Assembly (NCBI RefSeq): GCF_900115595.1
Contig: NZ_FOXA01000004.1
Coordinates: 124,001 to 188,000, forward strand
Source: Tranquillimonas alkanivorans
GTDB lineage: Bacteria; Pseudomonadota; Alphaproteobacteria; Rhodobacterales; Rhodobacteraceae
Length of the DNA: 64,000 bases
Direction: 5' to 3'
In this document: piece after piece, positions 1-64,000 of the stretch
Position numbering within the stretch: position 1 is the first letter of the stretch
How the letters are laid out: every line of letters starts with the position of its first letter
Translations under genes and position numbers: made by a program
The notes under the pieces: generated by a model
Databases searched by the model: none
What the model saw: only the letters and a program-made list of their open reading frames with translations
Told to the model about the DNA's origin: nothing

Positions 1-125
1 TGTTCCGGCGGCCTTCGGCGGGCCGCTTCGGTGGGCGGGACTATACGCCGGGGGCGGTGTCAAGTCACGGCGTTATGTGCGCGGGTGATAATGATCGTCG
101 GTGTGGCGCGCGGTTGGCGGTAGAC

Positions 126-192
126 GGGGGGCTGTCTGCCCCCCGGCGCCCTTCGGGCGCTCCCCCCGAGGATGTTTTCAGGACCGAAGATG
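126..192 (+). repeat. dispersed intergenic element, copy A
   Basis: A G-rich hairpin start (GGGGGGCTGTCTGCCCCCC), a second small hairpin (GGCGCCCTTCGGGCGC), then a tail with GAGGATGTTTTCAGGACC and ending GGACCGAAGATG. The tail stops 8 bases from the hemB stop codon. It shares order and sequence with the copy at 40243-40310 and the tail with copies at 5401, 53317 and 56316. It probably lies in the 3' untranslated region of hemB and may help end transcription. The bases left of it (1-125) show no gene. Confidence 0.75.
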
Positions 193-200
193 GAGGAGGA

Positions 201-1247
<1,047 letters not shown>

Positions 1248-1312
1248 TCAAGGGTAGTCAACCTGCGGGGGCGGCGGTAGTGTCCGGCCGACGCTCCGGG
1301 GGACCATCCGCA

Positions 1313-1843
1313 TTGCACGACCTCTACACGACCGTGTTCGAGATCATCGACATGCGGTCCTTTTCGAACCTCTGGTACTGGCTCGGGCTTGCCGCCGTCT
1401 GGTCCACGCGCAGCCACTGGGTGCTGGGCGTGCCCTTCGACATGGTCGCCCGCGCGCAGCGCTACGGCGGACAGTCCGAGACCGACCTAGAGGACATGGT
1501 GCGCATCAACGTCAACCGGCTGCTGTTCATCGCCGACGTCTCGGGGCTGTGGCTGATCGCCATCGGCTGCATGGCGCTGAGCGTGCTGGCGGTGCTGGGG
1601 TTCTGGTACACGGTCGAATTCGCGCAGGCGCTGTTCCTGATCCTGTTCCCGCTGTCCATCGTCGGCCTTCTGTCGATCTTCACCGCGCGGGCCATCGCCG
1701 CGCAAGGGATGCACGGTGAAACGCTGCGCCGCCGGATCGTTGCACATCGACGCGTGACGCAGGTGATCGGCATGATCTCGATCTTCGTGACCGCGATGTG
1801 GGGGATGTACGTGAACCTGGACGTGGGGCCTTACGGCATCTGA
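1313..1843 (+). CDS. small integral membrane protein (annotated in relatives as component of SufBCD complex)
   Basis: A 176-residue protein with four hydrophobic stretches and a conserved-looking amino end (YTTVFEIIDMRSFSNLWYW). I recall Rhodobacterales homologues carrying the label component of SufBCD complex, but there are no suf genes nearby and nothing in the sequence shows an iron-sulfur role. The start is set at TTG 1313, which has GGGGGA about 9 bases upstream and gives the usual amino end; the next ATG is at 1352, inside the conserved part. It ends 51 bases before the mfd start and is probably cotranscribed with mfd. Treat the function as unknown. Confidence 0.8.
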   Translation: MHDLYTTVFEIIDMRSFSNLWYWLGLAAVWSTRSHWVLGVPFDMVARAQRYGGQSETDLEDMVRINVNRLLFIADVSGLWLIAIGCMALSVLAVLGFWYTVEFAQALFLILFPLSIVGLLSIFTARAIAAQGMHGETLRRRIVAHRRVTQVIGMISIFVTAMWGMYVNLDVGPYGI

Positions 1844-1894
1844 TCGGCGTTTTGTGCGTTGACACCGTGGCTTCCGCGGTTACCTCAGGCGCCC

Positions 1895-4800
1895 ATGCTC
1901 GCCCAAACCCACATCACCGTCGGCGGCGCGCCCGAGGGCTTCGATGCCCGGCTCGTCCGTGACGAACTTTCGAAGACCGGCAAGCCGGTCATCCATGTCG
2001 CGCGCGACGACAAGCGCATGGCCGCGATGCAGTCGGCCCTGGCGTTCTTCGCCCCCGACGTCAGCGTGATCACCTTCCCCGCGTGGGATTGCCTGCCCTA
2101 TGACCGGGTGTCGCCGAACCACGACATCTCGGCCGCGCGCATGGCGACGCTGGCCGCGCTGGCGGCGGGTGCGATGCCCAAGCGGTTCATCCTGCTGACC
2201 ACGCTCAACGCCGCGACCCAGCGTTTGCCCGCGCGCGAGGCGCTGCGCGGCGCGTCGTTCTCGGCCCGTGTGGGCGACCGCATCGACGAGCAGGGATTGC
2301 GCGAGTTCCTGGTGCGGATGGGCTTCACCCAGGCGCCCACGGTGATGGAGCCCGGCGACTACGCCGTGCGCGGCGGCATCATCGACGTCTGGCCGCCGGG
2401 CGAGGAGGCGCCGGTGCGGCTCGACATGTTCGGCGACGTGCTCGACGGCGCGCGCCGTTTCGATCCCGAGACGCAGCGCACGACGGACAAGCTGAAGACG
2501 GTGGAATTGGCGCCGGTGTCCGAGGTCATCCTCGACGAGCCCGCGATCACCCGCTTCCGCCAGAACTATCGCATCGAGTTCGGCGCGGCGGGCACCGACG
2601 ATCCGCTTTACGAGGCGGTGACCGCCGGAAAGAAGCACGCGGGCGTCGAACATTGGCTGCCGTTCTTCCAGGAAAAGCTCGACACGCTGTTCGACTACCT
2701 GCCCGAGGCCACGATCTGTCTCGATGACCAGTCCCACGCCGCGCGGCTTGCGCGCTGGGAGTTGATCGAGGACGCCTACGAGAACCGGCGCGAGGCGATG
2801 GGCTCGAAGAAGCGGATGGACACGGTCTACAAGCCGTGCCCGCCGGGCCTGTTGTACCTCGACGACGCCGCGTGGGAGGATGCCGTCTCCGACCGCCGCG
2901 TGCTGCACTTCTCTCCGCTGCCCAAGGCCAGCGGGCCGGGGGTGATCGACGCGGGCGGGCGCATCGGGCGCAATTTCTCGCCCGAGCGGCAGCAGGAGAA
3001 CGTGTCGCTCTTCGGTGCGCTGGCCCAGCACGTGCGCGACAAGCGCAAGACCGGGCAGGTGGTGATCGCCAGCTATTCCGAGGGCGCGCGCGAGCGCCTG
3101 CAGGGCCTGCTCGAGGACGAGGATATCGCCGACGCCGCGCTGATCGAGGATTTCCGCGACGTCCCCGACGGCAAGGGCAAGCTGCACCTCGCCATCTGGG
3201 CGCTCGAGACCGGGTTCGAGACAAAGGACCTGACCGTCATCTCGGAGCAGGACGTCCTGGGCGACCGGCTGATCCGGGCGCCGAAGAAGAAGCGGCGGGC
3301 CGAGAACTTCCTGACCGAGACGCAGACGCTGTCACCGGGCGAATTGATCGTGCACGTCGATCACGGCGTCGGCCGCTACATGGGGCTCGAGGTCGTCACC
3401 GCGCTGGGGGCGGCGCACGAGATGATCCATCTCGAATACGCCGACGAGGCGCGGCTGTATCTGCCGGTCGAGAACATCGAGCTTCTCAGCCGCTTCGGCC
3501 ATGACGAGGGTCTGCTCGACAAGCTGGGCGGCGGCGCGTGGCAGGCCAAGAAGGCCAAGCTGAAGGAACGCATCCGCGAGATGGCCGACCGGCTGATCCG
3601 GGTCGCGGCCGAGCGCTACCTGCGCAAGGGCCAGATCATGGAGCCGCCCGACCACGCGTGGGAGGAGTTCTCGGCCCGCTTCCCCTATCAGGAGACCGAC
3701 GACCAGCTGCGCGCGATCTCGGACGTGCTCGAGGACCTGACCTCGGGCACGCCGATGGACCGGCTGATCTGCGGCGACGTGGGCTTCGGCAAGACCGAGG
3801 TCGCCATGCGCGCAGCCTTCATCGCCGCCATGTCCGGCGTGCAGGTGGCGGTCATCGCGCCCACGACGCTGCTGGCGCGCCAGCACTACAAGAGCTTTGC
3901 CGATCGCTTCCGCGGCTTTCCGGTCGAGGTGCGGCAGTTGTCGCGCTTCGTGGGCCAGAAAGAGGCCACCGAGAACCGCAAGCGCGTGGCCGACGGCACC
4001 GCCGACATCGTCATCGGCACGCACGCGCTGTTGGCCAAGAACGTCTCGTTCAAGAACCTGGGCCTGCTGATCATCGACGAAGAGCAGCACTTCGGCGTGA
4101 ACCACAAGGAGCGGCTCAAGCAGCTCCGGTCGGACGTGCACGTGCTGACGCTGACGGCCACGCCGATCCCGCGCACGCTGCAACTGTCGCTGACGGGCGT
4201 GCGGGATCTCTCGATCATCGGCACGCCGCCGGTCGACCGGCTCGCCATCCGCACCTATGTCAGCGAGTTCGACGCCATCACCATCCGCGAGGCGCTCCTG
4301 CGCGAGCATTATCGCGGCGGGCAGAGCTTCTTCGTCGTCCCGCGCATCAGCGACCTGCCCGAGATGGAGGAGTTCCTGAAGGAACAGGTGCCCGAGGTGA
4401 CCTATGTCATCGCCCACGGCCAGATGGCGGCGGGCGAGCTCGACGACCGGATGAACGCCTTCTACGACGGCAAGTACGACGTGCTGCTGGCGACGACGAT
4501 CGTGGAGTCCGGCCTCGACATCCCCACGGCCAACACGATGGTCATCCACCGCGCCGACATGTTCGGCCTGGCGCAGCTCTACCAGATCCGGGGCCGGGTC
4601 GGGCGCTCGAAAACCCGCGCTTATGCGTACCTGACCACCAAGCCGCGCGCGAAGCTGACGGCCACCGCCGAAAAGCGGCTGCGGGTGCTGGGGTCGCTCG
4701 ACAGCCTGGGCGCGGGCTTCACGCTGGCCAGCCAGGACCTCGACATCCGCGGCGCGGGCAACCTCCTGGGCGAGGAGCAGTCGGGCCAGATCCGCGAGGT

Positions 4801-5344
4801 GGGCTACGAGCTTTACCAGTCGATGCTCGAGGACGCGATCGCCAAGATCAAGTCGGGCGAGATGGAGGGGCTGATCGAGGCCGACGAGCAATGGGCGCCG
4901 CAGATCAACCTGGGCGTTCCCGTGCTGATCCCCGAGGACTACGTTCCCGACCTCGACGTGCGCCTGGGCCTCTACCGCCGCCTGTCCGAGCTGACGACGA
5001 AGGTCGAACTCGAAGGCTTCGCGGCCGAGCTGATCGACCGCTTCGGGAAACTCCCGAAAGAGGTCAACACGCTGCTTCTGGTCGTGCGCATCAAGGCCGA
5101 GTGCAAGAAGGCCGGCATCGCCAAGCTCGACGCCGGGCCCAAGGGCGTGACGATCCAGTTCCACAACGACAAGTTCGCCAACCCGGCGGGGCTTGTGGAT
5201 TTCGTGAAGGCGCAGGACGGTCTGGCGAAGATCAAGGACAACAAGATCGTCGTCCGCCGCGACTGGACGCGCGACAGCGACAAGATCAAGGGCAGCTTCT
5301 CCATCGCGCAGGACCTTGCCCGTCACGCGAAGGCGGCGCCCTAG
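1895..5344 (+). CDS. mfd: transcription-repair coupling factor Mfd
   Basis: ATP-driven DNA translocase that removes RNA polymerase stalled at lesions and recruits UvrA. 1149 residues, typical size. In order: UvrB-like amino-terminal region, RNA-polymerase-interacting (CarD-like) domain near residue 480 (GELIVHVDHGVGRYMGLE), helicase motor with Walker A near 624 (GDVGFGKTE) and DEEQ motif II near 727, the GRVGR arginine-finger motif, and a carboxy-terminal D7 domain from about 1000. An in-frame TTG at 1859 is a possible earlier start, but ATG 1895 has AGG spaced suitably and fits the usual amino end. Followed by palindromes and a dispersed element rather than another gene on this strand. Confidence 0.97.
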   Translation: MLAQTHITVGGAPEGFDARLVRDELSKTGKPVIHVARDDKRMAAMQSALAFFAPDVSVITFPAWDCLPYDRVSPNHDISAARMATLAALAAGAMPKRFILLTTLNAATQRLPAREALRGASFSARVGDRIDEQGLREFLVRMGFTQAPTVMEPGDYAVRGGIIDVWPPGEEAPVRLDMFGDVLDGARRFDPETQRTTDKLKTVELAPVSEVILDEPAITRFRQNYRIEFGAAGTDDPLYEAVTAGKKHAGVEHWLPFFQEKLDTLFDYLPEATICLDDQSHAARLARWELIEDAYENRREAMGSKKRMDTVYKPCPPGLLYLDDAAWEDAVSDRRVLHFSPLPKASGPGVIDAGGRIGRNFSPERQQENVSLFGALAQHVRDKRKTGQVVIASYSEGARERLQGLLEDEDIADAALIEDFRDVPDGKGKLHLAIWALETGFETKDLTVISEQDVLGDRLIRAPKKKRRAENFLTETQTLSPGELIVHVDHGVGRYMGLEVVTALGAAHEMIHLEYADEARLYLPVENIELLSRFGHDEGLLDKLGGGAWQAKKAKLKERIREMADRLIRVAAERYLRKGQIMEPPDHAWEEFSARFPYQETDDQLRAISDVLEDLTSGTPMDRLICGDVGFGKTEVAMRAAFIAAMSGVQVAVIAPTTLLARQHYKSFADRFRGFPVEVRQLSRFVGQKEATENRKRVADGTADIVIGTHALLAKNVSFKNLGLLIIDEEQHFGVNHKERLKQLRSDVHVLTLTATPIPRTLQLSLTGVRDLSIIGTPPVDRLAIRTYVSEFDAITIREALLREHYRGGQSFFVVPRISDLPEMEEFLKEQVPEVTYVIAHGQMAAGELDDRMNAFYDGKYDVLLATTIVESGLDIPTANTMVIHRADMFGLAQLYQIRGRVGRSKTRAYAYLTTKPRAKLTATAEKRLRVLGSLDSLGAGFTLASQDLDIRGAGNLLGEEQSGQIREVGYELYQSMLEDAIAKIKSGEMEGLIEADEQWAPQINLGVPVLIPEDYVPDLDVRLGLYRRLSELTTKVELEGFAAELIDRFGKLPKEVNTLLLVVRIKAECKKAGIAKLDAGPKGVTIQFHNDKFANPAGLVDFVKAQDGLAKIKDNKIVVRRDWTRDSDKIKGSFSIAQDLARHAKAAP

Positions 5345-5350
5345 GGCGCC

Positions 5351-5396
5351 GAATTTTCGACGAAAATTCGGATCGCAAAATTTTCGTCGAAGATTT
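5351..5396. repeat. two tandem AT-rich palindromes after mfd
   Basis: GAATTTTCGACGAAAATTC at 5351-5369 is a perfect 9-bp inverted repeat around one base. Eight bases later AAATTTTCGTCGAAGATTT (5378-5396) is a diverged second copy. They stand out in an otherwise very GC-rich context and start 6 bases after the mfd stop. They could form a transcription end for mfd or be a copy of a genome-wide repeat; only this pair is in the window. Confidence 0.7.
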
Positions 5397-5400
5397 GGCG

Positions 5401-5471
5401 GGGGGGGCTCTGCCCCGCCGCGCTGCCCGCGGCTCCCCGTGATATTTCGGGACCGAAGATGTCATCTTCGG
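5401..5471 (+). repeat. dispersed intergenic element, copy B
   Basis: GGGGCTCTGCCCC hairpin, a GCCGCGC-rich middle, then GATATTTCGGGACC and GGACCGAAGATG at 5450-5461. Its tail runs into a perfect inverted repeat CCGAAGATG-T-CATCTTCGG (5453-5471), 20 bases from the stop of the minus-strand channel gene. It is closely similar over some 60 bases to the copy at 53317-53373 read on the other strand. Confidence 0.75.
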
Positions 5472-5491
5472 CGTCTGCGGCGGGCTGCGAC

Positions 5492-5770
5492 TCAGTCGTC
5501 GCGCGTGTCGTCGTTGCGCCGGACATGGGGCAGGAAGCGGCGCGAGAAGACCTGGACGACGGACGCGAAGATCGCGAAGCCCACCGCGATCAGCACCGTC
5601 GCGCCGATCTTGCCCGCGTCGCTTTCCGGCACGATGTTGCCGTAGCCCACGGTCGAGATGGTCACGAAAGTGAAGAAGTAGGAGTCGATCCAGCTCCAGC
5701 CCTCGGCCCAGCGGAAGAAGACGGTGCCGCAGCCGATGGTGGCGGCGAGGAGGACGAGGAAGCGCGTCAT
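5492..5770 (-). CDS. two-transmembrane potassium channel
   Basis: A 92-residue membrane protein with helix, pore loop, helix. The selectivity filter TVGYGN is at residues 40-45, which identifies the Ion_trans_2 potassium channel family. There is no cytoplasmic RCK (TrkA-N) domain, so gating ligands cannot be inferred. The carboxy end is short and charged (RRNDDTRDD). The start follows the stop of the upstream MFS gene by one base, so the pair is probably cotranscribed with the DsbA-like gene as a three-gene run. Smaller than most bacterial channels, but the pore is intact. Confidence 0.9.
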   Translation of the reverse strand: MTRFLVLLAATIGCGTVFFRWAEGWSWIDSYFFTFVTISTVGYGNIVPESDAGKIGATVLIAVGFAIFASVVQVFSRRFLPHVRRNDDTRDD

Positions 5771-5771
5771 C

Positions 5772-7031
5772 TCAGTGCTCCGCCACGGTCTTCTTCGGCG
5801 CCGGGTCGGCCTCGCGCGATTTGCGCATGAGAAGCCAGGCCGCGCCCGAGCAGATTAGCGTTCCAACCATCAGCGGGGCGGGCGTGCCGTCGAAGGCCAG
5901 GCCGATGGGTGCGGCGATGAGTACCGCGCAGACGGTCGAGATCGCACCCACGACGGAGGAGGCCATGCCGGCGATGTGACCCATGGGCTGGAGCGCCAGC
6001 GCATTGAGGTTGCCGAAGGTCAGGCCGGCCATGAAGAAAACGGTGATCGACCAGGCGTAGAAGACGGGAAAGGCGAGGGCCGGCGGAATGATCCCGGTGA
6101 TGTTCGCCATGAAGAGCGCGGCCGAGATTACCGTCTGCGTGGCATAGGCCGCGATCGCGAGCCGCCGCATGCCAAGCCGCACCACGAGGCTCGCGTTCAC
6201 CACGGTTCCGCCCCCCGAGATCAGGCCGGCGGCCATGAACCACAGCGGGAACGTCTCGGCCTTGTCGAAGGTCACGTCGTAGATCTGCTGGATCGAGCTG
6301 AGGACCCCGAACATCTGGCCGAAGCCAAGCGTGAGCACGACGATGTAAAGCAGCACGAGCTTGTTCGACAGCACCTCGCGCAGCGCCGCCCACAGCGGCT
6401 TCGCGCGCAGCGGAAGGCGGCGCTCGGGCGGCAGGGTTTCCGGCTGGCGGATGTTGAGCCAGGTCGTCCCCACCAGGCCGAAGACCATGAACGCGCCGAA
6501 GATGGCGCGCCAGCCGAATGCGTCGATGACGAGCGAGCCGATGAACGGGGCGACCGCGGGGAAGGTGATGAAGATCATCATCACGAAGGACATGATCTGT
6601 GCCATGCGCCGCCCCTCGAACAGATCGCGCACCAGCGCGATCGAGACGATGCGCGAGGCGGCGGCACCGACCCCCTGCACCACGCGCGCGGCCAGCAGCG
6701 TCTCGAGCGTGGGTGCCTGCATGGCGGCGAAGGCGGCGATGATGTAGAGCGCGATGCCGCCCGTGATCGTCGCCTTGCGCCCGATGGCGTCCGACAGCGG
6801 CCCGGCGACGAAGGTGCCCAGCCCCATGCCGAAGACGAAGGCGGTCAGCACCAGTTGCGCCCGGTTCGGCGCGTCGGGCGTGAGTTCCGCCGCTATCTCG
6901 GGCATCGCCGGCAGCATCGCGTCGATGGAGAAGGCGATGGTGGCGAAGAGCGTCGCCATCATCGCCACGAACTCGGCGCGCGACACTCTCCGCGCTGCGG
7001 GAGGCACGGGCGCGTCGGAGTCCGCGCTCAT
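5772..7031 (-). CDS. MFS multidrug efflux transporter, Bcr/CflA type
   Basis: 419 residues with about 12 membrane helices. The amino half shows the Bcr/CflA family pattern: FSIDAMLPAMPEI in the first helix, GPLSDAIGRK between helices 2 and 3, and ARVVQGVGAAASR in helix 4. Expected to export drugs or small metabolites by proton antiport in the inner membrane; the substrate cannot be told. The ATG at 7031 overlaps the stop of the DsbA-like gene (ATGA), which fixes the start and indicates translational coupling. An open frame continues upstream but only through the DsbA-like coding region. Confidence 0.92.
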   Translation of the reverse strand: MSADSDAPVPPAARRVSRAEFVAMMATLFATIAFSIDAMLPAMPEIAAELTPDAPNRAQLVLTAFVFGMGLGTFVAGPLSDAIGRKATITGGIALYIIAAFAAMQAPTLETLLAARVVQGVGAAASRIVSIALVRDLFEGRRMAQIMSFVMMIFITFPAVAPFIGSLVIDAFGWRAIFGAFMVFGLVGTTWLNIRQPETLPPERRLPLRAKPLWAALREVLSNKLVLLYIVVLTLGFGQMFGVLSSIQQIYDVTFDKAETFPLWFMAAGLISGGGTVVNASLVVRLGMRRLAIAAYATQTVISAALFMANITGIIPPALAFPVFYAWSITVFFMAGLTFGNLNALALQPMGHIAGMASSVVGAISTVCAVLIAAPIGLAFDGTPAPLMVGTLICSGAAWLLMRKSREADPAPKKTVAEH

Positions 7032-7672
7032 GCGCCGTCCCCGCTCTGCTCGGCGATCTCGGCGATCACCTTCGCCCAAAGCTCGGGCGGCTGCGCGCCG
7101 GGAACGACGTGCTGGTTGGCGACCACGAAGGTCGGCACACCGGTCACGCCACGCTCGCGGGTATGGGCGTCGCGGGCACGCGTCTCCTCGACATCCGCGC
7201 CGCTTTCGAACAGCCGCTCGGTCATGGCGCGGTCCAGGCCCGTCGCCTCGGCGATGTCGAGCAGGACGGTACGGTCGCCGATGTCGCGGCCTTCCTTGAA
7301 GTACGCCTTGAACAGCCGGTCCACGACGAAACCCTGCCGCCCCTCGAGCCCGGCCCAGTGAATCAGCCGGTGTGCGTCGAGCGTGTTGGGCGTGCGGTCG
7401 ATCCTGTCCCAGGCGATCTCGAGGCCAGCGGCCTTCGCATGCTCGTCGATCTGGGCATAGACTTTCGCGGCGCTCTCCTTGCCGCCGAACTTGGCCTCCA
7501 GGTACTGCCGCCGGTCCATGCCGCCCTCGGGCATGTCGGGGTTCAGCTGGAAAGGATGCCACTCGATCGTGAACGGGTGGTCGGGGTCCGCCTCGAGCGC
7601 ACGGTCGAGGTTCGTCTTGCCGATGTAGCACCAGGGGCAGACCGGATCGGAGAGGATGTCGAGCTTGACCAT
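7028..7672 (-). CDS. DsbA-family (FrnE-like) oxidoreductase
   Basis: 214 residues, no signal peptide, thioredoxin fold with an inserted helical domain. The redox pair CPWC is at residues 12-15 in the motif DPVCPWCYIG, and the cis-proline loop GVTGVPTF lies near residue 180. This is the cytoplasmic FrnE/2-hydroxychromene-isomerase-like branch. The start ATG at 7672 has AGGAGG seven bases upstream. The stop overlaps the start of the MFS transporter. The natural substrate of this branch is generally unknown; the operon suggests a thiol or detoxification theme but does not prove it. Confidence 0.92.
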   Translation of the reverse strand: MVKLDILSDPVCPWCYIGKTNLDRALEADPDHPFTIEWHPFQLNPDMPEGGMDRRQYLEAKFGGKESAAKVYAQIDEHAKAAGLEIAWDRIDRTPNTLDAHRLIHWAGLEGRQGFVVDRLFKAYFKEGRDIGDRTVLLDIAEATGLDRAMTERLFESGADVEETRARDAHTRERGVTGVPTFVVANQHVVPGAQPPELWAKVIAEIAEQSGDGA

Positions 7673-7851
7673 CGGAGTGCCTCCTGAACCGCGGCGCTCG
7701 GGCCGCACATGCGTCTTGGGGCCGCCGGGCGCGGCGGGCAGCCGGCCCCGCGCGGCACGGGGCGCATCGCTACGCCTGACGGCAGAGTGTTGCAAGGGCG
7801 GCCGCGCGCAGGCGGGTGTGCGGCCGAGACGGGAACCCTCTGCGGCCGGCG

Positions 7852-7889
7852 TGCGAGAGAGCGCCGAACAGGCGATTTTTGCTCTCGCA
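7852..7889. other. nested hairpin upstream of tRNA-Leu
   Basis: TGCGAGAG (7852-7859) pairs perfectly with CTCTCGCA (7882-7889). Inside it CGCC-GAACA-GGCG (7862-7874) is followed by ATTTTT, an intrinsic-terminator-like arrangement on the plus strand. It lies about 70 bases before tRNA-Leu in a 287-base gap with no gene. Its role is unclear; it may lie upstream of the tRNA promoter. Confidence 0.45.
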
Positions 7890-7959
7890 TCCGCGCAGGC
7901 CCTTTGCTAGAGAGGCGCGGATTTTGCAGGCGCGGCCCACGGGCGGCGTCTTGGGCTTT

Positions 7960-8044
7960 GCGGGTGTGGCGGAACTGGTAGACGCACCAGATTTAGGTTC
8001 TGGCGCCGCGAGGCGTGGGGGTTCGAGTCCCTTCACCCGCACCA
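7960..8044 (+). tRNA. tRNA-Leu, anticodon UAG
   Basis: Acceptor stem GCGGGTG pairs with CACCCGC, the anticodon stem CCAGA/TCTGG closes the loop TTTAGGT (anticodon TAG, reading CUN leucine codons), a long class II variable arm follows (GCGCCGCGAGGCG), and the T-arm loop is TTCGAGT. The CCA end is encoded at 8042-8044. 85 bases. The trigger factor start codon is only 25 bases after the CCA. Confidence 0.97.
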
Positions 8045-8069
8045 TGGACGAGAAGGAAGAGAGAGCGAA

Positions 8070-9413
8070 ATGCAGGTCACCGAGACCCTGAACGACGGCC
8101 TCAAGCGGGGCTACCAGATCACCGTCACGGCCGGTGAGCTGGATGCGAAGGTCGACGAGAAGCTGGCCGAGGCACAGCCCGAGGTCGAGATGAAGGGCTT
8201 CCGCAAGGGCAAGGTGCCGATGGCGCTGCTCAAGAAGCAGTTCGGCCAGCGCCTGCTGGGCGAGGCCATGCAGGAAGCCGTTGACGGCGCGATGAACGAG
8301 CATTTCGAGAAGACCGGCGACCGCCCGGCCATGCAGCCCTCGGTCAAGATGACCAACGAGGACTGGAAGGAAGGCGACGACGTCGAGGTCGAGCTGTCCT
8401 ACGAGGCACTGCCCGAGATTCCCGACTTCGACGCGAGCGAGCTGAAGCTCGAGAAGCTGGTGGTGAAGGCCGAGGATTCGGCGGTGGACGAGGCGCTGCA
8501 GAGCCTGGCCGACAACGCCCAGTCGTTCGAGGACAAGGGCGAGGGCGCCGAGGCCGAGGACGGCGACCAGGTGGTCATCGACTTCACCGGCTCGATTGAC
8601 GGCGAAGAGTTCGAGGGCGGCGCGGCCGAGGATTACCCGCTGGTACTGGGCTCGGGCTCATTCATCCCGGGCTTTGAAGAGCAGCTCAAGGGTGTGACGG
8701 CCGGTGACGAGAAGGACGTCAACGTCTCCTTCCCCGAGGAGTACGGCGCCGAGCATCTGGCCGGCAAGGACGCGGTCTTCGCCGTCAAGGTCAAGGAAGT
8801 GAAGAAGCCGAAGCCGGCCGAGGTCGACGACGAGCTTGCCAAGCGTTACGGTGCCGACGATCTCGATGCGCTGAAGGCCCAGATCCGTGAGCGGCTCGAG
8901 TCCGAGTATGCCGGCGCGGCGCGCTCGGTGATGAAGCGCCAGCTTCTCGACCAGCTGGACGAGAAGGTGTCCTTCGATCTGCCGCCCAGCCTGGTGGATG
9001 CCGAGGCGAACCAGATCGCCCACCAGCTGTGGCACGAGGAGAACCCGGACGTTCAGGGCCACGATCACGAGAAGATCGAGCCGACGGACGAGCACCGCAA
9101 GCTGGCCGAGCGCCGCGTGCGCCTGGGCCTGCTGCTTGCCGAGCTGGGCCAGAAGAACGACGTCAAGGTGACCGACGCCGAGATGACGCAGGCCGTGATG
9201 AACCAGGCCCGCCAGTACCCGGGCCAAGAGCGCCAGTTCTTCGAGTTCGTGCAGCAGAACCCGCAGATGCGCCAGCAGCTTCAGGCGCCGATCTTCGAGG
9301 ACAAGGTCGTCGACTACGTGTTCGAGCAGGCCGACGTGTCCGAGAAGGAGGTCTCGAAGGAAGAGCTCCAGAAGGAAGTCGAGAAGCTTGAAGAGGACGA
9401 CGCCGCCGCATAA
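8070..9413 (+). CDS. tig: trigger factor
   Basis: Ribosome-bound chaperone and peptidyl-prolyl isomerase that meets nascent chains at the exit tunnel. 447 residues. The ribosome-binding signature GFRKGKVP is at residues 43-50, the FKBP-type isomerase domain follows (about 155-240, with [17 protein letters not shown]), then the helical arms. The carboxy end is acidic and lysine-rich, as in other alphaproteobacteria. GGAAG lies before the ATG. The gap to the tRNA gene upstream is too short for a separate promoter, so tig is probably read through tRNA-Leu and released by tRNA 3' processing. A terminator follows at 9439. Confidence 0.97.
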
Positions 9414-9438
9414 GGCCGGCCGTCTTCGCCAAGGTTTC

Positions 9439-9470
9439 GAGGGTCGTTCCGTTGGGGCGGCCCTCTTTTC
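9439..9470 (+). terminator. rho-independent terminator of tig
   Basis: GAGGGTCG (9439-9446) pairs with CGGCCCTC (9458-9465) with one G-U pair, an 11-base loop, then TTTTC. Confidence 0.85.
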
Positions 9471-9548
9471 GTTCGGTTGATCTGCCGCATTGACCGGGCC
9501 GGCGGGCGAAGGCATCTGAAGCCCGACACACGATTTCGGAGGAGCTTC

Positions 9549-10916
9549 ATGCCCACCCGCCGCACCTTCCTGACCGGAACCGCCGCACTTCTGACGGTGC
9601 CCTCCGTCTCGTTCGCCGGAGGTGCGAACGAACTTCGCGCCGCCGCTTCACGCATCCAACTGGCGCCCGAGGGCTACGGCAGGACGGACGTCTGGACGTA
9701 TGACGGGCAGGTGCCGGGGCGCGTGCTGCGGCTGCGCCAGGGCGAGCGGCTGGAGACGACGCTGGTCAACGACCTGCCGCAGCCCACGACCGTGCACTGG
9801 CACGGAATCCGCCTGCCCAACGGGATGGACGGCGTGCCGGGCATGACTCAGGACGCCGTCGCGCCTGGTGGGCGCTTCGACTATGCTTTCTCCGTGCCCG
9901 ACGCGGGGACGTTCTGGTACCACCCGCATGCCAACTCGGCCGAGCAGATCGGCCGCGGGCTGTCCGGCGTGCTGGTGGTGGACGAGGCCGAGGCGCCGGA
10001 GGTCGACCGCGACGAGGTGATCCAGCTGTCGGACTGGCGCATGACCGAGGATGCGCAGATCGACCCGTCTTTCGGCGCGATGCACGACATGTCACATGCC
10101 GGGCGGCTGGGCAACTGGATCACCGTCAACGGCAACGGCGCGCTGTCGAAGCCCGTGCGCGCGGGGGAGCGGCTGCGCCTGCGGCTTGTGAACACGGCGA
10201 CGGCGCGGGTCTTCGCGTTGCAGCTTCAGGGGCTTGAAGGCTGGGTGATGGCGGTCGACGGCATGCCGCTGGACCAGCCGCGCACGGCAGGTGAACTGCT
10301 GCTGGGCCCCGCGCAGCGCGCCGATCTGATCGTGGACGTCACCGCCGCGCCGGGAGAGGAAGCCTTCCTCGTCTCGTACGAGCGCAACGGGGGCTACGCC
10401 GTCACCGCCTTCCCGGTCTCCGGCGAGGCTGCGCAGGGACGCCGGGCTGCCCCGAAGGCGCTGCCGCCGAACCCGGTCCCCGAGCCGGTCCTGGGCGAGG
10501 GGCGCACGGTGGCGATGCCGCTTGAAGGCGGGGCGATGCGGGGGCTGCAGAGCGCGTCTTACGAAGGCCGCAGGCTCGACTGGCGCGCGCTGGTCCAAAG
10601 TGGGCAGTTCTGGGCAATGGGCGGCGTCGCGGGCATGCCCGACGCGCCGCTGGTCGAGGCCGCGCGGGGCGAGACGATCCGCATCCCGATGGAGAATCGC
10701 ACCATGTTTCCGCACGCCATGCACCTGCACGGCCACCACTTCCGCGAGATCGGGCCGGACGGGCAGGCGGGGCCGCTGCGCGACACGACGCTGATCCAGC
10801 CGGGCGAGACGCGCGAGATCGCCTTCGTCGCCGACAACCCCGGCGACTGGATGCTGCACTGTCACATGCTGTCGCACCAGATGTCCGGCATGGGCACGTG
10901 GATACGGGTCGCCTGA
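9549..10916 (+). CDS. multicopper oxidase, Tat-exported
   Basis: 455 residues. The amino end MPTRRTFLTG with a hydrophobic stretch and AGG/AFAG-like cleavage region resembles a twin-arginine signal, so a folded copper protein in the periplasm is expected. All copper-binding motifs are present: HWHG (83-86), WYHPH (123-127), HAMHLHGHHF (near 385) and HCHMLSHQMSGM (near 440), the last carrying the type 1 Cys-His and Met. It is a three-domain laccase/CueO-like enzyme that oxidises Cu(I) or organic substrates while reducing O2 to water. There is no methionine-rich segment like that of CueO, so a copper-tolerance role is not certain. GGAGGAG precedes the ATG. Single gene. Confidence 0.93.
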   Translation: MPTRRTFLTGTAALLTVPSVSFAGGANELRAAASRIQLAPEGYGRTDVWTYDGQVPGRVLRLRQGERLETTLVNDLPQPTTVHWHGIRLPNGMDGVPGMTQDAVAPGGRFDYAFSVPDAGTFWYHPHANSAEQIGRGLSGVLVVDEAEAPEVDRDEVIQLSDWRMTEDAQIDPSFGAMHDMSHAGRLGNWITVNGNGALSKPVRAGERLRLRLVNTATARVFALQLQGLEGWVMAVDGMPLDQPRTAGELLLGPAQRADLIVDVTAAPGEEAFLVSYERNGGYAVTAFPVSGEAAQGRRAAPKALPPNPVPEPVLGEGRTVAMPLEGGAMRGLQSASYEGRRLDWRALVQSGQFWAMGGVAGMPDAPLVEAARGETIRIPMENRTMFPHAMHLHGHHFREIGPDGQAGPLRDTTLIQPGETREIAFVADNPGDWMLHCHMLSHQMSGMGTWIRVA

Positions 10917-11021
10917 GGGGGCGAGGCAAGCTGCGATCCGGTGGTCGTCTCTTCGGGATCATGATCAGGACCGGCTAACGCGGCGCATTCCCGGTCGGTC
11001 GCCCAGGTAAAGGGCGAAGGT

Positions 11022-11045
11022 GCGGCGGCCCAAAGGGGCCGCCGC
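11022..11045 (-). terminator. hairpin after dctP
   Basis: GCGGCGGCCC (11022-11031) pairs perfectly with GGGCCGCCGC (11036-11045), ten GC pairs with a four-base loop, 8 bases beyond the dctP stop on the minus strand. No clean U-run follows, so it may be a processing or stabilising hairpin as much as a terminator. Confidence 0.6.
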
Positions 11046-11053
11046 GTGAACGA

Positions 11054-12121
11054 TCAGTTCGGGCTGTCCGCGGCGCGGCTGGCCTCGATCTCCTGCTCGA
11101 CCGTCTCGACGGTCGAGGTCATGGCTCCGAAGATCGCCTCGCCGCCGTCGACGTTCTGCTGGAACCAGTCGTAGACGGGGGAAGCGGCGTCGCGGAACAT
11201 CTCTTTTTCTTCCGGGGTCGGCACGTAGATGTCGCCGCCGGCGGCCAGGAAGTCCTCGTAGGCCTGGATCGACTTGCGCTTGGGCGAGGCGAAGGTCGCC
11301 TGCTGGAGGGCGTAGAAGCCGTCGATCACCACGCGCTGCAGATCCTCGGGCATCGAGGTGAACGCCTCGTTGTTCATGAACCATAGCGCGCCCATGTAGG
11401 CATGGCCGTCAAGCGTGAGGTATTTCAGCCCGGCATCCGGGAACTTCATCGACATGATGTCGGTGATGCCGTTCTTCGACCCCTCGACGACGCCGGTCTG
11501 GAGCGACGTGAAGAGCTCGGGCCACGGGATCGGCGTGGGCGAGGCGCCGAGCGCGCTGACCAGCTCCTGTGGGAGGTCGGCGACGACGGTGCGGATCTTC
11601 ATGCCCTCAAGGTCCGAGGGCTGGGTGACGCGGCCTTGCGTGTTGGCGAAGTTGCGCCAGCCGCCGGTGTTGCCCACGGTCATCAGCCGGATCGCGCCCT
11701 GCGAGTTTTCGAGCGTCATGTCCTTCATGGCCTGCATGAACTCGGTGTCGTTCTGCAGCACGGCTTCGGCCACGCGGTCGTTCGACATCAGGTAGGGCAG
11801 GTCGAGTACCTGCACGAACGGGAAAATCCCCGCCGCGCCGCCCGAGGTCGAGATGTAGATGTCGATCGAGCCGTCGGCGACGCCCTGAAGGCATTCGGCT
11901 CCGTTCGAGCAGAGCTGCGTGCCCATGAAGATCTCGACGCCGATGGCGCCATTCGACGCCTGCTCGACGAAGTTCTTGAAGACCACGAGCCCGTCGTAGT
12001 CCTCGTCGTTCTCGTTGGAGTTCGCGGTGGCGCGGAGCGTGTACTCCTGCGCCGCGGCGGCCACGGCGGTCCCCGCGAGCATCGCCGCTACGGTGAGCGA
12101 CTTGAGCGTTGCCTTCAGCAT
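11054..12121 (-). CDS. dctP: TRAP transporter substrate-binding protein (DctP family)
   Basis: 355 residues with a Sec signal peptide (about 1-24, ending VAAAAQE). The mature part has the TRAP extracytoplasmic receptor fold: the GMKIRTVVADLPQELVSALGASPTPIPWPELFTSLQTG region, including the arginine that normally binds a ligand carboxylate or other anion. It captures an acidic solute in the periplasm and hands it to DctQM. AGGGAGG precedes the start. Last gene of the minus-strand run dctQ-dctM-dctP. Note two cysteines in the loop CSNGAEC (about 72-78) that could form a disulfide. The solute is unknown; neighbours point to a sulfonate or sugar-derived anion. Confidence 0.93.
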   Translation of the reverse strand: MLKATLKSLTVAAMLAGTAVAAAAQEYTLRATANSNENDEDYDGLVVFKNFVEQASNGAIGVEIFMGTQLCSNGAECLQGVADGSIDIYISTSGGAAGIFPFVQVLDLPYLMSNDRVAEAVLQNDTEFMQAMKDMTLENSQGAIRLMTVGNTGGWRNFANTQGRVTQPSDLEGMKIRTVVADLPQELVSALGASPTPIPWPELFTSLQTGVVEGSKNGITDIMSMKFPDAGLKYLTLDGHAYMGALWFMNNEAFTSMPEDLQRVVIDGFYALQQATFASPKRKSIQAYEDFLAAGGDIYVPTPEEKEMFRDAASPVYDWFQQNVDGGEAIFGAMTSTVETVEQEIEASRAADSPN

Positions 12122-12155
12122 GTTACTTGCCTCCCTTGGGTTTGCTGAAAAATCG

Positions 12156-13622
12156 TCAGTTCACGAAGCCCGTCAGGCGCGGGATCGTCATCGAAATCGC
12201 CGGGACATAGGTGATCAGGAAGATCACCAGCACCTCCATGGCGAGAAACGGCAGGATGGCCCTTGCGATGCTCTCGACCTTCTCGCCCGAGACGGACGAG
12301 GCGACGAAGAGCACCAGGCCCATCGGCGGGGTGGCGAGGCCCACGGTGAGGTTCACGCTCATGATGATCGCGAAGTGGATCGGGTGCACGCCGAGGTCGG
12401 TGAAGATCGGCCCCAGGATCGGTCCGAGAATGATGATCGCCGGGCCCGCGTCCAGGAACATGCCGACGACGAACAACAGCAGGTTGATCAGGAACAGCAG
12501 GATCAGCGGGTTCTCGGACAGCGACAGGATATAGTCGGCCAGGATCTGCGGGGCGTAGGACAGGCTGACCACGGTCTTGAAGGCCATCGCCGCCCCGACC
12601 AGCAGCAGGACCACGGCCGAGGTCATGGCCGCGCGCGAGAAGACCTCGGCCAGGTCCGCGATCTTGAGCGTGCGCAGGACGAAGAAGCCGACGATCAGGG
12701 CATAGGCCACGGCGATGGCGGCGGCCTCGGTGGGCGTGAAGATGCCGGCGAGGATGCCGCCGAGGATCAGGATCGGAGTTTGCAAAGGCACCACGGCACG
12801 TTTGCAAACCATCCGGACGTCGCGGCTGAGTAGCCGCCGCAACCCCAGCATCAACGCGTGCGCCGCAACGATGCCGCCCGCCAGCGCGAGCCACTGGCCG
12901 GTTGCGCTTTCCACCGGGACGAACGCCGACAGCAGCCAGCCCAGGTTCAGCCGGACGAGGACGAACGACACCCAGTATTCCAGCGCCGGAAGCTCGATCC
13001 CGCGCTGCACGATCCGCTCGGCCTTGGGCATGTCGTAGCGGTCGGCCAGCGCCCGGACCATGATCATCAGCGACAGGCCCACCAGCACGCCCGGCACGAT
13101 GCCCGCCAGGAACAGCGCCGCGACGCTTTCGCCCATGACGTAGGCATAGATGATCATGATGCCCGAGGGCGGGATGATGGGGCCGATGACGGACGAGGCG
13201 GCGGTGATCGCGGCGGCGAAGCGGCGGGTATAGCCCTGCTTCTCCATCGCCGGGATCAGCATCGACCCCAGCGCCGAGGTATCGGCCACGGCCGAGCCCG
13301 AGAGCCCGGCGAAGAGGATCGAGGACAGGACGTTCACGTGCGCCAGCCCGCCGCGCAGATGACCCATGATCGCCTGGGAGAACTCGACCAGCCGTTCGGT
13401 GATGCCGCCCTTGTTCATCAGCTCGCCCGCGAGCATGAAGAACGGGATCGCCATCAGCGGGAAGCTGTCCATCCCGTTATAGACGTTGCGGTAAAGCAGG
13501 GTGATGTCGCGCTCCTGCCCGTTCAGCCACAGCAGGACGCCGGGCGCGGCGAGCAGGCCGAAGAACACCGGCAGGCCGAGGATCAGGAAGCCCAGGAAGA
13601 CGGGAAGGAACCAGATCAGCAT
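12156..13622 (-). CDS. dctM: TRAP transporter large permease (DctM family)
   Basis: 488 residues, the sodium-driven transport subunit. Typical signatures are present: MAIPFFMLAGELM, LAHVNVLSSILFAGLSGSAVAD, PIIPPSGIMIIYAY, GIFTPTEAAAIAVAYAL and MGLVLFVASSVSG. It is about 60 residues longer than usual because of an insertion between residues about 195 and 265 that includes an extra hydrophobic stretch (WLALAGGIVAAHALMLG) with basic flanks. The insertion lies where the two halves join. It starts 4 bases after the dctQ stop and is followed by dctP. Confidence 0.93.
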   Translation of the reverse strand: MLIWFLPVFLGFLILGLPVFFGLLAAPGVLLWLNGQERDITLLYRNVYNGMDSFPLMAIPFFMLAGELMNKGGITERLVEFSQAIMGHLRGGLAHVNVLSSILFAGLSGSAVADTSALGSMLIPAMEKQGYTRRFAAAITAASSVIGPIIPPSGIMIIYAYVMGESVAALFLAGIVPGVLVGLSLMIMVRALADRYDMPKAERIVQRGIELPALEYWVSFVLVRLNLGWLLSAFVPVESATGQWLALAGGIVAAHALMLGLRRLLSRDVRMVCKRAVVPLQTPILILGGILAGIFTPTEAAAIAVAYALIVGFFVLRTLKIADLAEVFSRAAMTSAVVLLLVGAAMAFKTVVSLSYAPQILADYILSLSENPLILLFLINLLLFVVGMFLDAGPAIIILGPILGPIFTDLGVHPIHFAIIMSVNLTVGLATPPMGLVLFVASSVSGEKVESIARAILPFLAMEVLVIFLITYVPAISMTIPRLTGFVN

Positions 13623-13626
13623 CCGC

Positions 13627-14211
13627 TCACTCCGCCATGAGTTCTTCCTCGGGCGCGTGGAGCGGCTTGAGCTCCTCCCGGTGCCCGAGAAGGGTGATGA
13701 GCGAGCGCAGGATCAGCTCGACGTTCACGATCAGCAAGAGCACCACGCCCACCAGAAGCGAGGCCATCATCCAGCTGCGCGGCACCCGCACCCAGCCGTC
13801 GAGCCACGGCACCCAGAGCGAGGCGGTGGCGAACCGGCCCCCGAAGCCCGTCACCTCGGCCCAGCCGATCTGCACGGCGACGACCAGCACGAGGCCCGAG
13901 ATCAGCAAGAGGATCAGCGAGACGACGGCGGCGGCGCGGGCGGGCAGGGCCCGTTCGAACATGTCGATGGCGACGAAGCCGCCCCGGCGATAGGCCATCG
14001 GCGCGATCAGTCCCGTCATCCAGAGCATGCAGAACCGCGCGGCCTCGTCCGGCCAGGGCAGGGCGTTGTTCAGGACATAGCGGAAGAACACCTGCACCAG
14101 GATCGCCACGACCATCAGGCCGATGGCGACGACCGCCAGTGCCCGGCCGACGGGCAACACCCAGTCGTTCCAGGTCTGGAAGGGCCACAGCAGCCCCCGC
14201 AAGACGCCCAT
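13627..14211 (-). CDS. dctQ: TRAP transporter small permease (DctQ family)
   Basis: 194 residues, four membrane helices, the small subunit that pairs with DctM. Family pattern VFFRYVLNNALPWPDEAARFCMLWMTGLI (here at about 40-70) is clear. The start is set at 14211 because AGGGAGG lies 8 bases upstream; an in-frame ATG at 14238 would overlap that site. 69 bases separate it from the flavin reductase stop upstream, so it is likely in the same transcript as the monooxygenase genes. Confidence 0.92.
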   Translation of the reverse strand: MGVLRGLLWPFQTWNDWVLPVGRALAVVAIGLMVVAILVQVFFRYVLNNALPWPDEAARFCMLWMTGLIAPMAYRRGGFVAIDMFERALPARAAAVVSLILLLISGLVLVVAVQIGWAEVTGFGGRFATASLWVPWLDGWVRVPRSWMMASLLVGVVLLLIVNVELILRSLITLLGHREELKPLHAPEEELMAE

Positions 14212-14280
14212 GCGCCAATCCTCCCTGTCGGCCCCCATTTTCTTGTTGTATCGAGGGGCCTTATCCTTGTCACTCGGAAG

Positions 14281-14778
14281 TCAGTCGCCGCCGTGAAAGC
14301 GGCCGTAACGTCCTCCGTGGAACAGAAGGGGCGCCCCCTCCCGATAAGTGGCGGCCCGCACCCGGCCCACCACGATGGCATGATCGCCGCCCTCGTGGAC
14401 GGCATGGCGATCGCATTCGAACCGCGCCAGGCAATTGGCGATGAGCGGCGTGCCGCCCGTGCCCTCCTCCCAGTCCAGCGCGTCGAAGGCGGTGCCCTCC
14501 CGGGCGAAGCCCGAGCAGACCTCGTACTGGTCGTCGCCCATGACGTGGATCGCGAAATGATCGGCCTCGACGAAGGCGTCGAAGCGGCGCGAGGCGCGCG
14601 CCGGCGACCACAGCACCAGCGGCGGGTCGAGCGATAGGCTCGAGAAGCTGTTGGCGGTGATACCCAGCGGACCGTGGTCCGAGTGCGTGGTGATGACGGT
14701 GACGCCCGTGGCGAAGCGGCCGAGCGCGTCGCGAAAGGCGCGCGCGGTCTCCGGTCCGGGCGTGAAGCGGTCTGTCAT
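14281..14778 (-). CDS. NAD(P)H:flavin reductase of a two-component monooxygenase
   Basis: 165 residues, flavin_reductase-like domain (FMN-binding split barrel). Visible family features: ALGRFATGVTVITT, GITANSFSSLSLDPPLVLWS and the closing YREGAPLLFHGGRYG. It would reduce FMN with NAD(P)H and pass it to the LLM monooxygenase two genes upstream. The start is the ATG at 14778 with GGAGG six bases upstream; an earlier ATG at 14796 is less well placed. It lies 20 bases after the aldo/keto reductase stop, so the three enzymes form one unit. In sulfo-SMO clusters the matching gene is smoA; the equivalence is inference. Confidence 0.9.
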   Translation of the reverse strand: MTDRFTPGPETARAFRDALGRFATGVTVITTHSDHGPLGITANSFSSLSLDPPLVLWSPARASRRFDAFVEADHFAIHVMGDDQYEVCSGFAREGTAFDALDWEEGTGGTPLIANCLARFECDRHAVHEGGDHAIVVGRVRAATYREGAPLLFHGGRYGRFHGGD

Positions 14779-14798
14779 CGATCCTCCGTCTGCCATGG

Positions 14799-15701
14799 TC
14801 ACGGCACGTCGTGACCGAGGGCGAGAGTATAGAGCTCGAACCACGTCTGGCGATCCATCTCGATGCGCGCGGCGTCGGAAAGCTGGCGGATGCGGTCCAG
14901 CGTGTTGGTGCCCATCACCGGAAGGATGCCCGAGGGATGGCGCAGAAGCCACGCGACGGCGACGGCCGACATCTCGGTGTCCTGTTCATGCGCGATCTCG
15001 GCCAGCCGGGTGCGCAGATGACCATGCCCGGCCTTGCCCGTCATCAGGTTGCCGCCGCCCAGGGGCGACCATGCCATCGGGGGCAGGCCGCGTTCCTGCA
15101 GGAAGGCGAGGTCGCCGTTGGTGAACGGCGCGATGCACGACAGGCTCATCTCGATCTGGTTCGTGGCGAGCTGCGTCTTCATCGCGGATTGCAGCAGCGT
15201 GAAGTCGTGCGGCTTGAAGTTCGACACGCCCACCGCGCGCACCTTGCCCGAGGACACGAGGTCGTCGAGCGCGGCGCCCGTCTCGTGATGGTCCATCAGC
15301 GGATCGGGGCGGTGGATGAGCAAAAGGTCGATCTTCTCGACCCCCATCAGCCGCAGCGAGGCGTCCACCGACTCCTCGATGTGCCTGCGCGAGGTGTCGT
15401 AGTGCTTGATCCGCGCCTTGCCTTCGTGCCGGCCCATCCCTTCGACGATATCGCACTTGGTGACGATCTCGATCCGGTCCTTCAGGTCCGTCGTCAGCGC
15501 GTTGCCCAGGATCTCTTCTGCCATGTAGCCGCCGTAGATGTCGGCCTGGTCCATCGTGGTGATGCCCTGCTCGAGGCACGCCTCGATCTTGGCCTGCACG
15601 TGGGCGGGAGAGGTGTCCTTGTCGTCGCCCAGCCGCCACATGCCATAGACGATGCGCGAGAAGCTCAGGTCGTCGGTGATCGTGACGCGGTCCATGGTCA
15701 T
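14799..15701 (-). CDS. aldo/keto reductase (YdhF-like)
   Basis: 300 residues, (beta/alpha)8 NAD(P)H reductase. The catalytic tetrad is visible: D (in TTMDQADIYGG, with the tyrosine in IYGG), lysine in EIVTKCDI, and histidine in LLLIHRPDPLMD. The overall pattern, including the end ALGHDVP, follows E. coli YdhF closely. Start ATG 15701 overlaps the upstream stop (TGATG), so translation is coupled to the monooxygenase. Reducing an aldehyde made by oxidative desulfonation would fit: in the sulfo-SMO pathway SmoB reduces 6-dehydroglucose to glucose. The substrate here is not shown by sequence alone. Confidence 0.92.
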   Translation of the reverse strand: MTMDRVTITDDLSFSRIVYGMWRLGDDKDTSPAHVQAKIEACLEQGITTMDQADIYGGYMAEEILGNALTTDLKDRIEIVTKCDIVEGMGRHEGKARIKHYDTSRRHIEESVDASLRLMGVEKIDLLLIHRPDPLMDHHETGAALDDLVSSGKVRAVGVSNFKPHDFTLLQSAMKTQLATNQIEMSLSCIAPFTNGDLAFLQERGLPPMAWSPLGGGNLMTGKAGHGHLRTRLAEIAHEQDTEMSAVAVAWLLRHPSGILPVMGTNTLDRIRQLSDAARIEMDRQTWFELYTLALGHDVP

Positions 15702-16858
15702 CAGCGGCGGTCTCCTGCCCCCAGCGGGGTCTTCGGTGTCTCGGTCGGCACGCGGCCGTACTCGTGCGGCAGCGAGCATGTCTTGAGGTTCGGAAGCACC
15801 TTGGACCCGAAGTGGCGGCATTCGTCCAGATGCGGATAGCCCGAGAAGATGAAGGCGCGGATGCCCATCTTCTTGTACTCTTCGATCTCGCTCATCACCT
15901 GGTCGGTCGATCCGACGAGCGCCGCGCCGCAGCCCGACCGCGCGCGGCCGATGCCCGTCCACAGGTGCGGCTCGACATAGCCGAACTGATCGGCCAGTTC
16001 GCGCGCGCGGGCCTGGTGGCTGACGCCGAGCGACGTGGAGTCGTGCGCCCGGTCGCGGATCAGCTTGCCGTATTCGTCGTCGAGCTTCGAGACGAGGTGC
16101 TCGGCGTATTCCTTCGCCTCGGCCTCGGTATCGCGAACGATCATGTGGACGCGCAGGCCGTAGTCGAGCGTCCGGTCGTAGCGCGCCGCCACTTCGTGCA
16201 CGGCCTTCATCCGCTCGGCGATCTGCTCTTTCGGCTCGGGCCACATCAGGTACACGTCGCAGTGTTGCCCGCATAGCTCCAGCGCGTGGGGGCTGTAGCC
16301 GCCGAAATACAGAAGCGGGCCGCCGTTCTGCTGATAGGGCTTCGCCGGATCGGTCCATACGCCTTTGAAATCATAGACTTCGCCGGGATAGTTTATTTCA
16401 TCCTGCGTCCAGGCCTGCTTGAGGATCTCCACCACCTCGCGGCTTCGCTGGTAGCGGAAGGCGCTGTCGGCCTTCTCGCCCGGGAAGTCCGAGGAGATGA
16501 CGTTCAGCGTCAGCCGGCCCTTGAGCATGTGGTCGAGCGTGGCGACCGTGCGCGCCAGCATGATCGGCTGCATCTCGCCGCAGCGGATGGCGGCAAGCAT
16601 GTTGATCCTGTCGGTGATCGGCGCGCAGCCGGCCACGAAGCTCAGCGTGTCCTGGCCCACCTGGTAGGACGAGGGGCAGAGGATGTTGCGGAAGCCCTGG
16701 CGCTCGGCCTCCTGCACGATCGAGGAGCAGTGGTCCCACGACGATTTCAGCGCAGGGTCGGGCACGCCGAGATATTCGTAATCGTCCGAGCAGAGGGCCG
16801 CGAACCACGATACCTCGGCGGCATCGAGTTCTGCGGAGGTGACGGGGACGACGGTCAT
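15701..16858 (-). CDS. SsuD-like LLM-class flavin-dependent monooxygenase
   Basis: 385 residues, luciferase-like TIM barrel close in length and pattern to alkanesulfonate monooxygenase SsuD. The SsuD active-site residues that bind the sulfonate and flavin peroxide have counterparts: R236 and H238 (GLRVHMIVRD), R307 (GIGRARSGCGAALVG) and Y341 (SGYPHLDE). The SsuD Cys54 position is not conserved (the region 61-70 reads CPSSYQVGQD, with a cysteine seven residues earlier). It uses reduced FMN and O2 to cleave a C-S bond to an aldehyde and sulfite. First gene of the minus-strand unit; a perfect FNR-type box lies 49 bases upstream. In a sulfo-SMO reading it would be SmoC; alternatives are other alkanesulfonates or sulfur compounds. 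Confidence 0.9.
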   Translation of the reverse strand: MTVVPVTSAELDAAEVSWFAALCSDDYEYLGVPDPALKSSWDHCSSIVQEAERQGFRNILCPSSYQVGQDTLSFVAGCAPITDRINMLAAIRCGEMQPIMLARTVATLDHMLKGRLTLNVISSDFPGEKADSAFRYQRSREVVEILKQAWTQDEINYPGEVYDFKGVWTDPAKPYQQNGGPLLYFGGYSPHALELCGQHCDVYLMWPEPKEQIAERMKAVHEVAARYDRTLDYGLRVHMIVRDTEAEAKEYAEHLVSKLDDEYGKLIRDRAHDSTSLGVSHQARARELADQFGYVEPHLWTGIGRARSGCGAALVGSTDQVMSEIEEYKKMGIRAFIFSGYPHLDECRHFGSKVLPNLKTCSLPHEYGRVPTETPKTPLGAGDRR

Positions 16859-16906
16859 TTCGAATCCTCCATGATGCCCGGGATTAGCCCTTGCGTAGCA
16901 TCCGCC

Positions 16907-16932
16907 TTGATGTGCATCAATAGTGTATCAAT
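16907..16932. promoter_or_regulatory. operator in the monooxygenase/GntR divergent promoter
   Basis: TTGATGTGCATCAA (16907-16920) is a perfect TTGAT-N4-ATCAA inverted repeat, identical to the FNR/CRP-family consensus. The right half is repeated 11 bases on: CATCAAT at 16915 and TATCAAT at 16926. It sits between the start codons of the LLM gene (16858) and the GntR gene (16947), so it can control both. It could bind the GntR protein itself or an FNR-type regulator; the sequence cannot decide. Confidence 0.65.
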
Positions 16933-16946
16933 TTTCCGGTGACCCC

Positions 16947-17645
16947 ATGTCGGACCCCGGCGCAGCGCCGCTCTACATGCAGATCAGCGACCTTCTGGTG
17001 CGTGACATCGCGGCCGGCCGGCTTCTCGAGGGCGAGCGTCTGCCGCCCGAGCGGGAGATGGCGGCCAGCTATGGCATCTCGGTCGGAACCCTGCGCAAGG
17101 CGCTGGCCGACCTTTCGGCGCGCGGGATGCTGGAGCGGCGGCAGGGGTCGGGCAACTACATCGGCCAGACGCGCGGCGCAGGTGGGCCCTATGCCTTCTT
17201 CCGGCTGGAGCTGGTCGAGGGCGGAGGGCAGCCGACGGCGCAGGTGCTGGACGTGCAGTGCCTGCCCAAGGCGAATGACATGCCCGAGTTCGGCCCGCAC
17301 GCCGAGGCGCACCGCATCCGCCGCGTGCGCAGTATCGGGGGCATTCCCTGCGTGCTCGAGGAGATCTGGCTTGACGCAACGTGGGCCCCGGAGGTGCGCG
17401 CGGAGGATCTGTCGGACTCGCTCTACCACTATTACAGGAGCCGCCTGGGCCTCTGGATCACCCGGGCCGAGGACCGGGTGGGGCTGGCCGACGCGCCCGG
17501 CTGGGACGCGGCGACGACGCTGACGGCGGGAGCCCCCTGCGGCTTCGTCGAAAGGGTTTCCTGGGCGCAGACGGGGGCGCGGGCCGAATTCTCGCGCACG
17601 TGGTTCGATCACCAGAAGGCGCGCTATGTGCAGCGCATCAAGTAG
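16947..17645 (+). CDS. GntR-family regulator with UTRA ligand domain
   Basis: 232 residues. Winged helix at about 8-75 (LYMQISDLLVRDIAAGRL, LPPEREMAASYGISVGTLRKAL) and a UTRA sensor domain from about 85 to the end. UTRA domains of the HutC subfamily bind sugars or amino-acid-derived ligands. The start is the ATG at 16947, with GGTGA before it; a GTG at 16923 lies inside the operator and is unlikely. It is divergent from the monooxygenase unit and 8 bases upstream of the Gfo/Idh/MocA gene, so it probably represses both sides until its inducer appears. Confidence 0.92.
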   Translation: MSDPGAAPLYMQISDLLVRDIAAGRLLEGERLPPEREMAASYGISVGTLRKALADLSARGMLERRQGSGNYIGQTRGAGGPYAFFRLELVEGGGQPTAQVLDVQCLPKANDMPEFGPHAEAHRIRRVRSIGGIPCVLEEIWLDATWAPEVRAEDLSDSLYHYYRSRLGLWITRAEDRVGLADAPGWDAATTLTAGAPCGFVERVSWAQTGARAEFSRTWFDHQKARYVQRIK

Positions 17646-17653
17646 AGGCAGGA

Positions 17654-18748
17654 ATGGCTGACGTCGTGAATTACGGGATCATCGGCTGCGGCATGATGGG
17701 GCAGGAACACCTGCGCAACATCGCGCTGCTACCCAATGCGCGGGTCGCTGCCATCTACGAGCCCGACGCCTACATGGCCGGCGCGGCCAAGGCCATCGCG
17801 CCGAACGCGACTATGTATCATTCACTGTGGGACCTGCTGGCGCACGAGCCGCTCGATTGCCTGCTCATCGCCTCGCCCAACCACCTTCACGTCAGCCAGA
17901 TGGAGGAGATCGCCGCCCGCCGCCCGCTGCCATTGCTGGTGGAAAAGCCGCTCTATACCGAGCCGGGCGAGGTCGAGCGGCTGGAGGCCATCGCGCGCCG
18001 GTATCCCGCGCCGATCTGGGTGGCGATGGAATACCGCTACATGCCGCCGATTCAGACCTTCATCGACGAGGTCGAGCGCGCCACCGGCGGCGTCACCATG
18101 CTCACCATCCGCGAGCATCGTTTCCCGTTCCTGAAGAAGGTCGGCAACTGGAACCGCTTCAACCGCTGGTCGGGCGGCACGCTGGTCGAGAAGTGCTGCC
18201 ATTTCTTCGACCTCATGCGCCTGATCCTGAAGTCCGATCCGGTGCGGATCATGGCCAGCGCGGGGCAGGCGGTGAACCACCTCGACGAGCGCTACAACGA
18301 AGAGACGCCGGACATCTGGGACTCGGCCTATGTCATCGCAGAGTTCGCCTCGGGCGCCCGCGCCATGCTGGACCTGTGCATGTACGCCGAGGGCTCTCGG
18401 TACCAGGAGGAGATCACCGCCGTGGGCCCCAAGGGCAAGATCGAGGCGCTGGTGCCGGGACCGTCCCGCTTCTGGCCGACGCATCTGGGCGCGCCGCCGG
18501 TGCCGCAGGTCGTCGTCTCCCCGCGTGAGCCGAAGGGCCCGCAGACGGTCGAGATCCCCGTGGACCCGAAGCTGCTGGAGGCCGGGGACCACAACGGCTC
18601 GACCTTTTACCAGCACGTCCGCTTCAACGCGGTGGTCCAGGGGCGCGGCGACGTCGAGGTGACGGTCGAGGACGGCCGCCGCGCCGTGGCCATGGGCCTT
18701 GCAGCGCAGGAGGCGGCGAGCTTGGGAGAGGTGGTCCGGCTTGTGTAA
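17654..18748 (+). CDS. Gfo/Idh/MocA-family NAD(P)-dependent protein
   Basis: 364 residues. Amino-terminal Rossmann fold with GIIGCGMMG (8-16) and the family EKP motif at 97-99, then the alpha/beta carboxy domain with GGTLVEKCCHFFDLM near 180, where most dehydrogenases have an aspartate before the conserved histidine. Such enzymes are sugar dehydrogenases, but a branch works as NAD-dependent glycosidases, including sulfoquinovosidases. It follows the GntR gene by 8 bases with AGGCAGG before the start, so it belongs to the same regulon as the divergent monooxygenase/TRAP genes. Release of a sulfosugar from its glycoside would fit, as no classical glycosidase is nearby. Substrate unproven. Confidence 0.9.
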   Translation: MADVVNYGIIGCGMMGQEHLRNIALLPNARVAAIYEPDAYMAGAAKAIAPNATMYHSLWDLLAHEPLDCLLIASPNHLHVSQMEEIAARRPLPLLVEKPLYTEPGEVERLEAIARRYPAPIWVAMEYRYMPPIQTFIDEVERATGGVTMLTIREHRFPFLKKVGNWNRFNRWSGGTLVEKCCHFFDLMRLILKSDPVRIMASAGQAVNHLDERYNEETPDIWDSAYVIAEFASGARAMLDLCMYAEGSRYQEEITAVGPKGKIEALVPGPSRFWPTHLGAPPVPQVVVSPREPKGPQTVEIPVDPKLLEAGDHNGSTFYQHVRFNAVVQGRGDVEVTVEDGRRAVAMGLAAQEAASLGEVVRLV

Positions 18749-19103
18749 GGAGCGTCGAAGGCGGCTGCGCGCTTCGCTGTCACCCCCGCGCAAGCGAGGG
18801 CCTTTCACCACCCGCGGGCCGACGGTGGAGCCAGCGGCGGGAGGTTCCCACTTTCGTGGGGATGACCGGGCGATGCTCTGACACTACGCCTCACCGCTTT
18901 CCACCCACTCCCACTGGGCCAACGGGCGGGGCAGTCGCCCGTCCGCCCACCGACGGGCTCTGCCTTCCGCACGGGGCCAATGGCCTCCGCGGCTCTCGCG
19001 ATGACCTGTGCGGCGATGCCCAAGAACCGCACGTGTACCGGGCGGCACTTGCGAGTGCCCGCTTGCCCATTGACGCCACGCCGCCGCCGGGGTTTCTGGC
19101 TGC
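18749..19103. other. 355-base gap holding a dispersed repeat
   Basis: No gene is visible on either strand. It contains the inverted-repeat element at 18779-18866, and a small hairpin GGCACT-TGCG-AGTGCC at 19044-19059. The rest looks like degenerate GC-rich spacer. It separates the GntR/Gfo-Idh pair from the cupin gene, so the cupin needs its own promoter, which I cannot identify. Confidence 0.6.
18779..18866. repeat. 88-base element with GTCACCCC/GGGGATGAC ends
   Basis: Starts GTCACCCCCGCGCAAGCGAGG and ends CCCACTTTCGTGGGGATGAC; the outer ends are inverted repeats of each other and each end carries its own small hairpin (CCCCGCGCAAGCGAGG; CCCACTTTCGTGGG). The middle holds CACC...GGTGG. This is the form of the GTCATCCCCGCGAAAGCGGGG palindromic repeats common in alphaproteobacterial intergenic DNA. 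Only one copy is in the window. Confidence 0.7.
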
Positions 19104-19931
19104 ATGGCTAAATATTTCTCTCCCACCGGTGGCTTGCCGCCGCAGTCGGACCTCTCCACCGGCCGGGCCGCGTTCACCCCGGCCTATGCCGTCATCCCCC
19201 ACGGCGTGATGCGTGACATCGTGACCTCGAAGCTGCCGTTTTGGACCGGCATGCGCGCCTGGGTCATCGCGCGGCCGATGACGGGCTTCGCCGAGACGTT
19301 TTCGCACTATATCGTGGAACTTGAGCCCGGCGGCGGAAGCGAGCGGCCGGAACTGGCCGAGGAGGCGCAGGGCGTGGTCTTCGTCACCGCGGGGCGGCTG
19401 AAGCTGCACCTCGACGGGCGCGAACACCTGCTCGAAGCGGGGGGATACGCCTATATCGCACCCGGCGAGGACTGGCAGCTGCACAACGCAAGCGACGATC
19501 GCTGCACCTTCCACTGGGTGCGCAAGGCCTATGAGACGGTGGACGGCCTGCCGATGCCCGCAAGCTTCGTGACCTCGGACGCCGAGGTCGAGCCGATCGC
19601 CATGCCCGACACGGACGGCGGCTGGGCGACGACGCGCTTCGTGGACCCCGACGACCTGCGCCACGACATGCACGTCAATATCGTCACCTTGCAGCCGGGT
19701 GCGGTGATCCCGTTCCTCGAGACGCACGTGATGGAACACGGGCTTTACGTGTTGCAGGGCAAGGGAGTCTACCAGCTCAATAAGGACTGGGTCGAGGTCG
19801 AGGCGGGCGATTACATGTGGTTGCGCGCCTTCTGCCCGCAATCGTGCTATGCCGGCGGGCCCGAGCCGTTCCGTTACCTGCTTTACAAGGACGTGAACCG
19901 GCACATGCCGCTCAGGCCCGGCGGACGCTGA
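19104..19931 (+). CDS. allE: (S)-ureidoglycine aminohydrolase-like bicupin
   Basis: 275 residues, two cupin domains. The carboxy domain carries the Mn-binding pattern of ureidoglycine aminohydrolase (PFLETHVMEHGLYVLQGKG, with Glu and two His, followed by GDYMWLRAFCPQSCYAGG and the ending YLLYKDVNRH). The enzyme releases ammonia from (S)-ureidoglycine in purine/allantoin breakdown. No other ureide genes are in the window, so this may be an orphan copy. The ATG at 19104 lacks a strong Shine-Dalgarno. It converges with the antiporter gene, with three bases between stops. Symbol given by family resemblance only. Confidence 0.85.
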   Translation: MAKYFSPTGGLPPQSDLSTGRAAFTPAYAVIPHGVMRDIVTSKLPFWTGMRAWVIARPMTGFAETFSHYIVELEPGGGSERPELAEEAQGVVFVTAGRLKLHLDGREHLLEAGGYAYIAPGEDWQLHNASDDRCTFHWVRKAYETVDGLPMPASFVTSDAEVEPIAMPDTDGGWATTRFVDPDDLRHDMHVNIVTLQPGAVIPFLETHVMEHGLYVLQGKGVYQLNKDWVEVEAGDYMWLRAFCPQSCYAGGPEPFRYLLYKDVNRHMPLRPGGR

Positions 19932-19934
19932 GGC

Positions 19935-21857
19935 TCAGTCCTCGCGGTCGCGCTCGCCGCGCCGCCGCTCGGCCGCCTTCTCGTCGAACTGGTCCACGAG
20001 TGCGGTTTCGAGGTCCTTGTTCAGCTCGCGGGCGCGGGCGATGTACGCCTCGTTCTGGGTGACCGGTACGCCGGGGATCCAGAGCCGGGCGAGGTCGCGT
20101 AGCGCCGTGCGGTCGAGCTTGTAGAACGTCCGCTCCATCTCGTTCGCCTCGCGGTCCGACAGGCCCATGTTCTCGAGCACGTAGCGGCCCGCGCGCAGCG
20201 AGCTGTCGAACAGCTCACGCACGATGTCGTTCGCACCGGCGCGGTAAAGCTCGTAGACGTGCACGCGGTCGCGGGCGCGGGCGACGATGTGCAGGTCCGG
20301 CCGCTCGCGCCGGGCGTATTCCACCAGCCGCGTGGCCGAGTCCTTGTCGTCCATCGCCACGACCAGCACCCGCGCGGAGTCCAGCCCGGCCGCGTGCAGC
20401 AGTTCGGGCCGGGCAGGGTCACCGAAGAACCCCTTGAAGCCGAAGCGCCGCATGAGCTGGATGGTGTCCAGGTCGTGATCCAGCACCGTCGTCTTGAACC
20501 CGGCGAGCTGGAGCATCCGGTTGACCACCTGGCCGAAGCGGCCGATGCCGGCGATGATGATCGGGTTCTGCTCGTCGATCTCGTCGTGCTGCGGCGCCTC
20601 CTGACCGTCCTCGACCAGATGCGCCAGCCGGTCATGCGCGATGAAGGCGAGCGGGGTAAGCAGCATCGACAGCGCGATGACCAGCAGAAGGATATCGCCG
20701 ATCTCGGGCGGCAACACGTCCTGCTGAAGCGAGAACGACGTCAGGACGAAGCCGAACTCGCCCGCCTGGGCCAACCCCAGCGTGAACAGCCAGCGGTCGC
20801 GACCCGGCATCTTGAACAGCCGCGCGAGCACGTAGAGCACTAGCCCCTTCACCGCCATCAGGCCCAGTGTCAGACCGATGATCAGGAACGGGGCGCCCAC
20901 CAGCGTGCCGAACTGGATGCCGGCGCCCACGGTGATGAAGAACAGGCCCAGCAGAAGGCCCTTGAACGGCTCGATGTCCGATTCCAGCTCGTGCCTGAAT
21001 TCGCTGTTGGCCAGCACCACCCCGGCGAGGAAGGTGCCGAGCGCGGGGGACAGGCCGACCATGGTCATCAGAAGCGCGATCGAGACGACGATGAGGAGCG
21101 CGAAGGCGGTATAGAGCTCGCGCAGCCGCGCGACGTGGACGTAGTGGAACATCGGGCGCGTGCCGAAAACGCCCAGCAGGATGATCGCCCCCACTGCCGC
21201 CAGCGTCACCAGCGTGACGCCCCAGCCCGGCAGCCCCTCGATCAGCGACATCGCGGCCTCGGCATGGCCGCCGGCCACGGTCTCGGCCTCGTCCCCGCCG
21301 TGATCCGCGCCATGGCCGTCGGTGACCTCGCCCCGGTTCAGGCCGGGGATCGCCAACAGGGGCAGGGCGGCGAGCATCGGGATCACGGCGATGTCCTGCG
21401 TCAGCAGGACCGAGAAGCTGGACCGCCCACCGCCGGTCTGCATCAGACCCTTCTCGGTCAGCGTCTGAAGCACGATGGCGGTCGAGGACAGCGCAAGCGT
21501 CAGGCCGATGGCCAGTGCGAACGAGAACTGCAGTCCCAGTGCCAGCGCGCCGCCGGTGATCAGCGCGGTGGACAGAACGATCTGCGCCCCGCCCAGCCCG
21601 AGCAGCCTGTGGCGCATGTCCCACAGCGCGCGCGGTTCCAGCTCGAGCCCGATGAGGAACAGCATCAGCACGACGCCGAATTCGGCGAAATGCTGCAGGT
21701 CCGCCGTTTCGGCCCCGACCAGCCCGAAGGCCGGCCCGATCAGGATGCCGGCGATCAGGTAACCCAGTACCGAGCCCAGCCCCAGCTTCACGGCGAGCGG
21801 CACCGCGAGCACGGCTGCGGCGAGGTAGAGCGTGGCCTGGAACAGGAAGCTTTCCAT
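19935..21857 (-). CDS. CPA2-family cation:proton antiporter, KefB/KefC-like
   Basis: 640 residues. Amino-terminal Na+/H+ exchanger domain of about 12 helices (residues 1-390), then a cytoplasmic TrkA-N nucleotide-binding domain beginning near 430 (IIIAGIGRFGQVVNRML). A charged, histidine-containing loop (about 175-205, VTDGHGADHGGDEAE) interrupts the membrane part. Probable potassium efflux controlled by nucleotides or glutathione adducts. No ancillary KefF/KefG gene is adjacent. The carboxy tail is highly charged (RRRGERDRED). Seven bases from the Lrp-type gene upstream on the same strand. Confidence 0.9.
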   Translation of the reverse strand: MESFLFQATLYLAAAVLAVPLAVKLGLGSVLGYLIAGILIGPAFGLVGAETADLQHFAEFGVVLMLFLIGLELEPRALWDMRHRLLGLGGAQIVLSTALITGGALALGLQFSFALAIGLTLALSSTAIVLQTLTEKGLMQTGGGRSSFSVLLTQDIAVIPMLAALPLLAIPGLNRGEVTDGHGADHGGDEAETVAGGHAEAAMSLIEGLPGWGVTLVTLAAVGAIILLGVFGTRPMFHYVHVARLRELYTAFALLIVVSIALLMTMVGLSPALGTFLAGVVLANSEFRHELESDIEPFKGLLLGLFFITVGAGIQFGTLVGAPFLIIGLTLGLMAVKGLVLYVLARLFKMPGRDRWLFTLGLAQAGEFGFVLTSFSLQQDVLPPEIGDILLLVIALSMLLTPLAFIAHDRLAHLVEDGQEAPQHDEIDEQNPIIIAGIGRFGQVVNRMLQLAGFKTTVLDHDLDTIQLMRRFGFKGFFGDPARPELLHAAGLDSARVLVVAMDDKDSATRLVEYARRERPDLHIVARARDRVHVYELYRAGANDIVRELFDSSLRAGRYVLENMGLSDREANEMERTFYKLDRTALRDLARLWIPGVPVTQNEAYIARARELNKDLETALVDQFDEKAAERRRGERDRED

Positions 21858-21864
21858 CGAATCC

Positions 21865-22326
21865 TCAGGTCGGGAGCGGCGCGTCGGCCTTGAACTGGTC
21901 CATCACGATCTGGCTGCGCACGCGGCTCACGGCGGGGTGCGGCAGCAGAACCTCGTGCAGCAGGTGATTCAGCGCGGGCAGGTCGGTGCAGAAGATGCGC
22001 AGAAGGTAATCGGCCTCGCCGGTCAGTGTCCATGCGCTGATGATCTCGGGCCGCGTCTCGACAAGGCGGGCGAGCGCGCGGGCCTGGTCGGGCTGGTGGG
22101 TCGCCATCTCGACCTGAACGAAGGCCTGGATCGCCAGTCCCAACCGCGGCGCGTTCAGCCGGGCCGAGTAGCGCTCGATGTATCCGTCCTGCTCCAGCCT
22201 CTGGCGGCGGCGGCCGGCCTGGCTGGGCGAGAGGTTCAGGATCTCCCCCAGCTCCTGCGCCGTCAGGTGCGCGTCCTTCTGAAGCGCTGCCAGAAGGCGC
22301 GAGTCGATGTCGTCCAGATGCGTCAT
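21865..22326 (-). CDS. Lrp/AsnC-family transcriptional regulator
   Basis: 153 residues: helix-turn-helix at about 5-50 (LDDIDSRLLAALQKDAHLTAQELGEILNLS) and the RAM ligand-binding domain after it, with the GEADYLLRIFC core. It is divergent from hppD, a pairing common in this group, so it probably senses an aromatic amino acid or keto acid and controls tyrosine breakdown. The ATG at 22326 is chosen because the family starts just before the LDDID segment; the open frame upstream of it is not conserved-looking. The 138-base divergent region holds AT-rich stretches such as TAGTGTAAATTTG. Confidence 0.9.
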   Translation of the reverse strand: MTHLDDIDSRLLAALQKDAHLTAQELGEILNLSPSQAGRRRQRLEQDGYIERYSARLNAPRLGLAIQAFVQVEMATHQPDQARALARLVETRPEIISAWTLTGEADYLLRIFCTDLPALNHLLHEVLLPHPAVSRVRSQIVMDQFKADAPLPT

Positions 22327-22464
22327 GCGGTGTCCCTGCGTCCGCTGCCGAGGATAGTGTAAATTTGCCGCATGGAAAGAGCCAAAGGTGCCGAAAAATG
22401 CGCAGAACGGGCATGGCTCCGGGATCATTTATGGGCCGATCCAACGCGAACAGGAGGACGTGAG

Positions 22465-23570
22465 ATGGGACCTTTCCCGCATGACGCGCCGAAGGCGGAA
22501 ATCACCGCCGAGAACCCGACCGGCACCGACGGTTTCGAATTCGTCGAATTCGCCCACCCGGAGTCCGAGAAGCTGCGCGAGCTTTTCGCCAAGATGGGCT
22601 ACGTGCACACGGCGACGCACAAGACGAAGAACATCGAGCTCTGGCAGCAGGGCGACATCACTTACGTGATCAACGACGAGCCCGGCAGCCACGCCCGCGA
22701 CTTCGTGGACGAGCACGGCCCCTGCGCCCCCTCGATGGCCTGGCGCGTGGTCGACGCGCAGCACGCGCTGAAACATGCCGTCTCGAAGGGGCCGAGGAAT
22801 ATACCGGCCCCGGAAAGACGATGGAAGTGCCCGCCATCCGCGGCATCGGCGGCTCCCGGATCTACTTCATCGAGGATTACTACGAAGCCAACCCCTATAA
22901 CGCCGAGTTCGACTGGGTGTCGAAGGCACACCCCGAGGGCGTGGGCTTCTTCTATCTCGATCACCTGACCCACAACGTCCACAAGGGCAACATGGACACG
23001 TGGTTCCGGTTCTATGGCGACATCTTCAACTTCAAGGAGATCCGCTTCTTCGACATCGAAGGCAAGTTCACCGGCCTCTTCTCGCGCGCGTTGACCTCGC
23101 GCTGCGGCCGCATCCGAATCCCGATCAACGAGGACCGGGGCGAGACGGGCCAGATCGTCGAGTACCTCAAGCGCTACAACGGCGAGGGGATCCAGCACAT
23201 CGCAGTGGGCGCGCGGAACATCTACGAGTCCCTGGACCGGATCGCGGACAATGGCATCAAGTTCATGCCCAAGCCGCCCGAAACTTACTACGACCTGTCG
23301 TACGAGCGGGTCGTGGGCCATGATGAGCCCAAGGACCGCATGATGAAGCACGGCATCCTGATCGACGGCGAAGGCGTCTTGGACGGGGGCGAGACGAAGA
23401 TCCTGCTCCAGATTTTCTCACGTACCGTGATCGGGCCGATCTTCTTCGAATTCATCGAGCGCAAGAGCGACGAAGGGTTCGGCGAGGGCAACTTCAAGGC
23501 GCTGTTCGAGTCCATCGAGCAGGACCAGATCGACCGCGGCGTCATCGGAGACAAGGCCCCGGCCGAATAA
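22465..23570 (+). pseudogene. hppD: 4-hydroxyphenylpyruvate dioxygenase with a one-base frameshift
   Basis: The enzyme converts 4-hydroxyphenylpyruvate to homogentisate in tyrosine breakdown. The first frame reads from ATG 22465 (AGGAGG upstream) through residue about 108 (HALKHAVSKG), then loses the family sequence. The second frame resumes with MEVPAIRGIGGSRIYFIEDYY and runs intact to 23570, keeping the metal ligands (for example HLTHNVHKG, EGIQHIAV and FFEFIER). Inserting one G into the G-run at 22788-22791 restores AEEYTGPGKT and joins both halves. Apart from this the coding sequence is whole, so it is either a very recent mutation, a phase-variable tract or a sequencing error. Confidence 0.9.
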
Positions 23571-23599
23571 GCAGCGTCCGACAGGGAGGGCGCGACGGA

Positions 23600-23625
23600 G
23601 CGCGGCATCTGCCGCGCCCCTTTTT
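23600..23625 (+). terminator. rho-independent terminator of hppD
   Basis: GCGCGGCA (23600-23607), two-base spacer, TGCCGCGC (23610-23617), then CCC and TTTTT. It also separates hppD from the converging trpD. Confidence 0.85.
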
Positions 23626-23654
23626 CGTGGATCAGGTGAAAGAAGCGGTGGCTG

Positions 23655-24674
23655 TCAGGCCGCGTCCGACGTGATCCGGGCCAGTTGCAGCACCTTGTCC
23701 CGCGCGCGGCCGCTGTCGATGCTGTCGCGCGCCATCTCGGCCCCCTCGCGCAGGTCGGTCGCACGGCCCGCGACGACCAGCGCGGCGGCCGCGTTCAGCA
23801 GCACCGCGTCACGATAGGCGCCGTGCGCCCCTTCGAGCAGTTCGCGAAAAGCGCGGGCGTTGTCGGCAGGCGTGCCGCCGATGATGGATTGGAAGGGATG
23901 CACGGGCAGGCCCGCATCCTCGGGCGCGATCTCGCGCATCGTCACCGCCCCGTCCTCGAGCGCGGCCACCGCCGTGGGCCCCGCGATCGAGATTTCGTCG
24001 GTCCCGTCGGAGCCGTGCACGATCCAGGCCCGCTCGGACCCCAGTTCGGCCAGGGTCTGCGCCATCGGACGGATCACGGCCTCGGAGTAGGCGCCGGTCA
24101 GCTGGCGCTTCACACCCGCCGGGTTGGTCAGCGGGCCGAGGATGTTGAAGATCGTGCGCGTTCCCAGCTCGACCCGCGTCGGGCCGACATGCGCCATGGC
24201 CGGGTGGTGCATCGGCGCCATCATGAAGCCGATGCCGATCTCGTTGAGCGCACGCTCCACGACCTCCGGCCCGACCATGACCTTCACGCCCATCTCGCCG
24301 ATGGCGTCCGCCGCGCCGGATTTCGACGACAGGTTGCGGTTGCCGTGCTTGGCCACGGGCACGCCGGCGCCCGCCACGACGAAGGCCGTGGCGGTCGAAA
24401 TGTTCAGCGTCCCCTTGCCGTCGCCGCCGGTGCCCACGATGTCCATCGCCCCCTCGGGCGCGCGCACGGGCTTGCACTTGGCGCGCATCACCGACGCCGC
24501 CGCGGCGAATTCGGCAACCGTTTCGCCGCGCGTGCGCAGGGTCATCAACAGGCCGCCCACCTGGCTGGGCGTGGCGCGGCCCTCGAACAGGGCGGTGAAC
24601 GCGGTCTCGGCTTCCTCCCGCGTGAGCGGGCGATCGACGGCGGCGGCGATCAGCGGCTTCAGCGTGTTGCTCAT
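23655..24674 (-). CDS. trpD: anthranilate phosphoribosyltransferase
   Basis: Transfers phosphoribose from PRPP to anthranilate, second step of tryptophan synthesis. 339 residues. The PRPP/Mg loop [17 protein letters not shown] (about 78-94) and [15 protein letters not shown] are intact. Its ATG overlaps the trpG stop (ATGA), so translation is coupled. In many relatives trpC follows; here the next gene downstream is the converging hppD, so trpC must lie elsewhere. Confidence 0.97.
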
Positions 24675-25252
24675 GCCGGGACCGCCATCTCGTCGAGGAA
24701 GTTCTGCAGCAGCTTGTGACCGTGCTCGGACGCGATGGATTCGGGGTGGAACTGCACGCCGTGGATCGGCAGCGTCTTGTGCGACAGGCCCATGATCGTC
24801 CCGTCCTCCAGGTCCGCCGTCACCTCCAGGCACTCGGGCAGGCTGTCCCGCTCGACCACCAGCGAATGGTACCGCGTCGCCGCGAAGGGCGAGGGCAGGC
24901 CCGCGAACACGTCCTTACCGGTGTGCCGCACGGTGCCGAGCTTCCCGTGCACGATGTCGTTGGCCCGCACCACCCGACCGCCGAAGACCTGTCCGATGGT
25001 CTGGTGCCCCAGGCAGACCCCCAGAAGCGGCGTGCGCGTCTCGGCCGCCGCTTCGGTCAGCGCCAGGCAGATGCCGGCGCGGTCCGGGTCGCAGGGTCCG
25101 GGCGACAGGAGGATCGCGGCGGGGTTCATCGCCATCGCCGCCTGCACGTCCATGGCGTCGTTTCGGCGCACCACCACGTCCGCCCCAAGCTCGCCCAGAT
25201 AATGTACGAGGTTGTAAGTGAAACTGTCGTAGTTATCGATGAGCAGCAGCAT
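24671..25252 (-). CDS. trpG: anthranilate synthase glutamine amidotransferase subunit
   Basis: Supplies ammonia from glutamine to TrpE for anthranilate synthesis. 193 residues. Class I amidotransferase triad: nucleophile C80 (LLGVCLGHQ), H169 and E171 (FHPESI). The oxyanion region [13 protein letters not shown] is intact. The ATG at 25252 starts at the conserved [15 protein letters not shown]; an upstream in-frame extension is not family-like. trpE is not adjacent in this window. Confidence 0.97.
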
Positions 25253-25375
25253 GTGGGCGCGGTTCCTCGGCGTGCAAAGGGGATGAACCCCGGTTAGGGT
25301 CGCGCTATACATGGGCGCAGCCGCCCGCCAGCGTCAAGGCGAGGTGGACAGGCTCGGGCAGGACGGAGACAAGAA

Positions 25376-27646
25376 GTGGCGCGTGGTTTGCTTTCGGGCG
25401 TGGCCTGGGGTCTCGCCGTGTCGACGGCCGTGGTGGTGGTCGTGTCGCAGGTCGGCGCGCGCCGAGAGTTCGCCGTCGAACCGCCCGCGGCTGCCGCAGT
25501 GGACCTGCCGCCGGGGACCGAGTTCAACCGCGCCCGTCCGGATGCCAAGCCCGTCCTTCCCGACAGCGACCCGGCCCCCGAAACGGTCGAGACCGTCCCG
25601 CTGCCCGCGCCGACGCCGGACGCGCAGCCCGAACCGCTCGACGCGGACGCCCCGCCCGAGGCCGCGACGCCCGAGGTGGACCTGGCGCTGCCCGAGCTTG
25701 CCGCGCCCGTTGGCGTGCCGGACGCCGAGGCTCCGGTCGCGACGGGCCAGCCGCCGCAGCCCCCCCGCGCCGCCGCGCGCCGGTCGGGCGATGCCGCCCC
25801 GGCCGTGCCCGCGACGCCGGAGCTCTCGGCCGCGGCTCCGCAAGTCGCCGGCGCACCGCTGCAGGACGAAGAGGCCGTCCGCCCGACCGTGACCGCCGAC
25901 GCGGCGCCGGAGCCGGCGGGCGAGGCGCTTCCGCCGGTCGAGATCGGGGTGGAAGACCTGCCGCAGGTCGACGACGCCGCAGATGCGCCAGAAGCGCTCG
26001 CCGGGATGGACGCCTTCGCGTCGCCCGAGCAGGACGGAGGGCGGCGGCTCGCCACGGGCGAGGAGGCGGAGGATGCGGCGTCGGCGCGGCCGGAGGCCAA
26101 CGCTCCGGGCGAGCTGGCCGACACGGGCGCCGCTGACCTGCCGCCGGGCGAGATGGAGGACGCCCCGACGTCGTCCGACCCCGCCGTCGCGTCCGCCGCG
26201 CCTACCCTCCTGTCTGCGCCGGCCGGGCGCGAGAACCGCGAGGGGCTGCCGGCCCGCGCGCCCGAGGATGTCGCGGCCCCCGCGCCGCAGGAACCCGCCG
26301 CGCCGCCGCGGGCCGAGGCGGAACCGCCCGCCGTCTCTCGCACGGCCGATGGCTCCGCCGGCTCGCGCGCCGCTCCGGCTCCAGCCGCGCCGTCCCAGGG
26401 CGAGCGGCCCGATGCGGGGCCCGAGCCCTCGGACCCGGCTGTGCCCGAGGTCGACGTCGCGGAGACCTCGGCCACCGAGGCGCCCGAGACCGAGGACCTC
26501 GCGCTGGCACTTCCCAGTGCCTCGAGCCCGGTCGCCTCGCCCGAGCGCCGGGCGCTGGGTCCGGCGCAGGAGGTCGAGGCGCTGCCCGAGGTCGAGGCGC
26601 CGCCGGCCGAAACCGCTCGTGTCACCGCCGATGTCGGCCCTGCGCCCGCCGCGCTTCAGGCGCCGTCTGCAGAGCAGGAGAGTGGGCTCGCCCGCCAGCT
26701 CTTCGCCGACCGCACGGCATCGCTGTCGGGGCCCGGCGTGCTGCCGGGCGACGAGGCACCGGAGACGACGCCCGACACCGGCGCGGCGCCCGAGGTGCCG
26801 CAGACGATCCCGCTGCCCGAGATGCCGGCGACGGTGAATGCCGAGGGACGGATCGTGGTCGACGGAGAGCTTGGCCGGCCCGAGGCGGGGGGCGCGCCCG
26901 CACGTCCCGCTGAAGCGGAACGCGGCGCGGACCGGGGCAGCGCGTCCGCGGGCGACCCGACCGACCGCCTGCCGCGGGTCAGCGATGCGACGGGCATCGA
27001 CGGAACCGGCGAGGCCACGTTGCCCGCGCTGCTGCGCAACGCGCTGCCCTTCGAGGCGCCGCAGGACCGGCCGCTCCTCTCGGTCATCCTGCTCGACACC
27101 GGCGGTGCGATCCCGCGCCTGGCATTCCCGGTGACGCTCGCCATCCCGGCGCAGGCGCCCGACGCCGCCGACCGCGCGGCCGCCGCGCGCGCCGCCGGGC
27201 ACGAGGTGGTGGTGATCCCGGCCCATGACGGGGCGGACGGACTGCTTCTCGGCGCGGGCGGGGCGCTCGACGACGCGGTGGCGGTGCTGGGCTGGCCTGA
27301 CGACGCTACCGGGACGACCGCCGCGGGGGGCCTGGTGGAGCGGCTCGCACGCTCCGGCCATGGGTTGGTGACGTTCCAAGACGAGCGCGACCCGGCGCAG
27401 CAGATCGACGGGGACGTGCCGGCGGCGCAGGTCACGCGCGAAATCGACGCGGCGGGGCAGGACGCCCGCGCCGTGCAGCGCTTCCTCGACAACGGGGCCT
27501 TCCGCGCCCGCGTCGAGCAGGGTGCGATCCTCGTGGGCCGGACGCGGCCCGAGACCCTGCGCGCGCTGCGGCAATGGGTTGCCGAAGGACGCGCTGCCGA
27601 CGTGACGCTCGCCCCCGTCTCGGCCATTCTGCGCGCGGGGCAGTAG
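25376..27646 (+). CDS. divergent polysaccharide deacetylase with long low-complexity linker
   Basis: 756 residues from a GTG start (GGAGA upstream). One amino-terminal membrane helix (about 3-25), then roughly 500 residues very rich in Pro, Ala, Glu, Asp and Gly with no visible fold, then a carboxy-terminal NodB-like divergent polysaccharide deacetylase domain (about 535-756: ALPFEAPQDRPLLSVILLD, FPVTLAIPAQAP, AGHEVVVIPAHDG, FQDERDPAQQ). The usual metal ligands of active deacetylases are not evident, as is normal for this divergent branch (YibQ type), so catalytic activity is doubtful. The linker could span the periplasm from an inner-membrane anchor. Divergent from trpG. Confidence 0.88.
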   Translation: MARGLLSGVAWGLAVSTAVVVVVSQVGARREFAVEPPAAAAVDLPPGTEFNRARPDAKPVLPDSDPAPETVETVPLPAPTPDAQPEPLDADAPPEAATPEVDLALPELAAPVGVPDAEAPVATGQPPQPPRAAARRSGDAAPAVPATPELSAAAPQVAGAPLQDEEAVRPTVTADAAPEPAGEALPPVEIGVEDLPQVDDAADAPEALAGMDAFASPEQDGGRRLATGEEAEDAASARPEANAPGELADTGAADLPPGEMEDAPTSSDPAVASAAPTLLSAPAGRENREGLPARAPEDVAAPAPQEPAAPPRAEAEPPAVSRTADGSAGSRAAPAPAAPSQGERPDAGPEPSDPAVPEVDVAETSATEAPETEDLALALPSASSPVASPERRALGPAQEVEALPEVEAPPAETARVTADVGPAPAALQAPSAEQESGLARQLFADRTASLSGPGVLPGDEAPETTPDTGAAPEVPQTIPLPEMPATVNAEGRIVVDGELGRPEAGGAPARPAEAERGADRGSASAGDPTDRLPRVSDATGIDGTGEATLPALLRNALPFEAPQDRPLLSVILLDTGGAIPRLAFPVTLAIPAQAPDAADRAAAARAAGHEVVVIPAHDGADGLLLGAGGALDDAVAVLGWPDDATGTTAAGGLVERLARSGHGLVTFQDERDPAQQIDGDVPAAQVTREIDAAGQDARAVQRFLDNGAFRARVEQGAILVGRTRPETLRALRQWVAEGRAADVTLAPVSAILRAGQ

Positions 27647-27721
27647 GGGCCGACCCGCGTCTCGGGGCGTTGCCCGCACCCGGCCCGGCGGTGTATACTG
27701 CCCACGGGGAGGAGACACAGG

Positions 27722-28510
27722 ATGACGGATATGGGCGTACCGGCGCCAGGCGCGCCGTCGGCGCTGCCACGTATCGGACGGGTGACGCTGACGGAGTTAC
27801 GGGAGGCGCTGATCCTCGGCTGGCAGGATTTTCGCCGCGCGCCAAGCTTCGGGCTGTTCTTCAGCGCGGTCTACGTGCTGGGTGGTCTGGCGCTGGTGGC
27901 GTTCGGCGCGGGCACGCTGGCCTGGACGCTGACGATGTCGCTGGGCTTTCCGCTGATCGCGCCCTTCGCCGCCGTCGGGCTTTACGAGGTCAGTCGCCGG
28001 ATCGAGGCCGGCCGGCCGCTAGTCTGGTCCGAGGTGCTGGGTGTGGTGCTAGCCGAGCGGGACCGGCAAATCCCCTGGATCGGCGCGATCATCGTCATCG
28101 CCTTCCTGTTCTGGACGTTCTTCGCCCACATGCTGTTTGCGCTGTTCATGGGGCTGTCGACGCTGACCAACGTCTCCACCTCGTGGGAGGTGTTCCTGAC
28201 CGCGAACGGGATGACCATGATCGCCGTGGAGCTGGCCGTCGGCGGGGCGTTCGCCTTCCTGATGTTCTCTCTCACCGTCGTCAGCCTGCCGCTCCTCCTT
28301 GAGCGCGAGGTCGATTTCGTGACCGCCATGCTGCTGAGCCTGCGCACGGTGCGCGAGAACCTGGGCGTGATGCTGGTCTGGGCCGCGCTCATCGCTGTGC
28401 TGCTGCTGGCGGCGATGGTCCCGGTATTCCTGGGCCTCTTCGTGGCGCTGCCCGTCCTGGGCCACGCCACTTGGCACCTGTATCGTCGCGCGCTTTACGA
28501 CGAGGTCTGA
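27722..28510 (+). CDS. DUF2189 membrane protein
   Basis: 262 residues with about six hydrophobic segments and the DUF2189 pattern (ALILGWQDFRRAPSFGLFFSAVYVLGG near the amino end; LPLLLEREVDFVTAMLLSLRTVRENLGVM later). Function unknown; members are inner-membrane proteins of proteobacteria. GGGGAGGAG lies ahead of the start. It stands alone, 75 bases after the polysaccharide-deacetylase-like gene, and is followed by a dispersed element. Confidence 0.85.
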   Translation: MTDMGVPAPGAPSALPRIGRVTLTELREALILGWQDFRRAPSFGLFFSAVYVLGGLALVAFGAGTLAWTLTMSLGFPLIAPFAAVGLYEVSRRIEAGRPLVWSEVLGVVLAERDRQIPWIGAIIVIAFLFWTFFAHMLFALFMGLSTLTNVSTSWEVFLTANGMTMIAVELAVGGAFAFLMFSLTVVSLPLLLEREVDFVTAMLLSLRTVRENLGVMLVWAALIAVLLLAAMVPVFLGLFVALPVLGHATWHLYRRALYDEV

Positions 28511-28570
28511 CGGGGCTCACGATCTCCCGGCGCCGCCACGCGGACGCGCCTGCGGCGCGACGTTTGTTTT

Positions 28571-28624
28571 GGTGCGCCTGCGGCGCACGGTGCCTCCGGC
28601 GGGAGTATTTTCGCAAGAGGAAAG
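28571..28624 (+). repeat. dispersed intergenic element, diverged copy F
   Basis: Hairpin GTGCGCC-TGC-GGCGCAC, then GCCTCCGGCGGGAGTATTTT and CGCAAGAGGAAAG. The GCCTCCGGCGGG-GTATTT core matches the minus-strand reading of the copy near 56316, but the tail differs from GGACCGAAGATG. Sits between the DUF2189 gene and the bactofilin terminator. Confidence 0.55.
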
Positions 28625-28682
28625 GCCGGGACACCGGTTCACCGCACGAGGGGCACAGCCCGGCGCGCGCGGCCGGCGCATG

Positions 28683-28712
28683 AAAAAGCCCCGCCGGCGA
28701 AGGCCGCGGGGC
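28683..28712 (-). terminator. rho-independent terminator of bactofilin
   Basis: On the minus strand GCCCCGC (pairing 28706-28712 with 28688-28694) is followed by TTTTT (28683-28687 complement), 24 bases after the bactofilin stop. Confidence 0.85.
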
Positions 28713-28736
28713 TTGCGTGACGGGAGCGACCTGAGT

Positions 28737-29258
28737 TCAGGCCTTGGCTTCGGCGGGTTTGCCCTGCTGTTGCTGGCCCGGCCGCGCACCCTGCTGCTGC
28801 GTTGTATTGAGCGGATCGTCGCGCCGCTGGACGGATCCTTCGAAATGGGCGCCGCTTTCGATGGCGATGGTCTTGTGGATGATGTCGCCCTCGACCCGCG
28901 CGGTCGACGTCAGGCGCACCTTCAGGCCGCGAACGCGGCCCACAACGCGGCCGTTCACGACGACGTCGTCGGCCATGACCTCGCCCTTGATCGTCGCGCC
29001 TTCGCCGACGGTGAGCAGATGGGCGCGGATGTCGCCCTCGACCGTGCCCTCGATCTGGATGTCGCCGGTGGTCTTGAGGTTGCCCTTGATCGTAAGGTCC
29101 GACGACAGAACCGATGCCGGCGGCTTGGACTTCGGCGCACTGGACGGCTGGAAATCGGTCGTGGTCTTCGGGGCGGAAGACGACGCCTCGGGGGTTTTCG
29201 GACCCTGGCCTTCGCCCTGCTTGGGGCCGGGCTCGTTGATCTTGCTCTTAGAAAACAT
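28737..29258 (-). CDS. bactofilin (polymer-forming cytoskeletal protein)
   Basis: 173 residues. Disordered proline/serine-rich amino end, then a bactofilin beta-helix at about 50-145 (SSDLTIKGNLKTTGDIQIEGTVEGDI, GEVMADDVVVNGRVVGRVRG, ARVEGDIIHKTIAIESGAHFEG), then a Q/P-rich tail. Bactofilins polymerise without nucleotide at the membrane and position cell-wall enzymes. Its start overlaps the end of the M23 peptidase gene by 11 bases, so the two are translationally coupled, a pairing known from cell-shape systems in other bacteria. A strong terminator follows. Confidence 0.95.
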   Translation of the reverse strand: MFSKSKINEPGPKQGEGQGPKTPEASSSAPKTTTDFQPSSAPKSKPPASVLSSDLTIKGNLKTTGDIQIEGTVEGDIRAHLLTVGEGATIKGEVMADDVVVNGRVVGRVRGLKVRLTSTARVEGDIIHKTIAIESGAHFEGSVQRRDDPLNTTQQQGARPGQQQQGKPAEAKA

Positions 29259-30546
29259 CTTTCGCAGCCTTGATGTAGGTCATCGGATTGACGGGCTTGC
29301 CGCCGACGCGCACTTCGTAATGAAGGTGGGTGCCGGTGCTCCGGCCAGTGTTCCCCATATCACCGATCTGGTCCCCGCGCGAGACCTTTTGCCCGACCTT
29401 CACCCGAATCCGCGACATGTGGGCGTAGCGCGTCTCGATGCCGAACTCGTGCTTGATCTTCACCAGATTGCCGTAACCCGACATGCGGCCGGCATAGGTC
29501 ACCACGCCGTCCGCCGTCGTGTGGATTGGCGTGCCGTGCGCCCCGGCGAAATCCGTGCCCTCGTGCATGCGGCCCCAGCGCGGGCCGAAGCCACTGGTAT
29601 AGCGGAACGACTGCTTCACCGGGATGTCGAACGGCGCCTTCTCGGCCGCGATACGGTAGAGGTTCATGCGGTCGAGCCGCTCGAGGATCGAGTTGGCGCG
29701 CAGCGTATCGTCGTCCGGGCCTTGGCCCTTGGTGGACATGCGCAGCGCCGTCAGCGGGCCGCCCTGGCCGGAATAGCCGCGCCGCACGGTGTCCAGAAGG
29801 TCGTCTGCGTCCAGGCCCGCGCTTTCGAACATCTTGTCGAGCGGCTTGACCGAGATCGTCAGCGCGTCCTCGAGCTTGCTGAAGATCAGCTCGTTGCGGT
29901 CCTGCTGGAGCCGGGCCTCGAGGATCATCTCCTCGGCGAATGCCTCGGCTTCCTCGGCCTCGGCGGCGAGGCTGTCGCGCTGGTCCGCCGTGTCGCCCAG
30001 CGCGTCGGCCAGCATGTCCAGCGTGGCCTCCATGTCGGCGACGCGGTGCTCGTCGGCCTCCGCCGCCGTGCCGCCCTCGACCTGAAGCGCCAAGGTGCGG
30101 GTCTGGTCGCGCGCGGCGTCGCGTTCCTGCATGGCGCGGCGCAGGGTGGCCTGCGTCACCTCGATGCCGGTCTCGAGCTCGCGGCGGCGGGTTTCCGAGG
30201 CCAGTAGTTCTTCCTGCATGCGCGACACCTGCGCGAGCGCGACGTTGAACCGCTCGATCGCCTGGCGCGCGTCTTCGGCGCTGGCGTCGCGTTCGGCGGA
30301 GAGCGCGTTGAGCCGCTCTTCGTAAAGCGCCTGTTCACGCTTGGCGAGCTCGCGCACGTTGCCCGAGCCGATGCTGTCCATCAGGAGGATCGAGGTCGCC
30401 ACGATGGTCCAGCCGACCACGAGTGCGCTGCCGCTCACCGCCATCAGCTGCGTCGCGGGCGCGAGGCGAACGAACCGGGTTTCGGTGTCCGACCGCAGAA
30501 ACAGTCGCCGTTCGGGGAACGCGCGCGCGAGCGCAGCGTTCACCAT
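29248..30546 (-). CDS. M23-family (LytM) peptidoglycan endopeptidase with coiled coil
   Basis: 432 residues. One membrane helix at about 30-58, a long coiled coil (about 65-215, rich in Glu, Ala, Arg), and a LytM domain at about 290-425. The zinc/catalytic motifs are intact: HEGTD near 327-331 and HLHYEV near 405. It would cut peptide cross-bridges in the periplasm while anchored to the inner membrane. Start at ATG 30546 with GGGAA upstream; a GTG at 30567 is also in frame. Operon with bactofilin (overlapping), so a role in cell shape or growth zones is likely. Confidence 0.94.
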   Translation of the reverse strand: MVNAALARAFPERRLFLRSDTETRFVRLAPATQLMAVSGSALVVGWTIVATSILLMDSIGSGNVRELAKREQALYEERLNALSAERDASAEDARQAIERFNVALAQVSRMQEELLASETRRRELETGIEVTQATLRRAMQERDAARDQTRTLALQVEGGTAAEADEHRVADMEATLDMLADALGDTADQRDSLAAEAEEAEAFAEEMILEARLQQDRNELIFSKLEDALTISVKPLDKMFESAGLDADDLLDTVRRGYSGQGGPLTALRMSTKGQGPDDDTLRANSILERLDRMNLYRIAAEKAPFDIPVKQSFRYTSGFGPRWGRMHEGTDFAGAHGTPIHTTADGVVTYAGRMSGYGNLVKIKHEFGIETRYAHMSRIRVKVGQKVSRGDQIGDMGNTGRSTGTHLHYEVRVGGKPVNPMTYIKAAKDVF

Positions 30547-30627
30547 CGTCAGTTTCCCGTGTGCCACGTGCCCGTCTGTCCCTTGCTGTTCTTGTCGTGC
30601 AGCAGGCGGCTCCCCAACCGCCGGTGG

Positions 30628-30642
30628 TTAATCGGTCCATAA
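30628..30642. promoter_or_regulatory. possible CtrA-like site upstream of the M23/bactofilin operon
   Basis: TTAA-N7-ATAA, one mismatch from the CtrA consensus TTAA-N7-TTAA, about 85 bases upstream of the peptidase start. A single near match is weak evidence. The remainder of the 486-base gap between 30547 and 31032 contains several GTTGC/GCAAC repeats but no gene I can support. Confidence 0.3.
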
Positions 30643-30853
30643 CGGGCGCGTGAGGGTGCTGCAACGATTTCGGCCGCATGTTGCGCCCGTGTCGCGGTTG
30701 CTTGCCGGCGATGAGCGGTAATCCGCCGAAAGTTGCGCCCGCAACGGTCCTGCAACGCTGTGGTGCAAGACCGGAATCATGAATGTCGATGGGCGGATCG
30801 CGGATCCCGCTGAATCGCAAGGGAAATGATTCGAAATATTTTGTCGACTTGAG

Positions 30854-30878
30854 GGAACCCGCCGGTCCAACCTGCGTA
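30854..30878 (+). promoter_or_regulatory. possible EcfG-type promoter before the B12-binding protein
   Basis: GGAAC (30854) and CGTA (30875) separated by 16 bases, one mismatch from the alphaproteobacterial general-stress consensus GGAAC-N16/17-CGTT. It lies about 150 bases before the chosen start of the next gene. Confidence 0.3.
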
Positions 30879-31032
30879 GGCGTGATGGTTCCGCACAATC
30901 GGGACCGGCGGGGACGGGCGGGTCCGCGTCGGCAGGATGGGCGGCCGGCGGCCCCGCTTTCGTCGGTCGAAGCGTCGGGGGGCGACGTCTTTGAAGTTGA
31001 GTGGTTTCAGGGTGGTGGCGCAGCGCGCACCG

Positions 31033-31797
31033 ATGCGGGACGGCAGCGGCGCTCAGGCGCATGCCTGCGACCTGCAAAACGTAGTGCGCGACGCGCTGGA
31101 CCACGTGGCGCGGTTGGCCGAGGCGCGCCGCGGCGTCGCCGCCGCGCCCGCGGACGTGGTCGCCTGCGCCGAGGCGCTGCGCGACCGCGATCCAGCGGTT
31201 GCGCGCGCGGTGGTCCGACGGCTGCGGGCGCGCGGGCTGAGCGATGAGCGGATCCAGATTGACTGCCTGGCCGAAGCGGCGCGGCACCTGGGCCGCCTGT
31301 GGGAACGCGACGAGATGCCGTTCTGGGAGGTCACGCTGGCCACGAGCCGCATCCACGGGCTCCTGCGGGAGTTGCGCGCCGACGTCGCCAGCGGGGAGGT
31401 TCGTGCGTCCGGGGTCCGCTACGCGCTCTTTGCGCCGGTTCCGGGCGAGGATCACGTGCTGGGCAGCATGATGGCCGCCGACGTCTTTCGCCGCGCGGGC
31501 TGGCGGATCGACCTCGAACTCGACATCGACGCCGCCACGCTGCTGGAGATCCTCGAGCGGCGGCAGCCGCCGGTGGTGGGTCTGTCAGCCAGCGGTGAAC
31601 GGCCCGCGCGGATCCTGTCTGACCTGGTGGCGCGGATACGTACCGTGGCGCCCGGCGCCTGCGTGGCTGTGGGCGGAAACGTCGTCGCGGCCTGCCCGGC
31701 TCAGGCGGCCGCGTCCGGCGCGGACCTTCTTGTGGAGGACGTGCACGAGGCGATGTCTCGCCTCGCACAAGAGGCAGACGTGCGCACGGGCCGCTGA
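31033..31797 (+). CDS. cobalamin-binding / SCHIC-like sensory protein
   Basis: 254 residues. A helical amino-terminal part (about 20-120, with the LWERDEMPFWEVTLATSRIHGLLREL cap helices) precedes a B12-binding Rossmann fold (about 125-245). The ligand motif is EDHVLG, an E-x-H-x-x-G form as in light- or redox-sensing cobalamin proteins (CarH/AerR/PpaA type) rather than the D-x-H-x-x-G of most enzymes. It has no DNA-binding or enzyme domain, so it probably acts by protein contact. In relatives such proteins sit by photosynthesis genes; none are here. The start is uncertain: ATG 31033 has a weak site; TTG 30991 has GGGGGG eight bases upstream. Confidence 0.82.
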   Translation: MRDGSGAQAHACDLQNVVRDALDHVARLAEARRGVAAAPADVVACAEALRDRDPAVARAVVRRLRARGLSDERIQIDCLAEAARHLGRLWERDEMPFWEVTLATSRIHGLLRELRADVASGEVRASGVRYALFAPVPGEDHVLGSMMAADVFRRAGWRIDLELDIDAATLLEILERRQPPVVGLSASGERPARILSDLVARIRTVAPGACVAVGGNVVAACPAQAAASGADLLVEDVHEAMSRLAQEADVRTGR

Positions 31798-31822
31798 GGC
31801 CGAGTGCCGCGCTTGATCCGGC

Positions 31823-32284
31823 TCAAATCCCTCGCACGGCGTCGAGCACATCGTCGACGTGGCCGGGCACCTTCACCTTGCGCCAGACCCGCGCGACGTT
31901 GCCCTCGGCGTCGATCAGGAAGGTGGACCGCTCGATCCCCAGGAACGTCGTGCCGTACATGCTTTTTTCCTTCCACACGCCGTAGCGTTCGCAGACGTCG
32001 CTGTCTTCGTCCGACAAAAGCGCCACGCGCAGGCCGTGCTTGTCGCGGAACTTGTCGTGCTTGGCGACGGGGTCCTTCGACACGCCGAGGATCGTCGCGC
32101 CCTCGGCCTCGAACGCGTCGAGCTGTTCGGTGAAGGCGATGGCCTGCTTGGTGCAGCCCGAGGTGTCGTCGCGCGGATAGAAGTAAAGCACGACGGGTTT
32201 GCCCCGAAGCTCCGAAAGCGTGACCTCGCCGCCGCCGTCGCGCGGCAGGGTGAAGTCGGGGGCGGCGGTTCCGGTGTCGAGCAT
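31823..32284 (-). CDS. bcp: thiol peroxidase (peroxiredoxin, Bcp type)
   Basis: 153 residues, AhpC/TSA fold. The peroxidatic cysteine is in YPRDDTSGCTKQA near residue 44. E. coli Bcp has a resolving cysteine five residues later; here that position is isoleucine, so resolution must use another cysteine (one lies in SDVCERYGV) or an external thiol. Reduces hydrogen and organic peroxides in the cytoplasm. Start at ATG 32284, where GAGGG is well spaced; the ATG at 32293 sits directly on that site. Converges with the B12-binding gene and diverges from the AsmA-like gene. Confidence 0.93.
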   Translation of the reverse strand: MLDTGTAAPDFTLPRDGGGEVTLSELRGKPVVLYFYPRDDTSGCTKQAIAFTEQLDAFEAEGATILGVSKDPVAKHDKFRDKHGLRVALLSDEDSDVCERYGVWKEKSMYGTTFLGIERSTFLIDAEGNVARVWRKVKVPGHVDDVLDAVRGI

Positions 32285-32381
32285 TGGGGTCATCCCTCAG
32301 CGCGTTGTGATTACCGGTTGGGTTCTAGATCGTCTGCCGGCAAGATAAAGCCCGCGCAGGCAGGACGCTGGCGACTACGGC

Positions 32382-35300
32382 ATGACGGAACGGGCAGAGC
32401 AGACGACGCGCACGCGCGGGCCGTCGCGCCGGCGGCGCGCGGCGCGGCTGGGCGCGTGGGTGGTGTCGTCGATCCTGACGCTGGCGCTGATCGCGGGCCT
32501 TGCCGTCCTGTCGTTCACCGGGCGCAGCGTGGATCTGCCGGTCTGGGTCACCGACCGGATCGAGGCGCGTCTGAACGCGCGGCTCGACCGCTTCCGCATC
32601 GAGCTGGGCCGCGCGGCGGTGGTCGTGGGGCAGGACGGTGTTCCGCGCGTGCGCCTGCGGGGGGTGGAGCTGTCCGATGCGGGCGGCGTGCCGCTGGCGC
32701 AGCTCAACGACATCGGCGCGGCGTTCGACCCCGTGGCGCTGTCGCGCGGGCAGGTGCTGCCGCGCCGGCTGCGACTGGCAGGGGCGCAGGCGACGGTGCG
32801 CCGCCGCGCCGATGGCGGGTTCGAGCTTTCGCTGGGCGGCGGCGGGCAGTCCTTCGAAGGGATCGGCGGTCTGCTCGATGCGCTCGACGCCGCTTTCGCT
32901 GCGCCGCCCTTCACCGGGGTGGAGCGGATCGAGGCGCGGGACCTGACCGTGACGCTCGAGGATGCGCGCACCGCACGGGTCTGGCAGGTCACCGGCGGCA
33001 CGCTCCTGCTCGAGCGCGATGCGGACGGGCTGGGCGTGACCGTCGTGGCCGAGGTCTTCAACGGGACGGAGGACCTGGCGCGCCTGCAACTTTCGGTCGC
33101 CACCGACTCCGACGACGCCTCGGCCGCGATCAGTGCGACGGTCGAGAACGCGGCGGCGGCGGACATCGCGCTGCAATCCCCTGTCCTGTCCGTTCTGCGC
33201 GTGCTCGAAGCGCCGATCTCGGGCGCGTTCCGCACCACGCTCGACACGACTGGCGCGCCCGAAGGCTTCGCCGGGACCTTGGAAATCGGATCGGGCGCGG
33301 TGCATCCGACGCCTGCCACCCGGCCGGTCGCCTTCGACAGCGCCAAGGCGTATTTCAGCTATGACCCGGCCACGCAGAAGATTGCGCTCAGCCAGCTCAC
33401 CGGTCGGTCGGACTTCGCCACCTTCGAGGCCGAGGGGCACGCGTACCTGCGCGAGACGGGGCCGGGCGGCTGGCCGAGGGCGCTGGTGGGGCAGTTGCGG
33501 GCCGACCGGCTGCGCGCCTCGGCCGAGGGCGTGCTGGCCGTACCGGTGAGCTTCGCCTCGGCCACAGCGGACCTGCGCCTGCGGCTCGACCCCTTCACGC
33601 TGGAGATCGGGCAGCTCGTCCTGTCGGGGGCGAACGGGCGGCACATCCGGGCCGACGGCTCGGTCACCGCCGCGCCCGAGGGCTGGGACGTGGCCGTGGA
33701 CCTTTCGGCCGAGGCGGTATCGGCGGCGCGGGCCAAGGCGCTGTGGCCGCTGGCCGTAGCGCCGAAGACGCGCGACTGGCTCGACCGCAACATCGTGTCC
33801 GGCGAGATTACGGATCTCGAGGCCGCCTTGCGCCTCGCACCGGGGCAGGACCGGCGGCTCGCGGCAAGCTTCGCCTTCCGCGACGCCGAGGTCGGGTTCC
33901 TGAAACAGATGCCGCCTCTGACCGGCGCAGCCGGCCATGCCTCCATCGCCGGGAACCGCTTCGCGCTGACGCTCGACCGGGGCGGCGTGGTTCTGCCGGG
34001 CGGCGGCACCGTCAGCGCCGCGGGCTCGACCCTCACCGTGCCCGACACGCGGCAGAAGCCTGCGCGGGGAGAGTTCCGCCTGCACACAGAGGGCACGCTT
34101 TCCGCCACGCTGGAGTTGATCGATCAGCCGCCGCTGTCGGCGTTCCGTACCGGCCCGCCGCCCGAGGTGGGCGAGGGGCGCGCACTGCTCGACACCGCCT
34201 TCGCCCTGACCTTCGGCCGCAAGCTGCGGGAGAACGAGATCACCTATGCCACGAACGGCTTGCTGCGGGACTTCGCCTCGGACACGCTCGCCCCCGGCCG
34301 ATCCATTCGTGCCGAGGCGCTGGAGGTCGAGGCGACGCCGTCGGCGGTGCTGGTCTCGGGCGATGCGACGCTCGACGGCATCCCGCTGACGGCACGCTGG
34401 CGGCAGGGGCTGTCGCCGGAAGAGCGGGGGAGCAGCACCCTGCGCGGCACGGTCGAGCTGTCGCCCCGCGCGCTGGACGCCCTTGGCGTGGCGCTGCCGG
34501 AGGGCAGCGTTTCGGGCCGGGGGACGGGCGACGTGACGCTGACGCTGGAGAAAGGGGCGCCGCCCGAGGTGCTGCTGACCTCGGACCTGTCCGGCCTGCG
34601 CCTGTCGCTGCCCGCGCTGGACTGGGCGAAGCCGGCGGAGGCGACGGGGCGTCTGGCCGTCGAGGCGACGCTGGGGCCGACGCCCGAGGTCGGCCGGCTG
34701 GAGGTCGAGGGCGGCGGACTGTCGGCCGTCGGCCGCCTGGACCTTGCCCCGGGCGGCGGGCTCGAGGCGGCGCGCTTCGGCCGCGTACGCATCGGCGACT
34801 GGCTCGACGCGCCGGTGACGCTGACGCCGCGGGGATGGGGGCAGCCCCCGGCGATCGCGCTGCGCGGCGGCACGTTCGACCTGCGCGCGGCGGAGTTCGG
34901 CGAAGGCGGCTCCGGCGGCGGCGCGCGCGGACCGATCGACATCGCGCTCGATCGGCTGGTGATCACGGACGGCATCGCGCTGACCGACGTTCGGGGCGAA
35001 ATCGACGGGGGTGGCGCGGTCAGCGGCGTGATCACCGGCCGCGTGAACGGCGGCGCGCCCGTCCGCGCGACGCTCGTCCCGTCGCAGCGTGGCACTGCGA
35101 TCCGCGTGCTCTCGGACGACGGGGGCGGGGTGTTCCGCGATGCCGGCATCATCCGGACGGTGCGGGGCGGGGCAATGGACCTGATCCTGAACCCCACCGG
35201 CGCGCCCGGCACCTATGACGGCAGGCTTCGCGTCACCGGCACGCGGATGCGCGACGCGCCCGTGATGGCCGAGCTTTTGAGCGCGGTCAGCGTCGTCGGC

Positions 35301-35669
35301 CTGCTCGAACAGCTCGACGGGCAGGGCATCCCGTTCGAAGAGGTTCACGCCGACTTCCGCCTGACTCCCGACCGGGTGGTGCTGTACGATTCCAGCGCCG
35401 TGGGGGCATCGCTTGGCATCTCGATGGACGGCGTCTATGACCTGCGCAGCAAGCGCATGGACATGCAGGGCGTCGTGTCACCCATCTATCTGGTCAACCG
35501 CGTCGGATCGGTCCTCACCCGCAGGGGCGAGGGGCTGTTCGGCTTCAACTTCACGCTGCGCGGCCCATCCGCGTCGCCGAGCGTCGGGGTCAACCCGCTG
35601 TCGATCCTCACGCCGGGGATGTTCCGCGAGATCTTCCGCCGTCCGCCGCCCGAGAGAGGCGCACGATGA
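32382..35669 (+). CDS. YhdP/AsmA-like envelope protein (DUF3971)
   Basis: 1095 residues. Amino-terminal basic stretch and one membrane helix (about 22-45), then a long beta-rich periplasmic part with the AsmA-like/DUF3971 pattern, including the [16 protein letters not shown] segment near residue 463 and the closing FDYDLRSK-type block (here [23 protein letters not shown]). Proteins of this family bridge the periplasm and are linked to phospholipid traffic to the outer membrane. The stop overlaps the queA start (ATGA), so the two are coupled. Confidence 0.92.
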
Positions 35670-36718
35670 AGCTGTCGGACTTCGACTTCGACCTGCCCGA
35701 GCGGCTGATCGCCACGCGACCGGCGCGCCCGCGCTCTTCCGCCCGGCTGCTGGTGGCCGAAGGCGATCGGATCACCGATGCCGTGGTGCGTGACCTGGGC
35801 CGCTGGCTGCGGCCCGGTGACCGGCTGGTGCTCAACGACACCAAGGTGATCCCGGCGCGGCTGTCGGGCCAGCGTTTCCGCGACGGGGCGGAGGGACGGA
35901 CGGCGGCGCGCATCGAGGTGACGCTGCTCGAGCCGCGGGCGGACGGGGCGTGGAGCGCGCTGGTCAAGCCGCTCAAGAAGATCCGCGACGGAGAGGTCAT
36001 CGTGTTCTCCGACGCGCTGACCGGCACGCTGGACAGCCGGGGCGAGGGACAGGCGGCGATCCGCTTCAACCTGGCGGGCGAGGATTTCGATGCCGCGCTG
36101 GCCGAGGCCGGGGCGATGCCGCTGCCGCCCTACATCGCCGCCAAGCGCCCCGCGGACGAGCGTGACCGCGAGGATTACCAGACCGTCTGGGCCCGGCACT
36201 CCGGCGCGGTGGCCGCGCCCACCGCCTCGCTGCATTTCGACGCGCCGCTGCTGGCCGAGTTGCGCGCGATGGGCGTCGAGTTCACCCACGTTACCCTTCA
36301 CGTCGGCGCGGGCACCTTCCTGCCGGTGAAGGTCGACGACATCACGCAGCACAAGATGCACGCCGAGTGGGGCGAGGTGACCAAGCAGGCGGCCGGCGAG
36401 ATCAACGCCACCCGCGCCGCCGGCGGCCGGGTCATCCCGGTGGGCACGACCGCGCTGCGCCTGATCGAGAGCGCGGCGATCGAAGACGGTATCGCGCCGT
36501 GGCGCGGCGACACCGACATCTTCATCACGCCGGGCTTCCGCTTCCGCGTGGCCGGCGGGCTGATGACGAACTTTCACCTGCCGAAGTCGACGCTGATGAT
36601 GCTGGTCTCGGCCCTGATGGGACCCGAACGCATCCGCCGCATCTATGCCCACGCCCTTCACGAAGAATACAGGTTCTTCTCTTACGGAGACGCATCCCTT
36701 CTGTTACCCGCCGCCTGA
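35666..36718 (+). CDS. queA: S-adenosylmethionine:tRNA ribosyltransferase-isomerase
   Basis: Adds the ribosyl part of SAM to preQ1 in tRNA, the penultimate step of queuosine. 350 residues. Family segments: [71 protein letters not shown] and [22 protein letters not shown]. It overlaps the AsmA-like gene by four bases. tgt is not next to it in this window. Confidence 0.97.
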
Positions 36719-36805
36719 GAGCGACGGGCAGGCGTCGCCGCCGGGGCAGACGGGCCGCCGGCGGGGCGCTAGCCCGTTTTCACGTCGGAACGACACGGAG
36801 ACCGG

Positions 36806-38080
36806 ATGCTACAGGTACTGAGGAGTTCGTGGCCGCTGCTGCTGGGCATGGGGCTGCTGATGGTGGGCAACGGCCTGCAGGGCACGCTGCTGGGCGTGCG
36901 CGGCGGGATCGAGGGGTTCTCGACCTTCGAGATGTCGATCGTCATGTCCGCCTATTTCCTCGGCTTCCTGGGCGGCTCGCGGCTGGCGCCCGAGCTGATC
37001 CGCCGCGTCGGGCACGTGCGGGTCTTCGCGGCACTCGGGTCCTTCATCTCGGCGGTGCTGATCCTTTATCCCTCGATCACCGAGCCATGGGCCTGGACCC
37101 TTCTGCGGGTCATCATCGGCTTCTGCTTCTCGGGCGTCTACGTGACCGCCGAAAGCTGGCTGAACAACTCGGCCACGAACGAAACGCGCGGGCAGGCGCT
37201 GTCGCTCTACATGATCGTGCAGATGGCCGGAATCGTGTCGGCGCAGGGCCTTTTGAACCTGGGCGACCCGTCGGGCTTCATCCTGTTCGTGATCCCGTCG
37301 GTCTTGGTGTCGGTGTCCTTCGCGCCGATCCTTCTGTCGGTGAACCCGACGCCGGCCTTCGACACCGCCAAGCCGATGAGCCTGCTGCAGCTCTTCCGCT
37401 TCTCGCCGCTGGGCTTCGTCGGCATGACGCTGATGGGCGGCGTGTTCTCGGCGCAGTTTGGCATGGCGTCGGTCTATGCCACCGATATCGGGCTGAGCGT
37501 GGCGCAGATCTCGCTGTTCATATCGGCCATCTTCCTGGGCGGGCTGGTGCTGCAATTCCCCATCGGCTGGGCCTCGGACCGGATGGACCGGCGGCTGCTG
37601 ATCATGATCGTGGCGCTTGCGGGCGGCGCGGCGGGCGTGCTCGCCGCCGTGGCGGGTGGCGTCTTCGCGGTACTGCTGATCGCCGCCTTCCTGGTGGGCG
37701 GGGCGGTCAACCCGCTCTATTCGCTGCTCATCGCCTATACCAATGACTATCTGGCGCACGAGGACATGGCCGCCGCGTCGGGCGGTCTGATCTTCGTCAA
37801 CGGCGTCGGCGCCATCGCGGGCCCCATCGTCACCGGCTGGATGATGGGTGTCATCGGCGCGCAGGGCTTCTGGATTTTCGTCGCGGCGCTGATGTTCATT
37901 GTCGGCGGCTACGCGGCCTACCGGATGACGCAGCGCCCGGCCCCTTCGGCGGACGAGACGGCGGCCTACGCGCCCGTCATGGCGACAGCGTCGCCGGTCG
38001 CGGTCGAGGTGGCGCAGGAATGGGCGATCGAGACGGCCGAGGAAGAGGCCTCCGAAAGCGACCCGCCCCGCGCCGCATGA
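36806..38080 (+). CDS. MFS transporter, YcaD-like
   Basis: 424 residues, about 12 membrane helices, with the FCFSGVYVTAESWLNNSATNETRG pattern typical of the YcaD subgroup. The carboxy tail after the last helix is about 45 residues, acidic and probably cytoplasmic. Substrate unknown. CGGAG precedes the ATG. It lies 87 bases after queA on the same strand. Confidence 0.9.
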   Translation: MLQVLRSSWPLLLGMGLLMVGNGLQGTLLGVRGGIEGFSTFEMSIVMSAYFLGFLGGSRLAPELIRRVGHVRVFAALGSFISAVLILYPSITEPWAWTLLRVIIGFCFSGVYVTAESWLNNSATNETRGQALSLYMIVQMAGIVSAQGLLNLGDPSGFILFVIPSVLVSVSFAPILLSVNPTPAFDTAKPMSLLQLFRFSPLGFVGMTLMGGVFSAQFGMASVYATDIGLSVAQISLFISAIFLGGLVLQFPIGWASDRMDRRLLIMIVALAGGAAGVLAAVAGGVFAVLLIAAFLVGGAVNPLYSLLIAYTNDYLAHEDMAAASGGLIFVNGVGAIAGPIVTGWMMGVIGAQGFWIFVAALMFIVGGYAAYRMTQRPAPSADETAAYAPVMATASPVAVEVAQEWAIETAEEEASESDPPRAA

Positions 38081-38145
38081 GGCTTGCGGCGGTGTGAATG
38101 TTTTGCGACGCTTCCGCCGAGCGGTCGGCGGAGGCGGAGCGAGAT

Positions 38146-38724
38146 ATGGCGACACCGGACGATGTCCTGGCTTTCTGGCTGGACGAGGTGGGGCCCGAGG
38201 GTTGGTACAAGGGCGAGGCGCTGGACGACGCGGTGCGCGATCGGTTCTTGGACGCCTGGGAAAGTGCGGCGCAGGGGGCGTTCGCGCTTTGGCTCACATA
38301 TCCCACGGGGACGCTGGCCTATATCATCCTGACGGACCAGTTCCCGCGCAACATGTTCCGCGGACAGGCGACGGCGTTTTCGACCGACACGGTGGCGCTG
38401 GCGGCCGCCAAGATGGCCATCGCCCGCAACTGGGACATGCGCATCGACGAACCGGCGCGGCAGTTCTTCTATCTCCCGCTGATGCATTCCGAGAACCTGT
38501 GCGATCAGGACCGCTGCGTGCGCCTGATGCTGACACGCATGCCCGAGACGGGGGCCGAGAATCTGATCCACGCCAAGGCGCACCGGGACGTCATCCGCCG
38601 CTTCGGCCGCTTCCCCTTCCGCAACCAGGCGCTGGGGCGCACGCCGCAGACGGGCGAGGCGGAATTCCTCGAGCAGGGGGGCTATGGCGCCGCGGTGCGG
38701 GCCGCCCGCGCCGACGCCGCCTGA
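38146..38724 (+). CDS. DUF924 family protein
   Basis: 192 residues, all-helical DUF924 (TPR-like fold) pattern: VLAFWLDEVGPEGWY at the start, LILTDQFPRNMFRG-type core, FFYLPLMHSENLCDQDRCV and HRDVIRRFGRFPFRN. Function unknown, though it is widely conserved in proteobacteria. The ATG at 38146 has GGAGGCGGAG upstream and gives the normal amino end. Followed after 79 bases by lpdA. Confidence 0.92.
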   Translation: MATPDDVLAFWLDEVGPEGWYKGEALDDAVRDRFLDAWESAAQGAFALWLTYPTGTLAYIILTDQFPRNMFRGQATAFSTDTVALAAAKMAIARNWDMRIDEPARQFFYLPLMHSENLCDQDRCVRLMLTRMPETGAENLIHAKAHRDVIRRFGRFPFRNQALGRTPQTGEAEFLEQGGYGAAVRAARADAA

Positions 38725-38803
38725 CCCGAGCGCCCGGGGCGCATTGAAGCCGCCATTCCAATGGTCTAGCGTGCCCGCCGACCAGAGGCAGGAGCGGCAA
38801 GAC

Positions 38804-40198
38804 ATGGCACAGACCTTCGACATGATCGTGATCGGCGCGGGACCGGGCGGCTACGTCGCCGCGATCCGCGGCGCGCAACTGGGCCTGAAGGTCGCCATCG
38901 TCGAGCGCGAGCACATGGGCGGCATCTGCCTGAACTGGGGCTGCATCCCGACGAAGGCCATGCTGCGCTCGGCCGAGGTGTTCCACCTGATGGAACGGGC
39001 CAAGGATTTCGGCCTGTCGGCCGAGAAGATCGGCTATGACATCGACGCGGTCGTTAAGCGGTCGCGCGGGGTGGCCAAGCAGCTGTCCTCGGGCGTGGGC
39101 CACCTGATGAAGAAGAACAAGGTCACGGTCGTGATGGGCGAGGCGACGCTCCCCGGGAAGGGCCGCGTGTCGGTGAAGACCGACAAGGGGACCGAGGAGC
39201 TGACGGCGAAGAACATCGTGCTGGCCACCGGCGCGCGGGCACGCGAGCTGCCGGGGCTGGAGCCCGACGCCGATCTGGTCTGGAGCTACAAGCACGCGCT
39301 CGTCCCGCCACGGATGCCCAAGAAGCTGCTGGTCATCGGCTCGGGCGCGATCGGGATAGAGTTCGCGAGCTTTTACAACACGCTGGGCGCCGAGACGACG
39401 GTGGTCGAGGTGATGGAGCGCATCCTGCCCGTCGAGGACGCCGAGATCAGCGCCTTCGCTAAGAAGCAATTCGAGAAGCAGGGGATGACGATCCTGCAAA
39501 AGGCCATCGTGAAGGACCTCGACCGCGGCAAGGGCAAGGTCACGGCCTCGATCGAGACCGGCGGCAAGGTGGAGAAGCACGATTTCGACACGGTGATCTC
39601 GGCCGTGGGCATCGTGGGCAACACCGAGGGGCTCGGGCTGGAGAAGCTTGGCGTGAGCGTGGATCGCACGCACGTGGTGGTGGACGAGTACTGCCGCACC
39701 GGGGTCGAGGGGCTATACGCCATCGGCGACCTTGCCGGCGCGCCGTGGCTTGCGCACAAGGCCAGCCACGAGGGCGTCATGGTGGCCGAGCTGATCGCGG
39801 GGAAGAACGACGTCCACCCGGTGCGCCCCGAGAGCATCGCCGGCTGCACCTACTGCCAGCCGCAGGTCGCCTCGGTCGGTCTGACCGAGGCGCAGGCGAA
39901 GGAGAAGGGCCACGAGGTCAAGGTGGGCCGCTTCCCCTTCATCGGCAACGGCAAGGCCATCGCGCTGGGAGAGCCGGAGGGGCTGGTCAAGACGGTGTTC
40001 GACGCGACGACCGGCGAGCTGCTGGGCGCGCACATGGTGGGCGCCGAGGTGACCGAGCTGATCCAGGGCTACGTGGTGGGCCGGACGCTCGAGACCACCG
40101 AGGAAGAGCTGATGAACACTGTCTTCCCGCACCCGACGCTGAGCGAGATGATGCACGAGTCGGTTCTGGACGCCTACGATCGGGCGATTCACTTCTGA
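38804..40198 (+). CDS. lpdA: dihydrolipoyl dehydrogenase (E3)
   Basis: 464 residues. FAD motif GAGPGG (11-16), redox-active disulfide C42 and C47 (GGICLNWGCIPTK), NAD domain with VIGSGAIGIEF, and the catalytic H443-E448 pair in HPTLSE. Reoxidises lipoyl groups of the pyruvate and 2-oxoglutarate dehydrogenases or the glycine cleavage system. The genes for E1 and E2 are not in the window, so which complex it serves cannot be told. GGCAGGAG lies before the start. A strong hairpin follows the stop. Confidence 0.97.
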   Translation: MAQTFDMIVIGAGPGGYVAAIRGAQLGLKVAIVEREHMGGICLNWGCIPTKAMLRSAEVFHLMERAKDFGLSAEKIGYDIDAVVKRSRGVAKQLSSGVGHLMKKNKVTVVMGEATLPGKGRVSVKTDKGTEELTAKNIVLATGARARELPGLEPDADLVWSYKHALVPPRMPKKLLVIGSGAIGIEFASFYNTLGAETTVVEVMERILPVEDAEISAFAKKQFEKQGMTILQKAIVKDLDRGKGKVTASIETGGKVEKHDFDTVISAVGIVGNTEGLGLEKLGVSVDRTHVVVDEYCRTGVEGLYAIGDLAGAPWLAHKASHEGVMVAELIAGKNDVHPVRPESIAGCTYCQPQVASVGLTEAQAKEKGHEVKVGRFPFIGNGKAIALGEPEGLVKTVFDATTGELLGAHMVGAEVTELIQGYVVGRTLETTEEELMNTVFPHPTLSEMMHESVLDAYDRAIHF

Positions 40199-40201
40199 GG
40201 T

Positions 40202-40220
40202 GAAGGGGCAAAGCCCCTTC
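40202..40220 (+). terminator. hairpin after lpdA
   Basis: GAAGGGGC-AAA-GCCCCTTC, eight perfect pairs three bases after the lpdA stop, without a U-run. Confidence 0.55.
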
Positions 40221-40242
40221 GGCGCCTGCGGCGGGCGGGGCG

Positions 40243-40310
40243 TGGGGGCTGTCCGCCCCCTCTTGAGCTTCGCTCAATTCACCCCCGAGGATGTTTCAGG
40301 ACCGAAGATG
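40243..40310 (+). repeat. dispersed intergenic element, copy C
   Basis: GGGGGCTGTCCGCCCCC hairpin, a second hairpin TTGAGC-TTC-GCTCAA (40263-40277), then CACCCCCGAGGATGTTT and GGACCGAAGATG (40299-40310). Same order as copy A. The tail ends 5 bases from the stop of the minus-strand DUF6644 gene. Confidence 0.75.
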
Positions 40311-40315
40311 GACCC

Positions 40316-40765
40316 TCAGCTGTAGGCGATGAGGCGGCCGCAGATCAGCGCGGCGGGCCAGATCGCCAGAGAGGCGAGGGCGGCGGCGCGCTGCCGCGCC
40401 GGCGGGATATCGGCGAGCGCGGGGTGGAGTGCGGCGTTCAGCAGGCCGAGGGCGACCAGGGAGAGCTTCGCCAGGAACCAGCGATTGCCGATGTAGTCGC
40501 TGGCCTGCGTGAAGAAGAGGAGAGCGCCGAAGGTGGCCGCAAGGGTGAGACCCGTGGCTGCGATGGGGCGGAGCAGGGCGACCGTTTCGGGCAGGGCGGG
40601 ACGGCGCATTAGTCCGAGCAGGCGCAGGTCCATGGGCACGACCGCCCCGATCAGCAGGGCGAGGCCGAGGATGTGGCCGGCGTTGACCAGCGGGTAGGTC
40701 CAGCGCGAGGCCTTCAGGTGCTGGGCCAGCGCCGTGGCCTCGAGCGCGGCGGCGAGGTCGGTCAA
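40316..40765 (-). CDS. DUF6644-like small membrane protein
   Basis: 149 residues with four hydrophobic helices (HILGLALLIGAVVPMDLRLLGL is the most typical stretch). The only sensible start is TTG 40765, which overlaps the stop of the upstream gene as TTGA, an ATGA-like coupling. Function unknown. It is paired with a small periplasmic DUF6152 protein, an arrangement I recall from other proteobacteria. Perhaps a membrane partner or haem/copper-related protein, but nothing in the sequence shows metal ligands beyond scattered histidines. Confidence 0.78.
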   Translation of the reverse strand: MTDLAAALEATALAQHLKASRWTYPLVNAGHILGLALLIGAVVPMDLRLLGLMRRPALPETVALLRPIAATGLTLAATFGALLFFTQASDYIGNRWFLAKLSLVALGLLNAALHPALADIPPARQRAAALASLAIWPAALICGRLIAYS

Positions 40766-41127
40766 ACCCGATCGGGATAGAGCACGTACTTCTGTCCGCC
40801 GATGACCACCGCCTCGGCCTTCACGATCAGCTGCTCCGGGTCGGCGGATCGTTCGCCGAGCACCGTGATTTCGGTCCCGGGCGACAGCATCTCGTCCGTC
40901 AGCCCGGCCTGCTGGTTGCGCCAGGGCTGGCCCACTTGCGCCATCCAGAGTTCGCCGTTGGCGTCCACGGTCAGCACGCCGTGCGGGTTGCCGAGATCGG
41001 CGTGCGTGATGATGCCGGTCAGCTCGAACTGGCCACCATCGGTCCAGCGCCAGCCGTGGTGGGCGGCCGAGGGCAGGGCGATCGCGCCGAGCGCGGCGGC
41101 GAGGACGAGCCGTCTGGTCAGGGGCAT
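40762..41127 (-). CDS. DUF6152-like periplasmic protein
   Basis: 121 residues. Signal peptide at about 1-21 (RRLVLAAALGAIALPSAAHH), leaving a mature amino end HHGW that could bind a metal such as copper. The rest is a small beta domain (FELTGIITHADLGNPHGVLTVDANG, GTEITVLGERSADP). GGAGACGG precedes the ATG. Translationally coupled to the DUF6644 gene. Function unknown. Confidence 0.82.
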   Translation of the reverse strand: MPLTRRLVLAAALGAIALPSAAHHGWRWTDGGQFELTGIITHADLGNPHGVLTVDANGELWMAQVGQPWRNQQAGLTDEMLSPGTEITVLGERSADPEQLIVKAEAVVIGGQKYVLYPDRV

Positions 41128-41224
41128 GATCCGTCTCCTCTGCATCTGGTCGCAGCATAGCGGCTGATGTGGCGGCATGCGGTGACGATTGCGTGCGCCG
41201 GGAAGCGGGCGTAGAGCGCGGGGC

Positions 41225-42403
41225 ATGACAACCGCCGTCGCCCCCGCCCCGACGCTCGCCGACTGGACCCGCATCCTCGGGCTCTTCGTCGCCGGGCTGT
41301 TCGCCGCCGCGCAATTCGCCAAGGTGGCGGTCGCGCTGCCTTGGCTGGCGCAGGTGTACCCGCAGGCGGGCGGCTGGCTGCCCTTCGCGGTGTCGGTCAA
41401 CGGACTGGCGGGGGTCGTGCTGGGCGTGATGGCCGGCGGGCTCGTGGCGCGGGAGGGGCCGCGGCGGATGCTGGCGCTGGGGCTGGCTGGCGGCGGCGCG
41501 CTGTCGCTGGTCGAGGCGCAGCTGCCCGGCTTCGCACCGTTCATGGTCCTGCGGCTGGCTGAGGGGGCGACGCACCTGGTGATCGTCGTCGCCGCGCCCA
41601 CGCTGATGGCGGCGAGCGCGCCGGGCGCGGCGCGGCCGGTGGCGATGGGGCTCTGGGGAACGTTCGTGGGCATCGGCTTCGCCGCGACGGCGGTACTGGG
41701 CGCGCCGCTCCTGGACCTCGGCGGTGTGCCGATGCTGTTCGCGGCGCACGGAGCGGGGATGCTGGCGCTGGCAGTCATTCTGCCGCCGATCCTGCCGAAG
41801 GTCCTGACGTCGCCCGAGCGGCTGGGCTGGACCGCTGCGCATCTGGGCACTTATGGCAGTGCTCGCCGGGCGGGGCCCGCGCTGGGGTTCGTCTGGTACA
41901 CGCTGAACTTCGTGGCGCTGATGACGCTGATGCCGCCGATTCTGGGGCCGCAGGCGGCGGTGGTGCTGCCGGTGGTGGCGCTGGTCGGCACGTTCGGCGC
42001 GGGCTTCGTCGCGAAATTCGTGGCGCCGATGCAGGTCGGCATGGCGGGCTTCGCGCTGACGATGATCACCATGCCCGCTGTCTGGCTGGTGCCCGAGGCG
42101 GCGCAACTGCCCGTTGCGGCGCTGGCCTTCTGCGTCATGGGGATGGTGCCGGGGGCGACGTTCGCTGCCGTGCCGGCGCTGAACCCGCTGTCGCCGGACC
42201 AGGCGAAGGCGAACGGCGCCATCGCACAATTGGGAAATGTCGGGTCGACCTTCGGAACGCCGCTCTTCGCGGTCGCGTTGATGGCCGGACCGATGGGGTT
42301 GTCGCTCATGTCGTCGGCGCTCTGCCTCGGCGGGATCGCGACGCTGGCAATCCTGCATGGAAAGGTGGCCGGAGACCGTGACGATTTGTCCGCGTTCCGG
42401 TAA
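41225..42403 (+). CDS. MFS transporter
   Basis: 392 residues, about 12 membrane helices, compact loops, no long termini. The loop after helix 2 reads GGLVAREGPRRML, in place of the usual GxLaDRxGRR, as in the cyanate/nitrate-type branch. Substrate unknown. The stop codon lies inside the LexA box of uvrA. Divergent from the DUF6152 pair. Confidence 0.88.
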   Translation: MTTAVAPAPTLADWTRILGLFVAGLFAAAQFAKVAVALPWLAQVYPQAGGWLPFAVSVNGLAGVVLGVMAGGLVAREGPRRMLALGLAGGGALSLVEAQLPGFAPFMVLRLAEGATHLVIVVAAPTLMAASAPGAARPVAMGLWGTFVGIGFAATAVLGAPLLDLGGVPMLFAAHGAGMLALAVILPPILPKVLTSPERLGWTAAHLGTYGSARRAGPALGFVWYTLNFVALMTLMPPILGPQAAVVLPVVALVGTFGAGFVAKFVAPMQVGMAGFALTMITMPAVWLVPEAAQLPVAALAFCVMGMVPGATFAAVPALNPLSPDQAKANGAIAQLGNVGSTFGTPLFAVALMAGPMGLSLMSSALCLGGIATLAILHGKVAGDRDDLSAFR

Positions 42404-42408
42404 TGTTC
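42394..42408. promoter_or_regulatory. LexA (SOS) box of uvrA
   Basis: GTTC-CGGTAAT-GTTC, an exact alphaproteobacterial LexA site (GTTC-N7-GTTC), 66 bases upstream of the uvrA start. It overlaps the stop codon of the preceding MFS gene. Confidence 0.85.
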
Positions 42409-42473
42409 TGTCAAGAGGTTGGCGACTCGCGGGCGCTTGCCTATCTGAAGCCAATTCGTCTCCGAGGTAGGTC

Positions 42474-45338
<2,865 letters not shown>

Positions 45339-45356
45339 TCCGCCGCCGCCAGCCGG

Positions 45357-45746
45357 TCACCGCGTCAGCAGGCCGGTCAGCGCGATGATGTCGAGGATGG
45401 CGCGGCTGTCGTTGTCCACGCGGTAGACCGTTTCGCCGTCCAGATAGTAGCTCTCGCCGTCACGCAGCGGCGGGAGTTCATAGCGGGTCCGGTCACGGAT
45501 GCGACGGAAATATTCGTCGTCGTCGAGCCGGTCGCCTATCCGCCAATGGTCGTGATCGTCATCGTGATAATGATCGTCGTCGCCCACTCTGTCGTGGGTG
45601 GTCACGCCCTTCTTGGCGAGACCCGGAGGAACGCAGGCGGGCGACTTCTTAGCCAGTCCCGGCGGGCAGCCCCCGGGCTGCGCGGCGATGAGCGTCGGGG
45701 CGGCCAGAGCTGCGGCAAGTGTCGCGGCGGTCAGGAGAGGTTTCAT
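45357..45746 (-). CDS. RcnB-like small periplasmic protein
   Basis: 129 residues. Signal peptide (about 1-22), a short PPGLAKK repeat (twice, each with a preceding cysteine), a His/Asp-rich stretch (DDDHYHDDDHDHW, about 57-69) able to bind metal, and a carboxy part (YELPPLRDGESYYLDGETVYRVD) of the RcnB/DUF1236 type. Relatives are sometimes mislabelled excinuclease because of their position after uvrA. Probably a periplasmic metal-buffering protein; unproven. Shares its carboxy pattern with the next gene. Confidence 0.8.
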   Translation of the reverse strand: MKPLLTAATLAAALAAPTLIAAQPGGCPPGLAKKSPACVPPGLAKKGVTTHDRVGDDDHYHDDDHDHWRIGDRLDDDEYFRRIRDRTRYELPPLRDGESYYLDGETVYRVDNDSRAILDIIALTGLLTR

Positions 45747-45830
45747 CTCGGTCTCCGTTGATTTTCCACCAGAAACGCCCGTAATGCGGCCAAGGTCCAG
45801 AGGCGCCGAAGGTCGTCGGCGGCTGGCCGC

Positions 45831-46163
45831 TCAGAAGGCGCGGTTCGCTTGATGCGTGACGCGCTCGAGCACCTCCAACGTGTCCCGGCCGACGCGATAG
45901 ATGTCGTCGTCGACCCGGTAGTACACCCAGCCGTCCGCCACTGGCGGCAGGCCGTAGTAGCCCGTGTTGAACATCATGCGATAGCGACCTTCGGGCAGGA
46001 TCTGGCCGATCTCGACCGGAGGAGGCGCCTGCGGCACGGACAGCCACTTCCCGGCGTTCCCGCTGCTCAGGCCGCCGGTCTCGACACTGATGCATTTCGC
46101 CCCACTTGGACAGGCCAGGGCGGGAAGTGGAAGGCAGCACAGGATGAGGACAGCCGCACGCAT
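45831..46163 (-). CDS. small exported protein related to the RcnB-like gene next to it
   Basis: 110 residues with a signal peptide (about 1-17, ending ALAC). The carboxy half (YGLPPVADGWVYYRVDDDIYRVGRDTLEVLERV) lines up with the preceding protein's YELPPLRDGESYYLDGETVYRVDNDSRAILDII, but the His/Asp-rich stretch is missing. Two cysteines near the start of the mature protein (CPSGAKC) may form a disulfide. Function unknown; likely a diverged duplicate. Confidence 0.72.
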   Translation of the reverse strand: MRAAVLILCCLPLPALACPSGAKCISVETGGLSSGNAGKWLSVPQAPPPVEIGQILPEGRYRMMFNTGYYGLPPVADGWVYYRVDDDIYRVGRDTLEVLERVTHQANRAF

Positions 46164-46196
46164 GAGCGTCGAACGCCGGTGCGGCGCGGCGGTTCC

Positions 46197-46976
46197 TCAG
46201 GCGGCGAGATCCAGCCAGACCGGCACGTGGTCCGACGGCTTCTCGCGTCCCCGCATTTCGCCCTCGATCCAGCAATCCTGCATCAGGTCGGCGCATTGCG
46301 GCGTCAGCAGGAAGTGATCAATGCGGATCCCGTCGTTCCGGTCCCAGGCGCCAGCCTGGTAGTCCCAGAACGAGTAGTGTCCCGGCGCCATGTTCCGTGC
46401 GCGGAACGCCTCGGTGAAGCCGAGGTTGAGCACGCGCCGGAAGGCTTCGCGCGATTGCGGCAGGGCCAGCGCATCGGTGCGCCAGGCGTCGGGTCGGGCG
46501 GCGTCCTCGTCCTGCGGGATCACGTTGTAATCTCCGGCCATCAATGCCGGTTCCTCCATCTCGAGCAGCGCCTCGGCCCGCGCCTTGAGACGCTCCATCC
46601 ACGCAAGCTTGTAGTCGTACTTCGGCCCCGGCGCCGGGTTGCCGTTGGGCAGGTACAGGCCGCAGATGCGGATCGGCCGCTCGCCGATCACCGTCGCCTC
46701 GATCCAGCGGGCCTGCTCGTCGCTGTCATCGCCGGGCAGGCCGCGGGTGACGTCCTCGAGCGGGAGCTTGGACAGGATCGCGACGCCGTTGAACCCCTTC
46801 TGGCCGTGGGTTTCGACGGTGTAGCCCATGTCCTCGAAATGCTGCCGGGGGAAGTTCTCGTCGACCGACTTGATCTCCTGCAACAGCGCGACGTCGGGCT
46901 TGCTGTCGCTCAGCCAGGTCGAGACGGTTTCGATGCGGGCCTTGACGCCGTTGATGTTGAAGGTGGCGATCTTCAT
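46197..46976 (-). CDS. xth: exodeoxyribonuclease III (AP endonuclease)
   Basis: 259 residues, EEP-fold nuclease for abasic sites in base excision repair. Catalytic segments: MKIATFNINGVKAR, LLQEIKS (Mg ligand Glu), GLYLPNG, MAGDYNVIP (Asp and Asn), and the final RIDHFLLTP and PSDHVPVW with catalytic Asp-His. The ATG at 46976 is the usual family start. GGAGGGACC lies upstream. Confidence 0.96.
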   Translation of the reverse strand: MKIATFNINGVKARIETVSTWLSDSKPDVALLQEIKSVDENFPRQHFEDMGYTVETHGQKGFNGVAILSKLPLEDVTRGLPGDDSDEQARWIEATVIGERPIRICGLYLPNGNPAPGPKYDYKLAWMERLKARAEALLEMEEPALMAGDYNVIPQDEDAARPDAWRTDALALPQSREAFRRVLNLGFTEAFRARNMAPGHYSFWDYQAGAWDRNDGIRIDHFLLTPQCADLMQDCWIEGEMRGREKPSDHVPVWLDLAA

Positions 46977-47053
46977 GCTGGTCCCTCCGGTTTGGCCCGT
47001 TCTGGCGCAAGCACTTCGCGGGCACAAGCGGTCGGGATCAGCTGGAGGCGAGG

Positions 47054-47315
47054 ATGACAGAGCGCGACGTCGCAGTGCGGCTGGTCCTGCCGTGTACGCA
47101 CCAGTTTGTCGGAGCACGCGGCCCCAGGGTGGGCGAGGCCTTGTGCGGCGCAAGCGCACTGGACTTGTCGGACGGCACCGTCGCCTTCGGCAGCCTGCGC
47201 GCCGCGGGCGTGCTGCGGATGGAGCCGCATGTCAGGGCGGCGGGCACGCGCATCCCCGCGAAGGACTGGCAACTGGTTCGCCGACGACGGGTTCAGGGTG
47301 GCGCGGCGGCTGTGA
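47054..47315 (+). pseudogene. small hypothetical gene, apparently frameshifted near its 3' end
   Basis: Opens at ATG 47054 with GGAGG five bases upstream and typical high-GC codon use. Read in one frame it runs to 47392 and collides with a small gene on the other strand. If one base is removed near 47278 (GGTTCGCC read as GGTCGCC) the frame continues KDWQLVADDGFRVARRL and stops at 47315, four bases before the converging stop. That gives an 86-residue protein. No family recognised. The frameshift is inferred only from coding pattern and spacing. Confidence 0.45.
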
Positions 47316-47318
47316 GCT

Positions 47319-47492
47319 TCAGCGTCGTCGCTGCGGGATCACGTCCATCGCTGCGTCGATACGTCGGCGCGGGCCACTGCGCTGCGGCCTGAGGCCGAGG
47401 CTGAGCCACGGCGTCCGATCCTCTTCTGTCGGTGTCTCGTCTTCCTCCGCGGCGTCATCCGCGCGGTCGGGCGGCGGGAACTGAAATGACAT
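47319..47492 (-). CDS. small hypothetical protein
   Basis: 57 residues from ATG 47492 (59 from ATG 47498). GAGGGG is seven bases before ATG 47492. The product starts MSFQFPPPDRADDAAEEDE and ends with a basic tail IPQRRR; acidic first half, arginine-rich second half. No family recognised. Codon use is like its neighbours. Confidence 0.45.
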   Translation of the reverse strand: MSFQFPPPDRADDAAEEDETPTEEDRTPWLSLGLRPQRSGPRRRIDAAMDVIPQRRR

Positions 47493-47654
47493 ATCCATAC
47501 CCCTCTAACGTGTGAGGATTGCGGTGGTTTCAAATCAGTCCGGCCGGACGCAAGAAGTGTGCTCCGGAACCTGCTTTCGCGGTATGCTTAAGTAACAGGA
47601 TGGTGCGTATTGTGGCGTTGCGGCATCAGCTGCAGGCGCGCGGCTCCGTCGGTC

Positions 47655-48077
47655 TCAGAACCACAAGCGCGGCTCGGCGATCTCGACCGAGTTGCCGTCG
47701 GGGTCGCGGGAATAGATTGAACGTGCGCCATTCGGCCATTCGAAATCCGCCTCGATGCCGTACCCGGCGGCTTCGAGCCGGGCACGCCAGGCGTCGAGTT
47801 CCTCGGCCGTCGCCGAAAAGCATACGTGGCATTCCCCCGTGGCGCCGTGCGGCGGAACCGGGAGCTTGTCGTTCTCGGTCGGCTTCACCGTCTCGGCAGG
47901 GTTGAAGACCAGCAGGACCGAGGTCCCGACACGGTAGAAAACGTGCCGGTTGCCCACGCGGCGGATCTTCTCGAGTCCCATGACGCCGCCATAGAACGCC
48001 TCGGCCGCTTCGAGATCCCGGACATAGATCGCCGCTTCGAGGATGCCGCGCGGCGGGGCGGGCATGTCGCTGCTCAT
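47655..48077 (-). CDS. VOC-superfamily protein (glyoxalase/fosfomycin-resistance fold)
   Basis: 140 residues. Paired beta-alpha-beta modules with a visible metal-ligand pattern: LEAAIYVRDLEAAEAFYGGVMGLEKI at the start, HVCF in the middle (GATGECHVCFS), and SIYSRDPDGNSVEIAEP at the end, whose glutamate is the last ligand. Could be a glyoxalase, dioxygenase or thiol transferase. Start at ATG 48077 just before the first beta strand; the open frame upstream is not family-like. Confidence 0.88.
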   Translation of the reverse strand: MSSDMPAPPRGILEAAIYVRDLEAAEAFYGGVMGLEKIRRVGNRHVFYRVGTSVLLVFNPAETVKPTENDKLPVPPHGATGECHVCFSATAEELDAWRARLEAAGYGIEADFEWPNGARSIYSRDPDGNSVEIAEPRLWF

Positions 48078-48200
48078 GGTCGCGACTCTAGCGGTCGTGC
48101 CTCGACCTGTCAGCCCGTACCGCACCTTGTGGATAACTGTCACTCGGACGTCACGAAACAGGATTACCTGTGCGACCGAATGCGGCACACATCGTGAGGC

Positions 48201-48228
48201 TTGAAAGGCTCACAGCGCCATATATAGT
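48201..48228 (+). promoter_or_regulatory. sigma-70-type promoter of the HNH gene
   Basis: TTGAAA (48201-48206), 16-base spacer, TATAGT (48223-48228). Transcription would start near 48235, so the ATG at 48234 is not usable and the gene start at 48306 is favoured, with a leader of about 70 bases. Confidence 0.6.
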
Positions 48229-48305
48229 CGAACATGATGCTGGGGCGGGTGGTCCCGCTCTGGTGCCGCGCGACGGGGGCAGACAGGGCGAGGATCGAGT
48301 CGATC

Positions 48306-48890
48306 ATGGACGGCGATTTCAGGACGAGTTTCGTAAGGGAGCCGAACAGCCTGAGGCATCATCCGGCGCTGGTGCTGAACGCGGATTACCGTCCGCTGTC
48401 GTATTATCCGCTGTCGCTCTGGCCCTGGCAGGAGGCGGTGAAGGCGGCTTTCCTGGACCGGGTGGATATCGTGGCCGAGTACGATGCCTTCGTCCGGTCG
48501 CCGACGACGAAAATCCGAATACCCTCGGTCGTGGTGCTGAAAGACTACGTCAAACCGCAGAAGCGCGTGGCCTTCACGCGCTTCAATTTGTTTCTGAGGG
48601 ATGAATTCTGTTGCCAGTACTGCGGCGGGCGCGGCGACCTGACCTTCGACCACGTGGTCCCGCGTGCGCGCGGCGGCATCACCAGCTGGGAAAACGTTGT
48701 CGCCGCCTGTTCGCGCTGCAACCTGAAGAAGGGCTCGAAGAGCCTGCGGCAGGTCGGCATGACGTTGCGCAAGGCACCGCGCCAGCCCGGGGCGGAAGAG
48801 CTGAAGAACATGGGCCGGAAGTTCCCGCCCAACCATCTGCACGACACCTGGATCGACTTCCTTTACTGGGACGCCGAGCTGGAGGCCTAA
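48306..48890 (+). CDS. HNH endonuclease
   Basis: 194 residues. Amino part ALVLNADYRPLSYYPLSLWPWQEAVKAAFLDRVDIVAEY, then a zinc-stabilised HNH domain: CCQYC, LTFDHVVPRARGG (catalytic His) and CSRCNLKKG. This 190-residue type is very widely conserved as a single chromosomal gene in alphaproteobacteria, and its role is not known; it is not linked here to a restriction or toxin system. The ATG at 48306 gives the usual amino end. Its stop abuts the stop of the converging DUF3140 gene. Confidence 0.92.
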   Translation: MDGDFRTSFVREPNSLRHHPALVLNADYRPLSYYPLSLWPWQEAVKAAFLDRVDIVAEYDAFVRSPTTKIRIPSVVVLKDYVKPQKRVAFTRFNLFLRDEFCCQYCGGRGDLTFDHVVPRARGGITSWENVVAACSRCNLKKGSKSLRQVGMTLRKAPRQPGAEELKNMGRKFPPNHLHDTWIDFLYWDAELEA

Positions 48891-49223
48891 TCACTTCAGC
48901 GGGTCGTGCCCCCAATTCATCAGCGAGTAGCGCCAACGCGAATGCTCGACATCCTCGGACGGGCCGCCCTGCGCCGTGTGGCGCTTGATGTAGCCCACGA
49001 CCTTGGCCATGTGGTCCCAGTCGTCGTCCGACAGCTCCGCCTTTTTCGTGCGCTTGATCCCCACGATACGGCGGCCGGACTTGTGGCCGGTCGACTCGCC
49101 GTCGCTCGTGTCGCCGACGGACTTGCTTTCCTCGGTCTCCAGGAACTCCTCGAGCTCCTTCGGCGTCATGTTGACCAGGTCGTTCCACTCGTCCCAGATT
49201 TCGTCGTGCGACTTCGATGACAT
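48891..49223 (-). CDS. DUF3140 family protein
   Basis: 110 residues. Clear DUF3140 pattern: HDEIWDEWNDLVNMTPKELEEFLETEESKSVGD, then GESTGHKSGRRIVGIKRTKK and the end YSLMNWGHDPLK. Small, soluble, strongly charged. Function unknown. Start ATG 49223 with GGGAGA upstream. It converges with the HNH gene with no bases between stops and is divergent from zwf. Confidence 0.9.
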   Translation of the reverse strand: MSSKSHDEIWDEWNDLVNMTPKELEEFLETEESKSVGDTSDGESTGHKSGRRIVGIKRTKKAELSDDDWDHMAKVVGYIKRHTAQGGPSEDVEHSRWRYSLMNWGHDPLK

Positions 49224-49360
49224 GTGGCCTGTCTCCCTTCGACGTTCCGCACAGGAACCGGGCAGGGCGGGCGGAGGTTCCGGAGGTGTCACGCGGTGGA
49301 GCGTCGGCGCTTCGAATTCTAGTCGCTCGTGCATTGTGAGCCGCCGCGGGCGCGCTAGAC

Positions 49361-49374
49361 TTGGCGCAGATCAA
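49361..49374. promoter_or_regulatory. possible FNR-type box upstream of zwf
   Basis: TTGGCGCAGATCAA, with one mismatch in the left half-site from the TTGAC/T-N4-ATCAA pattern, 71 bases upstream of the zwf start. Confidence 0.35.
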
Positions 49375-49399
49375 GCGATATCACGGCGGCGCGAGGATG

Positions 49400-49411
49400 G
49401 TTAGCGCTAAC
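49400..49411. promoter_or_regulatory. perfect palindrome (LacI-type operator) upstream of zwf
   Basis: GTTAGCGCTAAC, a 12-base perfect inverted repeat with the central CG typical of LacI-family operators, 33 bases before the zwf start codon. A LacI-type sugar regulator acting on zwf-pgl-pgi would fit; no such gene is in the window. Confidence 0.65.
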
Positions 49412-49444
49412 GGGGCCGTCCGCACACAGACAGGGGTTGGGAAT

Positions 49445-50896
49445 ATGGTGTCGCGCATCATTCCGGTCGATCCGTTCGACCTGGTGATCTTCGGAGGGAC
49501 GGGCGACCTCGCGCGGCGCAAGATCCTGCCGGGCCTCTATCGTCGTTTCCTGGCCGGTCAGATGCCCGAGGACGCCCGCATCATCGGCGCCGCCCGATCC
49601 GAACTGGACGACGACGCCTATCGCGCGTTCGTGCGCGACGCGGTGGACGAATTCGTGCGGCCCGACCGCAAGGACGTGGGCCAGATCGACGCCTTCTTGT
49701 CCCGGCTGCACTATGTCACCATCGACGCCAAGGGCACGGGTGGCTGGCAGGAGCTTGCCGGTCTCATGCGCGACGGCGTGATCCGCTCTTTCTATTTCTC
49801 GGTCGCACCCGGGCTCTTCGGCGATCTGGCCGAGCGGTTGCACGACCACGACATCGCCGATGCCGACAGCCGCATCGTGGTGGAAAAACCGTTCGGCCGC
49901 GACCTGAGCAGCGCGAAGGCGCTGAACGCCACGCTGGCCGAGCATTTCAACGAAAGCCAGATTTATCGCATCGACCATTACCTGGGCAAAGAGACGGTCC
50001 AGAACCTGATGGCGGTGCGCTTCGGCAACGTCCTGTTCGAGCCGCTGTGGAACTCGCAATACGTCGATCACATCCAGATCACGGTGGCCGAAACCGTGGG
50101 CGTCGGCGGGCGCGGCAGCTACTACGACCGCTCGGGCGCGATGCGGGACATGGTGCAGAACCACCTGATGCAGCTTCTCTGCCTGATCGCGATGGAGCCG
50201 CCCTCGCGCTTCAATCCCGACGCGGTGCGGGACGAAAAGCTCAAGGTCATCCGCGCCCTTGAACCAGTAGAGCCCTACCAGATCGTGCGCGGCCAGTACC
50301 AGGCGGACGCCGACGGCCCCTCGTACCGCGAAGACGTCGAGAATCCCCGTTCGCTGACCGAAAGCTTCATCGCCATGAAGCTGCACGTGTCGAACTGGCG
50401 GTGGGCGGGCACGCCGTTCTACTTGCGCACCGGCAAACGCCTGCGCGCCCGCGCCTCCGAGATCGCGGTGGTGTTCAAGGACGCGCCGCATTCGATCTTC
50501 GGAGACGAGGCCGGGCACCACCGCAACATCCTGACAATTCGGCTTCAGCCCGACGAGGGCATGACGCTGGGCGTCACCATCAAGGAGCCGGGGCCGGGCG
50601 GCATGCGCCTGATCGACGTGCCGCTCGACATGACCTTCGCCGAGGCGCTGGGACCCGAGAGCGAGGAGATACCGGATGCCTACGAGCGGCTGATCATGGA
50701 CGTGATCCGCGGCAATCAGACCCTGTTCATGCGCGGTGACGAGGTCGAGGCCGCCTGGTCCTGGACCGATCCGATCATCGAGGGGTGGGAGGCGCGCGGC
50801 GACGCGCCCAAGCCCTACGAGCCGGGCACGGCGGGGCCCGAGGAGTCGCAGATGCTCATGCACCGCGAGGGCCGGCGCTGGCGCGAGATCCGCTGA
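49445..50896 (+). CDS. zwf: glucose-6-phosphate 1-dehydrogenase
   Basis: Oxidises glucose 6-phosphate to 6-phosphogluconolactone, entry to the Entner-Doudoroff and pentose phosphate pathways. 483 residues. Coenzyme motif GGTGDLARRK (17-26), active-site RIDHYLGKE (about 175-183), and FYLRTGKRL. The ATG at 49445 fits the family amino end; in-frame ATG codons upstream run through the operator. First gene of zwf-pgl-pgi. Confidence 0.97.
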   Translation: MVSRIIPVDPFDLVIFGGTGDLARRKILPGLYRRFLAGQMPEDARIIGAARSELDDDAYRAFVRDAVDEFVRPDRKDVGQIDAFLSRLHYVTIDAKGTGGWQELAGLMRDGVIRSFYFSVAPGLFGDLAERLHDHDIADADSRIVVEKPFGRDLSSAKALNATLAEHFNESQIYRIDHYLGKETVQNLMAVRFGNVLFEPLWNSQYVDHIQITVAETVGVGGRGSYYDRSGAMRDMVQNHLMQLLCLIAMEPPSRFNPDAVRDEKLKVIRALEPVEPYQIVRGQYQADADGPSYREDVENPRSLTESFIAMKLHVSNWRWAGTPFYLRTGKRLRARASEIAVVFKDAPHSIFGDEAGHHRNILTIRLQPDEGMTLGVTIKEPGPGGMRLIDVPLDMTFAEALGPESEEIPDAYERLIMDVIRGNQTLFMRGDEVEAAWSWTDPIIEGWEARGDAPKPYEPGTAGPEESQMLMHREGRRWREIR

Positions 50897-50962
50897 CGGT
50901 CGCAATTCAGCCCGATCCGCGCTAGACCGGCGTCCGGGCCACGCGTCACGAAGGAGGACGTC

Positions 50963-51634
50963 ATGGAGCTGATCGAGTATCCCGACCGGGAACTGATGAT
51001 GATCGACCTGGCCGACAAGCTCGCCGCCGAGCTGAACGGCTATCTCATGAATCACGAATGGGCCACTTTCGCGGTTCCGGGCGGCACCACGCCGGGCCCC
51101 ATTTTTGACACGCTGTCCGGCATCAAGCTCGACTGGTCCCGCGTGCACGTCATGCTGACGGACGAACGCTGGGTGCCCGAGGATCATCCCCGCTCGAACA
51201 CGCGCTTGCTGCGCAAGCACCTGCTGCGCGATAAGGCGGAGGCGGCGAAATACATCCCGCTGCACGCCGATGCCATGGCTCCGGAAGATCGGATCGACGA
51301 GCTGTCGGGCAATGTGGCCGCCGAGCTTCCGATCTCGGTCCTGCTGCTGGGCATGGGCGGCGACATGCACACCGCGTCGCTTTTCCCCGGCGCGGACCGG
51401 CTGCAGGAAGCGTTGCAGGACGACGCCCCGCCGCTGATGGCGATGCGCGGGGGCGGTGCGAACGAGCCGCGGATCACCCTGACTGCACCAGTGCTGAAGG
51501 GTGCGATGTCGACGCACGTGGTGATCACCGGGCCAGAGAAGCGCGCGGCGCTCGAGAAGGCGCAGAAGATGAAACCCCTCGACGCGCCCATCGCTCTGGT
51601 GCTGCGCGAGGCCAAGGTCCACTGGGCGGAGTAA
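50963..51634 (+). CDS. pgl: 6-phosphogluconolactonase
   Basis: Hydrolyses 6-phosphogluconolactone. 223 residues, DevB/SOL type: [16 protein letters not shown], the signature [36 protein letters not shown] and [14 protein letters not shown] precedes the start. 66 bases after zwf and 4 bases before pgi. Confidence 0.96.
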
Positions 51635-51638
51635 AGCG

Positions 51639-53240
51639 ATGAACTGGAACGATCTGAAGGCCCGGGCGCAGGCTGCCGGGGGCCGCCACATCCTCGACCT
51701 CTTCGACGACGCCCGCGCGGCAGACTTCTCGGTGACCGCCGGCGGATTGCTTTTCGACTATTCGAAGACGAACCTTGACGCCGACACCCGCGACCTGCTG
51801 GTGCGCATGGCCGAGGAGGCCGACGTCCCCGGCCGGCGCGAGGCGATGTTCTCCGGTGAGAAGATCAACGAAACGGAGGGCCGCGCGGTCCTGCACACCG
51901 CGCTGCGCAACCTCGAGGGCACGCCGGTTCATGTGGACGGGCAGGACGTCATGCCAGAGGTGCTCGACACGCTCGCGCGGATGGAGCAGTTCGCGGGCGC
52001 CGTGCGCGAAGGCGCGTTCCGGGGGCAGGGCGGCCCGATCACCGACGTGGTCAACATCGGCATCGGCGGCTCCGACCTCGGACCCGCGATGGCGACGCAG
52101 GCGCTCACGCCTTACCACGACGGCCCGCGATGCCACTTCGTCTCCAACGTCGACGGCGCGCATATCGCCGACGTGCTGCGCCCGCTGGACCCGGAAACGA
52201 CGCTGGTCATCGTCGCCTCCAAGACCTTCACCACGATCGAGACGATGACCAACGCGGCGACTGCGCGCGCCTGGATGAGCGAGACGGTCAGCGACCCCGC
52301 GGCGCAGTTCGCCGCCCTCAGCTCGGCCAGGGACAAGACCGCAGCCTTCGGCATCGACGACTCGCGCGTCTTCGGCTTCGCCGACTGGGTCGGCGGCCGC
52401 TATTCCATGTGGGGGCCCATCGGCCTGTCGCTGATGATGGCCATCGGCGCCGACGCCTTCCGCGCATTCCTGTCGGGCGCGCAGGCTATGGACACGCACT
52501 TCCGCGCCGCCCAGCCGCTTGAGAACATGCCGCTGATGCTGGCCCTCGTCGGCATCTGGCACAACCAGGGCTGCGGCCACGCCACCCGTGCGGTGCTGCC
52601 CTACGAACAGCGCCTCGCCCGTCTGCCCGCCTATCTCCAGCAGCTCGAGATGGAGAGCAACGGCAAGCGGGTCTCGATGGACGGAAAGGACCTGCCGGTT
52701 GACAGCGGCCCCGTCGTCTGGGGCGAGCCCGGCACCAACGGTCAGCACGCTTTCTACCAACTCATCCACCAGGGCACCCGCGTCGTCCCGTGCGAGTTCA
52801 TGGTCGGTGCCGAGGGACACGAGGACGACCTGTCGCACCAGCACCGCCTGCTGATCGCGAACTGCCTCGCCCAGTCCGAGGCGCTGCTCAAGGGCCGCTC
52901 GATCGACGAGGCGCGTACGCTGATGAAGGGCAAGTTCCAAGGCGAAGAGCTCGAACGCCAGGCCCGCCACCGCGTCTTCCCCGGCAACCGCCCCTCGACA
53001 ACGCTGGTCTACCCGAAGCTCACACCCTTCGTGCTGGGCCAGATCGTGTCGCTCTATGAGCACCGGGTCTTCGTCGAAGGCGTGATGCTCGGCATCAATT
53101 CCTTCGACCAGTGGGGCGTCGAGCTGGGCAAGGAGCTGGCCAAGGCGCTCGAGCCCGTCCTCTCGGGTGACGAGAGCGCGGGCGGGAAAGACGGCTCGAC
53201 GCGGCAACTGGTGGACTTCATGCGCCTGAATGCTGACTGA
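51639..53240 (+). CDS. pgi: glucose-6-phosphate isomerase
   Basis: Interconverts glucose and fructose 6-phosphates. 533 residues. Segments: [21 protein letters not shown], the signature [20 protein letters not shown], active-site [18 protein letters not shown] and the terminal lysine region ([11 protein letters not shown]). Start 4 bases after pgl, so cotranscribed. With zwf and pgl it lets the cell cycle fructose 6-phosphate back into the Entner-Doudoroff route. Confidence 0.97.
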
Positions 53241-53316
53241 CTAGCCGAGAGCCGAGGCGGCCCCTCCGCTGCCTCGCCGCTCGCACTGCGCCACGGGGCC
53301 GTGCGCTCCGTGATGA

Positions 53317-53373
53317 CATCTTTGGTCCTCAAATATCCCGGGGGCCGCGTGTAGCGCGGCGGGGCAGAGCCCC
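53317..53373 (-). repeat. dispersed intergenic element, copy D
   Basis: Read on the minus strand: GGGGCTCTGCCCC, GCCGCGC-rich middle, GATATTTGAGGACC and GGACCAAAGATG (complement of 53317-53328). Nearly the same as copy B, including the following TCAT. Lies between the stops of pgi and the cupin gene. Confidence 0.75.
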
Positions 53374-53394
53374 TCCACGCCCTCCGCCCGCGCC

Positions 53395-53817
53395 TCACCC
53401 TGGAATGTCGAAGTTCGGCTCGGCCAGCTCGAACCCTTCGAACCGGAAGCCCGGCGACACGGTGCAGCCCACCAGGGTCCAGTCGCCCCGCGTCTCGGCC
53501 GCCTGCCAGTGATGCGCCGGTACAATGATCTGCGGCCGCTCGCCCCGCGCCAGGTCCGCCCCCAGCACGTATTGCCCCGCCGGACCCACCGGATCGGCCG
53601 AAATCGACAGGACCAGCGGCGCGCCGGCGTAGAAGTGCCAGATCTCGGTGGCGTCCACCTTGTGCCAATGGCTGCGCTCGCCCTTGCGAAGCAGGAAATA
53701 GATGCAGGTCTTGGCCGGCCGCGCCTCCTCGCGCCCCTCGATCCAGGTCTGCCGGTACCAGCCGCCCTCGGGATGCGGGGACAGCTCCAGCATGTCGATG
53801 ATGTCGTCGGCCGTCAT
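53395..53817 (-). CDS. cupin_5 (DUF985) protein
   Basis: 140 residues, single cupin. Features: HPEGGWYRQTW, TCIYFLLRKGERSHWHKVDATEIWHFYAG (cupin motif 1 with two His and one Glu), and the closing VGCTVSPGFRFEGFEL. This family is widespread; sugar epimerase-like and other roles have been suggested, but no reaction can be assigned. Single gene, converging with pgi. Confidence 0.9.
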   Translation of the reverse strand: MTADDIIDMLELSPHPEGGWYRQTWIEGREEARPAKTCIYFLLRKGERSHWHKVDATEIWHFYAGAPLVLSISADPVGPAGQYVLGADLARGERPQIIVPAHHWQAAETRGDWTLVGCTVSPGFRFEGFELAEPNFDIPG

Positions 53818-53861
53818 GCGCCCCACAATGCCTGGGCCGCGCGGCGCCTGTCCAGAGCGTC

Positions 53862-53887
53862 GGAACCCGCCGCGCCGCGCTTCGGTT
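53862..53887 (+). promoter_or_regulatory. possible EcfG-type promoter of the first PRC-barrel gene
   Basis: GGAAC (53862) and GGTT (53884) with a 17-base spacer, one mismatch from GGAAC-N17-CGTT, 35 bases before the start codon. Confidence 0.4.
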
Positions 53888-53922
53888 GATGCTGCGACAG
53901 TCAGAACAAGGGACGACGCACC

Positions 53923-54342
53923 ATGCAGACCCACTTGAAGCTCGGGCTCGCCGCCGCGCTGGCGGCCGCCACGCCCGCCGCAGCCCAGGACGAGGGTGCG
54001 ACGCCGTCGCTCATGCGCGCGTCGCTGCTGCTCGACGGCACGATCTACGCCCCCGGCGAAAGCCAGACCGAAGACTGGACGGTGGGCGAGGACCTGCTCG
54101 CCATGCCTGCCGACTGGGAAGAGGTCGGCGAGATCGAGGATGTCGCGCTGTCCACCGACGGCACCATCGCCGGCATCGTGGCCGATGTCGGCGGCTTTCT
54201 CGGCATCGGTGAAAACACGATCCTGCTGCCCATCGAAGACCTGCGCGCCGTGCGCGTCGCCGGCGAATTCTATTACATCACGCGCCTGACAGAGGAGCAG
54301 CTCGAAGAGCTGCCGGAAGTGGACGAGTCCACCTGGCAGTGA
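53923..54342 (+). CDS. PRC-barrel protein, exported
   Basis: 139 residues. Signal peptide (about 1-21, ending PAAAQ), a linker, then a PRC-barrel beta domain (about 65-120: WEEVGEIEDVALSTDGTIAGIVADVGGFLGIGE and TILLPIEDLRAV). Probably periplasmic. PRC-barrel proteins of this kind are often stress-induced in alphaproteobacteria, but their action is unknown. A paralogue follows after 74 bases. Confidence 0.87.
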   Translation: MQTHLKLGLAAALAAATPAAAQDEGATPSLMRASLLLDGTIYAPGESQTEDWTVGEDLLAMPADWEEVGEIEDVALSTDGTIAGIVADVGGFLGIGENTILLPIEDLRAVRVAGEFYYITRLTEEQLEELPEVDESTWQ

Positions 54343-54351
54343 GCCGTAACA

Positions 54352-54377
54352 GGAACCCGGCCACCGGATCAGGTGTT
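54352..54377 (+). promoter_or_regulatory. possible EcfG-type promoter of the second PRC-barrel gene
   Basis: GGAAC (54352) and TGTT (54374) with a 17-base spacer, one mismatch from the consensus, 39 bases before the start codon. The same arrangement stands before the first copy. Confidence 0.4.
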
Positions 54378-54416
54378 GTCCAAGTGAAGAAGAGTTTGAA
54401 ACTAAAGGAGATCGAC

Positions 54417-54881
54417 ATGAAACGCATCGGACTTTCCGCCCTCGCCCTGACCGTCGCCACCGGCGGTGCCGTGGTCGCCGAGACGCACATGACAGACGAT
54501 GCAACGTTCAGCGGCGTCGTGTCGCCCGAGGTGTCGCAGAACGTCCTGCGAGCCGAGAACATCATCGACGCGGACATCTACACGCTGGAAGCCGAGTATG
54601 ACGAAACCACCTGGTTCGACACCGACTACTACGACGAGATCGACACCGACTGGGAGGAGATCGGCGAGATCGAGGACATCGTGATTTCGCGCGACGGCCA
54701 GATCATGGGCCTCGTGGCCGAGGTCGGCGGCTGGCTCGATATCGGCGACAACGACGTGATCATTGACATGAACGACCTGCGGCTGGTGGGTGACACGGTG
54801 GGCAACGTGGCCTTCGTTACCCGCCTGAGCGAAGAGCAGCTCGAGGCGCGCCAGGAAGTCGACGACGCCTGGGGCTGGTAA
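54417..54881 (+). CDS. PRC-barrel protein, exported, tandem paralogue
   Basis: 154 residues. Signal peptide (about 1-21), acidic linker rich in Asp, Glu, Tyr and Thr, then a PRC-barrel (DWEEIGEIEDIVISRDGQIMGLVAEVGGWLDIGD, IIDMNDLRLV) and the ending LSEEQLEARQEVDDAWGW. The barrel matches the preceding protein nearly strand for strand, including the closing LTEEQLEE/LSEEQLEA motif, so this is a tandem duplication. AAAGGAG lies six bases before the ATG. A strong terminator follows. Confidence 0.88.
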   Translation: MKRIGLSALALTVATGGAVVAETHMTDDATFSGVVSPEVSQNVLRAENIIDADIYTLEAEYDETTWFDTDYYDEIDTDWEEIGEIEDIVISRDGQIMGLVAEVGGWLDIGDNDVIIDMNDLRLVGDTVGNVAFVTRLSEEQLEARQEVDDAWGW

Positions 54882-54911
54882 GCCTCCCGCCGGATTACCG
54901 GCTTGACGAAC

Positions 54912-54945
54912 GGGGCGCGGGGCCGTCAGGCCCGCGCCCCTTTTC
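54912..54945. terminator. terminator between the PRC-barrel genes and eno
   Basis: GGGGCGCGGG (54912-54921) pairs perfectly with CCCGCGCCCC (54931-54940), then TTTTC. It serves the plus strand; it lies 4 bases from the eno stop, so it may act for both converging genes. Confidence 0.85.
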
Positions 54946-54948
54946 GTG

Positions 54949-56262
<1,314 letters not shown>

Positions 56263-56315
56263 TCAGCCCCTTCACCGCACGGAAACCACGCCCGCAGCGT
56301 AGCCGCGGCAGCCCC

Positions 56316-56352
56316 CATCTTCGGTCCTCAAATATCCCCGCCGGAGGCATAT
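56316..56352 (-). repeat. dispersed intergenic element, copy E
   Basis: On the minus strand GCCTCCGGCGGGGATATTTG then AGGACC and GGACCGAAGATG (complement of 56316-56327). To its right lies a run of GCGCC/GGCGC-rich bases (56353-56410) that may be the hairpin part. It lies between the EamA stop and the eno start. Confidence 0.65.
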
Positions 56353-56419
56353 CCGCCCGCAGCGCCGCAGGCGCGCAGGGCCAGAAGGTGCGCGCCGCAG
56401 GCGCACAATTCTGTCGCGC

Positions 56420-57322
56420 TCAGTTCACCGGCCCGCTCGGCGTCAGCACCGCGCGTCGCCGGGCCCGGCCCAGGCGCGCCTCGCGGAAGAGGGTGTAGAG
56501 CCCCGAACCTATGACGATCGCTGCGCCCACCAGCGTCAGCGTGTCGGGCCGTTCGCCGAAGACGACCGTGCCGATGACCAGCGCGAACAGCAGGCGGGTG
56601 TAGCGGAACGGCGTCACGGCCGCGACCTCGCCCACGCGCATGGCCGCCGTGATCGCGTAGTAGCCGAAGACGCCGACCACCAGCGCGCCGCCCAGGTCGA
56701 TCCACCGCGCGGTTTCGGGCAGGGCTGCGCCGCCGCTGAAGGCCAACAGGATCAAACCCGCCGGCACCATCAGCGCGAAGGCATAGACCGACAGTTGCGT
56801 GGTGGAGACATGCGCCGGCACGCGCCGCGTCGCGAGGTCCCGCGTGGCAAGCCCGACCACCGCCAGAACGGCGAACAGCGACGCCGGGCGAAACCCCTCG
56901 AACCCCGGGCGCAGGATCAGCAGGACACCGAACAGGCCGACAGCGATGGCGCTCCAGCGCCGCCAGCCCACGTCTTCGCCCAGAAACAGCGCGGCCCCCA
57001 GCGTCACGGCCAGCGGCGTGGCTTGAAGAATGGCCGAGGCCAGCGACAGCGGCACCAGCGAGATCGCGGTGACGAAGCTGAGCGTGCCCACGACCTCGCC
57101 CACGTGGCGCAGCATCACCGGCGGCAGGATCGCGCTGCGCGAGACCAGACGCGTGCCGTGCCGCCGCGCCATCAGGCCGAAGACCAGCGTGCCGCCGAAG
57201 CCCAGGATCACGAGGATCTGCCCCGTCGGCAGACTGCCCGAGGCGCGCTTGATGAACATGTCCTCGAGCGCGAAGCCGGCCATGGCGGCGACCATCAGCA
57301 CGATGCCGCGAATGTTGTCCAT
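56420..57322 (-). CDS. EamA-family (DMT) transporter
   Basis: 300 residues, ten predicted helices in two EamA repeats. Family features: ATPLAVTLGAALFLGEDVGWRRWSAIAVGLFGVLLILRPG ends the first repeat, and the second ends ALVIGTVVFGERPDTLTLVGAAIVIGSGLYTLFRE. Probably exports an amino acid or other metabolite; the substrate cannot be told. Single gene on the minus strand. Confidence 0.92.
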   Translation of the reverse strand: MDNIRGIVLMVAAMAGFALEDMFIKRASGSLPTGQILVILGFGGTLVFGLMARRHGTRLVSRSAILPPVMLRHVGEVVGTLSFVTAISLVPLSLASAILQATPLAVTLGAALFLGEDVGWRRWSAIAVGLFGVLLILRPGFEGFRPASLFAVLAVVGLATRDLATRRVPAHVSTTQLSVYAFALMVPAGLILLAFSGGAALPETARWIDLGGALVVGVFGYYAITAAMRVGEVAAVTPFRYTRLLFALVIGTVVFGERPDTLTLVGAAIVIGSGLYTLFREARLGRARRRAVLTPSGPVN

Positions 57323-57445
57323 CTGTCGGGGTCCTTCCGGTTACGCACCGCGCTTAACGCGGCGGCGGCGGGAAGGGAAGGTGGCGCCGGACAGTGCGAG
57401 GGGCGCCCCGCCGGAGACCGCGTTTGCGGCGATGCGGACCGGCCG

Positions 57446-57892
57446 TTACTTCTTCTTGCGTGGCACGCCGTAAAGCTCCAGCCGGTGGCCCTTGAGATCG
57501 TAGCCCAGCCGCTCGGCGATCTTTTCCTGGAGCGCCTCGATCTCGGCGTCCACGAACTCGATCACCTCGCCCGAGTTCATGTCGATCAGGTGGTCGTGGT
57601 GGTCGCGCTCCGCATCCTCCCAGCGGGCGCGGCCGTCGCCGAATTCCCGCCGTTCAAGGATTCCGGCCTCCTCGAACAGCTTGACCGTGCGATACACCGT
57701 GGCGAGAGAGATACGCGGGTCCTGGTCTGCCGCGCGACGATACAGCTCCTCGACGTCCGGGTGGTCGGCGGACGCCTCGATCACCGAAGCGATCGTGCGG
57801 CGCTGGTCGGTCATGCGCAGGCCCTTGGCCTCGCAGCGTTCAATGATCGTTTCCGTCATGGGCCCGTCCGTCGCTTCGGGGTCCCCGCTCAT
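57446..57892 (-). CDS. Fur-family metal-responsive regulator
   Basis: 148 residues. Winged helix (GLRMTDQRRTIASVIEASADHPDVEELYRRA, ISLATVYRTVKLFEEAGIL) and dimer domain with the metal site DHHDHLIDMNSGEVIEF. Similar to the Fur/Mur proteins of alphaproteobacteria, so it may answer to iron or manganese; Zur is unlikely because the CxxC pairs are absent. ATG 57892 overlaps the PhzF stop (ATGA). A second ATG at 57859 would start at METIIERC-like sequence and may be the real start. Confidence 0.9.
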   Translation of the reverse strand: MSGDPEATDGPMTETIIERCEAKGLRMTDQRRTIASVIEASADHPDVEELYRRAADQDPRISLATVYRTVKLFEEAGILERREFGDGRARWEDAERDHHDHLIDMNSGEVIEFVDAEIEALQEKIAERLGYDLKGHRLELYGVPRKKK

Positions 57893-58764
57893 ATGGAATC
57901 ATGCCCGGGCCGTGAACCCTGTTCCAACGTCAGCCGGCCCTCCATCATCCGGACCGCACGGCCCGAAATGGTCACCGCCCCGCCGGAAACGGCGACGCCG
58001 ATGCGCGACGGGCGGCCCATCTCGACACCCTGCGCGATGTCGAGCGACATGTCGCCGTCGTCGAGGTCGGCAAGGAACGCGCCGAGCGCCGCGGCGGCGC
58101 TGCCGGTGGCCGGGTCCTCGGGGATGTTGTCGAGCGGCGCGAACATGCGCTGCTGCACGCGCTCGCCGTTGCGCACATAGGCCAGCACCGCGAAGTCGAG
58201 CGACGAGGGATAGACCCTCGCACAGCGCCGATACTGGTCAAGCGCCGGCGTGCAGGCGGCGAGCGCGTCGAGGTCGCGCAGCTCGGCCAGCACGAAAGGC
58301 AGCCCGACCGAGGCCATGGCGGGTGCGTGCCGATCGATGCGGATCGCGTCCGTGCCCAGGCCGAGGCACGCCGCGATGTCGTCCGGATCGCAGCGGTGGA
58401 GGATCGACAGCGGCACCTTGGTGACGAACTCCGCCTCGCCGTCGCTCACGCGGCAGGGGATGGGGCCCACGCCCAGCTCCAGCACCTGCTCGGCGCCCCG
58501 GCCCATCTCGGCCAGCGCGATGGCGGTGCCTATGGTGGGGTGCCCGGCGAACGGGATCTCGGCGTTCGGCGTGAAGATGCGGACGCAGGCCGTGTGGGCC
58601 GGGTCCTCGGGCGGGAAGACGAATGTCGTTTCCGAGAAGTTGAACTCCCGCGCGATCTTCTGAAGCCGTGCCTCGGGCACGTCCCGGGCATCGGGGATGA
58701 TGGCCAGCGGGTTGCCGCCGAACGGGGTGTCGGTGAAGACGTCGTAAACGAGGTATTCGGTCAT
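57889..58764 (-). CDS. PhzF-family isomerase-like protein
   Basis: 291 residues, two-domain diaminopimelate-epimerase-like fold. Family features: [20 protein letters not shown], the catalytic Glu region [26 protein letters not shown] and [16 protein letters not shown]. Reaction unknown outside phenazine producers, and no phenazine genes are near. Stop overlaps the Fur-family start. Thirty-four bases after the DUF533 gene. Confidence 0.92.
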
Positions 58765-58798
58765 ACCCTGTCGTCGCGCGCCGCCGCGCCCGCGTCAA

Positions 58799-59533
58799 TC
58801 ACGAAAGCGGCGGCTTGCGCAACGCCGCGTGGATCTGGTTCACCGTCTCGCGGTCGAGCTCCAGCCGGTCCGACAGCGTGCGAAGATAGTCGAGCTCGGC
58901 GTCGTTGTCCGGGTCGATCACGTTGACCGAGGCGGTGTAGACTTCGGCGCGCAGGCCCCGGGGCGTGTCGCGAGCCAGCCCCTCGACGTCCACCGGCGCG
59001 GCGAGCAGTTGGTCCACCGTCGCAACGTCCTCGCGGTCGCTTTCGCCGATCACGTCCATCAGGGTTTGCCGCTCGACGCTGTCGATCTCTCCATCGGCTT
59101 TCGCCGCCTGGATCATGGCCCGGATCAGAAGCTGTGCCTCCTGGTGCTCGTCGATGCCCGCTGCCTCGCGGTGCCGGCGCAGAACCTCCTGCACCCGCGC
59201 GCCCTGATCCGGATCGCCCGACGCCGTGGCCAGCCCGCCGAACAGGCTGGTGTAGTCGTCCTGCATCGGCGTCTGCCCGGCAAAGCGGGCCTCGCGCGCG
59301 TCAGTGGCGCCCGCGAAGCCCAGGCTGTCGAGCACGTTGCCCAGCCCGCTGGCCGAGCTTTCGCGATCGCCGCCCACGCGGCCGATCATGCCGCCGATGC
59401 CGCCGCCGGGACCGTCATGATCCTCGAGCCGTTTCTTCACGCTCTTCATGCCGCCCGCGCGGCGGTGGGTCTCCACGCCTTTCGCCGCCGCGAAGGCGAG
59501 GGCGAGGCGGGTGGCGAGGGACTTGAGGGACAT
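58799..59533 (-). CDS. DUF533 / TerB-like protein
   Basis: 244 residues. Amino half low-complexity and Gly-rich (residues about 25-110), carboxy half a TerB-like helical domain (EAQLLIRAMIQAAKADGEIDSVERQTLM, then ARDTPRGLRAEVYTASVNVIDPDNDAELDYL). Members are membrane-associated proteins of unknown role. Starts 15 bases after the CDC48-like gene, with GGAGACACCGG before the ATG, so the two share a transcript. Confidence 0.88.
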   Translation of the reverse strand: MSLKSLATRLALAFAAAKGVETHRRAGGMKSVKKRLEDHDGPGGGIGGMIGRVGGDRESSASGLGNVLDSLGFAGATDAREARFAGQTPMQDDYTSLFGGLATASGDPDQGARVQEVLRRHREAAGIDEHQEAQLLIRAMIQAAKADGEIDSVERQTLMDVIGESDREDVATVDQLLAAPVDVEGLARDTPRGLRAEVYTASVNVIDPDNDAELDYLRTLSDRLELDRETVNQIHAALRKPPLS

Positions 59534-59548
59534 CCGGTGTCTCCTTTC

Positions 59549-61822
59549 TCACGATCCGCCGAAGGGGCGAAAGCCGATGGGCTGGCGCAGCGGGCCTTCC
59601 TGGCCCAGCGAGGCGCGGATCTGCTCGTATTCCTGCTCCATCTGTTGCGTGACGGAGGCGCGGCTTTCGTCCAGCGCGCTTTCGAACTCGGCCTTGCCGA
59701 CCATGTCTTTCCCCGCGCGCAGGGCGTGCAGCCCGGCCCGACGTGTCACGTCGGTCAGGTCCGCGCCGGTGTAACGTTCGGTCCGCCGCGCGATGTCGTC
59801 GAGGTCGACGTCCTCGCCAATTGGCATTTTCGAGGTCTGGATGCCGAGGATGTGGCGGCGCGACTCGAGGTCCGGCACCGGGACATAAATCAGTTCGTCG
59901 AAGCGGCCCGGCCGCAACAGCGCGGGGTCCACAAGGTTCGGGCGGTTGGTCGCGCCGATGACGATGACCGATTGCAGCTCTTCCAGTCCGTCCATCTCGG
60001 ACAGGATGGTGTTCACCACGCGCTCGGTCACCGCCGGCTCGCCCAGGCCCCCGCCGCGGGCGGGCACCAGGCTGTCGATCTCGTCGATGAAGATCACCGT
60101 GGGAGCGACCTGCCGGGCACGGCGGAACAGGCGGGCGACCTGCTGTTCGCTTTCGCCGTACCACTTCGACAGAAGGTCCGAGGACTTGGTGGCGACGAAG
60201 TTCGCCTCGGCCTCGCGCGCGACCGCCTTGGCCAGCAGCGTCTTGCCGGTGCCCGGCGGGCCGTAGAGCAGGAAGCCCTTGGCCGGTCGGATGCCGAGTT
60301 TGCGGAACGCCTGCGGGTTCTTCAGCGGAAGCTCGATGCTTTCCTGCATCCGCTCGCGCACGTCGCTCAGTCCGCCGATGTCCTTCCACGAAACGTTAGG
60401 CACCTGGATCATGATCTCGCGCATGGCCGAGGGTTGTACGCGGCGGAGCGCGTTGTCGAAATCCTCGCGCGTGACCTTCAGAGCTTCGAGCGTCTTTGCC
60501 GGAACCCCTTTCTTCAGGTCCAGCCCGGGCAGGATGCGCCGCACCGCGTCCATCGCCGCCTCGCGGCTGAGCGCCGAGAGGTCCGCGCCCACGAAGCCAT
60601 AGGTGGTGCGAGCGAGGTCATCGAGATCCACGTCTTCGCCCAGCGGCATTCCGCGGGTGTGAATGCCGAGGATCTCGCGCCGCCCGTCCTGGTCGGGCAC
60701 GCCGATGATGATCTCGCGATCGAAGCGGCCGGGACGGCGCAGCGCCTCGTCTATGGCGTCCACGCGGTTGGTCGCGCCGATCACCACGATGTTCTGGCGC
60801 GGCTCGAGCCCGTCCATCAGGGTCAGAAGCTGGGCCACCAGCCGCCGTTCGGCCTCGCCGCCGACCTGTTCGCGCTTTGGGGCAATCGAGTCGATCTCGT
60901 CGATGAAGATGATCGCGGGCGACTGCTCGCGCGCTTGGGTGAAGACCTGGCGCAGCCGTTCCTCGGACTCGCCCTGCATCTTTCCCAGGATCTCGGGGCC
61001 GTTGATGGTGAAGAAGTTCGCTTCGGCCTCGCTGGCGACGACGCGGGCCATCAGTGTCTTGCCTGTGCCCGGCGGCCCGTGCAGCAGCACGCCCTTGGGC
61101 GGGTCGATACCCAGCCGTTGGAACAGCTCGGGGTGGCGCAGGGGCAGCTCGACCATCTCGCGGATTTGCTCGACGGTGTTCCCTAGCCCGCCGATGTCGT
61201 CGTAGGTGATGTCGGGGCGGCGTGCCTCGGCCGGTTCCTCGTATTGCGGGCGCAGGTTCACCTCGGTTTCGGGCGTCATCTGCACGATGCCGCGCGGCTC
61301 GGTCGACACGACGACGAGCCGGATCTCCTGCAAGCCGTAGGCGGGCAGGTTGAGCATCGCTCGCAGTTCCTCGGGCATCCGGTGGTCGGCATAGGCGCGG
61401 GGGGCATGCACGCTGGTCGAGATCACGTCGCCGGCGACGAAGGGGCGGCGGTAGAAGGTGCGCTTGAGCGCCTCGCCCGTGCCCGTCAGGCGCAGGTTCT
61501 TCTGCGCCGGGGCCACGGTGATGCGGCGGGCCGGCTTCACCTCGGCCCGGCGCACCTCCACCTGGTCGCCCGAGGCCGCGCCGGCATTGCCGCGAAGAAG
61601 CCCGTCCAGGCGGATGACGTTGAGCCCCTCGTCCTCGGGATAGGGCGGGAAGGCGATGGCGGCCGTGGTGCGGCGTCCCTCGATCTCGATCGGCTCGCCC
61701 TCGCGGACGCCGATGCGGTTCATCGACTCGCGGTTGAGGCGGGCGATGCCGCGCCCGGAATCCTCGGGGCGCGTGTTGGCCACCTGAAGCGTCAGATCTG
61801 TGTCGGTGTCGGTGTCGGCCAC
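59549..61822 (-). CDS. CDC48/VAT-type AAA ATPase
   Basis: 757 residues from a GTG start with AGGGAG nine bases upstream. Full archaeal/eukaryotic CDC48 layout: double-psi-barrel amino domain (about 10-190, ARLNRESMNRIGVREGEPIEIEG), D1 ATPase with GPPGTGKT near 247 and D2 near 520, each with Walker B FIDEIDS, sensor ATNR and arginine fingers (RRPGRFDRE, LRPGRFDEL). It would unfold proteins, probably as a hexamer, and feed them to a protease. The carboxy end FRPFGGS lacks an obvious HbYX proteasome motif. It heads a minus-strand run with DUF533, PhzF and Fur. An archaeal origin is likely from the domain order. Confidence 0.95.
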   Translation of the reverse strand: MADTDTDTDLTLQVANTRPEDSGRGIARLNRESMNRIGVREGEPIEIEGRRTTAAIAFPPYPEDEGLNVIRLDGLLRGNAGAASGDQVEVRRAEVKPARRITVAPAQKNLRLTGTGEALKRTFYRRPFVAGDVISTSVHAPRAYADHRMPEELRAMLNLPAYGLQEIRLVVVSTEPRGIVQMTPETEVNLRPQYEEPAEARRPDITYDDIGGLGNTVEQIREMVELPLRHPELFQRLGIDPPKGVLLHGPPGTGKTLMARVVASEAEANFFTINGPEILGKMQGESEERLRQVFTQAREQSPAIIFIDEIDSIAPKREQVGGEAERRLVAQLLTLMDGLEPRQNIVVIGATNRVDAIDEALRRPGRFDREIIIGVPDQDGRREILGIHTRGMPLGEDVDLDDLARTTYGFVGADLSALSREAAMDAVRRILPGLDLKKGVPAKTLEALKVTREDFDNALRRVQPSAMREIMIQVPNVSWKDIGGLSDVRERMQESIELPLKNPQAFRKLGIRPAKGFLLYGPPGTGKTLLAKAVAREAEANFVATKSSDLLSKWYGESEQQVARLFRRARQVAPTVIFIDEIDSLVPARGGGLGEPAVTERVVNTILSEMDGLEELQSVIVIGATNRPNLVDPALLRPGRFDELIYVPVPDLESRRHILGIQTSKMPIGEDVDLDDIARRTERYTGADLTDVTRRAGLHALRAGKDMVGKAEFESALDESRASVTQQMEQEYEQIRASLGQEGPLRQPIGFRPFGGS

Positions 61823-62195
61823 TTGCGTTCTCCCTCGCCAGCTTTCGCGTCCGCCCGTGGCGGCCATGTCGAAGCAATGTGGAACGGGGCGCGCGCGTTC
61901 CACGGGGGCGGCGAAATGCGCGGGGGCGGAGGCGGTGAGGAGGGCCCGGTCCGCTCCTTTTGGCGGCGCGCGCTGCCCGAAGATCCGGTGCGTGGCCGGT
62001 ATGCGGCGGAGGGCTCCGAATGTGGTGCGCGACGAAAGGGCGGACCCGGCCTCGGGTGGGCGTGGAGCGCCCGCCCGTGGGGCGGCTCTGCGCTGTCCGA
62101 GCGGCTGGCTCGGGCGCATCGCGGCAGGGATGCACTGTCGGGAGACACGCGCCGCGCCCTTGCCATCCGTCCGTACCCCGGGCTCTATGCGCGCC
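61823..62195. other. 373-base divergent gap with a perfect inverted repeat
   Basis: No gene seen on either strand. GTGGAACG (61879-61886) and CGTTCCAC (61896-61903) are perfect inverted repeats, centred about 70 bases upstream of the CDC48 GTG, and could be an operator or a leader hairpin. The rest is GC-rich with no promoter I can name for either gene. Confidence 0.5.
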
Positions 62196-63578
62196 ATGAA
62201 CCATGACGATCTGAACCACTGGTCGAAGCGTGCGGCCGACTGGACGCGCGACTACCACGCTACCCTCCGCGAGCGGCCCGTGCGCGCCGACACGACGCCG
62301 GGCAAAACGGCCGCCAAGCTGCCGAAGGCGCCGCCCGAGCATCCCGAACCGGTCGAGCGCATCTTCGACGACTTCGCCCGCATCGTCCCCGAGGCGACGA
62401 CGCATTGGCAGCATCCGCGCTTCTTCGCCTACTTCCCCGCGAACGCCGCGCCCGCCTCGATGCTGGCCGAGCAATTGGCGAACTCTATCGCCGCGCAGGG
62501 GATGCTGTGGCAGACCGCCCCGGCGGCGACCGAGATCGAGCAGGTGATGATCGGCTGGCTGCGCGACGCGCTGGGGCTGCCCGGCGGCTTCACCGGGACC
62601 ATCCACGACAGCGCCACCACCGCCACGCTTTCGGCGGTACTTGCGATGCGCGAGGCGGCGCTTGGCTGGAAGGGCAACGCCGAGGGGCTGTCGGCCCTGC
62701 CGCGCCTGCGGCTCTATGCCAGCGACCAGACGCACAGCTCGGTCGACAAGGCGGCGCGCGTGGCGGGCATCGGACAGGCCAACCTGGTGAAGATCGAGAC
62801 GGACGATAACGACGCGCTGAAGCCCGGGGCGCTGGACCGCGTCATCGCCGCCGACCGCGCGGCGGGGCATCTGCCGGCGGGGGTGATCCTTTGCGTCGGC
62901 GGGACCTCGGTCGGCGCGGTCGATCCGGTGGCCGATGCCGTGGCGGTGGCGAAGAAACACGACCTGCCGGTGCACGTGGACGCCGCCTGGGCGGGCTCGG
63001 CCATGATCTGTCCGGAGTTCCGGCACCTCTGGACGGGGATCGAGGCGGCGGACAGCATCGTGTTCAACCCGCACAAGTGGCTCGGGGCGCAGTTCGACTG
63101 CGCAGTGCAGTTTTTGGCCGACCCGACGGCCCAGCTTCGCACGCTGACGCTGAAGCCCGACTACCTGCAGACGCTGGGGCAGGAGGGTGTCACCGACTTC
63201 AACGACTGGACCATCCCCCTGGGCCGCCGTTTCCGCGCACTGAAACTGTGGTTCGTGCTGCGGGCATACGGGCTGGAGGGGCTGCGTGAGCGGCTGCGGA
63301 ACCACGTGGCATGGTCGCAGGCGCTGGCCGAACATATCGGCGCGATGGAGCGTTTCGAGATCGTCACGTCTCCGGTGCTGTCGCTCTTCTCATTCGCGCT
63401 TGTCGACGGGGACGAGGCGACCGAGGCGCTGCTGCGCCGGATCAACGACGACGGGCGCGTCTACCTGACTCAGACGCGCCACCGGGGCCGGTTCGCGATC
63501 CGCATGCAGGTGGGCAGCTTCGACTGCACCGAGGACGACGTGATGGAGGTTGCGCGGGTTCTCGAAGACCTCGGCTGA
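62196..63578 (+). CDS. PLP-dependent aromatic-L-amino-acid-decarboxylase-like enzyme
   Basis: 460 residues, group II decarboxylase fold. Features: THWQHPRFFAYFPANAAPASMLAEQL near 75-95, HDSATTATLSAVLAMREAA, the PLP aspartate in HVDAAWAGSA, and the Schiff-base lysine near 293 in FNPHKWLGAQFDC. Likely acts on an aromatic amino acid or similar substrate to give an amine and CO2. Start ATG 62196 (or ATG 62187); neither has a strong Shine-Dalgarno. Single gene, divergent from the CDC48-like gene. Confidence 0.92.
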   Translation: MNHDDLNHWSKRAADWTRDYHATLRERPVRADTTPGKTAAKLPKAPPEHPEPVERIFDDFARIVPEATTHWQHPRFFAYFPANAAPASMLAEQLANSIAAQGMLWQTAPAATEIEQVMIGWLRDALGLPGGFTGTIHDSATTATLSAVLAMREAALGWKGNAEGLSALPRLRLYASDQTHSSVDKAARVAGIGQANLVKIETDDNDALKPGALDRVIAADRAAGHLPAGVILCVGGTSVGAVDPVADAVAVAKKHDLPVHVDAAWAGSAMICPEFRHLWTGIEAADSIVFNPHKWLGAQFDCAVQFLADPTAQLRTLTLKPDYLQTLGQEGVTDFNDWTIPLGRRFRALKLWFVLRAYGLEGLRERLRNHVAWSQALAEHIGAMERFEIVTSPVLSLFSFALVDGDEATEALLRRINDDGRVYLTQTRHRGRFAIRMQVGSFDCTEDDVMEVARVLEDLG

Positions 63579-63688
63579 CGCGGCGGGCGCAGGAGCGCAC
63601 GTCAAGGCCGTCGCGGGTCCCTTGAGGCAATCGAACCGCCCGAATAGCGCCGAACGCTGCCGGGCAGAATCCCTACGCAGCCGGCATG

Positions 63689-63714
63689 AAAAAAGGCCGC
63701 CCCGAAAGGCAGCC
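63689..63714 (-). terminator. rho-independent terminator of gltA
   Basis: On the minus strand GGCTGCC pairs with GGCGGCC (one G-U), six-base loop, followed by TTTTTT (complement of 63689-63694). Confidence 0.85.
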
Positions 63715-63739
63715 CTTTAACATTACGCGTCGCGTCGCC

Positions 63740-64000
63740 TCAGCGGTTTTCGACGTCGACGTAATCGCGCATGGTCGCGCCGCAGTAAAGCTGGCGCGGG
63801 CGGCCGATCTTGAGCTGCGGATCGCTGATCTGCTCTTTCCACTGAGAGATCCAGCCGACGGTCCGTGCAAGTGCGAAGATCGGCGTGAACATCGAGGTCG
63901 GGAAGCCCATCGCATCGAGGATGATGCCCGAGTAGAAATCCACGTTGGGATAAAGCTTCTTCTCGGCGAAGTAGGGATCTTCCAGAGCCACACGCTCGAG
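63740..64000 (-). CDS. gltA: citrate synthase, carboxy-terminal part (cut by the window)
   Basis: The last 86 residues of type II citrate synthase, entering from the right edge. Recognised by [42 protein letters not shown], which holds the catalytic aspartate region (NVDFYSG) and citrate-binding arginine, and the usual ending [10 protein letters not shown]...DYVDVENR. Condenses oxaloacetate and acetyl-CoA in the TCA cycle. Its 5' part lies beyond 64000. Confidence 0.95.

Follow-up and report, generated by a model that had tools for sequence, protein, structure and literature searches.

Sulfoquinovose (SQ) is a sulfur-containing sugar found in the membranes of plants and algae, and in the sea the Roseobacter clade is an important consumer of it. 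The smo cluster of Agrobacterium tumefaciens presumably includes a GH31 sulfoquinovosidase and an exporter, whereas the locus described here carries a GH188 gene, in a genome without GH31, and has no exporter within the cluster. According to the accessible portions of two papers (PMC9594981, PMC12890257), the two loci are alike by homology in the SmoA, SmoB and SmoC set and its chemistry; the A. tumefaciens cluster has an ABC transporter for sulfoquinovosyl glycerol (PMC9594981), where our locus has a TRAP transporter. The sulfo-SMO clusters of the Roseobacter clade come from the same clade as our locus and combine the SMO enzymes with GH188; in the available part of the paper on them (PMC10755693), which puts yearly SQ production near ten billion tons, no difference in the enzymes was found. 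The sulfo-ASMO enzymes SquD and SquF of Novosphingobium perform the same two steps, as far as the accessible text of PMC9594981 describes them, but the LLM homologues on Novosphingobium plasmids are only about 48-49% identical. In the sources as available, the characterised SQ-binding proteins described so far belong to ABC transporters.

The locus lies in a 64,000-nucleotide stretch of DNA (the window). The following features were assigned:

15701-16858, minus strand: smoC, predicted SsuD-like FMN-dependent sulfoquinovose monooxygenase
14799-15701, minus strand: smoB, predicted aldo/keto reductase converting 6-dehydroglucose to glucose
14281-14778, minus strand: smoA, predicted flavin reductase that would provide SmoC with reduced FMN (PF01613)
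13627-14238, minus strand: dctQ, TRAP small permease (PF04290)
12156-13622, minus strand: dctM, TRAP large permease (TIGR00786 above cut-off, PF06808)
11054-12121, minus strand: dctP, solute-binding protein of the TRAP transporter, predicted receptor for sulfoquinovose or sulfoquinovosyl glycerol (PF03480)
16907-16920, no strand: inverted repeat TTGATGTGCATCAA, candidate GntR operator between the divergent smoC and gntR
16947-17645, plus strand: GntR-UTRA regulator (PF00392, PF07702), with GTG at 16923 as an alternative start
17654-18748, plus strand: GH188 (SqgA-type) gene for a predicted NAD+-dependent sulfoquinovosidase with Gfo/Idh/MocA fold

The first-pass annotation had described eight genes with a TGATG overlap, a 20-base gap and a divergent gntR, and all of these were found. 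The cluster at 11054-18748 reads smoC-smoB-smoA-dctQ-dctM-dctP, with the overlap at the smoC/smoB junction and the gap between smoB and smoA; gntR and the Gfo/Idh/MocA gene diverge from it and are spaced by 8 bases. A Pfam scan gave the expected domain above cut-off in each of the eight genes, including PF03480, PF04290 and PF06808 in the adjacent, same-strand DctP, DctQ and DctM, and the domain scan of the cluster revealed no ABC component among the eight. The surroundings of SmoC were then compared over the best 80 of at least 579 confirmed relatives, where gene calls were homology matches or longest open frames, short of full annotation. Neighbours conserved over at least half their length were SmoB and the GntR-UTRA regulator (79/80 each), GH188 (77/80) and SmoA (69/80). 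Because these homologues recur across the 80 loci, the gene order is far beyond chance. SmoA was followed by DctP or DctM in 40 of the 80 loci (39 under a stricter coverage rule; the contigs of L044 and L079 stop inside the TRAP genes). A functional link to the nearby (S)-ureidoglycine aminohydrolase gene (19104-19931) was rejected, a homologue being near only 2 of the 80 SmoC loci (L030 and L042).

The identification of the LLM monooxygenase as SmoC was borne out by comparison with the PDB. The protein is 84.4% identical to 7oh2 and 82.6% to 7olf, which we take to be SmoC structures although their deposited names are generic, with scores of 752 and 746 bits; the SsuD-type structures 1m41, 1nqk and 7jv3 gave 190-202 bits. 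By sequence it is thus nearer to solved SmoC than to SsuD. It does fall within the SsuD-like branch of the luciferase-like monooxygenases and retains R236, H238, R307 and Y341, the Arg/His/Arg/Tyr set that we assume to be SsuD-type positions, as would an SsuD-type operon that scavenges sulfur from alkanesulfonates. Such an operon was rejected and is extremely improbable here, as the score against the SsuD equivalog TIGR03565 (244.5 bits) is less than half of the cut-off (518.2), 7oh2 and 7olf score almost four times as many bits as the SsuD-type structures do, and the cluster also encodes a reductase of the SmoB type and an enzyme of the sulfoquinovosidase type. The loss of SsuD Cys54 had been put forward as an argument about substrate. 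The absence itself is real: the aligned position is not Cys in the window SmoC, 7oh2 or 7olf. As it is Gly in all 84 aligned SmoC homologues, however, it is a trait of the SmoC family and, though consistent with an SQ substrate, makes no argument on its own.

The aldo/keto reductase likewise matched expectation as SmoB, being 66.3% identical to 7bby. It scored 423 bits, where YdhF-type structures gave 218-229; 7bby and 7bbz, deposited under generic names, are presumably SmoB. The best PDB match of SmoA was 4xhy (168 bits). A sulfo-SMO locus is recognised by SmoB and SmoC being encoded together, often with SmoA adjacent (PMC13372026, in its accessible part), and the two are encoded together in the window.

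The Gfo/Idh/MocA protein was 65.6% identical to 8zn9 (539 bits) and 48.3% to 8qc3, with 360-364 bits to the SqgA structures 8qc2 and 8qc3. It resembles SqgA (8QC2, 8QC3, 8QC5, 8QC6, 8QC8) in fold family and in catalytic and sulfonate-contact residues, and differs from it in its 48% identity to 8qc3 and in that EMP-type and SMO-type GH188 group apart. The available account of the ArSqgA crystal structures gives Arg166, Leu170 (backbone) and Lys172 as sulfonate contacts and Lys107, Tyr136, Glu189, His193 and His321 as sugar contacts. In a hand-mapped alignment these correspond to R156, L160, K162, K98, Y127, E179, H183 and H313. Residue alignments were built from 112 sequences (the window and 111 loci), of which 103 passed coverage for GH188, 84 for SmoC and 70 for DctP; the eight residues and E154 were kept in 103/103 GH188 homologues. 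The suggestion of an NAD-dependent sulfoquinovosidase therefore held, through the 8qc2/8qc3 match and the retained substrate residues. A sugar dehydrogenase without glycosidase activity is very improbable: the top NCBIfam match is indeed inositol 2-dehydrogenase, but it stays far below its cut-off (98 against 355 bits), 8zn9 scores 539 bits and 8qc3 364, and all nine GH188 residues are conserved. Moreover, GH188 is near-universal in Roseobacter sulfo-SMO clusters, as stated in the available text of Kaur et al. 2023 (PMC10755693). Replacement of GH31 by GH188 had also been proposed as a variant. A search for GH31 (PF01055) gave 0 matches in the genome, with the control search positive in 6 of 14 genomes, which agrees with the replacement; its novelty was overstated, because such clusters had been published (PMC10755693, accessible part).

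The inverted repeat TTGATGTGCATCAA has its exact match at 16907-16920, and two sites with at most one mismatch occur in the 64 kb, against 0.23 expected. TTGAT-N2..5-ATCAA was present in 35 of 81 upstream regions (a raw count without shuffled control). The repeat is a candidate GntR operator. A promoter and terminator scan gave 2 and 2 sites, respectively, compared with 0.9 and 3.3 in shuffles.

The enzyme set is known already, and the TRAP transporter is the less-documented part. The proposal that TRAP takes the place of the ABC importer proved real and common among SmoC loci. The word TRAP does not occur in the text of Kaur et al. 2023 (PMC10755693) as available, figures and supplements aside, and in the open literature searched, with Liu 2023, Ma 2025 and Sharma 2022 lying outside the search, no paper was found that names a TRAP sulfoquinovose importer; two papers that matched there deal, judging by their abstracts, with gut bacteria that use taurine. 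The best PDB match of DctP reached only 118 bits. The Arg/Arg/Asn ligand triad of anion-binding TRAP proteins is present as R156, R177 and N217, and these residues and W200 were invariant in 70/70 aligned homologues. The same four positions align with the isethionate-binding TRAP protein IseP (8t9t; PMC11668362, accessible part). IseP, however, gave only about 101 bits to DctP, and its His244 and Asn98 are Ala245 and Gly95 in DctP, so that the two pockets differ on their far side. The conserved arginines are general to carboxylate/sulfonate TRAP binding proteins and are thus no proof of SQ.

The distribution of the transporter was surveyed in 295 genomes drawn evenly from the family, one per genus, and a draw of 398 genomes covered the phylum. 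In the family survey SmoC was found in 123 genomes, GH188 in 141 and both in 117, lying within 9 kb of each other in 113 of these. A DctP orthologue occurred in 100 genomes; 75 had SmoC, in 71 cases within 8 kb. Ruegeria sp. TM1040 also carries an orthologue (WP_011536972.1). The 25 DctP loci without SmoC included 17 sulfo-EMP-like loci and 6 SMO remnants; GH188 was above threshold in 22 of these 25 genomes, and in the other three (L149, L151 and L165) the TRAP genes have an EMP-like or SMO gene as neighbour. Some clusters sharing the TRAP hold an SQ-isomerase-like protein (252 bits, below the 700-bit cut-off), and the TRAP also adjoins a sulfo-SDO-like cluster. A 50%-identical relative adjoins a sulfo-ED-like cluster (L200), in which the dehydratase scored above the L-arabinonate dehydratase cut-off, as would suit a pentose route, and the Gfo/Idh/MocA protein has nine of nine GH188 residues, as suits SQ. 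Conversely, no DctP orthologue (E<=1e-120) was detected in 48 of the 123 SmoC genomes, so that the TRAP is not a fixed companion of SmoC. A homologue of one ABC sugar-binding-type protein was near 18 of the best 80 SmoC loci, all without TRAP and some at several kb distance; in the remaining non-TRAP loci of that set no importer was identified.

In the GH188 tree the EMP-type and SMO-type proteins formed two separate groups (support 100). In the DctP tree the SMO and EMP-like members were mixed, and grouping by pathway was rejected (p-AU 0.0007). The tests used quick-type trees with L201 excluded; in the DctP tree the length rule retained 11 of the 16 own-genome paralogue loci, and a long-branch warning applies to the paralogues, L200 and L201.

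Because the substrate is what the TRAP-linked SMO, EMP-, SDO- and ED-like clusters share, DctPQM is predicted, very probably correctly, to import SQ or its glycosides. It is also conceivable, if unlikely, that the sulfo-SMO core is right and DctPQM imports a different compound, such as a sugar acid, a dicarboxylate or some other hydroxylated sulfonate, with SQ entering by another carrier. Many carboxylates are ligands of TRAP binding proteins that share this Arg/Arg/Asn set (PMC11668362, accessible part), and the SmoC genomes without a DctP orthologue and the arabinonate-type dehydratase gene at L200 point the same way. Against this, 100/100 genomes with a DctP orthologue have SmoC, GH188 or an adjoining SMO or EMP-like gene, the TRAP is common to SMO-type and EMP-like clusters whose mutual substrate is SQ, a single EMP-type DctP group was rejected, and the L200 Gfo/Idh/MocA protein retains the GH188 residues. 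Returning to SQ import, we favour with some confidence the view that DctPQM is a dedicated, pathway-independent uptake module for SQ or its glycosides, GH188 staying with its own catabolic core.

Taken as a whole, the locus is in all likelihood a sulfo-SMO gene set for the use of SQ and its glycosides. The data show which genes are present and in what order, their homology and conserved residues, their linkage and the pattern of the trees; from these we infer all the enzymatic functions. DctPQM would carry SQ, or else sulfoquinovosyl glycerol, through the inner membrane, and the cytoplasmic GH188 would cleave the glycoside to SQ through transient NAD+ oxidation at C3, as its homology and conserved active site suggest. 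SmoA would reduce FMN, and SmoC, with FMNH2 and O2, would break the C-S bond to give sulfite and 6-dehydroglucose, a step assigned because the protein is 84% identical to a structure that we take to be SmoC. SmoB would reduce 6-dehydroglucose to glucose, for whose phosphorylation a glucokinase gene is present elsewhere in the genome. The cluster contains no sulfite exporter, and PF03601 was absent from the genome; the sulfite could be oxidised by a sulfite dehydrogenase of the SorT type, whose gene is on a different contig (616.3 bits, cut-off 570). The GntR-UTRA protein may act as a repressor of both divergent units that is released by binding SQ or one of its derivatives. That the cluster handles sulfofucose or another 6-deoxy-6-sulfohexose is highly improbable. 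A Paracoccus does catabolise sulfofucose (PMC12421959, accessible part), and our enzymes may accept another sugar stereochemistry; but the cluster for sulfofucose relies on other enzymes and on an ABC transporter, the match of SmoC to 7oh2 is close, the invariant GH188 residues contact SQ hydroxyls in crystal structures, and the TRAP is common to clusters with the SQ-isomerase-like protein, itself below cut-off.

For SQ use, a TRAP clade that occurs in 100 of the 295 genera sampled from the family, and is common to several SQ pathways, offers a concrete candidate gene for SQ import, and DctPQM of this clade may serve as a marker of SQ uptake independent of the degradation pathway in the genome. 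If the module is pathway-independent, a relative would also serve the Entner-Doudoroff-like cluster, and the module would have been paired repeatedly with mechanistically unrelated SQ cores, based on a monooxygenase, on an isomerase and aldolase, and apparently on a dioxygenase, in Rhodobacterales and beyond.

The eight-gene cluster proposed by the first-pass annotation was confirmed in full, and its genes were found to be tightly packed:

15701–16858, minus strand, smoC (sulfoquinovose (SQ) monooxygenase), first in transcription order
14799–15701, minus strand, smoB (aldo/keto reductase), TGATG overlap with smoC
14281–14778, minus strand, smoA (flavin reductase), 20-base gap after smoB
13627–14238, minus strand, dctQ (TRAP importer), after smoA
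12156–13622, minus strand, dctM (TRAP importer), after dctQ
11054–12121, minus strand, dctP (TRAP importer), last of the six minus-strand genes
16947 (ATG) or 16923 (GTG) to 17645, plus strand, GntR-UTRA regulator gene, divergent from the smoC unit
17654–18748, plus strand, Gfo/Idh/MocA gene (GH188), 8 bases after the GntR-UTRA gene

Judged by sequence, this is a well-supported sulfo-SMO (SQ monooxygenase pathway) cluster of the published type, with predicted function. SmoC was 84.4% and 82.6% identical to PDB entries 7oh2 and 7olf, scoring 752 and 746 bits, against 190–202 bits for the SsuD-type structures 1m41, 1nqk and 7jv3, and its 244.5 bits with the SsuD equivalog model lay below the cut-off of 518.2. 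SmoB was 66.3% identical to 7bby (423 bits), with YdhF-type structures at 218–229 bits. We take 7oh2 and 7olf to represent SmoC, and 7bby and 7bbz to represent SmoB, all four from Sharma et al. 2022 and deposited under generic names. The assignment of both enzymes to the SmoC and SmoB types was borne out. SmoA belonged to the flavin reductase family PF01613, its closest PDB structure being a generic one. The loss of SsuD Cys54 had been read as a hint of a different substrate, but it is no argument on its own: the aligned residue was also non-Cys in 7oh2 and 7olf and was Gly in 84/84 aligned SmoC homologues, and is therefore a mark of the family.

The Gfo/Idh/MocA protein was 65.6% identical to 8zn9 and 48.3% to 8qc3, the latter one of the SqgA structures (8QC2, 8QC3, 8QC5, 8QC6, 8QC8) of Kaur et al. 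2023 (PMC10755693), who, in the text available, founded family GH188, the NAD+-dependent sulfoquinovosidases. The SqgA contacts listed there (Lys107, Tyr136, Arg166, Leu170, Lys172, Glu189, His193 and His321) were mapped by hand on the sequence alignment to K98, Y127, R156, L160, K162, E179, H183 and H313; Glu163 of that numbering, one residue off the aligned Glu, corresponded to E154. All nine positions were invariant in 103/103 aligned homologues, supporting the prediction of a sulfoquinovosidase. GH31 (PF01055), for which the search control gave matches in 6 of 14 genomes, was without a match in the window's genome (4.54 Mb, 92 contigs), in line with the suggested replacement of GH31 by this enzyme. 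Because GH188 is described in the available text of Kaur et al. as near-universal in marine Roseobacter sulfo-SMO clusters, on the enzyme side the finding is already known; GH188 variants appear in the accessible part of PMC11465081.

Elsewhere in the genome, a SorT-type sulfite dehydrogenase on contig C49 (616.3 bits, above the cut-off of 570) and a glucokinase were found. The cluster contained no exporter gene, and PF03601, the exporter family beside the Ruegeria cluster, had no match in the genome. One further genome of the genus carried SmoC, and another had none (top match E 2.8e-4). Between the divergent starts of smoC and gntR, the repeat TTGATGTGCATCAA at 16907–16920 is a candidate operator; allowing one mismatch, it had 2 matches in 64 kb against 0.23 expected. 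A TTGAT-N2..5-ATCAA repeat occurred in 35/81 upstream regions, a raw count without shuffled control. A multicopper oxidase gene (9477–10916) lay convergent to dctP, with no homologue at E<=1e-20 in any of the 80 top-ranked SmoC loci, and an (S)-ureidoglycine aminohydrolase gene (19104–19931) adjoined the GH188 gene.

It was found that TRAP genes followed smoA in the window and in 40 of the best 80 SmoC loci (39 by a stricter rule), drawn from at least 579 confirmed relatives and including Rhizobium halophytocola, Pannonibacter and Roseibium, which agreed with the proposed replacement of the ABC importer by TRAP. In 18/80 of these loci, all without TRAP, the surrounding stretch encoded a protein homologous to one particular ABC binding protein. 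A survey of 295 family genomes, each from a different genus, found SmoC (E<=1e-150) in 123 of them; 100 had a DctP orthologue (E<=1e-120) and 141 had GH188 (E<=1e-100). SmoC and DctP occurred together in 75 genomes (71 pairs within 8 kb), SmoC only in 48, DctP only in 25 and neither in 147; SmoC and GH188 shared 117 genomes, in 113 of them within 9 kb. For GH188 and DctP the counts were 94 with both, 47 with GH188 only, 6 with DctP only and 148 with neither (Fisher p 2e-33, related genera not being independent). The best own-genome DctP paralogue scored 102 bits, against 786. A matching eight-gene set was carried on a megaplasmid in Ruegeria sp. TM1040 and on a plasmid in Roseivivax sp. THAF197b. 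SmoC at ≥75% identity was observed on 11 plasmid records, including Ruegeria, Roseivivax, Salipiger and Paracoccus; the cluster can therefore be plasmid-borne.

All 25 DctP-orthologue loci without a SmoC match at threshold were examined. In 17 of them, the TRAP genes accompanied an SQ-isomerase-like protein, a PfkB kinase and an EMP-type GH188, with a LacD-type aldolase in 16 of the 17, and these loci were read as sulfo-EMP-like clusters (L163:2389–17150 and 16 further loci among L144–L168), whose GH188 formed a distinct group. Over the 25 loci, mutarotase was found in 10, aldehyde dehydrogenase in 10, hydroxyacid dehydrogenase in 13, one sulfopyruvate decarboxylase subunit in 6 and the other in 5. 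The isomerase of the representative L163 scored 252 bits with the NCBIfam sulfoquinovose isomerase model, below the 700-bit cut-off, and both its decarboxylase subunits exceeded their cut-offs. The decarboxylase genes suggest that some of these clusters may encode SQ breakdown via sulfolactate and sulfopyruvate.

SMO-type pieces were present in 6 of the other 8 loci: smoA, smoB, gntR or GH188 in L148, L149, L155, L157 and L165, and, in L164, a smoC broken into two reading frames. L148, L155, L157, L164 and L165 appeared as partial SMO clusters that retained TRAP with smoC absent or split. At L149, an (S)-ureidoglycine aminohydrolase homologue (4131–5551) directly abutted smoA-dctQMP, and smoB, smoC, gntR and GH188 had no match at the locus, as if deleted. 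No SQ gene was found beside TRAP in L146 and L162, whose genomes carried GH188 on another contig.

Of 398 genomes drawn from across the phylum, 14 gave a match at E<=1e-90. L199, from outside the class (DctP 66–68% identical), encoded GH188, GntR, a SmoB-like reductase and a TauD-family dioxygenase, and L199:2975–10295 resembles a sulfo-SDO cluster, for which it is a candidate. L201 was EMP-like (DctP 50% identical). L200 (DctP 50%) encoded an SDR dehydrogenase, an IlvD/Edd dehydratase, an HpcH/HpaI aldolase, an SSADH-like dehydrogenase and TauE, resembling sulfo-ED, although a pentonate route could fit; its Gfo/Idh/MocA protein kept all nine GH188 residues.

A MauG-like di-haem cytochrome c peroxidase gene with a divergent Sel1-repeat gene was observed a few kb from TRAP in both SMO and EMP-like types; the peroxidase occurred in 19/40 TRAP-SMO loci, 1/40 non-TRAP SMO loci and 15/17 EMP-like loci. 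The window contained neither gene, the pair being on another contig of its genome. The sites were:

L206:15252–17072, Ruegeria sp. TM1040
L163:6985–8295, sulfo-EMP-like locus
C49:189287–190558, own genome

Quick trees were made from 39 SMO and 17 EMP-like loci holding both GH188 and DctP. The GH188 sequences formed two groups that matched the pathways (support 100), and forcing the EMP-type DctP together cost 119.7 log-likelihood units (p-AU 0.00067). A careful DctP tree had 81 rows. Its 11 own-genome paralogues were separate (support 100/99), and SMO rows were intermixed with EMP rows, well-supported branches forcing at least 7 EMP-label changes; L200, L201 and the paralogues drew a long-branch warning. 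Because GH188 splits by pathway and DctP does not, importer and catabolic cores have been recombined, and the glycosidase has kept to its own core.

In an alignment read by hand, Arg156, Arg177, Asn217 and Trp200 of the isethionate binder IseP corresponded to R156, R177, N217 and W200 in the window DctP, invariant in 70/70 aligned homologues, as were N151-T152-G153-G154-W155 and D39-E40-D41. These Arg/Arg/Asn/Trp positions were common to both proteins, whereas His244 and Asn98, which also belong to the IseP pocket in the available text of PMC11668362, were A245 and G95. A pocket that differs in this way may fit a larger hydroxylated sulfonate.

ABC transporters are implicated in SQ uptake in the accessible part of PMC12421959. 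Among the papers searched, none named a TRAP SQ importer, though Liu et al. 2023, Ma et al. 2025 and Sharma et al. 2022 may already show TRAP genes; the word TRAP was absent from the main text of Kaur et al. 2023 (PMC10755693) and from the available portions of the reviews PMC9594981 and PMC12890257 and of PMC13372026. From one importer recombined with several SQ cores, we infer that this TRAP is a predicted importer of SQ or SQ glycosides, mainly because its substrate should be what the catabolic cores share. What merits work at the bench is the assignment of this importer and the way different pathways share it.
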